Positions 1 through 64,000 of a stretch of DNA of 64,000 nucleotides are shown piece after piece. The stretch is taken from the NCBI GenBank assembly GCA_015039465.1, contig MU130623.1, positions 35,914 through 99,913 of the forward strand, read 5' to 3'. The notes beneath the pieces were generated by a model that was not told where the DNA came from, searched no databases, and saw nothing but the letters and a program-made list of their open reading frames with translations. Position 1 is the first letter of the stretch. Every line of letters begins with the position of its first letter. Source of the stretch: Phlegmacium glaucopus. Its lineage: Eukaryota; Basidiomycota; Agaricomycetes; Agaricales; Cortinariaceae. A program made the position numbers and the translations under genes.

Positions 1-745
1 TGGTTCGGTTCTGGTTCTGGTTCTGCCTCAGCCATCTGGTTCTGGTTCTGGTTCTTGATTGGCCAGAAATCTGAGAACCGGTTCTGAACCGGTTCGAACC
101 ATTCTGAACCACTATATCCCAAGGCAAACATTTAAGTAATATATTTACTTATTTGCATTATTTTACAGGTTAAATGGCACAATGTACCTGTATCTGTAAT
201 GAAAATATTTATTCAAGTCACCAACACAATATATTTCCAATCAGAAGTACATCATTTTTTGGTCTGGCATAGTACATAATCAATAATATGTCTCATTTAC
301 TTTATAACTTCAGGTTTTATTAATATTAATATACTCCTATTGCAAGAATCCAATTCAAAGTTGTCACTAGTTGGCAAAATGATTTAGTAGTATTTTTTCT
401 TTTCATGTTTACTTTTAGTGATGTCATAGTTATAACACCAATACTACAAACTTCTGGCCTCAAATTTCAAGATATATTTATTTCTAAGAAATAAGATGTA
501 ATTTTAGAAAATAAAATTTAAAATGAGAATTTCTTGTCTAATTGGTGATATCCTAACAAAAGTCTATTTTTAACTGGTTCTTATGGTTCGAACTGGTTCT
601 GAACCAGAACCGAACCAAGAGAACCGGTTCTGTTGGTTCAGTTCTGGTTCTGGTTCTGGTTCTGGTTTTCCTAAGTGGTTCTGGTTCTGGTTCTGAGAAA
701 ATGGGTCCCGAACTGAACTGAACTGAACTTCGGCATCCCTATGAA
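1..745. mobile_element. GGTTCT-rich non-autonomous DNA element, left end outside window
   Basis: Two blocks of short direct and inverted repeats built on GGTTCT/AGAACC (about 1-115 and 575-720) flank an AT-rich core of some 450 bp with no open frame. The right edge, near 745, reads GAACTTCGGCATCCCTA, which as its reverse complement (TAGGGATGCCGAAGTTC) resembles a hAT-type terminal inverted repeat followed by subterminal repeats. Such dense subterminal motifs are typical of hAT-like MITEs. The left terminus and target duplication lie outside the window, so the class is inferred. Confidence 0.5.
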
Positions 746-1107
746 TCATCATGCCTACAACCGCTATGCTACAAGGTAGAAGGTGAACCTCGAAAAGGTA
801 TGCTACAAAAGTCTACTCCTACTTTATGGGTTATGAGACTCACTCGTCGCGTCGTAGACTCCTAACTATTGGGTCACGCAGTGTGTCTCGCACCGTCAGT
901 ACCTTTAAAGTTCTTGCTGCTTCTTGGGTCGGGAAGTACATTGTGCTTTCGCCCAACTCATAACATTTCTTTAGAACAAGTTTTTATATATACAAGTTGC
1001 TCGTTTTATTTTAGTAAAATAAAACAAAAATAATTTTATCTGTCAATTGCTAGTAACTCGCAAAGACTAAATTCTACAAAGCCCATTACGTCAGGCTGGC
1101 TACGGAT

Positions 1108-1933
1108 ATGGTCACCAAAAATCTAGTTCCTGGCGAATCAGTGTATGGTGAGAAACATATATCTATTGAAGGTAGTGCGGAAGGCACGAAAACTGAATAC
1201 CGTGTTTGGAATCCATTCCGTAGCAAATTGGCTGCTGGCGTTTTGGGTGGATTGGACGATATTTTCATCAAACCTGGCGCCAAGGTTCTATACCTTGGTG
1301 CTGCAAGCGGAACAAGTGTCAGTCATGTTGCCGATATGGTTGGACCTGTGTGTCTTTTTTTCCACCATAGATAGCGTCTACGCATTGCTAACTTTTCTTA
1401 TCCTCCCTGTAGGAGGTGTCGTCTACGCTGTTGAATTCTCAGCACGGTCAGGTCGTGGCTTGATTAACACGACTAAAAAACGAACGAATGTTATTCGTGC
1501 GTCTTCAGTGTAATCATTTCTAGGGATTTTTAACTGAAGCACTACTCTAGCCATCGTTGAAGATGCCCGACTACCCAACAAATACCGCATGCTACTTCCC
1601 CTGGTTGATGTAATTTTCGCCGACGTCGCACAGCCAGATCAAGCCCGAATTGTCATTTACAATGCACAGAGCTTCCTCAAATGTGGCGGCCATGTCGTCA
1701 TTTCAATCAAGGCCAGCTGTATCGATTCAACAATGCCGTTCGAAGCCATTTTTGCTGCTGAAGTACAAAAGCTCATAGACAACAACTTCAAGCCTCTGGA
1801 ACAAGTAGCCCTAGAACCGTATGAGAGAGACCACGCGATGGTTTCTGGTGCGTCTTTAGTTTCAATTGCCCTTCCATTGATCTCTGAAATTTATCTTCTA
1901 GCAACCTATTATCGACACACGGTTCCAACTTGA
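1108..1933 (+). pseudogene. Fibrillarin (Nop1) paralogue lacking its N-terminal region, probably decayed
   Basis: Fibrillarin is the nucleolar 2'-O-methyltransferase of box C/D snoRNPs. Four exon-like blocks match its methyltransferase domain: about 1108-1346 ([12 protein letters not shown], the SAM site [17 protein letters not shown]), 1413-1496 (VVYAVEFS), 1551-1847 ([39 protein letters not shown]) and 1902-1933. The glycine-arginine-rich N-terminus and the segment just before TKNLVPGE are absent upstream. At the first intron a frame-keeping splice would need a donor beginning TG rather than GT, as though one G had been lost. The other two introns splice cleanly in frame. Several normally conserved residues are changed. 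A short functional paralogue cannot be excluded, but a partial copy drifting to a pseudogene fits better. Confidence 0.75.
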
Positions 1934-3190
1934 TTGTGATTTCCAGGACACCATATCTTTTTTTCCCTATTCGCTTGGTATCGCAAAAGTATTTCAATGT
2001 ATCTACGTAGTCGAGCGTTGTGCTTTTTCTCTTCCTGAGTCCTAACTAAAAATATATAGAGTATAGCCCGGGTCCCAATAGCCTCGGTTACCTTATAGAA
2101 GGAACGATTCGTCTTCCATCATTATAGGGCTGCTTATGGGAGACTACGGTTACCTCGCCAATTCTAATTTCGACGTGAAGATCAACTCTGCTCTCAGCTG
2201 CAAATAATGGAGATCAGCGGCAATGCCGAAAGTCGCCGGTCAAGTTGGATTTTGTCCATCTGCGGATTTTTTTCTGCGAGGATCTGTATTTTTCTGGCAA
2301 GAAAATGACCGTTGCAACATGAGTGAGCGAAGATTCTGCACTTCTCCGTTCTCATCTGCATTTCTCATCCATGATTGGTAGCTGGTAATAGAAGGGTGGA
2401 AGAGAAGCGATCATGGCTATACATTCCCAACTATCAACCATGGCAATCGCAATAGTCAAATTTGAGACTTACTCACGAGTCACCATTCATGAACACGATG
2501 CCGGACGCTGTCGGCGCAGAATAGAGCGTATATATGCATGAGAAACGGTCAGTCACATGAATAAGAAAGCCTAGAATGGACTTACCGATGTCTTAGTATC
2601 GAAGGGACGCATATGTGCGCCTTTATGAGAATATTAATTCATTCAAGATGGCAAACACTCACGATGATTGTAATTCGACACACCTGCCATGCTGATGATC
2701 GTTGGATGACGCCCATGAACTCCCGATATATCCACTAGAGGCCACGGAATGGGCGGGGCGATGTGTGGCATACTTGGGAGATAGGATGGGGGGGAAGGTA
2801 AGGGAAGGAAGGAAGGGGAATGGGGACGATTTTGCGACATACGATATACATAATCACCCCCAGAGTCCTGTCAAAGTCTAGTCGTCTTTTCAAAAAGGAT
2901 TTGAACGCAAGGTCAGAATGATATCATCAAGGCAGAAAGAAGCTTGCGTTGCAGAAAGTGCGCCGGGAATCACAGATAGGGGGCCGAAATTGTCCTACGC
3001 CGCAGCTTCGCGATGATATTCACATATGCCGCAGCAGATCAGTGCCTTGACCTAACACCAGGTACTCATTACAGCGTTATTGAACTGTGAAATTATCCTC
3101 GTTGTCTGCAACGTCGACCAGCGACGCGCAGCTAGGCCACACTGTTAGGAAGCCAGCTGATGAGCCCTTTTGCAGTGTTCAATTTAGGGA
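1934..3190. other. Intergenic, no supported gene
   Basis: Only short unsupported frames are present, including a proline-rich minus frame at 2643-2840. No recognisable exon, RNA gene or repeat was seen. Confidence 0.5.
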
Positions 3191-3336
3191 CAAGTGACCC
3201 TGACGCACCCTTCGAATTCGAAGATATTTCGCACCCTAACCACCATTGGCCATCCATCGATCGAGAGGAAGGACTTCCTTTACACTACATGTCAGAAGAA
3301 AAGACTTGAAGAAGGGTCAAGGCCTCGACAGGGTCG

Positions 3337-6300
3337 GTGCTTGGAGAGTATGACCAACAAGAAAAGGAGCGCTACAGCGATTACTATGACGACGAGGGCA
3401 AAGACGTCTACAACAAAATACGCCCTAAGAGTGCTCGTCTAGGCAGTGGGCGTCTACCACAACCTCCATTGCCGCCCTCAATATCTGTTGAAAGTCCATT
3501 TAATTTGAACACATTGACCAAGCTAACTGTTTTCAGACGGAATTTATTCTTCAAAATCTCGAACACCTCCCATCGGAGTCCCACCCATTATCTACACTCT
3601 TCTATCCTGTTGGACGAGGTTCCACAAAATTGGTGCATCCAAGAAGCTCATTTTGGCAAATTTGGCACGCATTATCTCAAACGCGAGTTTTACTTTGATG
3701 TCCATCCACCGCTTGGGAAGATGCTTGTGGATTTTGCAGGTCTGCTGGCAGGCTATGATGGGAACTTTGAGTTTAAGAGCGGAGAGGTGTACCCTGACAA
3801 TGTTCCATATGTTGCCATGCGTGTCATGCTTGCTACGTTTGGTGTAGGCATGGTACCTTTGGCTTGGTATACGGCTGTAGAGTTGGGCATGAGTCAGTGG
3901 TCTTGCCATCTAACGGCTCTAATGGTACTTCTTGGTAAACTTTTCATGTTTTGAGCTGCTCCCTTGTCTAATTCTTTGCTGTTCAGATCTCGGTTGGCTA
4001 TGCATATCTCGATTCATCCTCCTGGATTCTATGCTTCTGTTCTTCACGTTCCTTACTGTTTTCTGTTTAACAAAATTCCACAACGAACAATATGAGTAAG
4101 ATTTCTACATTCGTCTCTATATACACCTTGTAATAACGGAAACATTTCATAGCTCGTTTTCAATCGACTGGTGGATATGGTTATTCCTGACTGGAGTTTC
4201 TATCGGTTGTGTAACAAGGTCTTTTTCAACCTTTCCTCTTACTAGCCCCTCGATACTAACGATTTCCAGTGTGAAAATGATCGGGCTTTTCGTGACTGCT
4301 CTCGTCGGTGTATACACCATTGAGGACCTCTGGGAAAAGTTTGGAGATGCTAAAATGCCTATAGTAAGCATCTTTTACGAAGGCCTCACACAGAACTTGG
4401 CCTGACGCTTTCACAGCGCGACCAAGTGAAACATTGGGGTGCTCGCATATTCTGTCTCATCATCGTGCCGATCCTTGTCTTTATGGCCTCTTTTAAAATT
4501 CATTTCTTGGTCCTCAATCACACTGGACCTGGCGATGCTCAAATGAGCTCTCTCTTCCAAGCCAATCTTGAAGGCAACGATTTTGCCAAAAACCCTCTTG
4601 GTATACTTTCCGTTTTCAAATTTCTGGCTTGTGTTTAACCACTGGAGAGCAGAAGTCGCGTATGGTTCGAAGCTCACCCTCAAAAACATGGGTTGGGGTG
4701 GCGGACTTCTTCATTCACACGTCCAAACGTTCCCTGTCGGTTCAAATCAACAACAAGTTACCTGCTACCACTACAAGGACGACAACAACAAGTTCACTAT
4801 CTTGCCTCGCTGGGACGAACCTCCTTACAACCCAAACGACGCTATGAGGTTCCTCAAGAATGGTGACATCATTAGATTGAACCATGTTCCAACGACACGC
4901 AACCTCCATTCGCACACTGTTTTGGCGCCTGTTTCAAAACTGAACTATGAAGTTTCATGTTATGGAAACGAGACAGTTGGTGATAAGCATGATTATTGGA
5001 GGATTGAAGTCGTGGATGATATCAACCGAGGCACCAATATCGATCGGATCCACTCACTCACGACTCGTTTGAGGATCAAGCATGAAGCTCTGGGATGTTA
5101 TCTGCGTGCTGCGAATGCTGTTCTTCCGCAGTGGGGTTTCAAGCAGATCGAGGTTAGCTGTGACAAGGAGAATAATCCAAAAGATGCGCACACGTACTGG
5201 AACGTGGAGAGTCATTGGAATGACCGATGTACATGCTTCGATGACGTGTTTAACTGTTGATACTCCTCATAACCTTCCTTTTTCGTTGGCAGTACCCGCT
5301 GGCGATCACAAGTTATATAATTCACCTTTCCTCCGCGACTTCTGGCACCTTAATGTGGCGATGATGACATCTAACAATGCTCTCGTCCCCGACCCCGACA
5401 AGGAAGATATACTCGCATCCAAACCTTTTGACTGGCCTTTCCTCCATCTCGGTTTGAGGATGTGTGGTTGGGGAGACACTCAGATCAAGTACTACCTAAT
5501 GGGAACGCCAGTCGTCTGGTGGGCTAGTACGCTTAGTCTATTCGTAGCCTTTGCTACTTTGGGGGTATACCTTCTGAGATATCAGAGGAAGTATATAGAT
5601 ATGGATGCTCGTGAGTTGTGGTTTTCTGAATTTGGAGCATGGGGTTGGTTGTTGACGAAATTTTCTAAGGTGAATGGGATCATTTCCTATATGTCGGGAA
5701 AATAGCATTCTATGGGTGGGCGTTCCACTTTGGTGAGTTCGAGTGCAAATGTGCGCGTTCAAATCTCATTATCTCTTAGTGCCTTTATTGATCATGGGAC
5801 GTGTAACGTATCTTCACCACTATGTATGGTTTGTCTCGTCTATTGTTCGCGATACAACCCTGACCTTTTTCTGCCTTTTTCAGCTGCCAACACTATACTT
5901 CTCTGTCCTGATGCTGTCACACGTCCTGGATCATTTCATATTTTCTTCAAAGCGATATACAAAGAAAACAAAGAACATAATATTCGGCGTGCTGGCGTCC
6001 ATCATCATCTTTACCTTCTGGTGGTTCAAAGGGGTTGTTTTCGGAATCACTGGACCTATCGCAGAACACAAGGGACTACAATGGAGGAAGGTATGTGACT
6101 TTGTCATTTCATAGTTCCGAATGTCTTTTCTTAAAAGATAACGTTCCTGTCCCCTAGTTGTTACTGGAGTTGGATGTTGACTCTCATAGAACTGTTTGTT
6201 CGAGTGAAAAAAAAAAAAAAAAAAAAAAAAAGAGGCGGGAAAAAAAAGGCTATATGAGGACCATGTGGCAGAAAATAGTACTAAAAAGCGCAAGGTGCCT

Positions 6301-6544
6301 GACTATGCAGCCTATTGTGAATCTGTTTGGGGGTGTCAAGACTCGAGGCTATGTCGCATCGGCAAAACGGATGGACAAGCCAAAGTGGGATTTAGTGATG
6401 GCAGCAGGTGTCTCGAGAATGGATGTGTCTGCTGCTGATGATGGGGATGCTGATGATCTAGTTGATGCTGCGACCGATCCTTGTGCTTTCCTTGAAATTT
6501 GGTATGTTTCTTTTTGTAATTCATTGTTTGAAATATATTATTGA
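3337..6544 (+). pseudogene. PMT2-like protein O-mannosyltransferase gene, frameshifted at the catalytic loop
   Basis: Pmt proteins are ER membrane enzymes that transfer mannose from dolichyl-phosphate-mannose to Ser/Thr. At least ten exon blocks with good GT-AG introns are visible: PPIIYTLLSCWTRFHKIGAS (about 3570-3640), EAHFGKFGTHYLKREFYFDV with the HPPLGKML motif (3650-3950), transmembrane segments, MIR repeats (4660-5225; LLHSHVQTFPVGSNQQQVTC), and the C-terminal membrane region to GLQWRK at 6090. Similarity is to the PMT2 subfamily. Between GAS (about 3641) and EAHFGKFG the expected NxVVWD residues are missing and the frame shifts, removing the Asp of the essential Asp-Glu motif in loop 1. 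The N-terminal exon is unclear. After 6158 the frame runs through 24 consecutive A (about 8 Lys) into an unusual tail ending at 6544. A single-copy sequencing error cannot be ruled out. Confidence 0.75.
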
Positions 6545-6693
6545 CTGACTCGGATAATGTTCTTGCAAATTGTCCTAGAACCAATGCCATGTCATCAAAC
6601 TCAAAATTGGTGTTTCGAAAACGAGCCTACAATATTATTAAATCTATATTCAATAAATACCCGTTTTTCGCCCTATAATTGTGATACAAAAGA

Positions 6694-7158
6694 TTAAGCA
6701 ATGAAAATAGAATTAGAAAATAGAATTATGATATAAAAAGTGTATGTACTACATCCAGTAATAACCTCTAGATAAAGCTGAGACGCTGGCAGTAGTGACT
6801 TTATTGCTCCAGTACATGTGATACAATCGGACATATCAAGGTACTGGTAGTGAAATTGCTTTAGAGCTGGAATCACTAGAAATGATAGCTCTAGCTCGTC
6901 AAGCGCCTTGCTATTTTCCTGATGACAAAGCTTGCGCGTATAACTTTCAGATTGAAATTGAGAGGATGATCGTGTCAGATATTCAAACTTGGGGGCTGGG
7001 AAGCATGGGAATCCAGATCGGCTAGCAAGCATTGAATGGACATTTGGAACTGAGTGGATTGGGGTCAAGGAGTAGTCGAAAAATGTGTAATTGGGGTCAA
7101 GGAGTAGTCGAGAAATGTGTAATACCATGACAAAGCTATGACTAGGTGTGACTATCAT
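6694..7158 (-). CDS. Hypothetical protein, possibly an F-box/LRR-type fragment
   Basis: A 154-codon open frame with no recognised domain. The central part (ALDELELSFLVIPALKQFHY) has the leucine spacing seen in fungal F-box-associated leucine-rich regions, and the C-terminus is hydrophobic. It contains a 32-bp perfect-but-one tandem duplication (7059-7122). No upstream exon or F-box is visible. It may be a fragment rather than a working gene. Confidence 0.25.
   Translation of the reverse strand: MIVTPSHSFVMVLHISRLLLDPNYTFFDYSLTPIHSVPNVHSMLASRSGFPCFPAPKFEYLTRSSSQFQSESYTRKLCHQENSKALDELELSFLVIPALKQFHYQYLDMSDCITCTGAIKSLLPASQLYLEVITGCSTYTFYIIILFSNSIFIA
7059..7122. repeat. 32-bp direct repeat, two copies
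   Basis: The unit beginning TTGGGGTCAAGGAGTAG and ending AAATGTGTAA occurs twice back to back with one substitution. Confidence 0.9.
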
Positions 7159-7279
7159 GTTACTTCACCTGACGAAACGTTTTTACTGAGAATAATTGGT
7201 GATGTTGATGATGTATAAAATAAGCAGACAATTGTCCTGCTGGTCCTTGTGCGTCCCGACTACATTGCTTCCTATTTAC

Positions 7280-7540
7280 ACAACCTAGACTTTCATAAAA
7301 CTACCAGGCCCTGAAGAAATTATAGAATTCAACCTTATTTTTAACATCATTTCTGGAAACGAGGAGACTTTCCAAAAGAACACTACAATTTCGATTTGTG
7401 CCATCGCTGAACACAATTGTAATTATGTACCCTGCATCGTCAAGCAGGGTGTTCCAAGATTGAACGTTGAGGCCCTACATGATTCACCAGCTCGTGTTTT
7501 ATCCGGGTCCCAACCCATCTTATAATGCTGCCAGTGTCAT
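7280..7540 (+). pseudogene. Inverted fragment of the duplicated F-box gene (exon 2 start)
   Basis: The plus strand here resembles the minus-strand exon 2 of the two F-box copies at 7871-9635 and 12406-14520. It keeps the intron end (CATAAAACTACCAG), then GAAGAAATTATAGAATTCAA, the GGAAACGA block and the segment coding for CAGG..CCAAG..TTGA before ...CACCAGCTCGTGTTTTATCC. Stops and indels interrupt it. A similar shorter stretch occurs at 11836-11960. It is a relic left by the local duplication, in opposite orientation to the main copies. Confidence 0.6.
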
Positions 7541-7870
7541 TGACGGTACTACAGTTGGTTATGGAACGACGGTAGGGGGAGATTCTTCAGATCGTATGCT
7601 TCCAGGTCGTCCTCATGACTCTGACTCAATTCCTGAGTGCTACCTTTGCCCATCATCTTCGTTGGCATTCTTACTGCATTCTCACTGCCAGTGTCGTCTT
7701 CGCCCTGTGGATTCGTGACTTGATCATCTAGTAATCAACGCCGTATTCTAGATATTCGGACGCCAGATGTTTCAAATTTCGCACAAAGATAGCACATCAA
7801 TATCAGGGGTTCCAGGATTTGGATGCCATTTAAACTTGTTTAGGACAACTAGCTTAATCTCAACAAACCC

Positions 7871-9635
7871 TCAGGCCTCAGCCGAGAGAAATCCTCGGTC
7901 TATCGCTAACCTTTCTAACTGTTCAGCAATACCCCAAATCCTCCAACGATTCCACATGCTCATGCTCTTGCTGCATTCCCTACGATAAATGAACCAAGGT
8001 ATGTTGACCTGAAATTCTTCTTTATGTATTCCACCTTTAGACCATTCCGCATCCCACCAATCAACTTCCTCCCTTCCGTGTTGCCTGTCTAGTTCGAATG
8101 GGCCCGCTGGAAGAAGATGACGTTCGTATGTGATAATCTGCTGGTAGGCTATCATATTGGCATAAGGTAGAATTTGACTTCGAAGACATCTGTTGGTGCA
8201 TAGCAACATGTGAGTAGATTTCACTGGTAGCAATTGACAGACGAGGAGAAGTATATCAAGGGGGAGAGCGTCGAATCCTGATGATCTATGGGGATTGATT
8301 TCGATGCTGCTGTGTCCCGATACCACCAATAATGGATTCGCCGCCAGTGTTTCTGCAATAGGGAACCTGTAACACGAGCGTCAGTTCATTGCACCTATAA
8401 TGCCACTACGCGTACCAACCTGTCCGGTCTGACGAAAACCCACATGTTTCCATGTCCTCGCCATGCATCATACAACATCTCCTCGTCGGCTTTTCCTTCT
8501 TGTGTTAACATGCACTGCCAGTCCTTTACTTGTTCATCATATTCCCCGACGCCAGATATTCCCAACTAGTTGGCGTATTGCTCATGAATGCCCCCTGCCG
8601 GTCCATAATCAATGCCGGAAATCAAACCTTGATGGCAATTGTTGGGTTGAAACACGAGGCGGTGAATCATGTAGGGCTTCAACCTTGGAGAAGCCTGCTT
8701 CACGATGAGATACGCCGTGTACATAATCAGAACTCTATTGCTAAAGCGCAGATCGAATTCGTAGTCTTGGTTTTGAAAATCTCCCCAGGGTGGGTCGTTT
8801 CCAGGAATGGCGTCAAAAACTTCCATGATGTTAGATTCCATAATTTCCTCGGGGACTGGTAGTTTTATGAAAATTTAAGTTGTATCAACATGAAGGAGTG
8901 TGGTAGAGACGCACGAGGACAATGGTGACAATCGTAACCATCGTCGGTCTCCAGAAAGACAGTTGTCCCATCCTCATGACGTTCATAAGGGCAAAGAAGG
9001 ACAAAATTCGAAGATGAATTAACGTCCTCTTGCGAATAAAGTAGACCATTCCATATGACGTCGGACAAGTGTGGTTGTCTGGGAAAACTAAAGTCAAGGG
9101 GAGGTACCTCGACATTGTATATATTGTCGTCGCATTCATAATCATTCTCTCGGGCACCATCTGTTACCTGCTACTTAGCTTTTAGATGTTCCAGGGCTTC
9201 AGCACGCTTCGTACCCTCGATGTCGTCTTCATTTCTATCCCAACTCTCATCCCCACGCAAAGCCTTAGACTCAACAATGGTCTCACGAAACTACATTCAA
9301 ATTGAATAAAGACAAAAAAAAGCCACCTCGTATCGGTCACTGAAGTATCTGCCACCGGAAACCTACGATATCTGTAAATTTAACAAGTTTAAAGTGAGCC
9401 GAATGGATGAGATTTCTTACCGAGCAGTAGAAGTCAAAACCATCCATCAAGGTCTGCATCTCTTCTGACTGAAGGGATCATAGGTCACATCACATACGTC
9501 ACAAGGTTGAGCCACAGTGTACACGAACTTTGGTTTGTTTCTATAGCGAAGCGAGGTACAAGTTGTAGAGATAGAATGGTCTACGTCTTTAAGAAGACGA
9601 GAAGTGCGTGACTGTATCACGTGCACATCCCCCAT
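7871..9635 (-). pseudogene. F-box-like gene copy A, with in-frame stop in exon 8420-8855
   Basis: Exons I can join: about 9447-9635 (PCDVCDVTYDPF, Cys-x2-Cys), short exons near 9390-9440 and 9340-9380 (GGRYFSDRYE), an acidic exon near 9225-9290, then 8915-9170, 8420-8855 and 7871-8366. The introns are 50-60 nt. The last exon holds a C-terminal F-box (GFDALPLDILLLVCQLLPVK), the Skp1-binding motif of SCF ubiquitin ligases, followed by a Trp-rich tail. The frame is interrupted by TAG at 8566-8568, where copy B has TGG (Trp). All other junctions stay in frame. The TAG at 9171-9173, shared by both copies, is probably inside a 54-nt intron (GTACG...TAACAG). Copy A is therefore likely non-functional or truncated before its F-box. 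Confidence 0.65.
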
Positions 9636-9639
9636 TGCT

Positions 9640-9965
9640 TCGGCATGTCATCAGTGACAGTGCCTTTTCTGATCCGAAAAGACCCAACAACTCAGCTCAT
9701 ACCGAAGCGTGGCCCACCCGCCCACGCGTCTCGCATCGATTTGTTGTTGGAGCCTTTCCGGGTCTAGAACACACTTCGTGTGTTTTTACCCAACTAGCTC
9801 GCACAGCCGCTTACACAGCTCAACCGTAAATTTAAACAATCTTCCACCTGTCTATTCAGTCCTAGCACTGTAAGTCGCAACGCAAAGACACTCTTTCGCT
9901 ACGGGCCATGCCAAACTGTTTCTGTTACTCGCTTCCGGGCTACAGTTATATCGTTTCCAACAACC
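9640..9965. other. Intergenic between F-box copy A and the plus-strand gene
   Basis: Divergent spacer of about 330 bp. The frame of the following gene stays open upstream to about 9855, so part of this may be its 5' coding end. No other feature was seen. Confidence 0.4.
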
Positions 9966-11562
9966 ATGACCTGGCTGACTGGAAAACCCACACGTACTCG
10001 ATCTATATCCTGGGCAGCAAATGACAACGATATAAAGAAAGTAGGAACAACCGCGCGTCGTGATGGCCGATCCATCTTGAATAACCATCTTCTACATTGG
10101 ACTTCTTCCACAAAATACTCTGCGGACGGCGACAGTACTGTGGTATACATGGCAGATATTTCTGCGCATAATGAGATAGTACTTGAACGGGTGGCCGAGT
10201 TGGACTATTCTGCCCATCGCGTCTCCCTTCTATATGATGATCGCAGTTTCGTTTCTGCTGAATGGCTGGAAGAGTGAGTGTGTTTTGCTTCGTTTCATCT
10301 CGATGTTAACTAGTTTTTAAGAGTTGTCACAATCAGACACCATTCTGCAACCGGGACATTGCTGAGCGAACAAAGCATAGATGCTCGGGCCGCGTATGGC
10401 GATCTAGTTGTGCATGGGCCATGGGTTGCCCTGTGCATCAATTCAGGTCAAGCCGTAGATGAAGAACCGCCTGTTGTGGATAACATTCGTTACCGGATCG
10501 ACTACTCGGACAATGAGGATTTGGCTAGTTTCAAGATGGACGTAGTCGCGGATGAAATCTGGTTGTGGAACACGGCCGACAATGCTACCAAACACGTCAA
10601 GATCCCACAAATTGCGTACGCTCCCATGATGGTTTGTAACAAGTTCATTCGAGTCTTGGTATATTCGTGCTGATATGTACCTTTCAGCATTCTGCTCGTT
10701 TTCAATTTGTCGGTGATCGGCTCGTGTTGGCAGGATCGATTGAAAGCGACTCAAGAGCCGCCATCATCAGCTTTCCTTTCTCCGAGTCAGAGCCAATTGC
10801 GTTCGCCGAACCGGAGCTCTCCAACCCTGAATGTGTCGAACGATCTGTTGTGGCGGAAGGCAATATTGTGGTCCACTGTCATGAATCTGGATGCCGAATC
10901 ACCGTTTTTAAATCCGCCTTGATCTCGGGCGCTATCCCAGTATGTGATTTGTTTTTGCTTTCTGTTTTGTCCTCATCTGGTTTCAGAGCACTGCTACCTC
11001 TGATGACCCCGAGGGCTTTAGGGAGAGCTTCCGCTACCCCAATGATGCACGCTGCCTCCCCTTTTCGATTGCGAGCACCATGAACCTGCCTTCCATATCC
11101 AACGACCGCATATTGGTCAAATCCTGTTCCTCGCTCTACATCCTAGACTTCAATCAACATCGTCTTGCTGAATTCCTCTCCAAAACACAGGAGCAGCGAG
11201 AACAGCTCAAGGCAGCGCTCCATCATGAGGGAGGAAAGGTCCAAATCGTGACGAGACGTTACTACTGGGGTGATGTCGACGGAATGGCGGATCAGGAGTT
11301 CCCCGAGTTCCCCGATGCGCCGAATCCGCCAGAATGGAAAGCATATCTGCGTACATCGCCTAGCCCACTTGATACCGACCATGCGTTGCAGTTTGACGAG
11401 CCGCCTGAAGAGCATCGTGTGCCGATGCCGTTTGGATATGGAAGGTCTGTGTTGGAACTCGGAAAGGAGGTCGATACGATGCTCTTGGCCTTGGTGGGGA
11501 ATTCAGTCGTTGCAGTGCCGGAGGCGGGGAAGCCTGGATGGGTTTTCGACTTTACGGATTAA
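9966..11562 (+). CDS. Hypothetical protein, four exons
   Basis: Exons 9966-10273, 10322-10631, 10688-10939 and 10987-11562 join in frame with GT-AG introns of 47-56 nt (donors GTGAGT, GTTTGT, GTATGT). The product is about 480 residues with no domain I can name. The spacing of short hydrophobic strands (VALCINSG, RLVLAGSI, NIVVHCHESG, ALVGNSVVAVPE) would suit a beta-propeller, which is inference. The frame is open upstream of the first ATG to about 9855 (F-S-P-S...), so the true start may lie in an earlier exon. It sits on the opposite strand between the two duplicated F-box copies but is not part of the duplicated block. Confidence 0.6.
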
Positions 11563-12405
11563 ATTATGAGGTTTCGTAAAGAGAGTGTGTTGCTTCTTAA
11601 TAGATTCTAAACAGACTCGTAACAGTTGACAATCAAACGAGTAGCGGATTTAACAAATAAACAGAGAAACGACAATTCAAATAAGAGTTTTATCAATAAG
11701 GTTCAACCTGTTACCCTCACTTGCCAAGTCAGAAACAAGGGATATGTGAAAAGCCACGGGCACACAAGTTACTAGTTTAAGGCCGCAACTAGAACATACC
11801 GTCAAGTACACGGCCGTTGCCATATACAATATTATTTTGAACACAATTGTAATTATGTACACTGCGTCCAAGCAGGGTGCTCCGGGGGGGGGCCCTTCAT
11901 GTGTGTTTTGTCCCAACCCATCCTATAATGCTGACATTGACGGTAAGTTGGTTATGGAACGACTATGCTTCCAGGTCGTCCTGGTGACTCTGACTCAATT
12001 CCCTGAGTGCTACCTTGGACTTGATCATCTTCCGAATAGTAATCTCAACTGTCTACTACGGCCTATAGTCCGATACATTTCATTTCTGCACAGAATCAAT
12101 GACTCTTGTCGTCTATCGAAGCATCTGGGGGCTCCACGACTTTTAATACATACGAAGAGGTCATATACTGCGCACTACAAAAAAAACACCTCTACAATAT
12201 TCAGACTCTGGCGATGGGTCATGATCACCAGATATTTCAAACTTCATACAAAGATAACACATCGATATCAGGGGTTCCAGGATTTGGAGGCCATTTAAAC
12301 TTGTTTAGAACCCTGCCTTGTATGATCTCAACGATGAGAACAAGACTCGTCACAAACCCTGCCTTGTATGATCTCAACGATGAGAACAAGACTCGTCACA
12401 AACCC
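11563..12405. other. Flank of duplicated block B, with inverted relic and small tandem repeat
   Basis: 11836-11960 and onward parallels 7410-7740 upstream of copy A, so the duplicated unit includes non-coding flank. A stretch of G occurs near 11883. At about 12311-12405 a 46-bp unit (CCTTGTATGATCTCAACGAT...) is repeated twice. No gene is supported. Confidence 0.6.
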
Positions 12406-14520
12406 TCAGGCCTCAGCTGATAGAAACCCTCGGGCTATCGCCAACCTTTCCATCTGTTCAGCAATACCCCAAATCCTCCAACGATTCCACATGCTCAAGC
12501 TCTTGCTGCATTCCCTACGATAAATCAACCAAGGTATGTTGACCTGAAACTCTTCTTTATGTATTCCACCTTTAGACCATTCCGCATCCCACCAATCAAC
12601 TTCTTCCCTTCCGTGCTTCCTGTCTCGGAGTTCGAATGGGCCCGCTGGAAGGAGATGACGTTCGTATGTAATAATTTGCTGGTAGGCTATCATGTTGGCA
12701 TAAGGTAAAAATTGACTTCGAAGTCCCCTGTTGGTGCATAGCACCATGTGAGTAGATTTCAGTGGTAGCCATTGACAGATGAGGAGAAGTACATCAAGAG
12801 GGAGAGTGTCGAATCCTGATGATCTGTGGGGATTCATTTCGACGCTGCTGTGTCCCGATACTACCAAAAATGGACTCGCCGCCAGTGTTTCTGCGATAGG
12901 GAACCTGTAACACGAGTGTCAGTTCATTGCACTTATCATGTCACCACGAGTACTAACCTGTCCGGTCTGACGAAAACCCACATATTTCCAGGTCCTCGCC
13001 ATGCATCATACAAAATCTCCTCGTCGGTTTTTCCTTGTTGTGTTAACATGCGCCGCCAGTCCACTTGTTCATCGGATTCTGTGACATCAGATATTCCCAA
13101 CCAGTTGGCGAATTTCTCCTGAATTCCCCCTGCCGGTCCATAATCAATACCGCAAATGAAACCATGATAGGAACGGTTGGGAAAAAGCAGCTGATAGATC
13201 ATGTGGGGCTTCAACCTTGGAGACGCCTGCTTCACGATAAGATACGCGGTGTACGTAATTATAACTGTACTGCCATGGAACAAACTGAAATCGTAGTCTT
13301 CATTTCGAAAGTCTTCGAAGTCTGGGTCGTTTCCAGGAATGACGTTAAAGACTTCCATGATGTTGGATTCCATAATTTCCCCAGTGCCTAGTAGTTTTAT
13401 GAAAAGTTAAGTTGTACCAATATGAAGAAGTGTGGTCGAGACGCACGAGGACAATCGACGGTATCCGGAAAGACAGTTGTCCCATTCTCATGACGCACGT
13501 AAGGGCAAAGGAGGACAAAATTCGAAGATGACTCGACGTCCTCTTGCGAATAAAGCAGACCATTCCATATGACGTTGGACAAGTCTGGTGGCTTGGACAT
13601 AATATAGTCAGGGGGAGGTACTCCGGGATTGTGTATATCGTTGTCGCATTCATTACTGTTTCTTTGGGCCTCATCTGTTATCTGCTACTTAGCTTTTAGA
13701 TGTTTCAGGGCTTCAGCACGCTCCGTACCGTCGTTGTCGCCTTCATTTCTACTGCAACTCTCATCCTCAAGCAAAGTTGGATTTGCACGTGGAACCTCTT
13801 CCGGGTCCAAGTTATCGTCGCCATCGTCGTCATCGTTATCGTCATCATTAGAGACGCGAGTCCAATCCTCGGTAACGACATCACGAAACTACATTCAAAC
13901 AGAATGATTCAGTTCGTTAAAAGGTCAAAGAAAAAAAAATGCAACCTCCCAGCGGTCACTGAAGTATCTGCCACCGGAAACCTATGATGTCTGTGAATTT
14001 AACAAAAGTTTGAAGTGAGCTGAATGAGATTTTATACCGAGCAGAAGAAGTCATAACCCCATGTCCAGGTCATATCACCCCTGGAAGCCATCAATTCTGC
14101 AGGATGCAGAATCGATGCAAAATGTAATGCAGGATCATAAAAATCTGCATTTAGCAGAATAATTAATTCTTAAATAATTCTGCTGACATGCAAAAAACAA
14201 TTAAAATCCAGCCAGATTTAGAAATTCTGCCTCAATTTTACTTTTGTATGAACTCTGCAACAATTAAAGTCCAATTAGAATGTAAGACTTTAATTGTTGC
14301 AGAGTTCATACAAAAGTAAAATTGAGGCAGAATTTCTAAATCTGGCTGGATTTTAATTGTTTTTTGCATCTCAGCAGAATTATTTAAGAATTAATTACTC
14401 TGTTAAATGCACATTTTGCATCAATTCTGCATCCTGCAGAATTGGTGGCTTCCAGGAGTGTATTGAAAAGTTAGGATCATTGGTCACGTCACATACGTCA
14501 CAAGTTAAGTTGATGGATCA
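12406..14520 (-). pseudogene. F-box-like gene copy B, interrupted by a foldback MITE
   Basis: This is the tandem duplicate of copy A. Exons 12406-12904 (F-box, GFDTLPLDVLLLICQWLPLK), 12958-13387 and 13447-about 13690 are intact and joined by introns of 53 and 59 nt. Upstream is a probable 54-nt intron, an acidic exon (Asp-rich, about 13740-13890), then exons coding GGRYFSDRWE and TWGYDFFCS. A 385-bp palindromic element (14076-14460) then splits the coding frame between CDVCDVTNDPN (14461-14515) and DMTWTWGYDF. The downstream two-thirds, which keeps the Trp codon lost in copy A, is open. It could still be expressed from an internal start (Met at 13600), but the full-length gene is broken. Confidence 0.65.
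14076..14460. mobile_element. Foldback MITE, 385 bp, near-perfect palindrome
   Basis: The termini are CACCCCTGGAAGCC and GGCTTCCAGGAGTG, so the inverted repeat is CAC(C/T)CCTGGAAGCC. Almost the whole element folds on itself with arms of about 170 nt meeting near 14270. Subterminal CTGCAG motifs are present. A flanking TAT duplication (14073-14075 and 14461-14463) suggests a short target site. The copy-A paralogue lacks it, which marks the insertion as later than the duplication. Confidence 0.85.
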
Positions 14521-14633
14521 GCAGGCAGAAGCAGCTCAGCGCTCAATAACGTTCAAACGTTCAAGCTCAAGTTCCAAGATTGTGTTGCTCTCAAACACTG
14601 TAATCTTCAGTCAACGATAATATATTATACTTT

Positions 14634-17057
14634 TCAACAATAATCAAGATATCCCTGCAATTTCTGCGCGACTCTAGGAGGGAACTTGAAAGCCAAGAGT
14701 TTATCTCCAAAAGTCCGCACAATCCTTGCTATTCCATCTTTCAGACCTAGAAACCCAATAAGTCAAAATAATAAAACAATGGAATTAACGATCGTGGGTT
14801 AATTCATATAGAAAGTAGAAAAAACAAACCGTCAGCCATGTCAGCTAGAATCTCCTGGGCCTTTTCAACTTCTATAGCTACCAGATTTTGGGCCTCTTGT
14901 TCCTTTCGAGATAGTCCGCTTGATGTTGAGGGAGGTTTGATCAAGGAAGTGATTTGGATTTGATATTCCTCGATCGCAGAGAGGAAAGAAGTGAATGCTT
15001 CGAGAATTTTGGGGATATCGCGTTGTACAATCCCGTACCGATCTTCCGTCAAGGAAGCGCAGACTAGGTACGACAAGGCTACGAAGAAACTTGTTCAACT
15101 TCAGCCGACCAAAAAGAAATTTAAATAAGATGCATTACCCTCAATGACCACGACATCCAGCTCCCGGAATGGTAAAGATGCCTGTACGACCTTACTTGTT
15201 CGTTCCCTTTCCCACCAGTCTAGCATTTGCCTACAACCCTCCGCCAACAATTCGGGGGTATATCGTGTTGCATATGTTGTCGTGAAAGACGTTACTTCCC
15301 CTTTTAGTCTATTTCCTATTGTCTTCACGCTATCGACGTTCTTTTTGGCCTCTTCAGCGACAGGTGTTGACAATCGAGCTTCTACGCTTCTGAACAGTTC
15401 GGGCACATGTGTAGCCTCGGCACCGGCTTCCACAGCTTTCGCAATCGGCCCATCAGCACCCAGTGCATTCAAGGCCGCCTGGACAGGGGATTCCTGGGTT
15501 GACCGAAAGATTTTCTGGCGAAGAAGAGGCGCGGGAGTAGCAACCAGTGAGGTGGGCTGGAATGTTACTTTGGAGGGGACTGGGACAACAGTTGGTGGTA
15601 GGGGTTGCCCTCTGCGGAGAAACAATTGGTAATCGCGTCCTAGGGTAAGGAGACTCTCCCGAGCAAGGAAAGTCCAAAGATTTGGAGAATGCTTTTGATC
15701 GCCAAATAGAGTTGTTCGACGCGCCTCCGCAGTTGGTGTCTGATTCTTAGCGAGATCCCTGAGCTCAACGTAGGCAAAAAACTTGAAAATCCTATCCGAA
15801 GATGCAACTCCCGAGACAAGAGTTGTATTGGGATCTGGTGATAGGGTAGATAACGGGGTGGTCTGAAGAACATTTATGAGTACACAAGCAACAAGATTTG
15901 ATGGGAATCTAACCTCGGCAACGATCTTCTCAAACAAGCATTCCGCAATTTCCCAGGTGATAAATGTCGCGAAGCCCAGAAACCAAGCCCGAAAAAGTAA
16001 CCCAAGGTGACGTAAAGGGAGAAAAAACGTCCATGGTCCTCTAAGAAAATGGGCAGTCAAAGGCCGAAGAACAAAGGGCACGAATGGGAGTTTATATAGT
16101 ACTGGCAGAAGGATTCTTGCAAGAGCAAACAGTACTGAGGCCACACCAATTGCTATAGTGGTAAAAATAAATGAAACCACAACAGCAACAAGGATAATGA
16201 GAATTCTGGAATTGCGCTCGGCATTCACCTAATGCTGATATGAATGAGAGTAATGACTCGAGAACGGGGAACTTACAGCAAGCGTCCAGCGATATGCATA
16301 TCGGTCAATGAAGGCCCCTCGTAGTAGGAAGGCCGTAGCTATGGTAGCTTGGGAAAGGATTAGAAACAGCAGGCGACCGTTAAGATAATGAGGATGTTTT
16401 CTGCAAGAGTGTTAGACAATTGCGACAAGGGAGTAGTGGTTCCACCCACCTTGACTTGACGAACACCGATAGTCTGGGGTCTCCATGAGCAGACGCTTCA
16501 TACGTGTAGACCATAAATACGTGAGTTATTAAAGCAAAGAGTGCAGACGCTAGATGCGTTGCAAATGCAATTTTGGTGCTGGTTAGTGACAATGAGTTTT
16601 TGACGATGGTAATCGGAGAAGTTGCGGATGAACGACGTTCTACCCAGTAATTCGCCAAAATCAATCACAGAAGTTAGGTTGAGCGATAATTCAACCACTT
16701 ACCTGTCAAAAACACTTTATGAAGAACAATAACTGGCAATGCTACCATTGCCCAGTTCAAAGCAGTGTTGAACAACGTCAGAGGTCCGAATAAGAGGACA
16801 ACTGCTGCCCATGGACCAGCCCTCAACACCCCGCCAGCTTGCCACCATGTCCAGCAGCCGATAGTACACCAAGTTGAAAATGCTGAGAGCAAGAGCATAT
16901 ACCTCAGTCGACTGCGAAACAAGGATTTTATAAGGGGCTCATATGATTGACTAGAAGGTGGTAGCGTTGGCGTAGACCTGCTTGCAATCTGTGAGGTGAT
17001 AGCTCTGATAGGCGTTGTATTTCGTGAATTTGAGGGGTTCGGTGTGGTCGTTGACAT
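14634..17057 (-). CDS. NDC1: Nucleoporin NDC1 (Ndc1/Nup family)
   Basis: Ndc1 is an integral nuclear-envelope protein that anchors nuclear pore complexes and, in yeast, spindle pole bodies. Exons are 16703-17057, about 16460-16638, about 16280-16398, about 15122-16230, 14830-15083 and 14634-14747, joined in frame by short introns. The N-terminal half has about six transmembrane segments (YMLLLSAFSTWCTIGCWTW, then the hydrophobic stretch after NAERNSRILIIL). The C-terminal half has the family signature: FLARESLLTLGRDYQLFL, then SLTEDRYGIVQRDIPKILEA, and ends DKLLAFKFPPRVAQKLQGYL. It is the first gene of a minus-strand run. The start is MSTTTPN at 17057. The family call is confident; length is about 680 residues. 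Confidence 0.85.
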
Positions 17058-17059
17058 TG

Positions 17060-17637
17060 AGCCCAACAGGCGCGACTGTCACATCGGTGTGACGCATCAT
17101 TTTGACTCGATGAAGTCAATAAATAGTAATAATATGCGAAAACAAAAAATTGGTGGATCGCTTAAATTATGTATTCCATAGATCTCAGACAACTATACCA
17201 GTTATACTACTTTAAGTGTATATTTCCTTTCCTCGCTGATTGGACCAAGCCAAAGCTTCTCGAGGATGATGAAGGAAATTGTGGTGATGCTACGAGTACT
17301 GACCTAGCCTGGACCCATTTAGAATCTAAACAGATGTGGAACATCTTGGCCGTACAATATCATAATAAAATCTCGGCTTGTTTGAAGATCACCAACAGGA
17401 CTGACGGAGACGTTACTTTGATAGAAGTACTAAGTGGTTAAGGCAAATCACATTGTAGGCCTTGTGAAAACATTATTCAATCTTACCCTTGAACCGCGCT
17501 ACCTGAACCTCCAATTATTCTCGTTGAAATATTGACGACATCTATAACCGCACCGTGATATGTCTGAGGGAGCACCCATGCGGAAGTCTGAAATATATAC
17601 AGCCATAAATAAATTGTATCTCCGACCGTCTTCGGAG
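17060..17637. other. Intergenic; one weak plus-strand frame
   Basis: A 90-codon plus frame at 17169-17441 has no recognised domain and no neighbouring exon, so it is not called as a gene. Confidence 0.4.
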
Positions 17638-19101
17638 TCACACGTCTGATGTGTCCATCTGATTCTCACTCTCCATCTCCAGAGCACAGCCTACAGTCAG
17701 ATTCTCGATTCCTCCTCCAGCCACTTGGTTGCCTTCTCGCTCAACGGGAGAAATTCCGCTATTCTTATCGTCTTCAAAGCTTGCAATTGCCACCTTTTCA
17801 TCCGAAGAGTTGCTCGACTTGGTGCTAGTAGAACTGAGCGGTTTCTTTGTGTAGTAATACCGATCTGAATTACTGGCTGGAAGCTCGAAAGGACGATAAT
17901 TAAGCGTGCGCGTGATGATGGTTCCTTTCTTTTCCAGATAATCGTGTTTCGTCGTCTTGGTCTTGTTGGTCTTTCGAGACGAACCGGGTTGACTACCACC
18001 AGCCTTCCTGCCCCCTTTTCTTGCGGGGTTCTTGCCGATCGAACGGTAGCGAGGTTTTGAATTGACGAACGCACTGTCGACCTTGAATACGTCGGGGCTC
18101 GAGAATGGACTTGGACTGGACTGCTCTATGCCATATTGACTATGCGATCTTAACACCATATGGGAAGGCGCAAGCCCCATGAATAAGGTAGGAGACTCTA
18201 CGCTCATTGGAAGTCGCAAATATAGAGCCCTGGTCGGAGTTCTCACCTCCATATCTATATCTTGGTCCAGGATGCTGGTATCCGAAACGGGCACTATAGC
18301 GGATTTAGACACCTTACGCTTCTTGAGAGGCCTCTTCATCGTGAAGAAATCGTTTTCGTCTTCCTCTTCAAGGCGTTCTAGTAAATGAGGTGGACTCATC
18401 ATAACAGGCAATGCTTTTTCTTGTCGACGGGAGACTCGCATAGATAATGGACTGGTTGGAGGAGAAGGAAGGATAGCTTGTTCTGGGTCGGTAAGCAAGT
18501 CTATCTCTCTAGTATTCATCCATTCGAAGGGTCGAGACTTAATCGCTTTGGGTGCGCCCGGCATATCGGGTACAATTCCAACCAGCGTTTCGATAGAATG
18601 GCGTATATGAGCATCGGAGATACCATCGATAAGTTCTATCTGGGAAGAAGCAGGTAAACGCGAGTTTAACAACATTGCGACTTCGACGAGCTGAGAACGA
18701 GACATCATGAGCAGATCTTCATGGCAACAGAAGGGGTAGCTTGGGAGTGTCGTGATGACAATGGCGTCAAGAGGTTGGTCGTGTTGCTGAAGCGCAATTC
18801 GAGCTGTACGTTCGCGAGTTTGTTGACCAACACGGTCCTTAATAAAGGCGGCAGTCTTGGGTTCGGGGGTAGTGATTGACGAACTGGAGCCTATGGGAGG
18901 ATAATCAATCGTTTTGGAAGGTTTATTTTCTGGCAGATGCTCTAAAATGTCAGCCAGATGAGATTGATCTCGCACTCGTTTTCCGAGAGCTGCGATAGGT
19001 TTTAGCAATTCGAGCTTGAAGAAGAAACGACGCATAGGCGTGAAGGGGTTATTGGACCTCGTTTTTGGGGTATTTGATACGGAATTTGATTTTTTAACCA
19101 T
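17638..19101 (-). CDS. Hypothetical intrinsically disordered, probably nuclear protein
   Basis: A single uninterrupted frame of 487 codons beginning MVKKSNSVSNTPKTRSNNPF. The composition is rich in Ser, Pro, Lys and Arg, with basic clusters that look like nuclear localisation signals (MKRPLKKRKVSK near residue 250; GGRKAGG and KTNKTKTTKHD near 370). One more ordered stretch around residues 120-170 (LMMSRSQLVEVAMLLNSRLP) could be a small helical domain. The clear codon bias and length support a real gene. No function is assigned. Confidence 0.7.
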   Translation of the reverse strand: MVKKSNSVSNTPKTRSNNPFTPMRRFFFKLELLKPIAALGKRVRDQSHLADILEHLPENKPSKTIDYPPIGSSSSITTPEPKTAAFIKDRVGQQTRERTARIALQQHDQPLDAIVITTLPSYPFCCHEDLLMMSRSQLVEVAMLLNSRLPASSQIELIDGISDAHIRHSIETLVGIVPDMPGAPKAIKSRPFEWMNTREIDLLTDPEQAILPSPPTSPLSMRVSRRQEKALPVMMSPPHLLERLEEEDENDFFTMKRPLKKRKVSKSAIVPVSDTSILDQDIDMEVRTPTRALYLRLPMSVESPTLFMGLAPSHMVLRSHSQYGIEQSSPSPFSSPDVFKVDSAFVNSKPRYRSIGKNPARKGGRKAGGSQPGSSRKTNKTKTTKHDYLEKKGTIITRTLNYRPFELPASNSDRYYYTKKPLSSTSTKSSNSSDEKVAIASFEDDKNSGISPVEREGNQVAGGGIENLTVGCALEMESENQMDTSDV

Positions 19102-19381
19102 TATAGTGGAGTATGGGGGAAAGGCTCGAGTGAATTTCGATGAAGTTGCATTCTTGCGTTTTGTCTGTCTAGTGAGGCTGACCAGGACATTCTCCGACGA
19201 GATCAGTCACTGCAATTCTACCAATCTTACGTAAAATCCACTTCTTTCTTGATGAATAGTTATATATGGTATACATAGTCATATGAACCCCCATGATAAG
19301 ATACTGCATGTCTAAATTCAAGTACATGATGAGAAAAAAAAAAACTAAGAAAAGAATCGTTAACATCCGGGGTATGGGTCG

Positions 19382-20576
19382 TCACTGTTCCTGCTGCGCA
19401 CTCCCTCGCCCTAAACCAACATAATCAAAAACAACTTCGGCATTAGGAAGAGAAGCATAGAGTTTGGTCTTAATTGTCCCGGTGACGGAAGACTGCGAGT
19501 CATTACTGCTGAGGCTCATACTCCTGGAATAAATCCGACGAGAATGAAGCTTCGAACGTTCCAGCTTCAAATCGTAAGTTGGGAACGCTTGTGACGGTGC
19601 AGAGTCGTTTGATCTAGTATTGGACCGACTGTCGGCGACTCTAGAGCGACCAGCGCGTTTGCTCCGTGACTCTGGTTGTAGAGCAACTTTAGGAGCTTCT
19701 GGGCTGATGTGGAGTTCGACTACAGTCGGTACGGGGGTATCTTGTTTCGATGCTCGTCTAAAAAATCCTTTGATGCAACCATAAAACCACAGCGCGTGTA
19801 ATGGGAATACGGAGGCCAGAAGGATAGCTGGTATATATGAGCCACCCGTTACTTGAGCCCTATTATCGGGGAGAAAGTAAGATACGCCGAGGATGATGTG
19901 GAATAGAATGCGAGTGAGAAAGAAGGCTACGGCGAAAAGGACGTTGCTTCTGAGTTCCGGGTACAATGTCATGAAACCTAAACAAAACGTGGGCACCTTT
20001 TTTTGTCACCTGTGTCAATTTTTGGATGTTGAGAGGCTTGATCTAGGAAAACTCACCTCCATTGCGGCACATAGACAGAATATGTGTGACCACGACCTCC
20101 TGATAGCAATCTCTACAATCACCATATACACAGCGTGATGAATCCAACCAGTAAGGAGACCGATTTGAGAAGGATAATGTACAGCCCCTACTGCCAAGTC
20201 ACTTTATGGGAGGGAACAATAAACGATTTAGTAAGAATAATTGGGAATAAAAAGTGATTTCTTACATTGCCAGGTATGATTGAAAGAATCGGTTGGCGGC
20301 TACCGAGAGGTTGGGTACAGTGCGGACATACTTCACGCTCCCACCATTGGAGAAGTAATCATACAGGAAAGGAAGACTGGCGAGAGTCATGACCGCGCTT
20401 GAAATAGTGGTGAGGATCCAAGCTGATTGCTTGGTAGTTGAATATCGGGGAGATAGTCTGTAGTATGACGTGGATAGGATCATGCAGGAGAGGAGGAGAG
20501 AGCCTATAGAAGATGTCGAGAACCATGAGGGGTTTGGCAGGCTAACCATGGGGAGTGCGCCGTTCGCGCCAGCCAT
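19382..20576 (-). CDS. Multi-pass membrane protein, TLC-domain-like
   Basis: Three exons join in frame: from MAGANGALPM (20576; an in-frame Met also exists at 20618) to about 20264, then about 20056-20206, then 19382-about 20001. The middle block GWIHHAVYMVIVEIAIRRSW followed by AAMEVPTFCLGFMTLYPELR and FFLTRILFHIILG resembles the TLC (TRAM-LAG1-CLN8) pattern: His pair, acidic residue before PTF, and Arg/His in a late helix. About six hydrophobic segments are followed by a Ser/Arg-rich cytoplasmic tail of about 120 residues. TLC proteins act in lipid metabolism or sensing. The family assignment is by pattern only. Confidence 0.6.
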
Positions 20577-20973
20577 GGCTGAATGGCGACAAGGGAGACG
20601 GCAAGAGAAGGAAAACATCCTCTAGGTAACTCTCTATATATATGTATGTAATAGAAGGGGCCAAATGATGAACCCACACGTGTCAGAGCCAACCTATACA
20701 GACGACAGGCGTCGCGTCACAGGTTGTCATACTGTAGAACTTGAAAGGGTACTTACGCTGAACGTTCACGGAGCCCTTTCCAAGGAAGCTAAAAACTGAC
20801 TTCACCCGTCGCCTCCACAAGAGGCTACAAGTACGAACGTGCGTTCACACAGCATCCGACTTGTTGAAGACGTGCCATTACATAACCTCGTGAGAATGCA
20901 GGATTAAGCGACTCGGCGAGTCGGAACATATTCCATAAATTGTAATCGATGTATGTATTTCGATACCTTCGGT

Positions 20974-22798
20974 CTACAACCCAATTGGTCCATCTGTAAA
21001 TCGAACGTTGAATCTGCCACCGTTCGTCAGTAAGTGAAAAAGAGCAGATATCATTGAAGATTCACCGAGTTGGATCGTATTTGGCATATGTCTGCTTCAT
21101 CTCCTCAAGACGGCCATATGTAGCGAAAACATTTTGACTAGCATCGCATTCATTTATATATAGGGGTATACCGGGAGAGCGAGGCATCCTAGCCATGTTT
21201 GTTAGGAGATCTAATCTTATCTGATAAATAAAAAGCAACCTACTGGTCTTGTAGCAGCTTGCGTGCAGCCTTTACCTTAGGCGACAGAGTTAGTACTCCA
21301 CTCGGAAATTGTGTCTGCACCTGGATAGCAACGTAGTTGCCTCTAGGAGGGTCTATAACGTTACCTCCCTTTTCTCGTCCTGCGAGTATCTGAGAGTCGA
21401 GTATTGGCGTGAACGCCAACACCGTGCCAAATACGGACTTGTTGATACTAGATACGTAGTCGTTGACGTGACGAAATGCGCTCATATATTCACCAACACC
21501 GGCGGAGCTGTTAAAAGCCGATGCGAAGAAAAGTTCCCCAAACCCACGGTTGCTGCCCGATCCCAGAACATTGTTTGCTTCGAGATAGCTCATGGGCGAT
21601 AACTGACCGAACTCCGCAGGAATTGAAAGAAAGTCCTGAAAAATGGCGGACGGAAGTTCAGAACCATGATAGAATAGTACCGAGAAATGACTGGTAGTAA
21701 CAACACCGCTGCTGGCGTTGACGAGGTTTGCAAATCCCACAAGAATCGCTAAGTTGCCAGGGTGCAGATAAAATTAGAACAGAATTTGTTCTACAGAATA
21801 ACGTACTCACCAGCTTTGGGATCTGATACGGTTCGGACATACTTTTCAGTCGCATGGATAAGCGCTTCCGCGGACGAATTTGGATACTGTCATTTCCTGA
21901 TTAGCTCACTGCCCAAAGTGGGCGTCCAAAATCCACCTACACTGATAATTCCTCCAAACCAATTCTTGTCTAAATTAGTGCCAGTATGAATAGCCTCGAC
22001 TTCGTATCGCGTAACGATACCAAATCGATTAGCTCCGCCTTTCAAGGAACGAAAGAGGTCCGCATAGTGATTTGTTGCTGTAGCCGTGACCAGCTCCCCA
22101 GAGACCAGAACGACATCAAGTTCTCTATAATTATCTGCGGAAAAGCCGTGTTCGCCAGATAGATAACTTAACCCTCCGCCGAGAAGGAGTCCTGTACCGA
22201 CATCTCTGCGGCAATAGACAGATTAAAACTGAAAGCATGCGGAAAGAACACGGTTTTGGTTACCCTAATCTCCCTCCAATAGGGGCGACTCCGAGAGGCT
22301 CAAGCTCGGCTAATGCCTCATCCCAATGCACTCCAGGCTGCAACGTTATTGTATCTTTTGTCGCATCATAGGTTACATTCTTCATCTCAGAAAATAAAAA
22401 CAAAACACCATTTTGAACCCTAATAATATCATGGTCCATAAAAATTAAAGCAAGCACAATAAACATATAAAAGGGACACACGTGTTCCAGCCAGTCATCG
22501 CACTGTGTCCACCGGCTTGCACAGCATAAAGAATATTGGCATGGAATATAGCTGCCATTGCAACCTGAACATGATAAGTTTCGGTTGGAAAGACAATACA
22601 AGTCGGCGTGTTATCAGTGTTGAATAAACTCCATGCGTTCGAAGCAGCTGTCAAGTATTTCGTTCCCGAGAGTTGAACAATGTCCGAACCGAGAGTGGCT
22701 TGAAGGTTTGTGCAGGTTTCTGTAGCTGCGTGGCTAGCAGAAACACTCATGAGATTAGACAGGCCATTTAATAGGTCAAGATAAAAATTGACGAGCAT
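20974..22798 (-). CDS. Secreted FAD-linked oxidase (FAD_binding_4/PCMH, berberine-bridge-like)
   Basis: Exons starting at 22798 (MLVNFYLDLLNGLSN, probable signal peptide) join through introns at about 22415-22481, 22210-22264, 21875-21925, 21740-21810, 21184-21240 and 21007-21062 to a stop at 20974. The FAD domain carries YAVQAGGHSAMTGWNT, LQPGVHWDEALAEL, APIGGRLGDVGTGLLLGGGL and KGGANRFGIVTRYEVEA. The C-terminal LYINECDASQNVFATYG region corresponds to the BBE-type end. Such flavoproteins oxidise alcohols, sugars or secondary metabolites outside the cell; the substrate is unknown. All junctions keep frame, so the gene looks intact at about 500 residues. Confidence 0.85.
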
Positions 22799-22799
22799 G

Positions 22800-24934
22800 G
22801 TGAAGAGGGTGTCCGTCAGAGTGGCAGAATCGATTTATAAGTTTATCCGTAGGAGCCGGGCCTTTCTTTATTTAAAGTGCCAGGGGTGCAAGAGGTTCCA
22901 ACGGGGATCGTTGGCATAGTAAGGAAAAGTTAAACCTGTTGTAAAAGAAGTCGTTGGGTTTATCATTTCACAGATCAAGAAACGTACTGGGTTCAACCTT
23001 GGGTAGAATTCTAATGAAGGTGGGAGGTTAAAAATTCAAAGAATAAAATAAAGAAGATTAGTCAAAATCCTACTGCATCGCTTACCAGCGTGATTGCCAG
23101 ACAACTGCCGTCCGCCGGACATCTGAGAAGAACTTTGAACTTCCATCAGGTGTACATTAGGAAAAGGGCATCTAGGCCATAGAACGCCATATAACAGCAT
23201 ATAACGCCAGTTAGGATTGTAGCCCTGTAGTCTAAGCTTTGTTCATAGCAACAAACCCCTGTGCAGTGGAGGTAGTACCATGAGGCCTTGCCGGTTTTGC
23301 CAGTCTATAATATTTCGGCAGAATTGATCCGCAACAGATCTTGCTGAATAATCAATGAATAATAATTTTCTTTCTCGTTCAAAAGTTCAAACCTGTTCAA
23401 ACCGCTCGAACTCGATGATCTCAATCCTTGCTACCAATATTGACGGTGCCTCTTTTCTCTGTAGGTGTGTTTCTGTTGGCTCAGCATGTTTGGCGGGATC
23501 AGTTTAATTAATTTGATTTGCCAGTATGTAATCCCTTTTTCTTCGTAGGAATTATCTTGCAAACTGACGTCTCAAATTCATTTCATGTATTTCCGCAGCA
23601 CAAGACGAAAAAATAGATAAGCCATTAATATTAATTGATCAATATCAGCTATTGGCCCTTCATTCAACCCTGTTAACGTTAGTGTTCTTGTGCCTTTCGC
23701 TTAAACGATGCCGACAATAAAGTCTATAGTCAAATATTATTTAACATGTGGAACACTCTGGAACACTCTCAGATTCGTAACCGCACCTGTCCCACGCCAT
23801 TTGACCCAACAGCGTCCGCGTACTGAACATACCGGTGAAGAAATTACCGGATATCGACGTATCGCGCGTGTGGTCTCCCTTCACCCATGGACTTATGGCT
23901 TAAAGAATATCTCAACCAGACGCCAATGCCAGCCGCAATTTGTACTCGTCAATCGAGTCCTCAGTCCCTCCTGAGTTGTGTGCTGCGGTAGGACTTTGTG
24001 GACTGTGTCGTTAGAATCAAGAAGCTTGATGTGAGCACCAACGTTTTCCTGGAAAGTATTGTCAGCTGCTGACCGCGATAAATTATAAAACAGAGGAACC
24101 CTTTCAAGACCCACCCACATGTACCTCCGCCGTCAAGCGGGCTTTTGGTATTTTACAACATTGCTCCTAAATTGACTATAGCCCATTACAAGAATCAAGA
24201 CGACGATGCTGAGCTTCATGGGTCCAGGGATAGTGCCAATCTCTCTCAGGACGTCTATCAGTCTCGTTCGCCATTTATTTTCAACGGCTAATCATCTATG
24301 AATCCACACAACACTCGATCTCACAAGCCGCGTCATTGAGAGCGTTACTCATGACGAGTCTCAAACACTAAGCATTTCGCATCAAACTTTCAAAGAGAGA
24401 TGGCTCTCCTTCTGTGAGTTTTTAAATATTCTATACGTCGAGTACTAGTGCTTTGTAGGTTGCACGCCCACCTCATAAGGTGGTGATTTTCTCCGTCTTC
24501 TTTGATCATTTTCCCATCTGCGAAGTATGAATTTCAAGGAGAAATACTCGAAGTCGCGTCGGCGAGAACTGCTTACTCCTTAGTAAGGTAGCACAATTCA
24601 ATTCTATCCATCCGTCCGTCCATCTATTTTCCACTCCTACTGAGGTAAGCTAGTGTCTCCTGATTTGGCAAATGCTCACTTGACAGGTATTACAGTATGG
24701 TCTAGAGGTATATAAACACCAAGGAATGTATTCTTTCAGTTGAATATAGTGATATATCTAATGGCATTGGTATAACGAAACAGTGGGGACGGAGCTTGTG
24801 TGCCGTCCGTCAGATGTTAGTATCGGCCAAATTCTCCCAGGTTAACCACCATTGAAGCAAAATTTGCATACTATATGATACTAGTCGTAATAATACGAGG
24901 ATTTGTAGAACAAGCAACGAGACAGTACCCCAAT
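22800..24934. other. Long intergenic region without a supported gene
   Basis: Short frames at 23708-23974 (plus) and 23893-24120 (minus) overlap each other and match nothing I recognise. From about 24470 to 24934 the sequence is the 3' flank shared with the F-box copies further right (it reappears at 30600-31020), including ATATAAACACCAAGGAATGT. Confidence 0.5.
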
Positions 24935-26293
24935 TTAAGTAATTGTCCCCTCCGACCATACTAATGAGCGACCCTGGCGGTCCACCACATTAACACCAAG
25001 TTCCATAATATCATCAAGACATAAACTGAGAGCGTGAGGATGTGCACGTAGTGCTCGGATGTTCGTTTGATCCGTAAAACAGAGTGTTTTTACCGATCGA
25101 ACATATGATAGGAAATCATGGATGGCTTTCAAGAATTCGTACACAGAAGGCTTGGAAAGTCGAGAGGCAGTGACCATGATACCCAGCGTGTGAACGTTCT
25201 TTGGAAAGCAGACGATTATCGGTATCTGCCAATCATAGATGACAAAGTCCACTCGTGTCAACCTTTCGCAATTGAGCGTTATCCTTTGAATGACTTTATT
25301 AAACGCGAACATGATATCGTGGTCGTCAGGGTATGTTTTCAAGCAATTGATTTGAACGGACGTGAGCTGGGGCTCCATCTTTGAAGGAAACTCATAATGA
25401 AGGGCGGAATCAATCTCCGGCATTAGAAAGGTCACATCGTATATTGCGTGGCGAATATTAGGAAAGTCAATATTCGAGAGTTGATTTTCATCATATGATT
25501 CTGATTGATCTGTGTAGCAATGAACGTAAATCGATTTTAGCGAGTTGAGGACAAGATGCGGATTTCCAAGCTTGGTAAGAGCTACTGGCGCATTAATTGC
25601 TTCGAGCCGTGGGTGATTCATCAAAAACGATGCCCAACTGTTGGGGGACGGTCCGAGTCTACCGTAACAGTTCAGGAATCGGAGAGTATCACGACAAGCA
25701 TTAGTTGCTTGCAAGACATTCTCAGGAAGATAATGGGAGGCTTTGTAGCCAAGGCCGAAAACCGCGAAGGTCAAAATGCGAAGGTTGGGTAGTCGGTTGA
25801 GAATGTCTGCGAGAATATCCATTATTGCTCCTGGGTCATCGGTTCGGTCATGCATGTGGACATCGAGGCGTCGTGTCAGCGATCCAATAGCATGAGGCAG
25901 TTCCTGCGATCCTACAGCATGTTCAGAACGTAACATGCCGTCGCGTAATGGGGCAAGAACTCTTCCCTTTCCAAGAAAGATGTATTCGAACAAAAATGGA
26001 GATGCGATGTAATACCATGCCTTACAGACACGAACAAGACATCTCTTCGTAACCTTATGGGAGTTGGGTGAGATGTCGTCCCAGAAAGGGGAGAAGACCA
26101 CGTTGAAACTTACAAGTGATCTCTTGAATTCCCGTAACTGCGCCCAATACAAAGCATCGCATCCGGGAGAAATCATTAATTGTGGATTATATATGTCTGT
26201 AGACCATGTGGCAAGCTGAAATATTGACGACCATATCTCTGGAGGTAGATGAGGGAGATCGATGGCCACACGATAATGCTCTTTCACTGACAT
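24935..26293 (-). CDS. F-box protein, copy 1 of a local family
   Basis: An intronless frame of about 452 codons from MSVKEHYRVAIDL (26293). The F-box-like start LPPEIWSSIFQLATW is followed by VTKRCLVRVCKAWYYIASPF, a common Agaricomycete arrangement. The rest looks like degenerate leucine-rich repeats (ILNRLPNLRILTF, HPRLEAINAPVAL, NVHTLGIMV). It probably acts as a substrate adaptor of an SCF ubiquitin ligase, by family. It is about 85-90 percent identical to the gene at 28736-30079 and ends with a slightly longer C-terminus. Confidence 0.75.
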   Translation of the reverse strand: MSVKEHYRVAIDLPHLPPEIWSSIFQLATWSTDIYNPQLMISPGCDALYWAQLREFKRSLVSFNVVFSPFWDDISPNSHKVTKRCLVRVCKAWYYIASPFLFEYIFLGKGRVLAPLRDGMLRSEHAVGSQELPHAIGSLTRRLDVHMHDRTDDPGAIMDILADILNRLPNLRILTFAVFGLGYKASHYLPENVLQATNACRDTLRFLNCYGRLGPSPNSWASFLMNHPRLEAINAPVALTKLGNPHLVLNSLKSIYVHCYTDQSESYDENQLSNIDFPNIRHAIYDVTFLMPEIDSALHYEFPSKMEPQLTSVQINCLKTYPDDHDIMFAFNKVIQRITLNCERLTRVDFVIYDWQIPIIVCFPKNVHTLGIMVTASRLSKPSVYEFLKAIHDFLSYVRSVKTLCFTDQTNIRALRAHPHALSLCLDDIMELGVNVVDRQGRSLVWSEGTIT

Positions 26294-26929
26294 TAACACG
26301 AGTGCCACCACTTCCTGGCTAGTCGCCGTCCGCCTATCGTCTCAGGAGAACAAGAGGAACTATTGTCTCCTGTCGTGTAAGAACTGCTCGCACTGTTGTT
26401 CGACGGATAGCGCTCCCTTTCCCTCTCATCTTGTTTTGAACAACAAGTGTACTAGTATTATGTACGATTTAATAAAATGTTTTGATCATTTTTTCATATG
26501 CCTGTTTCCATAACTGAAAAAGACCAGGACTTGTTCATGCCATGCAAAAGCACTGGTCTACACTGCCAAGTCTACCAGTGATTTGGGATTGTCGGGCACG
26601 ATACGACAGGGCTACTTGGGTATGTCAGTTGTAATCTAAGGACACCGTCAACGGTCAATGTCTGCCGCTGGTTTCACAACTGATTCCCTGTCGATGTGTC
26701 ATCTATAGAAGGGGGACATTATTGAGTAGACGGTTGTACAGTTGTTGTAGTTTCGCGTGGTCAAGCAAGGATTTGAAAAAGCTTTCACAATAGTTGCACA
26801 GTGGTCACCAAATCTGTAACCTTTAACTGGATATGTGAAGTCTGGTCATACATCGAGGGATATTTAAATGGAGCGATAAGGGCAAATGGGGAGTGGTATC
26901 AAACTTATACATGAAGCACAGAGGTGTAC
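26294..26929. other. Intergenic, no supported gene
   Basis: Spacer between F-box copy 1 and the kinase-like gene. Nothing recognisable was seen. Confidence 0.5.
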
Positions 26930-28096
26930 CTATATGCGGCCCAGCTCTTTAAGTATCTGGTTTACTACTTTGTCCATCTCCGCATGTGGAATTCGCTTAC
27001 TCTGCAGACTATTTCCATCTTTCAACCATCCTGTCCCAGCTGGCTGTTGTCGCACTGCACCCTCCCTTGCGAGCCATCTCTTGGTGATAACGCCGGACAT
27101 TGGTTTAAATCCTCGGTCCCATGAATAATGGATAAGTTCGATGGCTTCCATGAACCGAGCCTGGTACATGGGTAAAGGTGACATTGGAACTAAAGGCCCG
27201 CCATGTTGTTTGAACAAGGTGTACCAAGTCGGAAACAGATTTGCGCTACCGAGGAATAAGTCTTTGCAGACATATTCATAGGAGAAGGGGAAAAACCCGC
27301 TCATCTCCCAGTCAAGAATGGCGGCAACACGATAGTGGGTCGTACCATCTTCCAATTTCTTGGGGTGAACGAGGATGTTTCGGGGTTCCAAATCCTGATG
27401 GCAGAGAACGATGTTGTGTTGAAGGAGCTGAAGATCACTGGAGGAAATTTGGACAGGATTTATGTCGTCGAATTTGGAGCGTATGGTGACGTCACCCGTC
27501 TCAGGGTCCAACGAAAGGGTACAATGGCTCTTGATGAGGCCTTGAAGAAACCCTTGAATATCTGTGAAATATCCAACCGCAGGGCCACCAACGACGATGG
27601 CGCTAGCGTCTAAGCTGCGACGCTCGAACCCCGTACCCTGGAGGATTTTTTCTACCTTGCCATCAAAAAGATTTATACTACGCAACTTTGTGACTGCGTC
27701 GAAGAGCTCTTTCACGATGCGGGTCTGTTGCTCCTTGTCCATATCGTCCCAGACCGACTCCAAGCTGACAGTGTCGTGTATGAATTTAGTCACGGAGAAA
27801 CTGACTTTCTTCTGGTTGGCCATCGTTGTTGTACCATATCTTTCGGTTGTCGGCACCAGCTCTGGGATGACAAGCTGCGCGAGAGTTTGCAGGGCAGCAA
27901 CAGTACAAAAACCAGTGGAATCCTCGGATAATTCCAACCGTACAACGACATCCTCCCCAGATGGCCCGCAATGATGAGCGACAAAGGTACAGCTGACAAA
28001 GGTCTGCGCCAAGATGGTCGTATGGGTCGACTGCGATTCGGGGAAGATATGATGGAGGAGCAGATCGTCAGGGAAGAGATCCTGGTTACTGGACAT
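26930..28096 (-). CDS. APH-fold phosphotransferase (aminoglycoside phosphotransferase/kinase-like)
   Basis: An intronless frame of 388 codons starting MSSNQDLFPDDLL. The catalytic loop IVLCHQDLEPRNILVHP (His-x-Asp...Asn, about residue 235) and the metal-binding AAILDWEMSGFFP (about 270) are those of the APH/choline-kinase-like family. The N-lobe is only weakly recognisable (VVVRLEL may hold the ATP lysine equivalent). In fungi such proteins are numerous, mostly of unknown substrate, and the name does not imply antibiotic resistance. It sits between two copies of an F-box gene in the same orientation. Confidence 0.8.
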   Translation of the reverse strand: MSSNQDLFPDDLLLHHIFPESQSTHTTILAQTFVSCTFVAHHCGPSGEDVVVRLELSEDSTGFCTVAALQTLAQLVIPELVPTTERYGTTTMANQKKVSFSVTKFIHDTVSLESVWDDMDKEQQTRIVKELFDAVTKLRSINLFDGKVEKILQGTGFERRSLDASAIVVGGPAVGYFTDIQGFLQGLIKSHCTLSLDPETGDVTIRSKFDDINPVQISSSDLQLLQHNIVLCHQDLEPRNILVHPKKLEDGTTHYRVAAILDWEMSGFFPFSYEYVCKDLFLGSANLFPTWYTLFKQHGGPLVPMSPLPMYQARFMEAIELIHYSWDRGFKPMSGVITKRWLAREGAVRQQPAGTGWLKDGNSLQSKRIPHAEMDKVVNQILKELGRI

Positions 28097-28735
28097 GGCT
28101 CTGCTCGGACATCAGTGCAGAAGAAACGAGACGATTGTAGTACGCACATTGAGGACGAGGAAAGAAATTTCTTATTTGATGGTTGTCTGGCTCTAGTGAG
28201 ATGCGGTGTCAATATTCAATCCTGAACGTCACACAGGTCACAGTTCTGTCAGATCAAGTATTGAACAGATATCTTATGATACTATTACGGAGCTCACTTA
28301 CCTGCATATCCATTGTAACGCCAAGACTGTTATTTTAATGCTGATCCAGGGACACGCAGTTGTGGGTGGATGGGGTCGTTTGTGTTCCTCCAAGCTTTCT
28401 AACTGAATTCTTAGGGCTCTGTAGATGACGCCTGTTCGTTTCGAGACATTTGGTGGAATGAAAGATGGCGGAGATGGACTTTTGGTTCGACGGGCAGCCA
28501 CACTTCTGCTGAGTTTGAAATACAATTGTCTACCGGCTAAACCCGCACGAATAGATGCCAACCCGTTTGATTTTGCGGGCCCAGGTTACAGTGTACATTT
28601 GCACTTTGTGCGTAAGAAAAGAAAGCGTCATTCAATAATTAGGCATGTTTTTCTATTTTGAATTCCCTCCTACCTCTTTCATTTTTTGGATACCTAGTAC
28701 TATGAACGGTAATTAAACCCAACAAATCCGAGCGG
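28097..28735. other. Intergenic, no supported gene
   Basis: Only short frames in mutually overlapping positions were seen. Confidence 0.5.
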
Positions 28736-30079
28736 TCAACTGTGTAATGGGCGACCCTCGCGGTCTACCACTTTAACACCAAGTCTCATAATATTATCAA
28801 AACATGAACTGAGAGGGTGAGGATGTGCATGTAGTGCTCGGATGTTCGCTTGATCCGTAAAACAGAGTGTTTTCACCGGAAAATATGATAGGAAATCATA
28901 CACGGTTCTGAAGAATCCATACACAGAAGGTGCGGAAATTTGAGAGGCGGTGACCATGATACCCAGCGTGTGAACGTTTTTCGGAAAGCAGACGATTGTC
29001 GGTATCTGCCATTCATGGATGACAAAGTCCACTCGTGCCAACCTTTCGCAATTGAGCTTCATCCTATGAATGACTTTATTCAATGCGAACATGGTATCAT
29101 GGTCCTCAGGGCACATTTTCAAGCAATTGATTTGAACGGACCTGAGCTGGTGCTCTATCCTTGAAGGAAACTCATAATGAAGGGCGAAATCGAGCTCCGG
29201 CGTTAGAGAGGTCACGTCGTATATTGCGTGGTCAACATTAGGAAAGTCAATGTTTGAGAATCGGTCTTCATCACATTCAAGTTGTTCTGACCGATCTGTG
29301 TAGCAATGAACGTAAATCGATTTTAGCGAGTTGAGGACAAGATGTGGATTTCCAAGCTGGGTAAGAGCTACTGGCGCGTTAATTGCTTCGAGCCGTGGGT
29401 GATTCATCAAAAACGATGCCCAACTGTTGGAGGACGGTCCGAGTCCACCGTAAAAGTTCAGGAATCGGAGAGTATCACGACAAGCATTAGTTGCTTGCAA
29501 GACATTCTCAGGAAGATAATGGGAGGCTTGGTAGCCATGGCCGGAAAGCGTGAAGGTCAAAATGCGAAGGTTGGGTAGTCGGTTGAGAATGTCTGCGAGA
29601 ATATCCATTATTGCTCCTGGATCATCGGTTCGGTCCCGCATGTGGACATCAAGACGTTGTGTCCGCGATCCAATAGCATGAGGCAATTCCTGCAATCCTG
29701 CAGCATGTTCAGAACGTAACATGCCATCGTGTAGCGGGGCAAGAACTCTTCCTCTTCCAAGAAAGATGTATTCGAACAGAAATGGAGATGCGAGGTAATA
29801 CCATGCCTTACAGACACGAACAAGGTATCTCTTCGTAACCTTATGGGAGTTAGGTGAGATGTTGTCCCAGAAAGGAAAAAAGACCAAGTTGAAACTTACG
29901 AGTGATCTCTTAAATTCCCGTAATTGCTCCCAATACAAAGTATCACATCCGGCAGAAACCATTAATTGTGGATTATATATGTCTGTAGACCATGTAGCAA
30001 GCACAAATATTGACGACCATATCTCTGGAGGTAGATCAGGGAGATCGACGACCACGCGATAATGCTCTTTTGCTGACAT
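28736..30079 (-). CDS. F-box protein, copy 2 of a local family
   Basis: An intronless 447-codon frame from MSAKEHYRVVVDLPDLPPEI. It is co-linear with the gene at 24935-26293 and highly similar throughout, with substitutions spread along the protein rather than clustered. It ends earlier, at EGRPLHS, where copy 1 continues with VWSEGTIT. Having both reading frames intact after this divergence suggests that both have been kept by selection. The proposed role is SCF substrate recognition, by family. Confidence 0.75.
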   Translation of the reverse strand: MSAKEHYRVVVDLPDLPPEIWSSIFVLATWSTDIYNPQLMVSAGCDTLYWEQLREFKRSLVSFNLVFFPFWDNISPNSHKVTKRYLVRVCKAWYYLASPFLFEYIFLGRGRVLAPLHDGMLRSEHAAGLQELPHAIGSRTQRLDVHMRDRTDDPGAIMDILADILNRLPNLRILTFTLSGHGYQASHYLPENVLQATNACRDTLRFLNFYGGLGPSSNSWASFLMNHPRLEAINAPVALTQLGNPHLVLNSLKSIYVHCYTDRSEQLECDEDRFSNIDFPNVDHAIYDVTSLTPELDFALHYEFPSRIEHQLRSVQINCLKMCPEDHDTMFALNKVIHRMKLNCERLARVDFVIHEWQIPTIVCFPKNVHTLGIMVTASQISAPSVYGFFRTVYDFLSYFPVKTLCFTDQANIRALHAHPHPLSSCFDNIMRLGVKVVDREGRPLHS

Positions 30080-30860
30080 TGTGGTTCAATGGACTTGATA
30101 GCGGTGGGAAAGTTCGGTTCCGAGATTTATTTAGGTTCGCCAGGCACATGATGTGAAATTTAAGTCCCGATCATTATCTAAGGTATGAGTTTTTGGACAG
30201 TACGGCGATTATCTCTTCACAGAGATCTATGGCTTGAAAATTTACCATGCCTCCGTGAATCATTCATACCTCATGCATATGCTTCTTTGGGGCCTTTAAG
30301 ACCCCCCTGCAGACCCCAACAGTGAAGAACTGACACAGCAACTAATGGAAGATATCCATGTTCTCAATTAAATCAAAAATACTTGTTATCTTCCCTGTCC
30401 TACAATCACACCTTGCTTTCAACTACTCTCAGAGCCCAGATGACCATGACCAGGTCGAACCTCATTTTGTCGGCTTTCCCAAAGGGGACAAAAAAACAAG
30501 AACTTCTTCATAACCTTTTACTTATGTCTATACTTACAATAAACACCTAGCAATTTACGTGCTAGGTAAATATATAGTTGTTTGCTCGCAAACACTGAGC
30601 AATTTATGTGCCAGAATCTTGCACTTTGATCATTTTCCTATCCACGAAATACCAACCTGCAACTAGAAAAGCTCGAAGTCGCTGGGAATCGCGTCGGCGA
30701 AAACTTATTACTACCCAGTAAGGGTAGCACAATTAAATTCTGTTAATCCATCCGTCCATTTATTTTCCGCCTTTACCGAGGTAAGCTGATTTGGCAAATG
30801 CTCACTCAACGGGTAGTACAATATGGTCCAACGGTATATAAACACCAAGGAATGTATTCT
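30080..30860. other. Intergenic and duplicated F-box 3' flank
   Basis: 30080-30600 shows no gene. From about 30600 the sequence follows 24480 onward with many small differences, marking the edge of the third F-box duplicate. Confidence 0.55.
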
Positions 30861-31403
30861 TTCAGCTGAATATAGTTATATATGTGATGGTATAACAAAA
30901 CAAAGATGTGGGTATCGGCCAAATTTTCCCTGTCAAAGAGCAAAATTTGCACACTATATGGATGCTAGTCCGTGGTAATACAAGAAATTGTGGAATAAGC
31001 AACGAGACAGTACCGCAATTTAAATAATTGTCCCCTCCAGAACGTAACATGCTGTATTCGAATAGAAATGGAGATGCGATGTAATACCATGCCTTACACA
31101 CACGAACAAGATATCTCTTCGTAACCTTATAAGAGTTAGGTGAGATGTCGTCCCAGAAAAAAAAAAGGCCAAGTTGAAACTTACGAGTGATCTCTTGAAA
31201 TCCCATAATTGCTTCCGATACAAAGTATCACATCCGGCAGATACCATCAATTGTGGATTATATATGTCTGTAGACCATGTAGCAAGCTTAAATATTGACG
31301 ACCATATCTCTGGAGGTAGATGAGGGAGATCGATGGCCACACGATAATGCCCTTTCGCTGACAACGGAGAATTGACAACGATTATATAATGCCCATTGTT
31401 CAC
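30861..31403 (-). pseudogene. F-box copy 3, decayed by deletion and frameshift
   Basis: The N-terminal region is kept (AKGHYRVAIDLPHLPPEIWS, then ATWSTDIYNPQLMVSAGCDT). At an A-rich run near 31157-31168 the frame shifts relative to copies 1 and 2, after FNLAFFF. After FLFEYS the sequence jumps, by a deletion of about 1 kb, to the extreme 3' end (GGDNYLN, matching the end of copy 1) and then the shared flank. It is a clear relic of the same gene. Confidence 0.85.
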
Positions 31404-33246
31404 CTTTATAGTGGTGGGGAAAGTTCGGTTTAGCGAACCACCACGTTTTTAGGGTAGAATATTGGAATTCTTTAAAGGTTTCTGGGTAAATTTTCAATAT
31501 TGGCCCACCACTCAATCGGGATTATAATCCATGGCAACTGTTAGGCAACTGTTGGCGCGATCAAGGCGTATACACATGCAAATCACATGATAACAAAACA
31601 TCCTAATCTTATATCGTGTCAAGAGGCTTTGGATTAAATTTTATAACTACCATTAGATTCATAGTTTTTTGGTTAATATGTAATTTCGAAGCGAAGAGAG
31701 ACTTGAAGCGTGATGAAACGGTAATGAGTTCCAATCTCTGTTTGTTCCGTGACTCGGACCCGAGGTAGGGCTTAAATTTTTATGGCATACCTTACTTGGG
31801 GGAGGAGGAGGCGTAAGGTGAACTGGCCGTAAAATTTTTACCTACCTCGGGCAATTTTAATAATCCCGGTTCCCCCTTGATCAAATGCTCCACCCAAATA
31901 CTGGAGTACTCATGACAAACGGATCCGGAAAGTCAATCGCGGAACCTTCTTGAAGCCATCTAACCCATTGAAGAAGCTTCGTACAAAAGACTGTCCCAAC
32001 AAGACAGGCCCACGGAGAGCAACAGATCCTTGATGGAGCTCAGCAACAAGCTCTTGTCGATTGGATGATGTTTTCTGTGACAGTTGGCCCATCTTGTATG
32101 CAAGGAATCACCCGACCAAAATGATGTCACAGAAGATATGGATTTGGTGCCTCCTGCGGCGAGCCGCGATTCACCCTGAGCTCAAACTGCAAAGGTATTT
32201 CCCTACGTGTCCACGTAATTATTTTCGTACTGATATTCAGTTACCTTTAACCAGTACTACTGCTCCTAATCAAGTACCATAATACCTCCTACTTACATAT
32301 AATATTAATAAATAACCAATTCATCTTCAAATCGCGCACGACGGAGACAAAATTGCAGAGGCTGAAGCTACCGTATATGTAGTGATATTCCCAGTGACGG
32401 TCGTTTTAGACCTCTCGGAACCTCGATTTTTGCGAAGCCTTGAACATGAGAAATAGAAGAAATAAAAATATATTCTGACACATTTACATAAAAGAGGACA
32501 CTGTAAAGCCATTCAACGAACTCTCAAAAGGTTTCATAACTCCCTATCACATGAGATTGCACCTCAGTGTTAAGAGTATATATATATCGCCCTTTGTTCT
32601 AGTAGTTCTAGTTCTATTCTAAATATGCAATGAACACGGCATAAGGTATTGCGCGTTCCTGGACGATTGCCGTTGTGCCGATCTGCCGTTGTGCCAGGTT
32701 CTGCCTGATCAATAAAGCTCGATCAAGGTACATGCGCTGATATCGGACAACATTTCGGCATAATTTCGGTTTACCCTGAAGCGCCAGCCATGAGGACTCA
32801 TATGACCTTAGTCAAAAGTTTTACAACCTTCACCTTTGAGCTCAACCATTCGTCCTCGTTTTATGGAGAAGTTTTGTGCAAATATTGCGTGCGTTCAAGC
32901 AATATTCAAGTCCAAAGCTTTTTGACTCCGCGAAGGACACACATGTATGTATTTAGGACCGTAACCGGATCGGTGGGCTATATTTATTCCCGTGTGTGTT
33001 CTTGTAAATCCCTGGTAAATCTTTGTTACCTCGGCCGATAACATGGGAGTCATCTGAAGTCATGGAACTCCTTAGACATAATAATAATATCGATAAGCAT
33101 ATCAAAAATGCATCCGGGTAATGGTATCCTCGTCATCACCGGGTACTCTACCGTATATATACTATCAGAAACTTCGAACCTCTCAAATTTAAACCTTCAA
33201 GTCTTCCTCTTGAATACCACCCCTTTAGACTATCCCCCCTTAGAAC
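31404..33246. other. Long intergenic region
   Basis: A 60-codon minus frame at 31910-32092 (ELHQGSVALRGPVLLGQSFV) has protein-like composition but no partner exon. A GCCGTTGTGCC direct repeat lies near 32670. The promoter of the transporter gene to the right is presumably within 33100-33246 (TATATATAC near 33154). Confidence 0.4.
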
Positions 33247-35824
33247 ATGTCTAGATCAGGATCAATAACCAATCTACCACCTTCCCTTCATAAGTCTTCG
33301 CTTGAAGGTGAACGACACTCAGAAGATAACGATGAGAACAGTCCGAATCCCAAAACGGAAAATGCCAGCGAAAAGACATCAGAATCCGATATATTATGGG
33401 TAGACTGGGATGGACCTGAAGACCCATTGAATCCGAAAAAGTGATTCGTCGACTCCTTTTTTTATCTAATCGACCCAATCGACTGACATACTCTAAGCTG
33501 GCCGTACCGCCAGAAATGGGCTGCTACTATTGTCGTCTCCTCTTTCACGTTTATCAGCCCTGTATCTTCATCTATGATTGCGCCAGCAGCGGCGCAAGTC
33601 GCTACAGATTTTGGTATCACCAACAATGTAGTCATAGCTATGACGACATCTGTCTTTATCTTGGGCTATGGTAAGTAGTATTCTCCTTTTCCATTTTGTT
33701 CCAGAACTGATAACTCCTATCCATGATTAGCGATTGGGCCGCTAGTGTGTAGTCTTTTGTCCTGTATGGTCCTTTCCCAAAAATTCACACGCTACCATCA
33801 GATTATAGGCCCGCTTAGTGAAATATATGGCCGTTCGCGTGTACTCCAATTATCAAATCTTTTCTACCTTGGTAATTTACCATTCCCTCTTCATCAATAT
33901 CAATTCACAACTCAAAAACAAAACAAAAAAGTGTGGAACCTTAGTTGTGGATTTGCTAAGAACCCAGCTCAACTCATTGCCTTTCGTTTTCTCTCGGGGC
34001 TTGGTGGGAGTGCACCACTTTCCGTATGTATATACCGTGTATGACCATTTCTAGGATGAAGGTACATTGATCCGTGTTTTTTTTTATATATAGGTCGGAG
34101 GTGGCGTACTCGGCGATATATGGCATACCGAAGAAAGAGGAAAAGCTATTGCAATATATTCCCTTGCTCCTTTGCTGGGCCCAGTGATAGCTCCCGTTTG
34201 TGGAGGTTGGTGAGTGCCTTCGTTTGACGAATATCTATACAATCGCACTTATACTCAAAATTTCAGGATATCAGAACGGTCCACATGGAGATGGGTGGTA
34301 CGTCTTATGCACCCTTGGTTCTAAAATATCTCCTCTAAAGTCTAAAATTTCCTAGTTCTGGTCAACTAGTATCGTCGACCTCCTCGTCCAAATCTCTGGA
34401 ATATTCTTCCTGCAAGAATGTACGTTCAATACTACTCCTATAATACATTTTTTTTGACTAGAAAGCCCATATTCAGCTTTCGCACCGTACCTCCTTGATA
34501 GAAAAGCAATTAAAATAAGGAAAACCATGGATCTAGAGAAAGGACCTTACAAGTCTGTAAGAACCGTCTTTGAAACAACCAGCGACAGATCGTGAGTTAC
34601 ATTCCTACTTCATAATCTCATAACTCAAACGCACCTTTTTCGTTGAATCTAGATGGAAAGGCATTTTCGCTAGATCATTGATTCGACCCTTCCAATTATT
34701 CGCTCAAGAACCGATCATCCAACTTTTGGGAATCTACATGGCTTTCATTTACGGTCTTTTCTACCGTCAGTCTCCATAATATCCACCCCCTCTTTACTCC
34801 TTTTTCTCATCCCATGCTTGCTTTTTTTTTTCCTTTTCAGTATTCTTGACTACCATGCCAACCATCTTTGCAGACATCTATCACGAAGTACCAGGCATCG
34901 CAGGCTTGCATTACATCGCGCTTGGCATGGGACTCACAGCAGCATCCCAAATCAACGCACGACTACTGGATCGTATCTATATATACTTCAAAAACAAGAA
35001 TGGTGGCGTTGGAGAACCCGAGTTTAGATTGCGTGAGTTATTATTAGCTTCTTCTCCCTAACAGCGAGGGTGTATTGATTTTTCCCTCGATTTTGCTGGA
35101 CAGCGTCGATGGTTCCTGCAAGTATTATTCTTCCCATTGGATTGTTACTCTCAGGATGGTCGGCACAACATCATTTGCACTGGATAGCAACGGACATCGT
35201 GCGTTATTTTCAATCAAAATTCCAGGTCTAGAAGGTGTCTAAACATTTTCTGACTTTCCAGGGGATAGCGTTTATCGGTGCAGGGATGATTTTATCTTTC
35301 CAAGCGATTCAGACTTATATCATCGATTCGTTTACATTACATGCTGCTTCGGGTACGATACCCACCCCATCTAATTTCTCTTTTATATCACACTTTTCTC
35401 AAAACAAAAACCCCATAATATTATAGCACTTGCGGCAACATCCTGTCTGCGCTCACTAGCCGGCTTTGGCTTCCCTCTATTCGCTCCAGCCATGTTCGCC
35501 AAACTTGGATATGGGAAAGGAGATACGGTTCTTGCATGTTTCGCTATAGCATTAGGCGTACCTGCGTACGTCCTCCCCTCCTCCTCCATTCTTGTTTGTT
35601 GGTTTATTAATCACTGACAAGTTTTTTTTTTTAATTTCATATATTTTAGGCCCTTTCTATTTTGGAAGTATGGGCGCAGGATACGGATGAGCAGTAAATA
35701 TGCTCATAAACCACAACAAATACATCAACAGCAAGTTCAGAGCAGTGTTGAAGAGGAGGAATCCAAGGTTGAGGAATCTCATACCGTAAACGAACCAGAA
35801 CGCAGCAGCAAGAACGAAGGGTAG
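33247..35824 (+). CDS. MFS transporter, DHA1-type drug:H+ antiporter
   Basis: A plasma-membrane-type 12-TM carrier split into about a dozen exons, all joinable in frame. The acidic N-terminal tail ends WVDWDGPEDPLNPK, then WPYRQKWAATIVV, a hallmark of fungal DHA1 carriers (multidrug and polyamine exporters). The loop 2-3 motif is PLSEIYGRSRVLQLSN, with TM4 RFLSGLGGSAPLS, motif C-like LAPLLGPVIAPVCGGW, and the TM10-12 region LRSLAGFGFPLFAPAMFAKL. The C-terminal tail is charged and Gln-rich, with the stop at 35822-35824. The substrate is unknown. The second G of the usual GPLSE is Cys if the exon 2/3 junction is as I place it. Confidence 0.85.
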
Positions 35825-36228
35825 GAAAAACTTGGCCCACCAATTTACTCCTCCGAGCCTAGAGGGAGCGCGCCGCAATATCCCTTTACCCAGGAAACGG
35901 GGGGAAACGATGACTCCACGATATATGATCCATGAATCATGATTTTTGAAAACAAGCCAGTTGTACATATAATGCAGTGAAAACGACCCTATCCCAAGTT
36001 ACAAACTATTGTTTACGACTGCTAATCTGGATCCCCAGACCATGTACCTACTATCCGCTATCTGTACATATGTATATATTCCAATATAGTTTGTGTTTCT
36101 AGACCTATAGATAGAATGCCCCCGCCCCCACACAATGGATATTTGGGTCCATGGCGTTTCAAGGAATATGCAGGCTAATAAGTATGCAGACTAATAAGTA
36201 TATATATATATATATATATCTTTGTATC
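35825..36228. repeat. Spacer with (TA)n microsatellite
   Basis: An AT dinucleotide run of about 20 bp lies near 36199-36219, just past the end of the following minus-strand gene. Nothing else was seen. Confidence 0.7.
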
Positions 36229-38616
36229 CTAAGCTGAACAATAAATCACCCCCCCAAAAGTCCGTATCGGCGAAGCAGCCAAAACTCTAAAATCCACCAA
36301 AAGCCGTTTCCATTCCTCCTCATCAAAATTCTCCCAACAACCCAACGACCATTTCTGTCTCAACAACACAGCAGACGGACCCCCACCAAAAGTAGATATA
36401 TAACCTTCCAACGAACGAAGTAGAGAACAAGCTTTCGATAACATCTCAGGACATAAACTTTCCAACCAAACGATGTCGGTAGGGGGTGTGAATACTGTTA
36501 TCATACCTTCGGCGCAGAGTTTGACGCGTTCCCATCTTTTGATTTCTTTTCCTTTTGTTAACCATATTTCGAATTCTTCGAAGATCTCGCCAGCTAATCG
36601 GAGTTGGTGAATGTTTACGCCGTTCAGAGGCTTTTTTAGCATCATGGGGTCGTCATCATCATCCAACGGGGCGGCGGAGGCGGTGGTTCTCATCCCAGTT
36701 GATAATAATCGGTGAACGAGGGACCAGGCTACAACAACGTCCAGAATCTGTAGCCCATTCTGCGCGAGGAGAGTTTTCAAACACAGCAATATCTGGAGAT
36801 GTATATCAGAACCGATATGTAACACCACGGCTTCCGATTCATCAAGTGACGATGATGACGGCACAACAACTTCTTGAAGAATCTGAGAGAACCAATCGTA
36901 GAAAGGTTCAGGCACAGGTTGTGAATTCAATATCCGAATCACCGATTCGATATAAGTCGTTTTAAGCACAGGATGAACGTCTTGATGAAGGTGGAGATAA
37001 AAAGCCGAAATGATATCTCGTTTTTGATATTCCATAGGTGAGAATCGATCGTCCAACATGACTCGAAGTGTAGCGTTATCGATTTGTCCACGTTCGAGAT
37101 GGAAACCAGCAACCGTTGTTGTAGCAGCTGGTATTTCTAAATCCGCGAGGCTGTGGTAGATGGGATAAACAGCTTCAACGCTTTGGGTGAATGTATCGTT
37201 GATCCATTGTAAGGCATGAACAGTATCGTCCGAGTCCCTGACTTTCTTAGCTGAGCCTCGAATTACTTCTTCAGCATCACGTAGATGTCTCCATCGCATA
37301 TCGAACGTCATCCAATTCAAGTCTTGTGCTGACTTGAGAAGCCTATGGAAACGTGGGGAATCGAAATTCGACCAAGGTAGATTCAAGGAACTGAAGATCC
37401 AAAAGAGACTATGCCCCATACGATAGAATAACCATGATTGAGGGGATTTGTAAGGGCATTGGTAGATACGGAGGTGGTTGTTTTTCGTAACAGCATGCTG
37501 TAAGGCTGGAAGGGCCGTGGTGGCAGCAAGGAAGAACATGACGAGACCTACGAGTGCGGAAATGCAGGCTGCCACAACGGTATGACGAGACCATAATAAG
37601 TCAAGAAGCCCAACGAAGAAAAGGATCAACGCCAGTTGGAGAAGGAGGGGAAGGGCAGAGAGTATCTCGGGAACATACCACTCCATTAACCCTTCGTACC
37701 TCATCTGACGAAGAGCTACGGATTCCTTGTGGGGGAGTGCTGCGTCCCGTTGGAATTCTCGTAACCATTGTAGACAGAGAATACCAATTAGGACGGTGGT
37801 AAGGCCAAGAGTGAGACTTAGAAACCAGACAGCGTTTATCCTCACATCCGTAGAGCTGACAGAAAATGGAGGTAAGATGAGGTTGGGCTGTAAAGGGTTG
37901 GATGATGAGTTGGATAGCTGAGTTGCTATTGTAGCGAGAAGGCGAGCGGAAACATCTTCTGGGCCCTCACTTAACCACTTGTATGATTCGATGGTAAATG
38001 AAGTTATCGTAGCAGAAAAAAGACCAGCCTAAAAGAGTCCTGTTAAAAAACCAAAATCTCGTACTTTTGAAGAAAAAAAAGAAGAGCAATACGACGCACA
38101 AAGATCAGCAGTTTATCCACTTCCTCCTTCCAAGCTGCACACATCTCATTATCGTATTTCTCCGTCATCTTGTAGCATTTCTGCCATGCATCTTCTTTCA
38201 TTGGAGCGCCATAGCGATATGGATTACCGCAGTGCCAAGGAATATCCTCGAACTATTATCTTTCTTTCATGAATTTCAAGACGGTCTACCCCAAATTTGG
38301 ATATGACGATTGCTTACCCGATCTTTATTTTCATCTGGTAATGGCGAAGCCTGATTTGAGTTAGGAATCCTGATGCTCTGGCGTCGAGTCTTCTGAAATG
38401 AGGATATGGGTCGTATAAGTAGACATTTTTTACCACAGTAAGTTAGAAACATGCCAGATTATATGGGTTGTCTAGCGACGACCGTTGATTGGAACTAAAG
38501 GGAGGCAATGTTCTCTTTGACTCGTCCTTTGGATGATGTTGAACATCTTCTTCAAACTCCTCCACTTGTGTAAGTTGGCTATTGAGTCGAGTTGGATGTC
38601 TCTCGAGGTCTGACAT
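36229..38616 (-). CDS. DUF6535-domain membrane protein
   Basis: Members of this Agaricomycete-specific family start with a soluble stretch, two or more transmembrane helices and a long helical C-terminus; the function is unknown. Visible here are WQKCYKMTEKYDNEMCAAWK (about 38150-38220), AGLFSATITSFTIESYKWLS (about 37970-38035), then INAVWFLSLTLGLTTVLIGI and the helical hairpin to HTVVAACISALVGLVMFFLA. A roughly 380-residue soluble region ends at 36229. Introns lie at about 38037-38085, 38255-38325 and 38400-38460. The first exon from MSDLERHP (38616) is tentative because its donor gives an awkward junction. Confidence 0.75.
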
Positions 38617-38933
38617 GGGCGTTGCTTTTGACACACACAGGGCCAGAAAAACCTTTGAAGCATGTATGTAACGATGTGCGTGCCGGCTTACTGTCACAGT
38701 ATAAATAGCTCTGCAGGCCTGGAACCCATATATAGTAAGGTCACAAATAATAAAAAAGACGACTATCAATCTGACTACGGCCCGCCAGTGAGCATCGTTT
38801 GATTCTTAAAATACTCGAGCGTTCGTAGCCTTTTTTGGCAGCTTTCCTTACGCTGACACCGCTCCTTGTAATTATATTGTGATGATTAGAGTAACATATG
38901 ATGCGAACACCTCACAAGTCGTTAAAACATTCG
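38617..38933. other. Intergenic, no supported feature
   Basis: Tail-to-head spacer between the DUF6535 gene and the first DUF202 gene. Nothing recognisable was seen. Confidence 0.4.
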
Positions 38934-39854
38934 TCAAGCGTGGTGGGCCTTCCCACTCAAAAGAGCTCCAAAGGCAATGGTCGTAATCGAACCGAGGCCA
39001 AACGAGATGAACGCAATGCCCAAACGCGCAGGCGGGAACTTATTCTCCGGAAGAGCGTGTTGGACCAAGAAATACCTAGAAACGCCTTTTGATATATAAT
39101 ATAAATCAAAATTACAATTCTGCCAAAAAAAATAATAATTGAGAATGAACTGGGGCTCACCGATAAGCAAAACGATCATGGCCATCCCAAGAGCTGATAA
39201 CCCTAACGGAGTCGCGAACTTCTGCACTCTCTGGTTCTCAACTGGCAATGGGATCCCTGAATATTTCGAAGCGAGATCTGACATTGTAAATAGTTGAATC
39301 AAGGCAACACCCGCGCTAGCTATACCTAAACTCGTGCGGACGTAAGCCAGAAAGGTACGTTCGGAAGCAAGATGGTCACGAGCGACGCTTCCTGTATTTT
39401 GTAGCACGAGAGTGGGGTAGAACTTTCCTGTCAAGGGTTGACGGGTGTTTTGGAAGGGGTTGTAGTCGGTGGCTGGAAGGTCTGATCTCTCCCTTGATTT
39501 TCCAGATTTTTTAACGGACGATGATTGTTGGTATTGAGGAAGCTTCGAATCAAATAGTGGTTCGTGGATAGTGGGTGATGTGAAGTGTTCCACTGACGCC
39601 ATTGGTGTAGTAGGAATGAGTGTGTGATGTTGTTGTTGTACTCGTGAAGGAGAATCGGAACGGGATTGATATCCAGAATTGATTGGGGAGGTTGCTGGAC
39701 TGGGCGGAGGGGTGGTACCGGGAGCAAAGTGTATATCATTGTCACCGCGATTAAAGAAGATTTGCTTTAAAAAAGAGGCTGCCATTTGGATGATTCGAAG
39801 TGAAAAGATTACAGTCCCAGTCACGTGTTTCATATTCCCTAAAGGTGTGTTCAT
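38934..39854 (-). CDS. DUF202-domain membrane protein, copy 1
   Basis: The DUF202 signature RDHLASERTFLAYVRTSLG followed by ASAGVALIQLF is clear. This domain also forms the membrane part of VTC polyphosphate-polymerase subunits. Exon 1 runs to about 39161 (AMIVLLIG). After an intron of about 85 nt, the last exon gives RYFLVQHALPENKFPPARLG and a final hydrophobic helix, for three TM segments in all. The N-terminal 100 or so residues are Ser/Pro/Gln-rich. The start may be 39854 (MNTPLG) or 39785 (MAASFLKQIFF). A paralogue lies immediately to the right in the same orientation. Confidence 0.8.
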   Translation of the reverse strand: MNTPLGNMKHVTGTVIFSLRIIQMAASFLKQIFFNRGDNDIHFAPGTTPPPSPATSPINSGYQSRSDSPSRVQQQHHTLIPTTPMASVEHFTSPTIHEPLFDSKLPQYQQSSSVKKSGKSRERSDLPATDYNPFQNTRQPLTGKFYPTLVLQNTGSVARDHLASERTFLAYVRTSLGIASAGVALIQLFTMSDLASKYSGIPLPVENQRVQKFATPLGLSALGMAMIVLLIGEPQFILNYYFFWQNCNFDLYYISKGVSRYFLVQHALPENKFPPARLGIAFISFGLGSITTIAFGALLSGKAHHA

Positions 39855-40294
39855 TTTTCATTCCCACACCACGATTTTGGCGGACGCCACATCCATCCAT
39901 CAAGCTCAATCAAGCCCCACAACAACTGCATCAGAGTACTTTACGCGATCACAAACCCTTGCTTGGCTGGCTGCCGATTACACACCTGCTTGGAAGGTTG
40001 CTTCCAGTGGTCAATGTCCTAGCAGATATGAGAGGTGCTAGGACTTACTTGGAAGTTCAAAGAAGAGCGTATTTGCAATGAACGAAATTCAATGACTATT
40101 GATATACTACTAGGTAATCTTTCCCATCCCTTCCTATCGTTTCTTCTCACGTCTCACTCCTCATCATTTGACCAGATTCGAACTCGCTTGAGAGATAGGA
40201 AAAAGGATTCGAGGTCTCGAAACTCAAGCGTTTTATTTTCTTTGGGGGGGGAGTCCTTAAAATTATCTAACATGTTTACATAACTCCATCCTTC
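39855..40294. other. Intergenic between the two DUF202 genes
   Basis: About 440 bp with no supported gene; it presumably holds the promoter of copy 1. Confidence 0.4.
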
Positions 40295-41086
40295 CTACTC
40301 GACCCCTGCACTAAAAAATGCCAATTTCTCGGTCAAAAGTACTGCAAAAAGAACAACAACAATCGCCCCAAATACGAACGAGATGGCCACAATGGAAAGT
40401 TGTGCCGCTGGAAACATATTTTTGGGAAGAGCACGCTGGACCACGAAAAACCTATATACACCTTTGGAGGTATTTTTTACCGTTAACTTTTGATCATACA
40501 AAAAGAGATAAAAAAAGAGCAGGAAAAAAAAAAGAAGAAATTAAAGCCTAGCCTTCAACGAAAGCTTGGCGCACCAAAAAAAAAAAAAAACGAGGGTAAA
40601 GGGTTACTCACCAAAACACAACACAAATAACGCAAACGTTAGTGCCAGTACTCCCAACGAGATCCCAAATCTCTGCAGACTCCTATTCACCTCAGGCCCT
40701 GAGGTCCCAGCAGCCGTTGAAGTAAGCTCAGCGACGGTGAATAGTTGCACGATGCCTACACCTGCAACTGCAAGCCCTATACTCGTACGAACGTAAGCTA
40801 GGAACGTCCGTTCGGATGCGAGGTGATCGCGAGCGACGCTCCCGGAATTTTGGAGTACAAGTGTAGGGTTAATGTGTTCGAACATAGAGATGACGAAATG
40901 GCTTTTGGGATGGGAAGAGGAGGGAGAAGAGGCGGCGGCTGAGGTTTCTGACTTGTAAGTGAGAAAGTTATTGTTGTCGGGGACCCGGGGCTGAAGGTTA
41001 TGTCTCTGATTTTGTTTCTTTGGATTCAGCTTTGACGGGTGTTTATCGTCGTTAATCTGAGAAGGAGGAACGATTGGAACTACCAT
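40295..41086 (-). CDS. DUF202-domain membrane protein, copy 2
   Basis: It has the same organisation as its left neighbour: a low-complexity N-terminus from MVVPIVPPSQ (41086), then NPTLVLQNSGSVARDHLASE, RTFLAYVRTSIGLAVAGVGI, and an intron of about 160 nt (from GTGAGT near 40612 to TATATAG near 40455). The final exon is RFFVVQRALPKNMFPAAQLS plus a C-terminal helix. The intron position relative to the domain (between helix 2 and RYF/RFF) is conserved with copy 1, so the pair arose by tandem duplication. Homology to VTC1-like proteins hints at a vacuolar or organelle membrane. Confidence 0.8.
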
Positions 41087-43002
41087 CGCTGGCGTTAGGG
41101 ATTGACGGGAAAAGATTGAAATCAAGAACGTGGGCTGTGAATGTTTGAAATATCATCCCCTCAGGCGTTCCCACACCAAAAACAGTTCGGGACGATCTCG
41201 AAGGAGAGGGAGCAGGGTTATTCTTCTGCTCTGCTCTGCTCTAAATACTACTGGCGCGTCAGTTTAGAGATAGTCGGGTAGGAATTTGAAGAAGCTATAA
41301 AATGGTGGAGCTCAGGGACGCAAAAAAGCAGACTTTTTGGCCAGTCTCTATATTATCGTTAATTATCGTAATGTTTAGTACTGGCTTTTTATATCTCTGG
41401 GGTGATATTCTCGTATTCCCCTCTTTGATAAAGGATTTTGCGATTGGATATTATACGATTGGATATTATAAAAAGATTGGGGTTCATTTAATTATCCGGC
41501 CTTCGTACTCATCAATTGTCATAGACGGTTAGAGTCTAGACTCACCAAAAAGCAGAAAACCTGACTTATACTACCACTGAAAATTACAACTAAAAAATTT
41601 CTTAAAAAAAAAATTCCTGTCTCTAGTTTGGGTATTACCTGGTTTTTTTTAGTAGCCCACTGCTCCACCGCCGACGCTTCTTCTAAGTTCTATAGGCAGG
41701 AAAAAAAAATTGTTGGAATTGTCCTGATGGGTTTATCGAAGAAGTACAATCAAATGACGTAGTTTTGTTATACAAAGAACAGCCTTAGAACAGCTTTCAC
41801 ATCCCAAAAAAAGTTTGGTCTGTTGCTATCCGGCGGCTCCTGTGTGAAAAGCTGCGAAAAGGTGTGAAACCCCCGTTTGCATGATGTCATCAATTTCAAT
41901 TATCATCCCTCTAATCTATCAAAAAAAAAAAGATGCATCTTTGTTCATCAAATTCTCTACAGCGCTCGAGATTCCTTTTTTTTATTATAATTTTTCTTTG
42001 TTGATTTGTTGCTTTTCCATGTTTGCCTGCCAGCCACTTCTTGAGACTCTTTCTTTTTTTCCAGATGTTATTTGTCGGAGGGATTTATGTAAAGAGTTCG
42101 AGATGAGAAGGGAAAAAGTACGGAACTAATCAAGGTTTGCATCAACATAGATTATTTGCATTACATGATCAGCCATAGTAAGCAAGGAAAGCAGCCGGTA
42201 GTTATCTGATCTTTGAAAGTAACCCACAGACTGTGGGGAAGAATCCCGCAGGAGGCTGAAAAACATTTTTTTAACCGTGAAAATGGTGCCGATAGGCGTC
42301 AATTAGGCATGCGATGAGATGCGATGTTGGTTGGGCATTCAATAACTACGTCACTTTAGCAACATGTGCACGTGATTAAAACATACCATATATGGCAGGA
42401 AGAGGGATAATGACATCAGTTGCGGAGAAGTCTATTATTGATAGTTATTGATGCGCATTGAATCGGGGGTTCATTCTCCGACTGGTCACGAGTCTACCTT
42501 GTTACCTCTTGTTACCCATCCGAACACGCATCCGCGGTCCTACATCTCGGTCAGTCTCGTGGTCGCCTCAAATGAGTTTCGGTTCTGAGTATAGTATCAA
42601 TATCAGTGCCTGTGCTTCAAGCTGAAATCACTCTATATCAGGCCAACAAGTTAAAATGTGATACATAAGTCACTGCAAGCCTCTGAAATTAAAATTCAAA
42701 AAGTATATCATGGGTCAAGCTGGATGGTTTACTTTTTCGGGCCTACATAAGTACGATTAATTTCCAATGTTACTAACTAACGTTAAATAGTAAGTACCAA
42801 GGGAACGACCTGGAACCAGCGCGTGTGAAGGTATAGCCCGATGAGATGCTCGGAGCCCGACGCTCATCTGTCAACATCTGACAAGCCGCTAAAATAGCCC
42901 TGTCTTTTTCTCACTCGAAGCCCCGCTGAGTACGGCGGTAAGCCCAACTGACCTAATACCTCGGAAGCGAACAATAACAACCCATTCTAATCCATAGTCT
43001 CT
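41087..43002. other. Long intergenic region, no supported gene
   Basis: Short frames (for example 41302-41532 and 41881-42129) contain hydrophobic or low-complexity translations. A 15-bp direct repeat (GATTGGATATTATA) lies near 41440-41472. No gene, RNA or terminal repeats were recognised. Confidence 0.45.
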
Positions 43003-44311
43003 TTATTCTCGCAATGTCTGCACTCCAACAAGACTAACAACACCAGTATGAACCATTTTCTCTACGTCCAATTCCTTGGGTGTGCCGCCGCTCTGCACGG
43101 AAGTACTATTATTGCCTCTTCTGAATACGATCGAGATATCCGAGTCTGGGTTCTCCGTCGGTAAAACCATGTCAACAGTCGTCTCCCTGAATATGCCGAA
43201 CTTGGTATTTCGGTATACCCGACATGCCATGACGTTGATTAACATGACATTCGGGATTCCGACAGCTGAACGATAAACAGCAGGGACGGATTTGATGGTG
43301 TAAAGAGTCACCGTCAAGAAACAGAGGCCAACCGTGCTCCTGTAAAAGTGGATATCAATATGACAGCGCCGACTAGAAGTATTGATTAGAATCACTCAAC
43401 AGGTAATAAACTTGTCCATCGTGCAATATTGACCTCGAAAATGCAGGTAGATGTTTCCCAAAAATGAAAGACCACATTCCACCTGTGCCGGTATGTTCAT
43501 AACGCGAACCATGGATAATCCGCCATGTGATGGCGATGAAAACTAGAGTGTCGTTCACCAATGGGATGATGCCCGACACTATGACGTATGCTTCCATGTT
43601 TCCATTTGTGCAATAGTCGGTTGGGCCAAGAGGGATGAGGGTTACGCCTTGCGTGCTGGTCACTGAGCCACCGAGGACGGCAAGCCACATGAAGAAGAAA
43701 AACACGGTTACATAGATGTTATTGTTGTACACCGCGCGGACTCGGAAGAAAAAGAGGAGAGATGTAGCAGGTACAGCGATGACGAATAACCAGGGGACGC
43801 CTCTCCAAATTTCGACGCAATGTCCAATGGGGGCCGCTGGAGGTAGGTTAATCGTAAGCATTTCTAAAACCAGAAAAATAAATGGTCTGAACGTACTTAA
43901 AATAATCGTACTCGCTAAAAGATAGCCTAGAGTTGCGAACCTACAGCGAAATAAGGATGATGAGATAAATTTGTGGTTCACATTTGAGGTCAGAGGCCCA
44001 CCGTGAAATAAAATAAGCAATTGTAGGAAATACGATTCGATATTGGGTCAACAGCCTATAATCCGAGTTGATGTTGTTCAACATATCCCAAATCATAACC
44101 TGAGAAAGGATCAAAATTCAAGGTGATGAAAAGAGATACAAGCTTAGAATAGACGAAAAGAAGAAGAAAAAACAGGAAGACGCACAACTAAAGCCGCGAC
44201 GAGAGTGTGTATCGAGACAGATATCTGATAAGCAACGTCTGGCGGGAAGAAAGCCAGCGGTGTGTATGGATTAGGAAGCTCAAGTGGGGAGGTTCCATTG
44301 ATCGACGACAT
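43003..44311 (-). CDS. Seven-TM protein of the Agaricomycete DUF6533/6534-like type
   Basis: Exons start at MSSINGTSPLELPN (44311), then about 44000-44098 (MIWDMLNNINSDYRLLTQYR), about 43415-43941 and 43003-43338. Introns include one with GTTGTGCG, one with GTGGGCC, possibly GTACGTTC...TTTTAG at about 43872-43903, and GTTGAGTG. The pattern of seven hydrophobic helices, with the conserved IWDMLNNI before helix 2 and RVYRNTKFG after the last helix, matches a large mushroom family of unknown function. The C-terminal tail is polar and ends VVSLVGVQTLRE. Confidence 0.7.
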
Positions 44312-44722
44312 TTTGGGTTTGTTAAGATCGTCCCCTACAAGTATTGTGGTCTTGAAGTGAAGAGAGAAGCATACAAAAGATAGGTTGAGAGAGAGGCGAC
44401 GGAGCATGGTGGGTCTTTTGGAACATGCTAAATAGGTGGGGCACGGCCGTTAAAATCCGTCCAACACCTCATTCCATCATGATGAGGTCCATGCCACCCC
44501 CTAGTACTTATGAACTAGAATATCAAAAGTATTAGCTAAGGGATCTAACAGAGATAGATATTGGACAGACCAGTGCAGCTACGTGGGCCCAATAAGTCAA
44601 CTTTATATGGTATAATGGGTGCGGCGATTTCTAGTCCGTAGTGGAAGAGAGCGCAAGCGATGTTCCTCCATGACAAGCCAGCGCTCAGTTATTTTTAGGG
44701 GCCGTTCCCGTCATATACCACT
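44312..44722. other. Intergenic, no supported feature
   Basis: AT-rich spacer leading into the tandem repeat block. Nothing recognisable was seen. Confidence 0.4.
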
Positions 44723-45690
44723 TGCGCAGAGTTAGAGGTATATTCAGATCGACATAATAACCTTCCCATATTTGTTATATCTTCGAGGGGTCACGGATGT
44801 TCGAAGAGATAAGAAGTGCTCGTTCCAAACTCCGACCACCTTATTCAATTGGCCTCACTGCAGTCTGCAGCTTGGCTGTAATAGCGCCCAACTTGACAGG
44901 GTTCCACGAGATGTGTTATACCTCAGACAAGTAATACTTATATATGGAAAGGTTACTGAGATACAAAAGAAGACGATTTTGTATTACTCTAAGAGAAATT
45001 CCGCCATGTATCCCAGTGACAGTCAGAAGAAGAACGACATATGCGCCGAGTTAGAGGTATATTCAGATCGACATAATAACCTTCCCATATTTGTTATATC
45101 TTCAAGTTGAACTGAGGGTCACGGATGTTCGAAGAGCTCGTTCCAAACTCCGACCACCCTATTCAATTGGCCTCACTACAGTCTGCAGCTTGGCTGTAAT
45201 AGCGCCCAACCTGACAGGGTTCACGAGATGTGTTATACCTCAGACAGGTAATACTTATATATGGAAAGGTTACTGAGATACAAAAGAAGACGATTTTGTA
45301 TTACTCCAAGAGAAATTCCGCCGTGTATCGCAGTGACAGTCGAAAGAAGAACTGCACTAGTCTCGACATATGCGCCGAGTTAGAGTTATATTCAGATCGA
45401 ATAATACCTTGCCATATTTGTTATATCTTTCAAGTTGAACTGAGGGCCATGGATGTTCGAGATAAGAAGTACTCATTCCAAACTCCGATCACCTAAGTAA
45501 TAGCGCCCAACCCTGACAGGTTCACGAGATGTGTTATATCTCAGACAGGTAATACTTGTATACGGAAGTTACTGGGGTACAAAAGAAGATGATTTTGTAT
45601 TACTCTATATAAGAACAATCATTGTCAATTCCGAGTCCGCCTTGTATCCCAGTGACAGTCAGAAGAACAACTGCAACTAGTCCTCGACAT
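44723..45690. repeat. Tandem repeat, three units of about 320-330 bp
   Basis: Units begin at 44723, 45042 and 45371 with TGCGC(C/A)GAGTTAGAG. Each contains ATATTCAGATCGA, GTTATATCTTC, a CAGTCTGCAGCTTGGCTGTA block (lost in unit 3), GTGTTATA(C/T)CTCAGACA and GATTTTGTATTACTC. Units 1 and 2 are about 90 percent alike; unit 3 is more diverged and has deletions. The small open frames inside are repeated copies without protein character. Confidence 0.9.
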
Positions 45691-45906
45691 AACTTCTACT
45701 TAACGTAAAATATCCTTTTGTATTTTGTGAAAGATACCCCGAAGTAAAACCAGGGGTAAAGGTGCGAAGAGTATCGAACCCTCAAACTTTGAAGGATCAA
45801 CTTGTGCAAACCGCCCTTGACCCGTAAAATTAGGACAAGACCACAGTAAAGTACTGTCAAAAAGGAAAAGAAACCATGTCAACAAGGCCAAGAACTTCCC
45901 CACAAA

Positions 45907-47454
45907 TTAAATATTGTGAGAATCTTCACTAACCACTTCATATGAACCCGACGGTTGTTCGGCTGGATTAGCGACTATGGCTAGAGCATTCAACGACGGA
46001 TAGAACCACAAATGCGTCGATATAAAGCCTATCGCAATTCAATTTAGAGAGCGTGGAGGCGAATTGTAGCAAGGTAATACTCACGTCCATCGGAATTTAT
46101 CCATTGTGCTACAAGAAAGCGTACAATCAGTTTATATAAAGTTGTCGAGATGAGGAACTGGTACTCACGTGTGAGACGATGACTTTGCGAATCAAAAGAC
46201 CATATAGCAGATGCAGAATCCGGCTAGGAACATATCATTGTCAGGAAGTTTAAACGGTGGCACACATCCCATTCATCGCTTACTATGGTTAAATCTAGAC
46301 CATTTCCCACAGGTAAAGGTCGACTTCCAGAAGATGCTACACAGAGAGAATCAGTTGTCAGTTTTTTTGCAGATATCGTTGTTCTCGTAAAATCTTACTT
46401 GGATTTGTTTCTACCATATAATTCGAAACATTGCCATCCCTGTAATTTCAAATAAGTTTAAGAGGGGTTTTATCAAAAAGGAGTAGCAGCATCACTGACA
46501 AATCATCCCCAGCAAAACCAAGGAATGGATAAGATCCTTTAGGGTCCTAGACATATACAATGGTGAAACAATCAGAAGAGGTTATAATCAGTATAATAGG
46601 CTTTATGCTCATACGTTAATTGCGATGTTAAATGGATTAGCAGGTGCAAAGGTAATTGACATTCTACTATCATCGTCGTGGGGAGTAAGACCCAGCCTAG
46701 TGGAGGTTCATATTAGACCACCAAGAAATCTGGGGGGGCTGGAAAATAAATCTCACAGGCCTGTGGTGTCAACGGCGCCCGAAACATATCCTTCTGGCAG
46801 ATTGCCATCGTTTGCGCGATTCACTTGTATGTATCCAGTAACACTATTGTAGATCGACGTCAGGAATCCAGTACCTTAGTTCAAAATATAATAGAACAGG
46901 CTTACGCATTGGGATGTACATTTAACAGAAGTGGATATGACGCTCGCCGTACTTGAGGATAGGGCAAAATCAAGTTGAAAAAAGGGCGGTGTAAAAAAAA
47001 CAATTAATTTTTATCTCACCATAATTCGATGGCGACGGATATGACGCTCGTGCTTTAAAGGAACGACGAGAAAAGTCAGGTTTGAGATGAATCTGGAAAT
47101 ATTGTATTTTATCTCACCTTTAACCTGGGTAGGTCTATACAAATTCGGATATGCAGCTGACGGCGATGGGTATGACTCCGCTCGTGCTTGAGGACGAGGG
47201 GGGGGGGGAATCAGACTGAGATAAATATAAAAATACTTTATTGTTTCCTTACCTCCAACAGGGGTAGGTATATACAACTTTCTAGGTTTCAAGGGAGGCA
47301 AACCAACCCGCATACGAGCCGCATTGGTAGTAAACTGTGTGTCATCCACGGATGCGCCGCCACCTTTGTGTGATCGACCAGAAACACCAGTCGCAAATCG
47401 GAGGAGCATCAGGAGCAAGAAGAAAATTATATTGGTAATGTTCGTGAGGTGCAT
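45907..47454 (-). CDS. Secreted hypothetical protein with many small exons
   Basis: It starts at 47454 with a hydrophobic signal peptide (about residues 1-28, up to GVSGRSH), then ARMRVGLPPLKPRKLYIPTP. At least ten exons follow, several under 60 nt. They end with TGYIQVNRANDGNLPEGYVS, DPKGSYPFLGFAGDDLDGNV, ESAIW-type ASAIWSFDSQSHRLTPQWIN, and a final exon to SYEVVSEDSHNI (stop 45907-45909). I recognise this as a mushroom family of extracellular proteins with no known activity. Exons at about 47120-47180, 47030-47062 and 46925-46960 are repeats of one another. The junction before TGYIQV is uncertain. Confidence 0.65.
46920..47215 (-). repeat. Exon-intron tandem duplication inside the secreted-protein gene
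   Basis: Three successive exons begin with CACGAGCG or a decayed form of it and encode ARAESYPSPS, ARASYPSPS and RRASYPLL. They are separated by introns that also resemble each other, opening GTGAGATAAAA. The unit is about 100-130 bp and decays from right to left. Confidence 0.7.
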
Positions 47455-48280
47455 CGCGTTTCGCTTCGTTTGTGGGGGAGGGGGGGGGGGGGGTAAGTAT
47501 TCGACCCACACTGGAGAGGATGAGGGTAGAGGAAAGGAACAAGGAAGAGAGAGCGAATTCAGATTTATAGAAAGGAGCTTTTCAGTCCCAGAAAGTAATC
47601 TTCTTGGACTTCGGCCACAATTGTTGAGAGCTGAGGCACATCTTTTGATATTGATGAGAGCCGGGCCATATCTTTGATTATTGTAGTACTATGCTATGCA
47701 GATGATGGTAAATATTTCATAAAGCCTCATTGTTCTCTCACGATAGTTAGGGTTAGAACGAGGCGGCGGCGTGACAACGGGAATGAACTTGTTTCTGGTA
47801 GTCATGTCTCAACTAAGGCATTGTCTCATAAATCGCAAGTGTACGTATCATATCGAGAAATTGAAGCTATACCGAACTCTCATTATGGCAGTACTTGTCA
47901 AACAGCATCAGTAAATGGGCAAAATTTTTCCACGTTTCCACAGGTTTCCACCCATTTTTGGGAAACACAGAAACCCAATCTGGACGTTTTCTGATGCGTT
48001 ATCGTGACTGTACCTTGCCATAAAAATAACATAGATTTTGATGTTTCGTTGTGCTTTTTGTTGTCCACATGAATCATTCATTGGTAGGGTTGATGTTGAT
48101 GCAGATGATCAACGATTTTGCTGGACCGTAGTAGATTTAAGCAAAGATTATTAGTGACGAGTATTTGAAAGCTAAACAGTTGACTTGGGAGCCACCCAGT
48201 GCTCCAACTTAGGGCTCAATAGAAGGTAGGAGTCACAACGTGTGATGATTACGGGAAGTATGTTCAGCGCTCTCTAATAG
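47455..48280. other. Intergenic; homopolymer G run near 47475-47494
   Basis: A run of about 20 G, interrupted once by A, lies just upstream of the secreted-protein gene start, so it reads as C on the transcribed strand. No other feature was seen. Confidence 0.5.
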
Positions 48281-48900
48281 TCTTAAGTCCGCATACAAAT
48301 GGCCCGCCGCAGGCGGAGTTAGCTACCAGGACCGCATACAAACGATCACTTTTTGGGCCAGATGAGGCCAGATGTAGGTTCAAAAGTCCACATACAGACC
48401 TATACAGACCCACCCATCACCGAAGGTAGGTTTGATTCTGTTTGATTACGAGTCCCCTTTAGGGGCTCGTTCATGCGGCTTTCAAAGGTAACGTAAGACT
48501 TGCCGGTAACTTCCGTGATTGCACGTGTTGATGGTTGATGGCCTTGTTTGCCGCGCGAAAACAATTTACTCACTGTTTTGTCTGTCAATCTCTGGCGTCT
48601 TTAAGAAACTCAACGCTCACGAAGACGCTATAAAAATACAAGTATAATTTCATTTGAAGGGACTCGTATATGCCACGCGGAGCGATGGCCCTCACCCACA
48701 AGTAGTCCGCATACGGGATAGGTCCCGGAACGTCGCTGACTGAGGATGGTTAAAAAGGAATTGGGTTTCCCTGCGGATTTTAGAACATTTTTAGGGCTAT
48801 GTAGGTACAGAAGTCCACGCACCTGACGGAGGTCGGAACAAAAGTCCGCCTACGAACCGGCCTCGCAGAGCCGAAAAACCGTTCGCATACCGATTTTTTG
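48281..48900. repeat. Decayed element with dispersed AGTCCGCATAC motifs
   Basis: The motif (A)GTCC(G/A)C(A/C)TAC or close variants recurs near 48290, 48331, 48386, 48706, 48811, 48843 and 48876 in about 600 bp. Dispersed short motifs of this kind suggest the subterminal repeats of a DNA transposon. No coding part or clear termini were seen. Confidence 0.45.
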
Positions 48901-48938
48901 GCGAAAACCTACCTCACAGGAGGCTTTCGGGGGTCCTA

Positions 48939-49080
48939 TACTATTTCGACCAATCGTTCACGTCAAAAAAAACCATACCATATTTTTTTATGAGTCCCAA
49001 AAGTTAAATCAAAAGAAAATTTATCGGCCATCCCAGCCCAATTTTTTTTCACAAATCGTGAACGATTGGTCGAAATAGTA
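48939..49080. repeat. Perfect 24-bp inverted repeat around a 94-bp loop
   Basis: The left arm at 48939-48962 (TACTATTTCGACCAATCG...) is exactly repeated in reverse complement at 49057-49080. It may be a small MITE or a hairpin. The loop is A/T-rich and non-coding. Confidence 0.85.
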
Positions 49081-49257
49081 CAGTAGCCTCGAGATCCTCG
49101 GAAGATTTCCTTGTACATATCATCGCCAACCAGGGCGATCTGATCAGAAAACAATATCGATTTATATTGCAGACTCAGGCCTCGCTCTTATCGTATTGTG
49201 ACTCTGCCACATGAGCAGAGACAAAGCCAAGGAGTATGTTACTACTTCCGGTGGCGT

Positions 49258-50911
49258 TTAGTACGCGTGGTTGATCAAGAACACTCTTACCGACCTTCGA
49301 ATACTCCACTGCAGCTTGTGGCTCTGATCATATAGATAAGCGTGAGGTAAAGCGATTGTCGTAATCGAGGGATTCGAAGCAGTTTCAATCTGCACGTATG
49401 TAGGATTCGGCCACTTCTGAGGCCCTCTGCACCCTGTCGGTTTTAATAGAAAGACTCTAAAAGTAGCTATCAGCTTTCCTGGAGCATTAATATCAGTGGG
49501 CCTCGACGCATATCCATTTTCATCGCCTTTCTGGTGTGATTTCGAAGACACGATTGCATAGCGGCTTTTGTACGAACCTCATGACGAAAACTACAACTTG
49601 AATATCATCTTCAGGATTCCCAGCTCACTCTGATTTTTCAAGCCAAGGATGTGATTCGACCAGTAGTCATGAACAGTAGTGTTGGATTTATCGTCATCTT
49701 CCTGTGTTGAATTATTCTCTTCTGTGCTGTTTCGAAGATCGGAAGTAATAACTAATAGTGGTTACCGCGGCTCCCAAGTTCGCAGATCAGTACCAGCCGG
49801 TGATAAGGACGAATGAAACAGCCGCAAAGCACGAGTTCGAAGAGGTTCGAAGATGGCTCAGCTTTTCATATATAATTAGCCACTTGGTGAGCGTGAGTGG
49901 AGAATAGAAAGGAGAAGATATAAATAAATAAGCCTTCTATTCCGAGTCTTGGCATCTATTCGTGCGGGTTTAGCCGGTCGGCTTCTGAATAGTCATCGGA
50001 CCGGACTTTGCGCTGCCGAAGGCTCTTGTATTTCAAGCTCAGCTGAAGTGCCGACGCGTCGAACCGAAAGTCCAGGGTCACACCAAATCTCTCGAAACTA
50101 CTTAACAGGCGTCATCTAGACAGCGCTAGGAATCCAGTTAGGAACTTGCTTCCAGTCGATTGGAGGAACACGAACGACCGCCCAAGTGCATCTCCCTGGA
50201 TCAGCTTTAAAATAAAAGTCATGGCGTTACGATATCAGTGAGCTCCTATCGTAAGATGTGTATTCGACACTTGATCCGACAGAACTCGGATCTGCCGTGC
50301 TGAAGGTAATGGCCCACTCAAACCAGTTGATACTTCAAGTTGAAGAGATGTAAGTGAACGAAGCTGGGAGCTCCACACCGTTGAAGGCAATATACGGAAT
50401 CATGCAAGTGAGGCCATGACTCATCGAACAGAGCAGAATTTCAGGGTTAAAGATTTGCACGCTCCGTCCTTAATAGCCTTCGCTGTCATTCCTCCGCAGG
50501 GAGATTCTCAAGGTCAGCTGTTTTTGCTCTTCAGAATATAGCGGTATTTTCCAACCATTATACGCGCTGTGGCAATGTAGTAGAAAGGAGAATGGGATTT
50601 ATTACGGTCTACAAACATCACAGTGGAATGGTGGCTCCCACCTAAGTGTAGCCCGACGCAACTAGAAAAGAATGGCCCTGCTAAAAGAGGTTATTCGGCG
50701 TAAACAAAGGCGCAGGAGAAGAAAGTGGAGCCCTGTCTACGTTCTTGCATCTAGCTGTAACGTTGGACTCAAGAGTAGTCCGATATGGACTCAGTGTGTC
50801 TGGGAAAGCGTAGCGTGAAGAGCAGGTTCTAACAGAAGAATAACAGTATGCAAATCCCCGCGAACCAAGCCGGTGGACGGCCGACGCTATGGAATATAAA
50901 GGGTTATGCAT
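49258..50911 (-). pseudogene. Scattered exon-like pieces of an unrecognised gene or genes
   Basis: Protein-like minus-strand segments occur at about 49258-49570 (INAPGKLIATFRVFLLKPTG), 49610-49690 (HDYWSNHILGLKNQSELGIL), 50115-50220 (FKADPGRCTWAVVRVPPIDW) and 50250-50390 (LRSLTSLQLEVSTGLSGPLP), with a further frame at 50681-50911. The last pieces have leucine-rich, F-box-associated character. I could not join them into one frame with convincing splice sites, so they may belong to a decayed gene or to more than one. Confidence 0.3.
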
Positions 50912-50967
50912 TTATGGCTTATAAGAGATAGGGATTCGACTTTAGTCCATTTCTATACATTGCAAAC

Positions 50968-52466
50968 TTATGCGGGCAAAGAAGTCAAGGGAGTCAAATG
51001 AGCCAGTCGTGACCCATCCGTAATGAGCGCCTCCGTCTCATCAATCGTATATTTGAAATAATCTTCTCGCGACGCAGTCGGCTTCCATCCAATAGATTTG
51101 GCACGATCAGCCCCACCGCGTGAGTTTCCGCCTGTAATCTGGCTATATTGGGGCTACACAAGGACACTATTGATGAGGGGTATCTTTGCAAAGGATGGTA
51201 AGGGGGTACACATACCGGCAAATATCTACCTAACTCTTCTTCAGTGAATGGTTGGGGTACACTGCTTTTGGCCTTTCCACGTTTGGTCATGATTTCCCCA
51301 ATGATTGAAACGTATTCGTGAATAGTGAACTCGCCTCCGATTGCAAAATAATAGCCTTCACGTCCATGAGGAACGTCCTCTGGATTGGCTTTGATGCGAT
51401 TGAAAAGCAACAAGTACAGATCGGAAACTGGGATAGTGTTAATATAGGACCTCTCAAGGTTCAATGAAGGTCCTGGTACTCACGGTCAGTGTTGGACACG
51501 AATCCCCAGATATTTTTGCCTTCTCCGATAACCCTTGGTCCGCCACATTCTAAACACATTTTGACCCACATAGCGCAGGTCGCGTCATGGTTTTGGATTT
51601 CAATATCCTTCAGCTTTCCCGGTGTCGGCCCGAAGACAAATGGGGGATGAACGAGGTAAGTCCTGACATACCCTTTGGATAAGACAAGCGTGAGTTAGCC
51701 ATAGTCAATACTAGGATGAATGAATGAATGGATCAAGAACCTTTGACATCAGCGTCGACAATTTTGCTGTCAACGCTCCTGTGGATCACAGTTTCTGGAA
51801 GGGCATTAAGATACGTGACATCCAAGTCGGAGCGTATAGTATCGGAGGTATACATGCCCATGGCCGCATCGCAAATAATAGCTAAGTGAGGGATGTTATC
51901 GTAACAAGCGTGCTCGATATATACAGATATGACCGACCTGTGCTAGACTTTTGAATTTATGAAAAATGGTTTTTAAGCCAAAAAAAAAAAAGGTGCTATG
52001 CTCACGGTGTGAATGTAGCTTGGGACGGTGCCCGTTTTCTCGTGCCTAACTTTAAGCCCAGAGAGAATCGCCACTACTGGAGGGACGGAACTACTATCAA
52101 CCTTCCAAGCATGGTTCAGCGAAAATTCGCATTCGTGATTTCCAGTTATTTCGAAAAAATTTACCATGTCTATGACAATGTCGGCATCAGCAGCTAACTT
52201 GGCGAGCAAATCTGTGTCGCTCGTCGACCCCAAGATTACATCCACATCATGAACCAAGGCTTTTAATTTCTCTGCTTTCTCTGGAGACCGAACCAGCGCA
52301 GTGTAGATGAACGATGCCCTTTCTGGATGGTCAAGGAAGCTGCTGAATACGGTTCCACCGACATAGCCTGAGAATTGAGGTGAGATGGTCGATTGTCATG
52401 GATCAGCAGATCGATCCAAGCCCACTCACCAGTAGCACCCAGGAATAAAACTCGAGTACTCGACAT
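50968..52466 (-). CDS. NAD(P)-binding Rossmann protein (NmrA/epimerase-like)
   Basis: It starts at 52466 with MSSTRVLFLGATG, continues after an intron (GTGAGT...CTCAG) as YVGGTVFSSFL, giving the GATGYVGG nucleotide-binding loop. Further exons carry LVRSPEKAEKLKALVHDVDV, DADIVIDMVNFFEITGNHEC, AAMGMYTSDTIRSDLDVTYL, VRTYLVHPPFVFGPTPGKLK, and the C-terminal SIGWKPTASREDYFKYTIDE to TSLPA (stop 50968-50970). The last exon follows an intron at about 51137-51210. This family covers extended short-chain dehydrogenases and epimerase-like proteins, including redox-sensing NmrA types. The catalytic Tyr-x3-Lys is not obvious, so the activity is unassigned. Confidence 0.75.
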
Positions 52467-52673
52467 TTCTCTTGCTAATGGGTTCCTTTTACCGAGCTGG
52501 GAAGGATAATTGGTATATCACGTTGAGCTTCTGTCACCGGTGTTCCTGTCATCTGTTATTAATATCTGCTCGTAGTAGTTAGATATGCATGGAACGGTCA
52601 AACCGGAACTATGACAGTTACATCCCACGTTCGCAGTATTCATCATAATGCAAATGTTCCCCGATCAATTTGG

Positions 52674-52751
52674 GTTGGTATCGATTAGGGGTTAAATCAC
52701 TTCGTTGTGGACAACTCCGAAGAGCCGCTGGTTCGATTCCAGCTACCGACA
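52674..52751 (+). tRNA. tRNA-His(GTG) with a 6-nt intron
   Basis: The acceptor stem pairs GTTGGTA with TACCGAC (one G-U). The D arm is GATT/AATC, the anticodon stem CTTCG/CGAAG, the T arm GCTGG/CCAGC with loop TTCGATT, and the discriminator is A. The anticodon loop region is 13 nt. Removing ACAACT leaves TTGTGGC, the same loop as yeast tRNA-His, with anticodon GTG. A T10 run at 52761-52770 is the expected Pol III terminator, and GGTTCGATTCC is the internal B box. Confidence 0.75.
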
Positions 52752-52760
52752 GCGAATATC

Positions 52761-52770
52761 TTTTTTTTTT
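52761..52770 (+). terminator. Pol III terminator of the tRNA gene
   Basis: Ten consecutive T begin 10 nt after the tRNA 3' end. Confidence 0.8.
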
Positions 52771-52832
52771 GGAAGGAACAGCTCTCTAACTCTTACAAAA
52801 TTACAGATCAGAGAATAGGGCATAAAATTTCA

Positions 52833-55800
52833 TTAATCGAGTTGAAGATGTCCCCCAGTATATAAGTGTTCTTGAAGTTCCTTATCAATCAAAGAGATTA
52901 ACGATTATTGAAAGAGGAGCCAGAGAGCCATTTTGAAACATACCGAAATATGGGGAAAGACAGCTTCACATGCGTCGGTCGAATCTTCTGGCCTCCACTG
53001 ACAACGATAGACAAACTCATGACCATCAGGATGTGCACTGTCATCACCGTCACTAATGCCAATTTTTCCAATCCTCTCAAGCTTCGTCTTCGCCTCATTC
53101 AACTCTAGAGTCAAACTCACCGTCGCCTCCTTCCACCTCTTCCCAGCCGCCTCCGCTTCAACATACATCCTTTGTTTCTCCGCCAATTCCATCTCTAGTT
53201 GTTCCATACGCTCGGAGGTCTCCTCGAGCACAGCCTCTTGTTGATCACACCTTGCACGTAACTCTGGTTCTTCCGCAGCACGTTTCCTGATATCATCATT
53301 CGTCCTACGATCCTTCTCTATCAAGAATTCAGCCATCTTGCGCCATGCTCGTACGTCCTCCTCTAGCGACTTGGTCCGCAGCTCGAACGTAGTTTTGATT
53401 AAACTAACACCAGATTGCGCTTGATCGGTGGAGATCTTGATTTGTTTCTCCAGCTCAGCATTTTCATCACGGACAGAAGAGACAAAACCCGAAGCTTTGG
53501 CATACTGCTCTCGGAAAAAATCACGATCTTGTTCCGCTGACGCTTTGCCTCGAGTCGCTCTCTCGATATCAAGAACAAGGGTTGCTCGTTCGTTTTCCCA
53601 AGAGGCTGTTTGCAGAGCCAACTGGGCTCGTGCTTCCGCTAACTCCTGTTCAAGGGTCTTATTTGTGGATTGGTCATCGCTGGTGGATTCAGTAGGGTGT
53701 AGGCGGATGGCGGAAAGTTGTTGGAGTAAATCTTCGTTCGTTTGCTGAGCAGCAGCAACCTGTCGCTCCAACTTGGAAATTTCTTCCGACTTTGCATTTA
53801 GCAGGTGCATTGCGGCCCCTAGGTGTTGAGAATTTTCGATATTCTCCATCTGATAGATAAATGATGGACTGATCAGGATAGTCGAAAAATGTTGAGTAAA
53901 GCTTACCTGGAAATTGGCTGGTTGAGATAGCGCTTGAGGGGATTCTCGGTGAGTAGAAGAAGTAGCAGGAACTTCAGCCAGGCTGTCAGGCTCCTCCTCG
54001 TTCTTGCTTTTCTGACTAGACACGGAAGGCGATCTAGACCTGGATGCTCTTGATTCAGCCTTCTGACGCAGCAGCCCATCTCCATCTTCGACAGACGAGT
54101 ACGAACGAGCTGATGGGGCCCTGCTTGGTTTCTCGATGGTGATCTGGAACAGAGTTCAACGAAGGAAGAAAAATGAACTAGGAAGGCATACACTGGGTAT
54201 TACATCCACAAATTGACCGGAATTATCATTGTTGTCTGCATCGTGTTTTCGGGCACCATCGTCCACCGTCGCCTCAATGATAGGTTGAGAATCGATCTGA
54301 ATAGTAGGAGGGAGATCGTCGGGGTCATCTCTAGTTTCTGTAACCCCAAATTCTCGCTGCTGTTGATATAGACGAAGTTCCGTCATCAGATCTTGCGTCG
54401 ACTCTTCCTCTTCTTGCCTCAGGTGTATAGGATCGAGCTGCTCTTCAACGATCCCAGTGTCCGTCTCTGCGTCCATGTCAGTATTATTAGAGTCTGCCAT
54501 AAGCTCAACTTCGACGCTCTGACTCCCTTCAACAGTAACAATGGCACTGGTGCTAGCACCTGCTGAAGTACTTGCAACGGGGCCAGTGATCTGGTCCTCA
54601 TGGATGCCACCACTGAGATCCACGTAGGCGTCTTCCATTTGTTGCACGACGGAGTTTGTGTCTTCAGGCGGTAAAATGACGTCTGGCGGCAACGATTGCA
54701 TGGAAATATCAGGATTCGTTTCGTCCTCAGGCAGATCTGGAAGACGATTCATTCCTTCTGTCGCTAGATATCCTAAGGGGGCGCTTCTAGCTCGTGGCAT
54801 AGACTTCGTCAACGTGGAAGTAAGAAGGGATGACGCCTCATCAGCGCCGAGGCGTTCTTTCTCTCTCTTCCTCGCAGCCTCTGCCAATTCTTGACCCCTA
54901 CGATTGAGATCAGAGTTCCAGATGTCTGAAGCACTCTCTTTGACTCGCTGCTTCTCTCTTTCCTGACTGCTAGCCGCATTCAGAATACCCACCCTCCTCT
55001 CTCCACCCAACCCAGAACCTACGCCTTTCACGGGAGATTCAAATTGCTCGATTGAGTCATCCTCCTCAGTAACGCGTTTTAGAGAATCATCAGTAGATTC
55101 GACGATACTCTCCGGTAATGAGGAGGGTGGAAGGTGGGCTTTAAAGGCGGAAGGCGATATCCTAGGGATTGGCCCAAATGGTTTCGTTATTGTGGCGCCA
55201 TTCTGGTTAGCTTTTTTGTTGGTCGTCTTCTTGATGGCTTCATCATCACCGCTAACATCGTCGTCCACCTTATCTTCCAAATTCTCATCTACCACGCCAA
55301 CGTCCATAGCACTCAGTCTAAGTCCTAGGGCCAACGCTCCAACCATCGAAGCAGTCCTCGAGAGGGGCCTTGACCCAGTCTGAGGGGTTTTAGGTTTCAT
55401 ACGAGTTTTCAACGTAGATCTGATGGGCGTTGCAGGTGGCACAGGGAGATGGGGGGCTTTCGGAGCTTGTAAATCTACTTGCATTTCTTGTGATTGCGAC
55501 TGCGATTCTTCAGTCTCAGGTATGATATCGTCAATAAAGGAATTGGAACGTCCATTGGCTGATCGTCGAACGGTAGTCGTGATTGTCGTGGAGGACCGAG
55601 GCTTTGCCTGGGCAGCGTTCGTATCGTCTTTGGATTGGGGTTTAGATGTAGTCTTGGGAACGGTTTTGGAAGTAGCATTGCAGATATGGATATCCGTAGG
55701 ATTGTCATTGGCAGTACCGACACGTGTGGAAGAGGAGTTATCCTCCGTTTCTTCTGCCTCCTCTGTGTCTGCCAACCTCGATCTGGACCTAGTTGCGGGC

Positions 55801-58222
55801 TTGCGCCGAGGCAAGGCTTCGCTCTCTTGTCTCTTTTCCTTGTCTCGTTCGTCGGGTTTCAAGCGAGTCAGAGACTTAGTATCGGAATCGGAATCGGAAT
55901 TGTAAGACGGACGCGACGTTTCCTTGGCTACGAATTTTGGTTTTGATTTGCCTTTCCCATGTTCCTGGCCTTTGGACCTAACAGCGCGTTCGTCTCCAGA
56001 ATCGGATTCGACAGAAAGAATTAGTGGTTCCGCTGTTTTCCTTTTCTCAGTCTCAGGAGGTTTGGGTGTGGATGCTCCCCGCTCCTTATCCTCCTTGATT
56101 TCCTCCTTTTCCTTCCCCTTCGATCTCTTCTCCTCAGAAGCCCTCACAGACCCATGTTCTTGTTTTCCACCACCTCCTACAGCCATTTCTCCATCCTTCT
56201 TTCCTTCCCTCTTCCTCTTAACCTTGCCGACTATAGCACCATCCTCTGGCCGTTGCTCTTTCTCCTTTCCCTTTCCCTTTCCCTTTCCGCTTCTCAACTC
56301 AATCCTCATCACAGACCTGTCGAATCGCTCGAGCCTTTTCTTAGCAGCTGGTGATAATATTGGCGACCTGTGGTCAACTACTTCGCCATCGACATTGCCG
56401 TCTCTATACCGAGGAGGTGTGGTAGGCACGACGATAGCAACAGAAGGACCAGATGAGTCTACTCGCTTAGAGACAGGAAAAGGAATGGGAGAATTTGTAC
56501 GTTGCTGCCTGAGCGAATGCGACTGTGAACCGGCCGTCGAGCCCGCCCTAGATCTTGAAGCTTGATCTGGCGCTGAGTTTGCAGAAGAAGCAGGGGGAGG
56601 AACCTCCTCGATCACCGGGTGATCCATATCCATGCCCTCCAAATCTGATACACCCCTTTCGCTCCCGTCATGGCTCGCCACCGTCTCTGGTTCTAAAACC
56701 TGTTGCGATTGAAAATCATTTAGCTCCTCCCATTGTTGTTTACTGACTGTGGACGGATACATAGGAGCAGAAGTCTTTTTCCGTTTTTTCGCTCCCGGCG
56801 GCGTCGTTTTGGATCTGGCAACTTGAGACAAGATGCTATACTTGATCGTAGAGGTTGTAGCAGTGCCAGGTACAGTGACGGCAGCAGCAGAAGAGGAGGC
56901 AGGTACGGAGCGCGTGCGTTTCTTGCTTGGTGGATCGAGTTTGGAAGTGGTCGCTATGAGATTGATAGGAGGGGAGTCCGTTCTCCTTTCCATCTGATGT
57001 TGGGGTCGAGATATGGTAGGGGTACTTTCTTCGGCCATGTCCTGCCGCCTATGTACTAGACTCTGTGCTCGGACATGTGGGACCGGAGTACCTTCATCTT
57101 CCTGGTCGTGGCTTGTTTCTAGTGGTGGGCTTGGGCTGCAATAGATGTCAGAAAGCGATTCTTCAACCATTCGTTCATCCGCCTCTTCTTCCCTCTCCTC
57201 CGCCTCAACTAGGCTTGGACTTCTACGCTGGATTTCGGAAGGTTCGGGACCAAGCTCGATATTTTTATCCGATTCCGTCTTAACTTCCACATAATCGTCG
57301 TGGTCGTCGTCACTTGCGATAATGCTGACACTTTTTCGCCTTCTTCTCGTGCCAACTTTGGCACTGTGTTCATAGTGAACAGACACTTCAAGTTTTCTCT
57401 TTTTCCTAGGTGGTGGAACAGATCCCGAAATGTTGTTTGTCCCAGCATCTATTCCGGGAGTGGAACTGGCGGGGATACGAGCGGAAGTAGTGGTACTGAT
57501 AGTTTCACCGTGTTTGCGTTTGGTGCCTGTTTGAGTAGGGATAGTAGGTGTTGAGGCGGCGGCGGTATTGGCGTTGACTGTAGAATCAGGTCTAGGGGTT
57601 TCACCAGTACGCGTCGGAGACATATCTACAACAGAGGGTGACCGAGTATGACTGGAACCAAGTGGGTCGGGTGAATGTATTTCGATAGGCGCTCGCGATC
57701 GCGTGTTTCTCTTGTGAATTGAAGGACTCAGATCTGTGGCCTTGGATCGGCCGCGTCGAGCAGTGATGGCGGTTGTAGTTGAAGTTGATCGACGCGTAGA
57801 ATCAGCGTTATCCAATTTCAAAGGAGATGCCGTTCCTTTTGAAGTCAACATAGACGGTGAAGAGACAACTGATGCGCGAGATTTCTTGGACATCCCAGGT
57901 TCTCGTTTTGATCCTATATGTAATGCGCGTATTGGTCTTTTTTGTATTTCTTAAGAAAGTGATGACACATACCCTTCTTCTTCTTTTTTGCCTGTCTTAA
58001 TTTCCAATCTCGAACCAAGTCGTCTGTGCAGTCGTGCTTTGCTACCCAGCTTTGAGCCCATGGCTTTCGAGTTTCTGGGTCAATCCCTTTCCAGCGAACT
58101 TTATATTGGTGCCCCTTCTCAGCAGTAATTTCAATGACCTCCCATAAGGTCTCGTCGTCGTCTTCTTGGGGTATAAACTGAGTTTCAGGATCTGAGGGCT
58201 CAGGCAGTTCATTGTCAGACAT
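52833..58222 (-). CDS. Large chromodomain - disordered - coiled-coil - C2H2 protein
   Basis: Exon 1 (58222 to about 57972) encodes MSDNELPEPSD and a chromodomain: LWEVIEITAEKGHQYKVRWK then GIDPETRKPWAQSWVAKHDC, ending in a Lys run. It joins in frame through an intron (GTATGTG...ATATAG) to the long exon reaching 54192. That exon gives about 1230 residues of low-complexity, basic/acidic and Ser-rich sequence with nuclear localisation-type clusters (PPPRKKRKLEV). Later exons encode ITIEKPSRAPSARSYSSVED, then a coiled coil (53840 to about 53000; NAKSEEISKLERQVAAAQQ...), and a C-terminal zinc-finger-like YRCQWRPEDSTDACEAVF + LQEHLYTGGH completed by the last exon (stop 52833-52835). Chromodomains read methylated histone tails, so a chromatin role is likely by family. 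Total length is about 1,680 residues. Confidence 0.8.
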
Positions 58223-58422
58223 GACAAAGACCTCTGTATAATTATTAGTGTTTAAAGAGGTATTAAATAAACATCCAAAGCTCACCTTTTGTACAACTCT
58301 CGATAAACCAAGGTGAGAGGACGGATCAAACGAAGCGACAACCTGCAAAGAGTAAACCACCATTGATTATGTAATTGTCTCATCGTCTGCACTGAACACA
58401 AAAGGTGGCTGAGCCATCTACA
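58223..58422. promoter_or_regulatory. Shared divergent promoter region
   Basis: The chromodomain gene starts at 58222 on the minus strand and the Kre9-like gene at 58423 on the plus strand. The 200 bp between them must hold both promoters and 5' UTRs. No TATA-like or named motif is clear. Confidence 0.5.
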
Positions 58423-59498
58423 ATGGAATCCATTCTTAGTCTATTTCTTGGGATTCTCTGGTTCCTATTCATCAAATCAACACCCGCTGAGGCATCTTTG
58501 TACCCCACGAAACCCATTGCGAATACTACATACATTGCTGGTCAAGCTGCTAAAGTTACCTGGGTAGAGGATGGGACTAGACCACTTCTTTCTCGTGTGG
58601 GGAAGATGAAGATTGATCTGTTCGCGGCAAACAATGTGAGTTAGTGGCGGACAGGACGTTATGGGTTTCGAGCTTTGGCGATCTTGTCTGGGGGCTTTTC
58701 TGGGCTGGCTTACTGGGTGCTAAGTACTTCTGCTATCTGCTGATTGCTGGACCCTTTCATTATGTCAGAGCGTTTGAGCTCCTCGTCGAACGACGAGTTC
58801 CCTGTATTTGGCACCCACCTCGACTTGACTGACTGCTTTCCAACAGACATTCCTCGCAGCATTGGCCAAGGACATCGACCCCCTTGCTCTATCAACCACA
58901 ATATTTATTCCTTCCTCCATGATTCCCGCTCACTATCATCGCTTGTAAATATTTCCCTCCTAGTCCAAAGGTTTCTCTGATTTTCAGCTCAACGTTTAGC
59001 AACCTCCGTTTCAAAGCCGCCTCTCCCGCCAACTCTTCTTCCGTCCCCTCACGTCCACTACCCCGCCCACGCCTACACGCCCCAGGCATAGTAGTTTACA
59101 CAGCTGATTTCAGCATCACTCCGAATCCGCTGTCCGTCCAGTCCGTCTTCCCACTTCCCACTTCTACTTCAGGAAACACCATGCGGACTTCTAATTCCAG
59201 CACATCTTCATTCTCTGAAAGTACATCGGTTCACCCGAGCGTCATGATGCCTACACCGGCTTCAAGGTTAGCGCCGAGCCCCACTGCGGGTACAGTTGGG
59301 AAGGGGAAGTCGGGGGCTGTAGGAAGAGGATTGAATGTAATGCAAGGTGCAGGCGTGATGGGGATGGGGATTGGATTAAAAGCACTCATTGGGCTCGAAG
59401 GATCTATCCATATCCATGGATGGAATTCTGAAGAGATGAAGTTTCGACTGGTGTTTATTATTTGGCCTGCGCTCATTGGGCTGTCAATGGCTGTGTAA
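58423..59498 (+). CDS. Kre9/Knh1-like N-domain, Ser/Thr-rich, probably GPI-anchored surface protein
   Basis: Starts at MESILSLFLGILWFLFIKST, a signal peptide. Exon 1 ends at 58635; introns at 58636-58846 (long, 211 nt) and about 58946-58987 connect in frame. The N-domain reads YPTKPIANTTYIAGQAAKVT, GKMKIDLFAANNTFLAALAK and, after the second intron, FSNLRFKAASPANSSSVPSR and VVYTADFSI, as in the Ser-Thr-rich GPI-anchored membrane family (Kre9_KNH). A Ser/Thr-rich linker is followed by a hydrophobic C-terminus (FIIWPALIGLSMAV) suited to GPI transfer. Yeast relatives act in cell-wall beta-1,6-glucan assembly; that role here is inference. Confidence 0.75.
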
Positions 59499-60600
59499 TT
59501 ATTATTAGGGATTGAATTGTAATACATTGGTAGTACACCTGCATCGTCTTATATTACAGTGATAGGACGATTTCGATAGTATGATTTTTATTCTAAAAGG
59601 TTAGGTTGAAATAACTCATCCTAAATACAACCTTTGGTATGTTGAAAGTTGAAATCCATCCCATTATATGTTTATTAGTTTCAACTTGGGGCATTTTCAC
59701 AGTGATGCTATTGTGCTACCAAAGACACCTCCTGAAGTCTATTATCACATCTCAAATATCACACATCAGCAAATCAGGTAGGTAAGCTACAATGTAGTGT
59801 GTAACACGGTCCAGCGAATGGATACAATGTATTGACATTTACGGTGCCAGCGCACCTGCTAGTTGCTCAGCAGTCCCCTATATATAATATATTGCTCCGC
59901 CGGGGTAGATATTAATACTGTCATATTCAAAGAATACCCCAAGGGACAGGAAGCTGCCTGTGAGGTCCCTCTACAGAAGATAGACACTATTTTATTTAAT
60001 TCTTGGCCATTTCTTGGGGGAAAAATGAGCCGCAGGTGGGCCCGCAGACCCATCAATGATACTGCTGTCATACCTGGCAGGTAGTGCTGACCCGGGTGGG
60101 TTGTCCCAGCATTTTCCGGGGCTTAATTAGTGCCCATTAATGTGATTCCAGTGATTAAATCAATTATTGATGGTTTTTCATGGGAGAAATGTCCCGCTGC
60201 TGGACTCCCGCAGTTGGGCCCATTGACCTGCCAGTGACACTGGAATAATCCCAGCCCCCATCAGATTTTGCTGACCCCAGCGGGCATCAGCAAACTTGGG
60301 GCCAGCTTACCAGCACCAGACAGCACCAGACAGCACCATAGAACCATAGAAAAGGTTCTTGTGTTTATAGTGCTGTCCAGTGTCACGGTAACGCTATCCG
60401 GAAATGGCCTGATGCTAGACAGCACTATAGAGTGCTATAAGGTGCTATATAGGGCTAGGCTAATACTGTCCATAATTAGTTAGAGAGGCCTATACTCATA
60501 ATATTCTAATAGAATCACAACTGGAGTAAGGAAATTGTTAAAAAAGAATCATATTCAACTAAGTACTAGTAGTCTAAACATTGTAATCTCATTGGCATTG
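59499..60600. repeat. Non-coding, repeat-like DNA
   Basis: No gene is supported. 59860-60480 carries GC-richer, CpG-poor sequence with repeated motifs (GACAGCAC, CTATATA, GCTGACCC(C/G)) that look like old transposon ends. No terminal repeats could be delimited. Confidence 0.4.
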
Positions 60601-60619
60601 TCATATACAACTAAAAAGG

Positions 60620-60905
60620 TTGTTCATCCATGCATTGTTGTTGTTTGCCCATGCATTGTTGTTATTTGCCCATGTGTCATCATATGTGTTGTTGTTGTTC
60701 CTGCATGTGTTGTTGTTGTTCCTGCATGTGTTGTTGTTGTTCCTGCATGTGTTGTTGTTGTTCTTGCATGTGCTGTTGTTGTTCCTGCATGCATCATTGT
60801 TGTTCGTCTGTGCATCATTGTTGTTCCTGCATGCATTGTCATTATTGGTGCATGTGTTGTCGTTGTTGGTGCATGTGCTGTTGTTGTTGGTGCAGGTGTC
60901 GTTGT
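60620..60905. repeat. Minisatellite, about 21-bp unit
   Basis: Roughly a dozen imperfect copies of TGTTGTTGTTCCTGCATG(TG) with variants. Its frames translate to monotonous Cys/Val/Leu or Thr/His strings on both strands, so they are not protein-coding. It abuts the hAT end at 60910. Confidence 0.9.
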
Positions 60906-60909
60906 GGAG

Positions 60910-61124
60910 TAGTGATGTGCAGGCCTGGCCTGGCCTGAAAGCCTTGGCTTAAGCCTGGCTTTTGGGGGCTCAGGCTTGTAAAAATCAAGGCCTGAGCCAT
61001 GGGTAAAGGCTTGGCCTGGCTTAGGCCTGGCTTGGGCCCAGGCCAGGGCTTCTCAATAATAATAAAAAACAAAAAAACTGCTGTTTATTTACAGATATTC
61101 CATACAGATAATCTAAATAATACT
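60910..61124 (-). mobile_element. 3' end of a hAT element with subterminal GGCCTGGC repeats
   Basis: The terminus reads TAGTGATGTGCAGGCC, followed by many GGCCTGGC/GCCAGGCC copies up to about 61050 and a short 3' UTR-like stretch to the transposase stop at 61125. The layout fits the 3' terminus of a hAT transposon; the outer target duplication was not determined. Confidence 0.65.
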
Positions 61125-62147
61125 CTACACTTCATTGTCACTCTCACTGTCAACAAGGTGATCCCAGGAAAATTCTTCACTATCACCATCATTCTCAAGC
61201 TCAACTGCCACCATACCTTCAATATCCTCCATCTCCTCTTCAACCTCTGCTGAAAAAATTAGTGCTTGAAAGTCCGGTTAGGTCCGGTTATTTGGTGCCC
61301 AGGGGCTCTAACCGAGACCGAGACCGGTTAGGCTTCGTTCCCAAACCCAAAATAACCTAACTGGACCGAAAATAACTGACCAAAACCAGTTAGTTGCAGT
61401 TACTAACCAGTTAGGACCGAAAAAATGAAAAACCGGTTATAACCGGGCAAGACCATACATATTTCTCTCAATAAAAATTATTTCCACGCATCGTAGCTTT
61501 AAAATGAGCCCAAGAACGCTAAATTTGATGAAGAATTGACAAAGCTATGATAATATTCTTGAAAGTCTACTTTTGGCCAATATTTTAAAGATTTGACCAT
61601 AACTCAGTCAGATTTTTAGCGTTTCTCACGTTTTTGGGTGCGTTCTAAAGGGGTATAATAGGGTCGTTTATAACCGGTTATAACCGGTTTTTTAACGGTT
61701 AGCTAACCGCAAAATAACCGGTTATTTTATTTTCAGAATCAACTAACCACTAACTGCGGTCCGGTCTTTTTGCGGTTAGGTCCGGTCCAGTCTTGGTTAT
61801 TTTCCGGTTAATTAACCAGACTTTCAAGCACTAGAAAAAATAACCTCCCGGAAAATAAGATCATTGTGATACAAACATTTAAGGCATTGCAAAGCTTCAA
61901 CAATGTTCCCTTTTAGTTGGTTGCGGCGCTTGCTAATTGTGATCCCAGCCGAGGAAAAAGCCTGCTCACTTGAAACTGATGATGCCATAATAGCAAGATA
62001 GTCACGAGCCAGGGAAGCCCATGTTGGATAGCGGTGCGCATTAAGCTGATGTCATTGAATGTGATTAGCTTTCAGATGTGATAAGATTTTATGAACATAA
62101 CATACCCCCCACCATTGTACAGTTCCCATATTGTCTGGGACGGTGTC
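61125..62147 (-). pseudogene. hAT transposase, C-terminal exons (dimerisation domain), split by insertions
   Basis: Exon 62106-62147 codes VPDNMGTVQWWG. An intron (GTATGT...CATCAG) at 62046-62105 is followed by LNAHRYPTWASLARDYLAIM, ASSVSSEQAFSSAGITISKR and LKGNIVEALQCLKC, the classic hAT C-terminal dimerisation domain. A 574-bp MITE (61260-61833) interrupts it. Removing the MITE and one 8-bp duplicate restores the frame into an acidic tail (AEVEEEMEDIEGM...) ending at 61125. At 62147 a solo LTR interrupts it again. The upstream exons are found, in reversed polarity, at 62478-63918. Confidence 0.9.
61260..61833. mobile_element. hAT-type MITE, 574 bp, inserted in the transposase gene
   Basis: Terminal inverted repeats are TAGTGCTTGAAAGTC(C/T)GGTTA (20 of 21 identical). 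Perfect 8-bp target duplications GAAAAAAT lie at 61252-61259 and 61834-61841. The subterminal regions are packed with CCGGTTA/TAACCGG. There is no coding capacity. Confidence 0.95.
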
Positions 62148-62470
62148 TGTTAGGGGACACCCGACTTCAACCCAAACCTCAACCTCAGAATCATACACCC
62201 CACCTTTCTGACGACCTCCGACCTTCCATCCAACTCCGCTTCCGTCACAGCTTTACTCCGGAACCCCATAGTTCCGCTCCGACTCCGATCCTCCATTTCA
62301 CTCCATCTTTTATTTCTATTTTTCACATCACACCACTTCTTATTTTATTAATTAATTATTATTGTATCATTCCTTTATTTCTTTTATATCTCCGTTATGT
62401 CCATATTAGTACTTAAACACCCCCAGCCTAGCAGGGATCCCCATCCTTTCCTCTTTGGATCCCCTGCTAG
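62148..62470 (-). mobile_element. Solo LTR, correctly oriented part
   Basis: On the minus strand the LTR ends ...GTGTCCCCTAACA at 62148, followed by GACAC (62143-62147). Its other end, TGTTAGGGCAACTG, preceded by GACAC, is found in reversed polarity at 63919 (complement reading). Together they give a TG...CA LTR of about 356 bp with a 5-bp duplication and no internal region. The right part of this segment holds a hairpin formed by CCTAGCAGG(G)ATCC copies (about 62428-62471). A Copia-type origin is a guess. Confidence 0.75.
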
Positions 62471-64000
62471 GTAAGTCAAAAATAAATACTAGAACCTGAG
62501 TTCCTCCTTTTGGAACTCTTTGCCTTCTTCCAACTACGTAACTTCAACTCACCCCTCCTTACCCTTGCTCATCCTTACAAGACACTAGATGAAAGTCATA
62601 CAGTAAATAGACAAGAGTTACAAAACCATAAATTAAAGGCAGACAGTATATCGTGCGACTATTTCGGGTTGTTCGGAAGAGCCGAAGTTGAAGTGGTAAC
62701 AACGTGTTACGAGAAGGTCGTCAACTTGGGGACGTGTATCGAACCTCGTTTGTTTATCTTTTGGTCTTCGTATGAGGGAACGTTGTACGGTACCTTCGTC
62801 GTTGACATCATTCGTTCTCGTTATGGTAGTTTTTTGTCGAAGACTGAGTCTACGAGTGTTTACTCGATGCCTCATTAGGAAGGTTTGCTGACACAGTATT
62901 GTGCGTCTATGATTGTATAAGAGTAACTTCAGGATGTAGGAAGTTTCTTCTACAACGTAAAGTCCTTTATGACCTTCCACCTGGTCGAACTACTGTAGGT
63001 ATAAGAGGACTTTCTTTTCCATACAAATATTAACACTTGGTATATCATATTATATGAATATATAAAAATCAAACTTCTCGTGATGTTTGTAGACATATCG
63101 TTGTGAAGATACCGTAGTAATCGTGTACAGCGTGACGGATTCTTCTGGTCAGCAAACCTTCCTAATGAGGTACGAGTAAATCTCTGACTGAGTCTTCGAC
63201 TTTTTCTACCATTACTATAATGACTGTTGTCGAGACTTGGTACCTACCGTTCCCCATACGTGACCGTTTGATGCCGTGGGTTGGAACCCTCCCCCCCCCC
63301 AGTCAGTCGGGAATTTGTATAAAAAAAATCCTGAAATAAAAACGGTTTTTACACCAAGGACCCATTTCAGATACATCTTTAATCTGTATAACGTAGTAAA
63401 AATAGATCTTACTTGGGTAAAACTCGTTTTATTATAGTTAAAACGTGTAATAATAGTTTTTCGATTCAGTGTACATTGTTTTTATCCGGTAACAACTCAT
63501 TTAGTCACGGAAAGAGAGAGAGATTCGTAACAGTTTCAGATTTAAACGTTTAACTAACATTTAAAGAATAAAAGAAGATCAAAAGAAATGATTTACTTAT
63601 AGTGAAATCATAACAGAGTGTACGGTTCCTGATGAACCTTCTGGTTGTCCTTCAACCAAAACACTACTACTTGTGTTTTTCTACACCCCATATACCAACC
63701 CTCAGTTTTCACCACTGTTTTTCTAATTAATTTAAATTTAAAATAATTTTTTTTGTATTTTATATTAATATATTTAGTACACTGGAAGGATTAATCCGTT
63801 CACCCCCCTCCCAGGACCCTCGGAATTTACGTTTTTTGTTCCAACACATCGACTCAAACACGTACGTATGGGGAACTACCTACCGGTTTAAATTAACCAT
63901 GGACTTATGATAACTGTGACAATCCCGTTGACACTACGACTGAATCAGTTCGATCGTCCCCTAGGTTTCAATTATTATAAAGTCTTTTCTATAGATGTTT
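62471..64000. other. Block apparently written in reversed, uncomplemented polarity
   Basis: Read left to right as the plain complement, this stretch holds hAT transposase exons: KEENLEKRKK and LSGEEWERVGMFCDLLS (to 62596), a 56-nt intron GTATGT...ATATAG (62597-62652), HADKAQQAFSASTSPLLHNA, VLHPSKKMLHFRKYWKVDQL, a second intron GTATGT...TTTTTAG, FEEHYKHLYSN and SEPWM. Neither true strand codes for anything recognisable. By hand count 62641-62880 has 21 CpG and 3 GpC, against 7 and 18 in the adjacent hAT exon (61842-62056). One frame slip near 62950 and an inverted partial duplication show that the transposase itself is also decayed. Confidence 0.85.
63249..63876. mobile_element. hAT-type MITE, 628 bp, inside the reversed block
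   Basis: In complement reading the ends are CAAGGGGTATGCA and TGCATACCCCTTG, with 8-bp target duplications ATGGATGG at 63241-63248 and 63877-63884. Excising it joins SEPWMA to KFNWYLNTIDT in frame, the expected hAT sequence. The interior is AT-rich and non-coding. Confidence 0.8.

Follow-up and report, generated by a model that had tools for sequence, protein, structure and literature searches.

Does the end of this stretch of the Phlegmacium glaucopus genome contain DNA that truly runs against the polarity of its neighbours, or only text that has been written backwards? The window, by which we mean the whole 64,000-nucleotide stretch analysed, closes with a block that a sequence-only reading had placed at 62471..64000, described as reversed without being complemented, and ascribed most probably to an assembly or gap-filling error. 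Its right-hand limit, 64000, stands; the continuity of an LTR across the junction 62478/62479 moves its start to 62479. The block so delimited is string-reversed transposon DNA and not a reverse complement. A scaffold gap of 1,220 Ns (C223:99914-101133) begins directly after its last base, at the very end of the window, just where the suggestion of a gap-filling error would place it.

The polarity of the block is most readily seen from what it matches in its own 60.5-Mb genome. As written, 62471-64000 finds itself, 25 places that have some of its last 87 bases in common with it (matches of up to 86 bp, all to the end of an LTR), two further shorter matches within the same LTR end, and a weak internal repeat of its own (2 rows). 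Neither the written block nor its reverse complement gives a long match to normal-polarity relatives anywhere in this genome. The reversed text, as the sequence-only reading anticipated, aligns with C240 over 771 bases at 93% and with C128 over 628 bases at 97%, and further with C164 (95%) and C9 (94%); all of its long matches lie between 86 and 97% identity and span hundreds of bases. When 40 reversed 1,522-base stretches taken from window positions 1-60000 served as a control, a single one of the 40 matched the compared loci, and that was the start of the window aligning with a mirrored block in L032/L008. Chance is excluded. The real strands had been said to encode nothing known, and the longest open stretch in the written polarity of the block indeed has no relative in a search of public proteins. 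The internal repeat consists of 62769-62892 and 63148-63260, which are inverted relative to one another at 76% identity within a short hAT stretch of the block; this could reflect a genuine duplication, or patching could have gone wrong here a second time. At the other end of the window, the repeat at positions 1-370 recurs in mirrored form in L032 (C241), within the block next to the gap, with 85% identity over 373 bases.

Composition provides a second line of evidence. The inverted CpG/GpC ratio first noticed in hand counts covering part of the block persists in the full count, with CG:GC at 60:11 in 62479-64000 and GT+AC:TG+CA at 233:156. The background consisted of 1,188 overlapping stretches of the same length from window positions 1-60900. 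CG/(GC+1) is 5.0 in the block against a background maximum of 1.39, and (GT+AC)/(TG+CA) is 1.49, a ratio that attains at least 1 in 26 of the 1,188 stretches and never exceeds 1.06; in 15 normal-polarity loci the respective maxima are 2.12 and 1.15. The composition score and the HMM are nevertheless coarse: L034, L036 and L038 scored normal throughout despite the mirrored LTRs within them, 3 of 27 background stretches of 1 kb score negative, and several gap edges flip sign between 300 and 1,000 bases. The HMM set the boundary in the window at 61268 and was dropped as too coarse for exact block limits.

Turning 62479-64000 back in place joins LTR position 83 to position 82 and produces a 413-bp solo LTR with ends of the TG..CA type (TGTTAGGG..CCCTAACA), flanked on both sides by GTGTC (Table 1). 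The LTR was searched for with turned-back text from the window itself, to which independent copies of full length, in L028 and L029, align from one end to the other at 92-93%. L011, a normal-polarity locus on C240, runs colinear to the turned-back sequence (96% over 161 bases, 95% over 42 and 93% over 771); it carries one copy of GTGTC, at 2288-2292, and neither the LTR nor the 628-bp MITE-like insert. This insert has normal-polarity relatives in L012-L018, and its ends and duplication were read by eye in the turned-back text, where CCATCCAT occurs twice. Reversal in place, and not complementing, is what restores this order, and the earlier propositions that the target duplications agree and that the block belongs to a hAT element with its C-terminus to the left are borne out by the paired GTGTC and by the colinearity with L011. 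That C-terminus had been placed at 61125-62147. The dimerisation region does lie there; the coding part is interrupted, in that a 574-bp MITE-like element splits it just beyond the dimerisation region.

Table 1. Features at the right-hand end of the window, in window coordinates.
Feature	Position	Strand	Basis or remark
String-reversed block, uncomplemented	62479..64000	.	1,522 bases, from LTR-internal break to edge of 1,220-N scaffold gap
Solo LTR, normal-polarity part (positions 413 to 83)	62148..62478	-	LTR alignment
Solo LTR, mirrored remainder (positions 82 to 1)	63919..64000	.	LTR alignment; adjoins gap
Target-site duplication GTGTC, left end of solo LTR	62143..62147	.	Single copy in C240 locus
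GTGTC, second copy, mirrored	63914..63918	.	Read in turned-back text
Mirrored 628-bp MITE-like insert	63249..63876	.	Ends CAAGGGGTAT/ATACCCCTTG, 8-bp duplication CCATCCAT
Mirrored central part of hAT transposase gene (exons and introns)	62479..63248	.	Colinear with L011 at 93% over 771 bases
hAT C-terminal dimerisation region, normal polarity, same element	61827..62051	-	PF05699, E 8.8e-15
MITE-like element, 574 bp	61260-61833		Ends TAGTGCTTGAAAGTC, 8-bp duplication GAAAAAAT on both sides

Within the block itself, the intron borders of the hAT gene were read by eye. Pfam scans found no family in the turned-back block (three pieces and a spliced 202-aa fragment) or in five pieces from turned-back blocks, and the L011 fragment scores 18.9 bits against PF05699, under the cut-off of 21.4. 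The 202-aa fragment has two matches among public proteins, namely P0054 (ENA source), at 52% identity over 29% of the query, and P0055, a protein of the same species; neither was assigned to a family in a Pfam scan (P0055 at E 0.01). Consequently, the identification of the block as hAT rests on its colinearity with L011 together with the weak similarity to P0054. In the protein table, P0055 is nonetheless listed with PF27039. Elsewhere in the window, two similar minus-strand ORFs, 24935-26311 (458 aa) and 28736-30079 (447 aa), are apparently paralogues, and some relatives of the latter from other Agaricomycetes bear the name F-box domain-containing. A protein of the window matches Phlegmacium glaucopus entries, at best with 90% identity and full coverage.

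The mirror reversal is not peculiar to this locus. It is found at dozens of other places in the assembly, a recurrence that goes beyond anything the sequence-only reading had proposed. With up to 2 mismatches allowed, a 29-letter tag of the LTR occurs at 412 places in normal polarity and at 24 mirrored ones (24/436), the latter compared with about 1.6e-6 expected by chance in random sequence; a 30-letter tag of a second, unrelated LTR occurs at 691 normal and 36 mirrored places (36/727), and for both tags pooled the mirrored proportion is 60/1,163, or 5.2%. Longer pieces behave likewise. On C109, a 1,000-base piece cut from the mirrored block has 17 matches when reversed, 4 of them full-length at 92-95%, as against three, besides itself, when taken as written (92% over 265 bases, 65% over 876 and 66% over 381). 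A piece of the block on C219 (L037) has about 40 matches over 324 bases as written, which spoke against mirroring until its LTR was found 691 times in the opposite polarity. The sequences affected comprise the two LTR tags, hAT, the MITE-like insert and other sequence, and hence no single family. Homologues of the window's block in its written polarity, foreseen as counter-evidence, were found for the LTR end only, and these are mirrored relative to the 412 normal copies. At 8 of the 10 sites examined they form part of a block extending to a gap.

These 10 sites cover 11 of the 24 mirrored places of the first tag and were viewed in 10-kb stretches on C223, C109, C241, C24, C170, C205, C201, C219 and C138 and in 3-kb loci on C125; C254, available as 3 kb only, was left out. 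The block reaches an N gap on C223, C109, C241, C170, C205, C201, C138 and C125, and no gap lies within the 10 kb examined on C24 (L033) or C219 (L037). On C170 (L034), C205 (L035) and C138 (L038) the LTR is cut short and the block ends, on the side of the gap, in the mirrored rest of that LTR, an anatomy that copies the window's; the junctions fit to within a few bases in the first two loci and after a 10-base shift by eye in L038. In L038, moreover, the mirrored 303 bp are an exact mirror of the normal LTR across the gap. The broken LTR and a complete one flank a gap on C138 (L038:3066-9156), and would represent a young element if both belong to one element. In the gapless L033, a 47-bp mirror repeat (98%) links both ends of the block, which is what a reversed patch retaining its anchor overlap would give; other mirror matches, which pair normal with mirrored repeats in L032, L033, L037 and L038, weaken this argument.

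Scored by composition, 18 gap edges reveal a mirrored edge at 10 of 11 gaps, in a sample biased by the fact that 8 of the 11 were reached via a mirrored LTR. The 7 gaps with both edges scored have exactly one mirrored edge each over the longest stretch scored, as expected from one-sided extension. Five 10-kb loci were picked by normal LTR tags instead: three contain no gap or mirrored call, and the other two (L041 and L043) have a gap with one side mirrored by composition, where the evidence from homology is weak (126 letters in reversed against 94 in written polarity, and 464 against 221). The far side of the C223 gap is of normal polarity, with 834 of 966 letters homologous as written and none reversed among the compared loci. 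That this right side is also mirrored had been hinted at by the composition of its first 600 bases, and was rejected on the written polarity of its homology. Three other right-hand gap sides have mixed homology, mainly as written (978 against 362 letters, 981 against 76 and 576 against 194).

The block is thus reversed in place, abuts a gap at its edge and has counterparts elsewhere in the genome assembly, and with a probability of roughly 94% we regard it as a software artefact of gap patching and not as a feature of the genome. Short-read contigs tend to end in repeats, and here one would have ended inside the repeated LTR at 62478. An extension of this contig end into the scaffold gap, derived from long reads, would then have been entered in the wrong string order. 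Its consensus may have been built on the opposite strand and complemented but left unreversed, or it may simply have been reversed; complementing an opposite-strand consensus without reversing it would spell the true extension backwards, between the contig end and leftover Ns that stayed behind it. The true order would be left contig, turned-back block, gap, and the same fault would have struck many other gap edges of the assembly. An extension in the wrong order would account at once for reversal in place, adjacency to one side of a gap, breaks within repeats and independence of sequence family. Of the possible faulty steps, the complement without reverse is the one we infer, and PBJelly is the probable patching tool.

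Cortinarius glaucopus is the same fungus as Phlegmacium glaucopus. The part of PMC7550596 available to us names C. glaucopus and describes JGI assembly of Illumina reads by ALLPATHS-LG, as well as hybrid assemblies patched with PacBio reads by PBJelly, among which that part does not name C. glaucopus itself; PMC8480192, likewise in part, gives JGI methods for other genomes. The accessible portions of PMC6191289 and PMC6733440 have no relevance to a reversed-patch artefact, and among the matches listed in a literature search, as far as their text was available, none gave an account of string-reversed gap-fill sequence. Gap filling of the PBJelly type similarly extends one gap edge and leaves the remainder as N, a one-sided extension that is frequent according to the portion seen of PMC7757076; it differs from the present case in that the sequence added here is string-reversed. 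The same text operation, reversal without complement, yields the decoys of bioinformatics benchmarks (PMC11099658, in the section available), although those are deliberate, whereas this block stands in a public assembly. An ordinary misoriented assembly segment also lies in the wrong orientation between a contig break and a gap, but it is reverse-complemented and remains a valid strand, while the block corresponds to neither strand of its relatives.

Other explanations must be weighed against a reversed patch. The nearest is an error of software or file handling that reversed text in the same manner elsewhere in the process, during assembly, scaffolding or submission. The mirrored blocks of L033 and L037, which have no gap in the stretch examined, would suit it. 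Yet the breaks fall at repeats inside stretches of sequence and run to leftover Ns on one side of a gap, where mishandled files should rather show entire contigs or records reversed, and we consider this account improbable. More doubtful still is complementation in place, for example through colour-space decoding, instead of reversal in place. The two differ only by strand, so that a database search is blind to the difference; only reversal, however, makes the LTR whole and restores both target duplications and the hAT order, and complementing gives pieces that are misordered and misoriented.

A genuinely mirrored DNA, arising by some unknown process at transposon-rich sites where assemblers break, and perhaps spread by transposition, might be entertained in view of the numerous mirrored tags (24 and 36 places) and the occurrence of full-length mirrored LTRs. 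Against it, two unrelated LTR families share the same low mirrored proportion; the blocks contain portions of a hAT gene, a MITE-like insert and further sequence as well; and their ends at four sites are N gaps and LTR-internal breaks and not the ends of elements. These block edges speak for software, and the exact mirroring of a normal LTR across the gap in L038 likewise counts against mirror DNA. No polymerase or recombinase is known to join strands of opposite polarity, a further objection that leaves this account with a minute probability. The narrower idea that the mirrored LTR transposes as a family of its own was rejected, given that hAT and MITE-like sequence is mirrored alongside it and that blocks end inside LTRs at gaps. 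Least credible of all is an ordinary inversion, or an inverted transposon insertion, misread as a mirror. Inversions are common in repeat-rich fungal DNA, but the reverse complement that they give would appear in a search of both strands, and the written block finds only the mirrored LTR end and its own repeat, the long matches coming from the reversed string.

The interest of the reversed patch lies in data quality, and as a matter of data integrity it deserves to be reported. In a public assembly, two abundant LTR tags have about 5% of their copies (60 of 1,163) standing backwards, and a simple scan, comparing a repeat tag with its own reversed text, suffices to detect them. Should the fault sit in a gap filler that is in wide use, it may also affect other hybrid assemblies that went through the same patching. 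Reversed text matches only other mirrored text, and so lowers repeat annotation and breaks transposable element genes. It also gives rise to spurious orphan ORFs and mirror repeats, and studies of transposable element age or of unique sequence could be misled by it.
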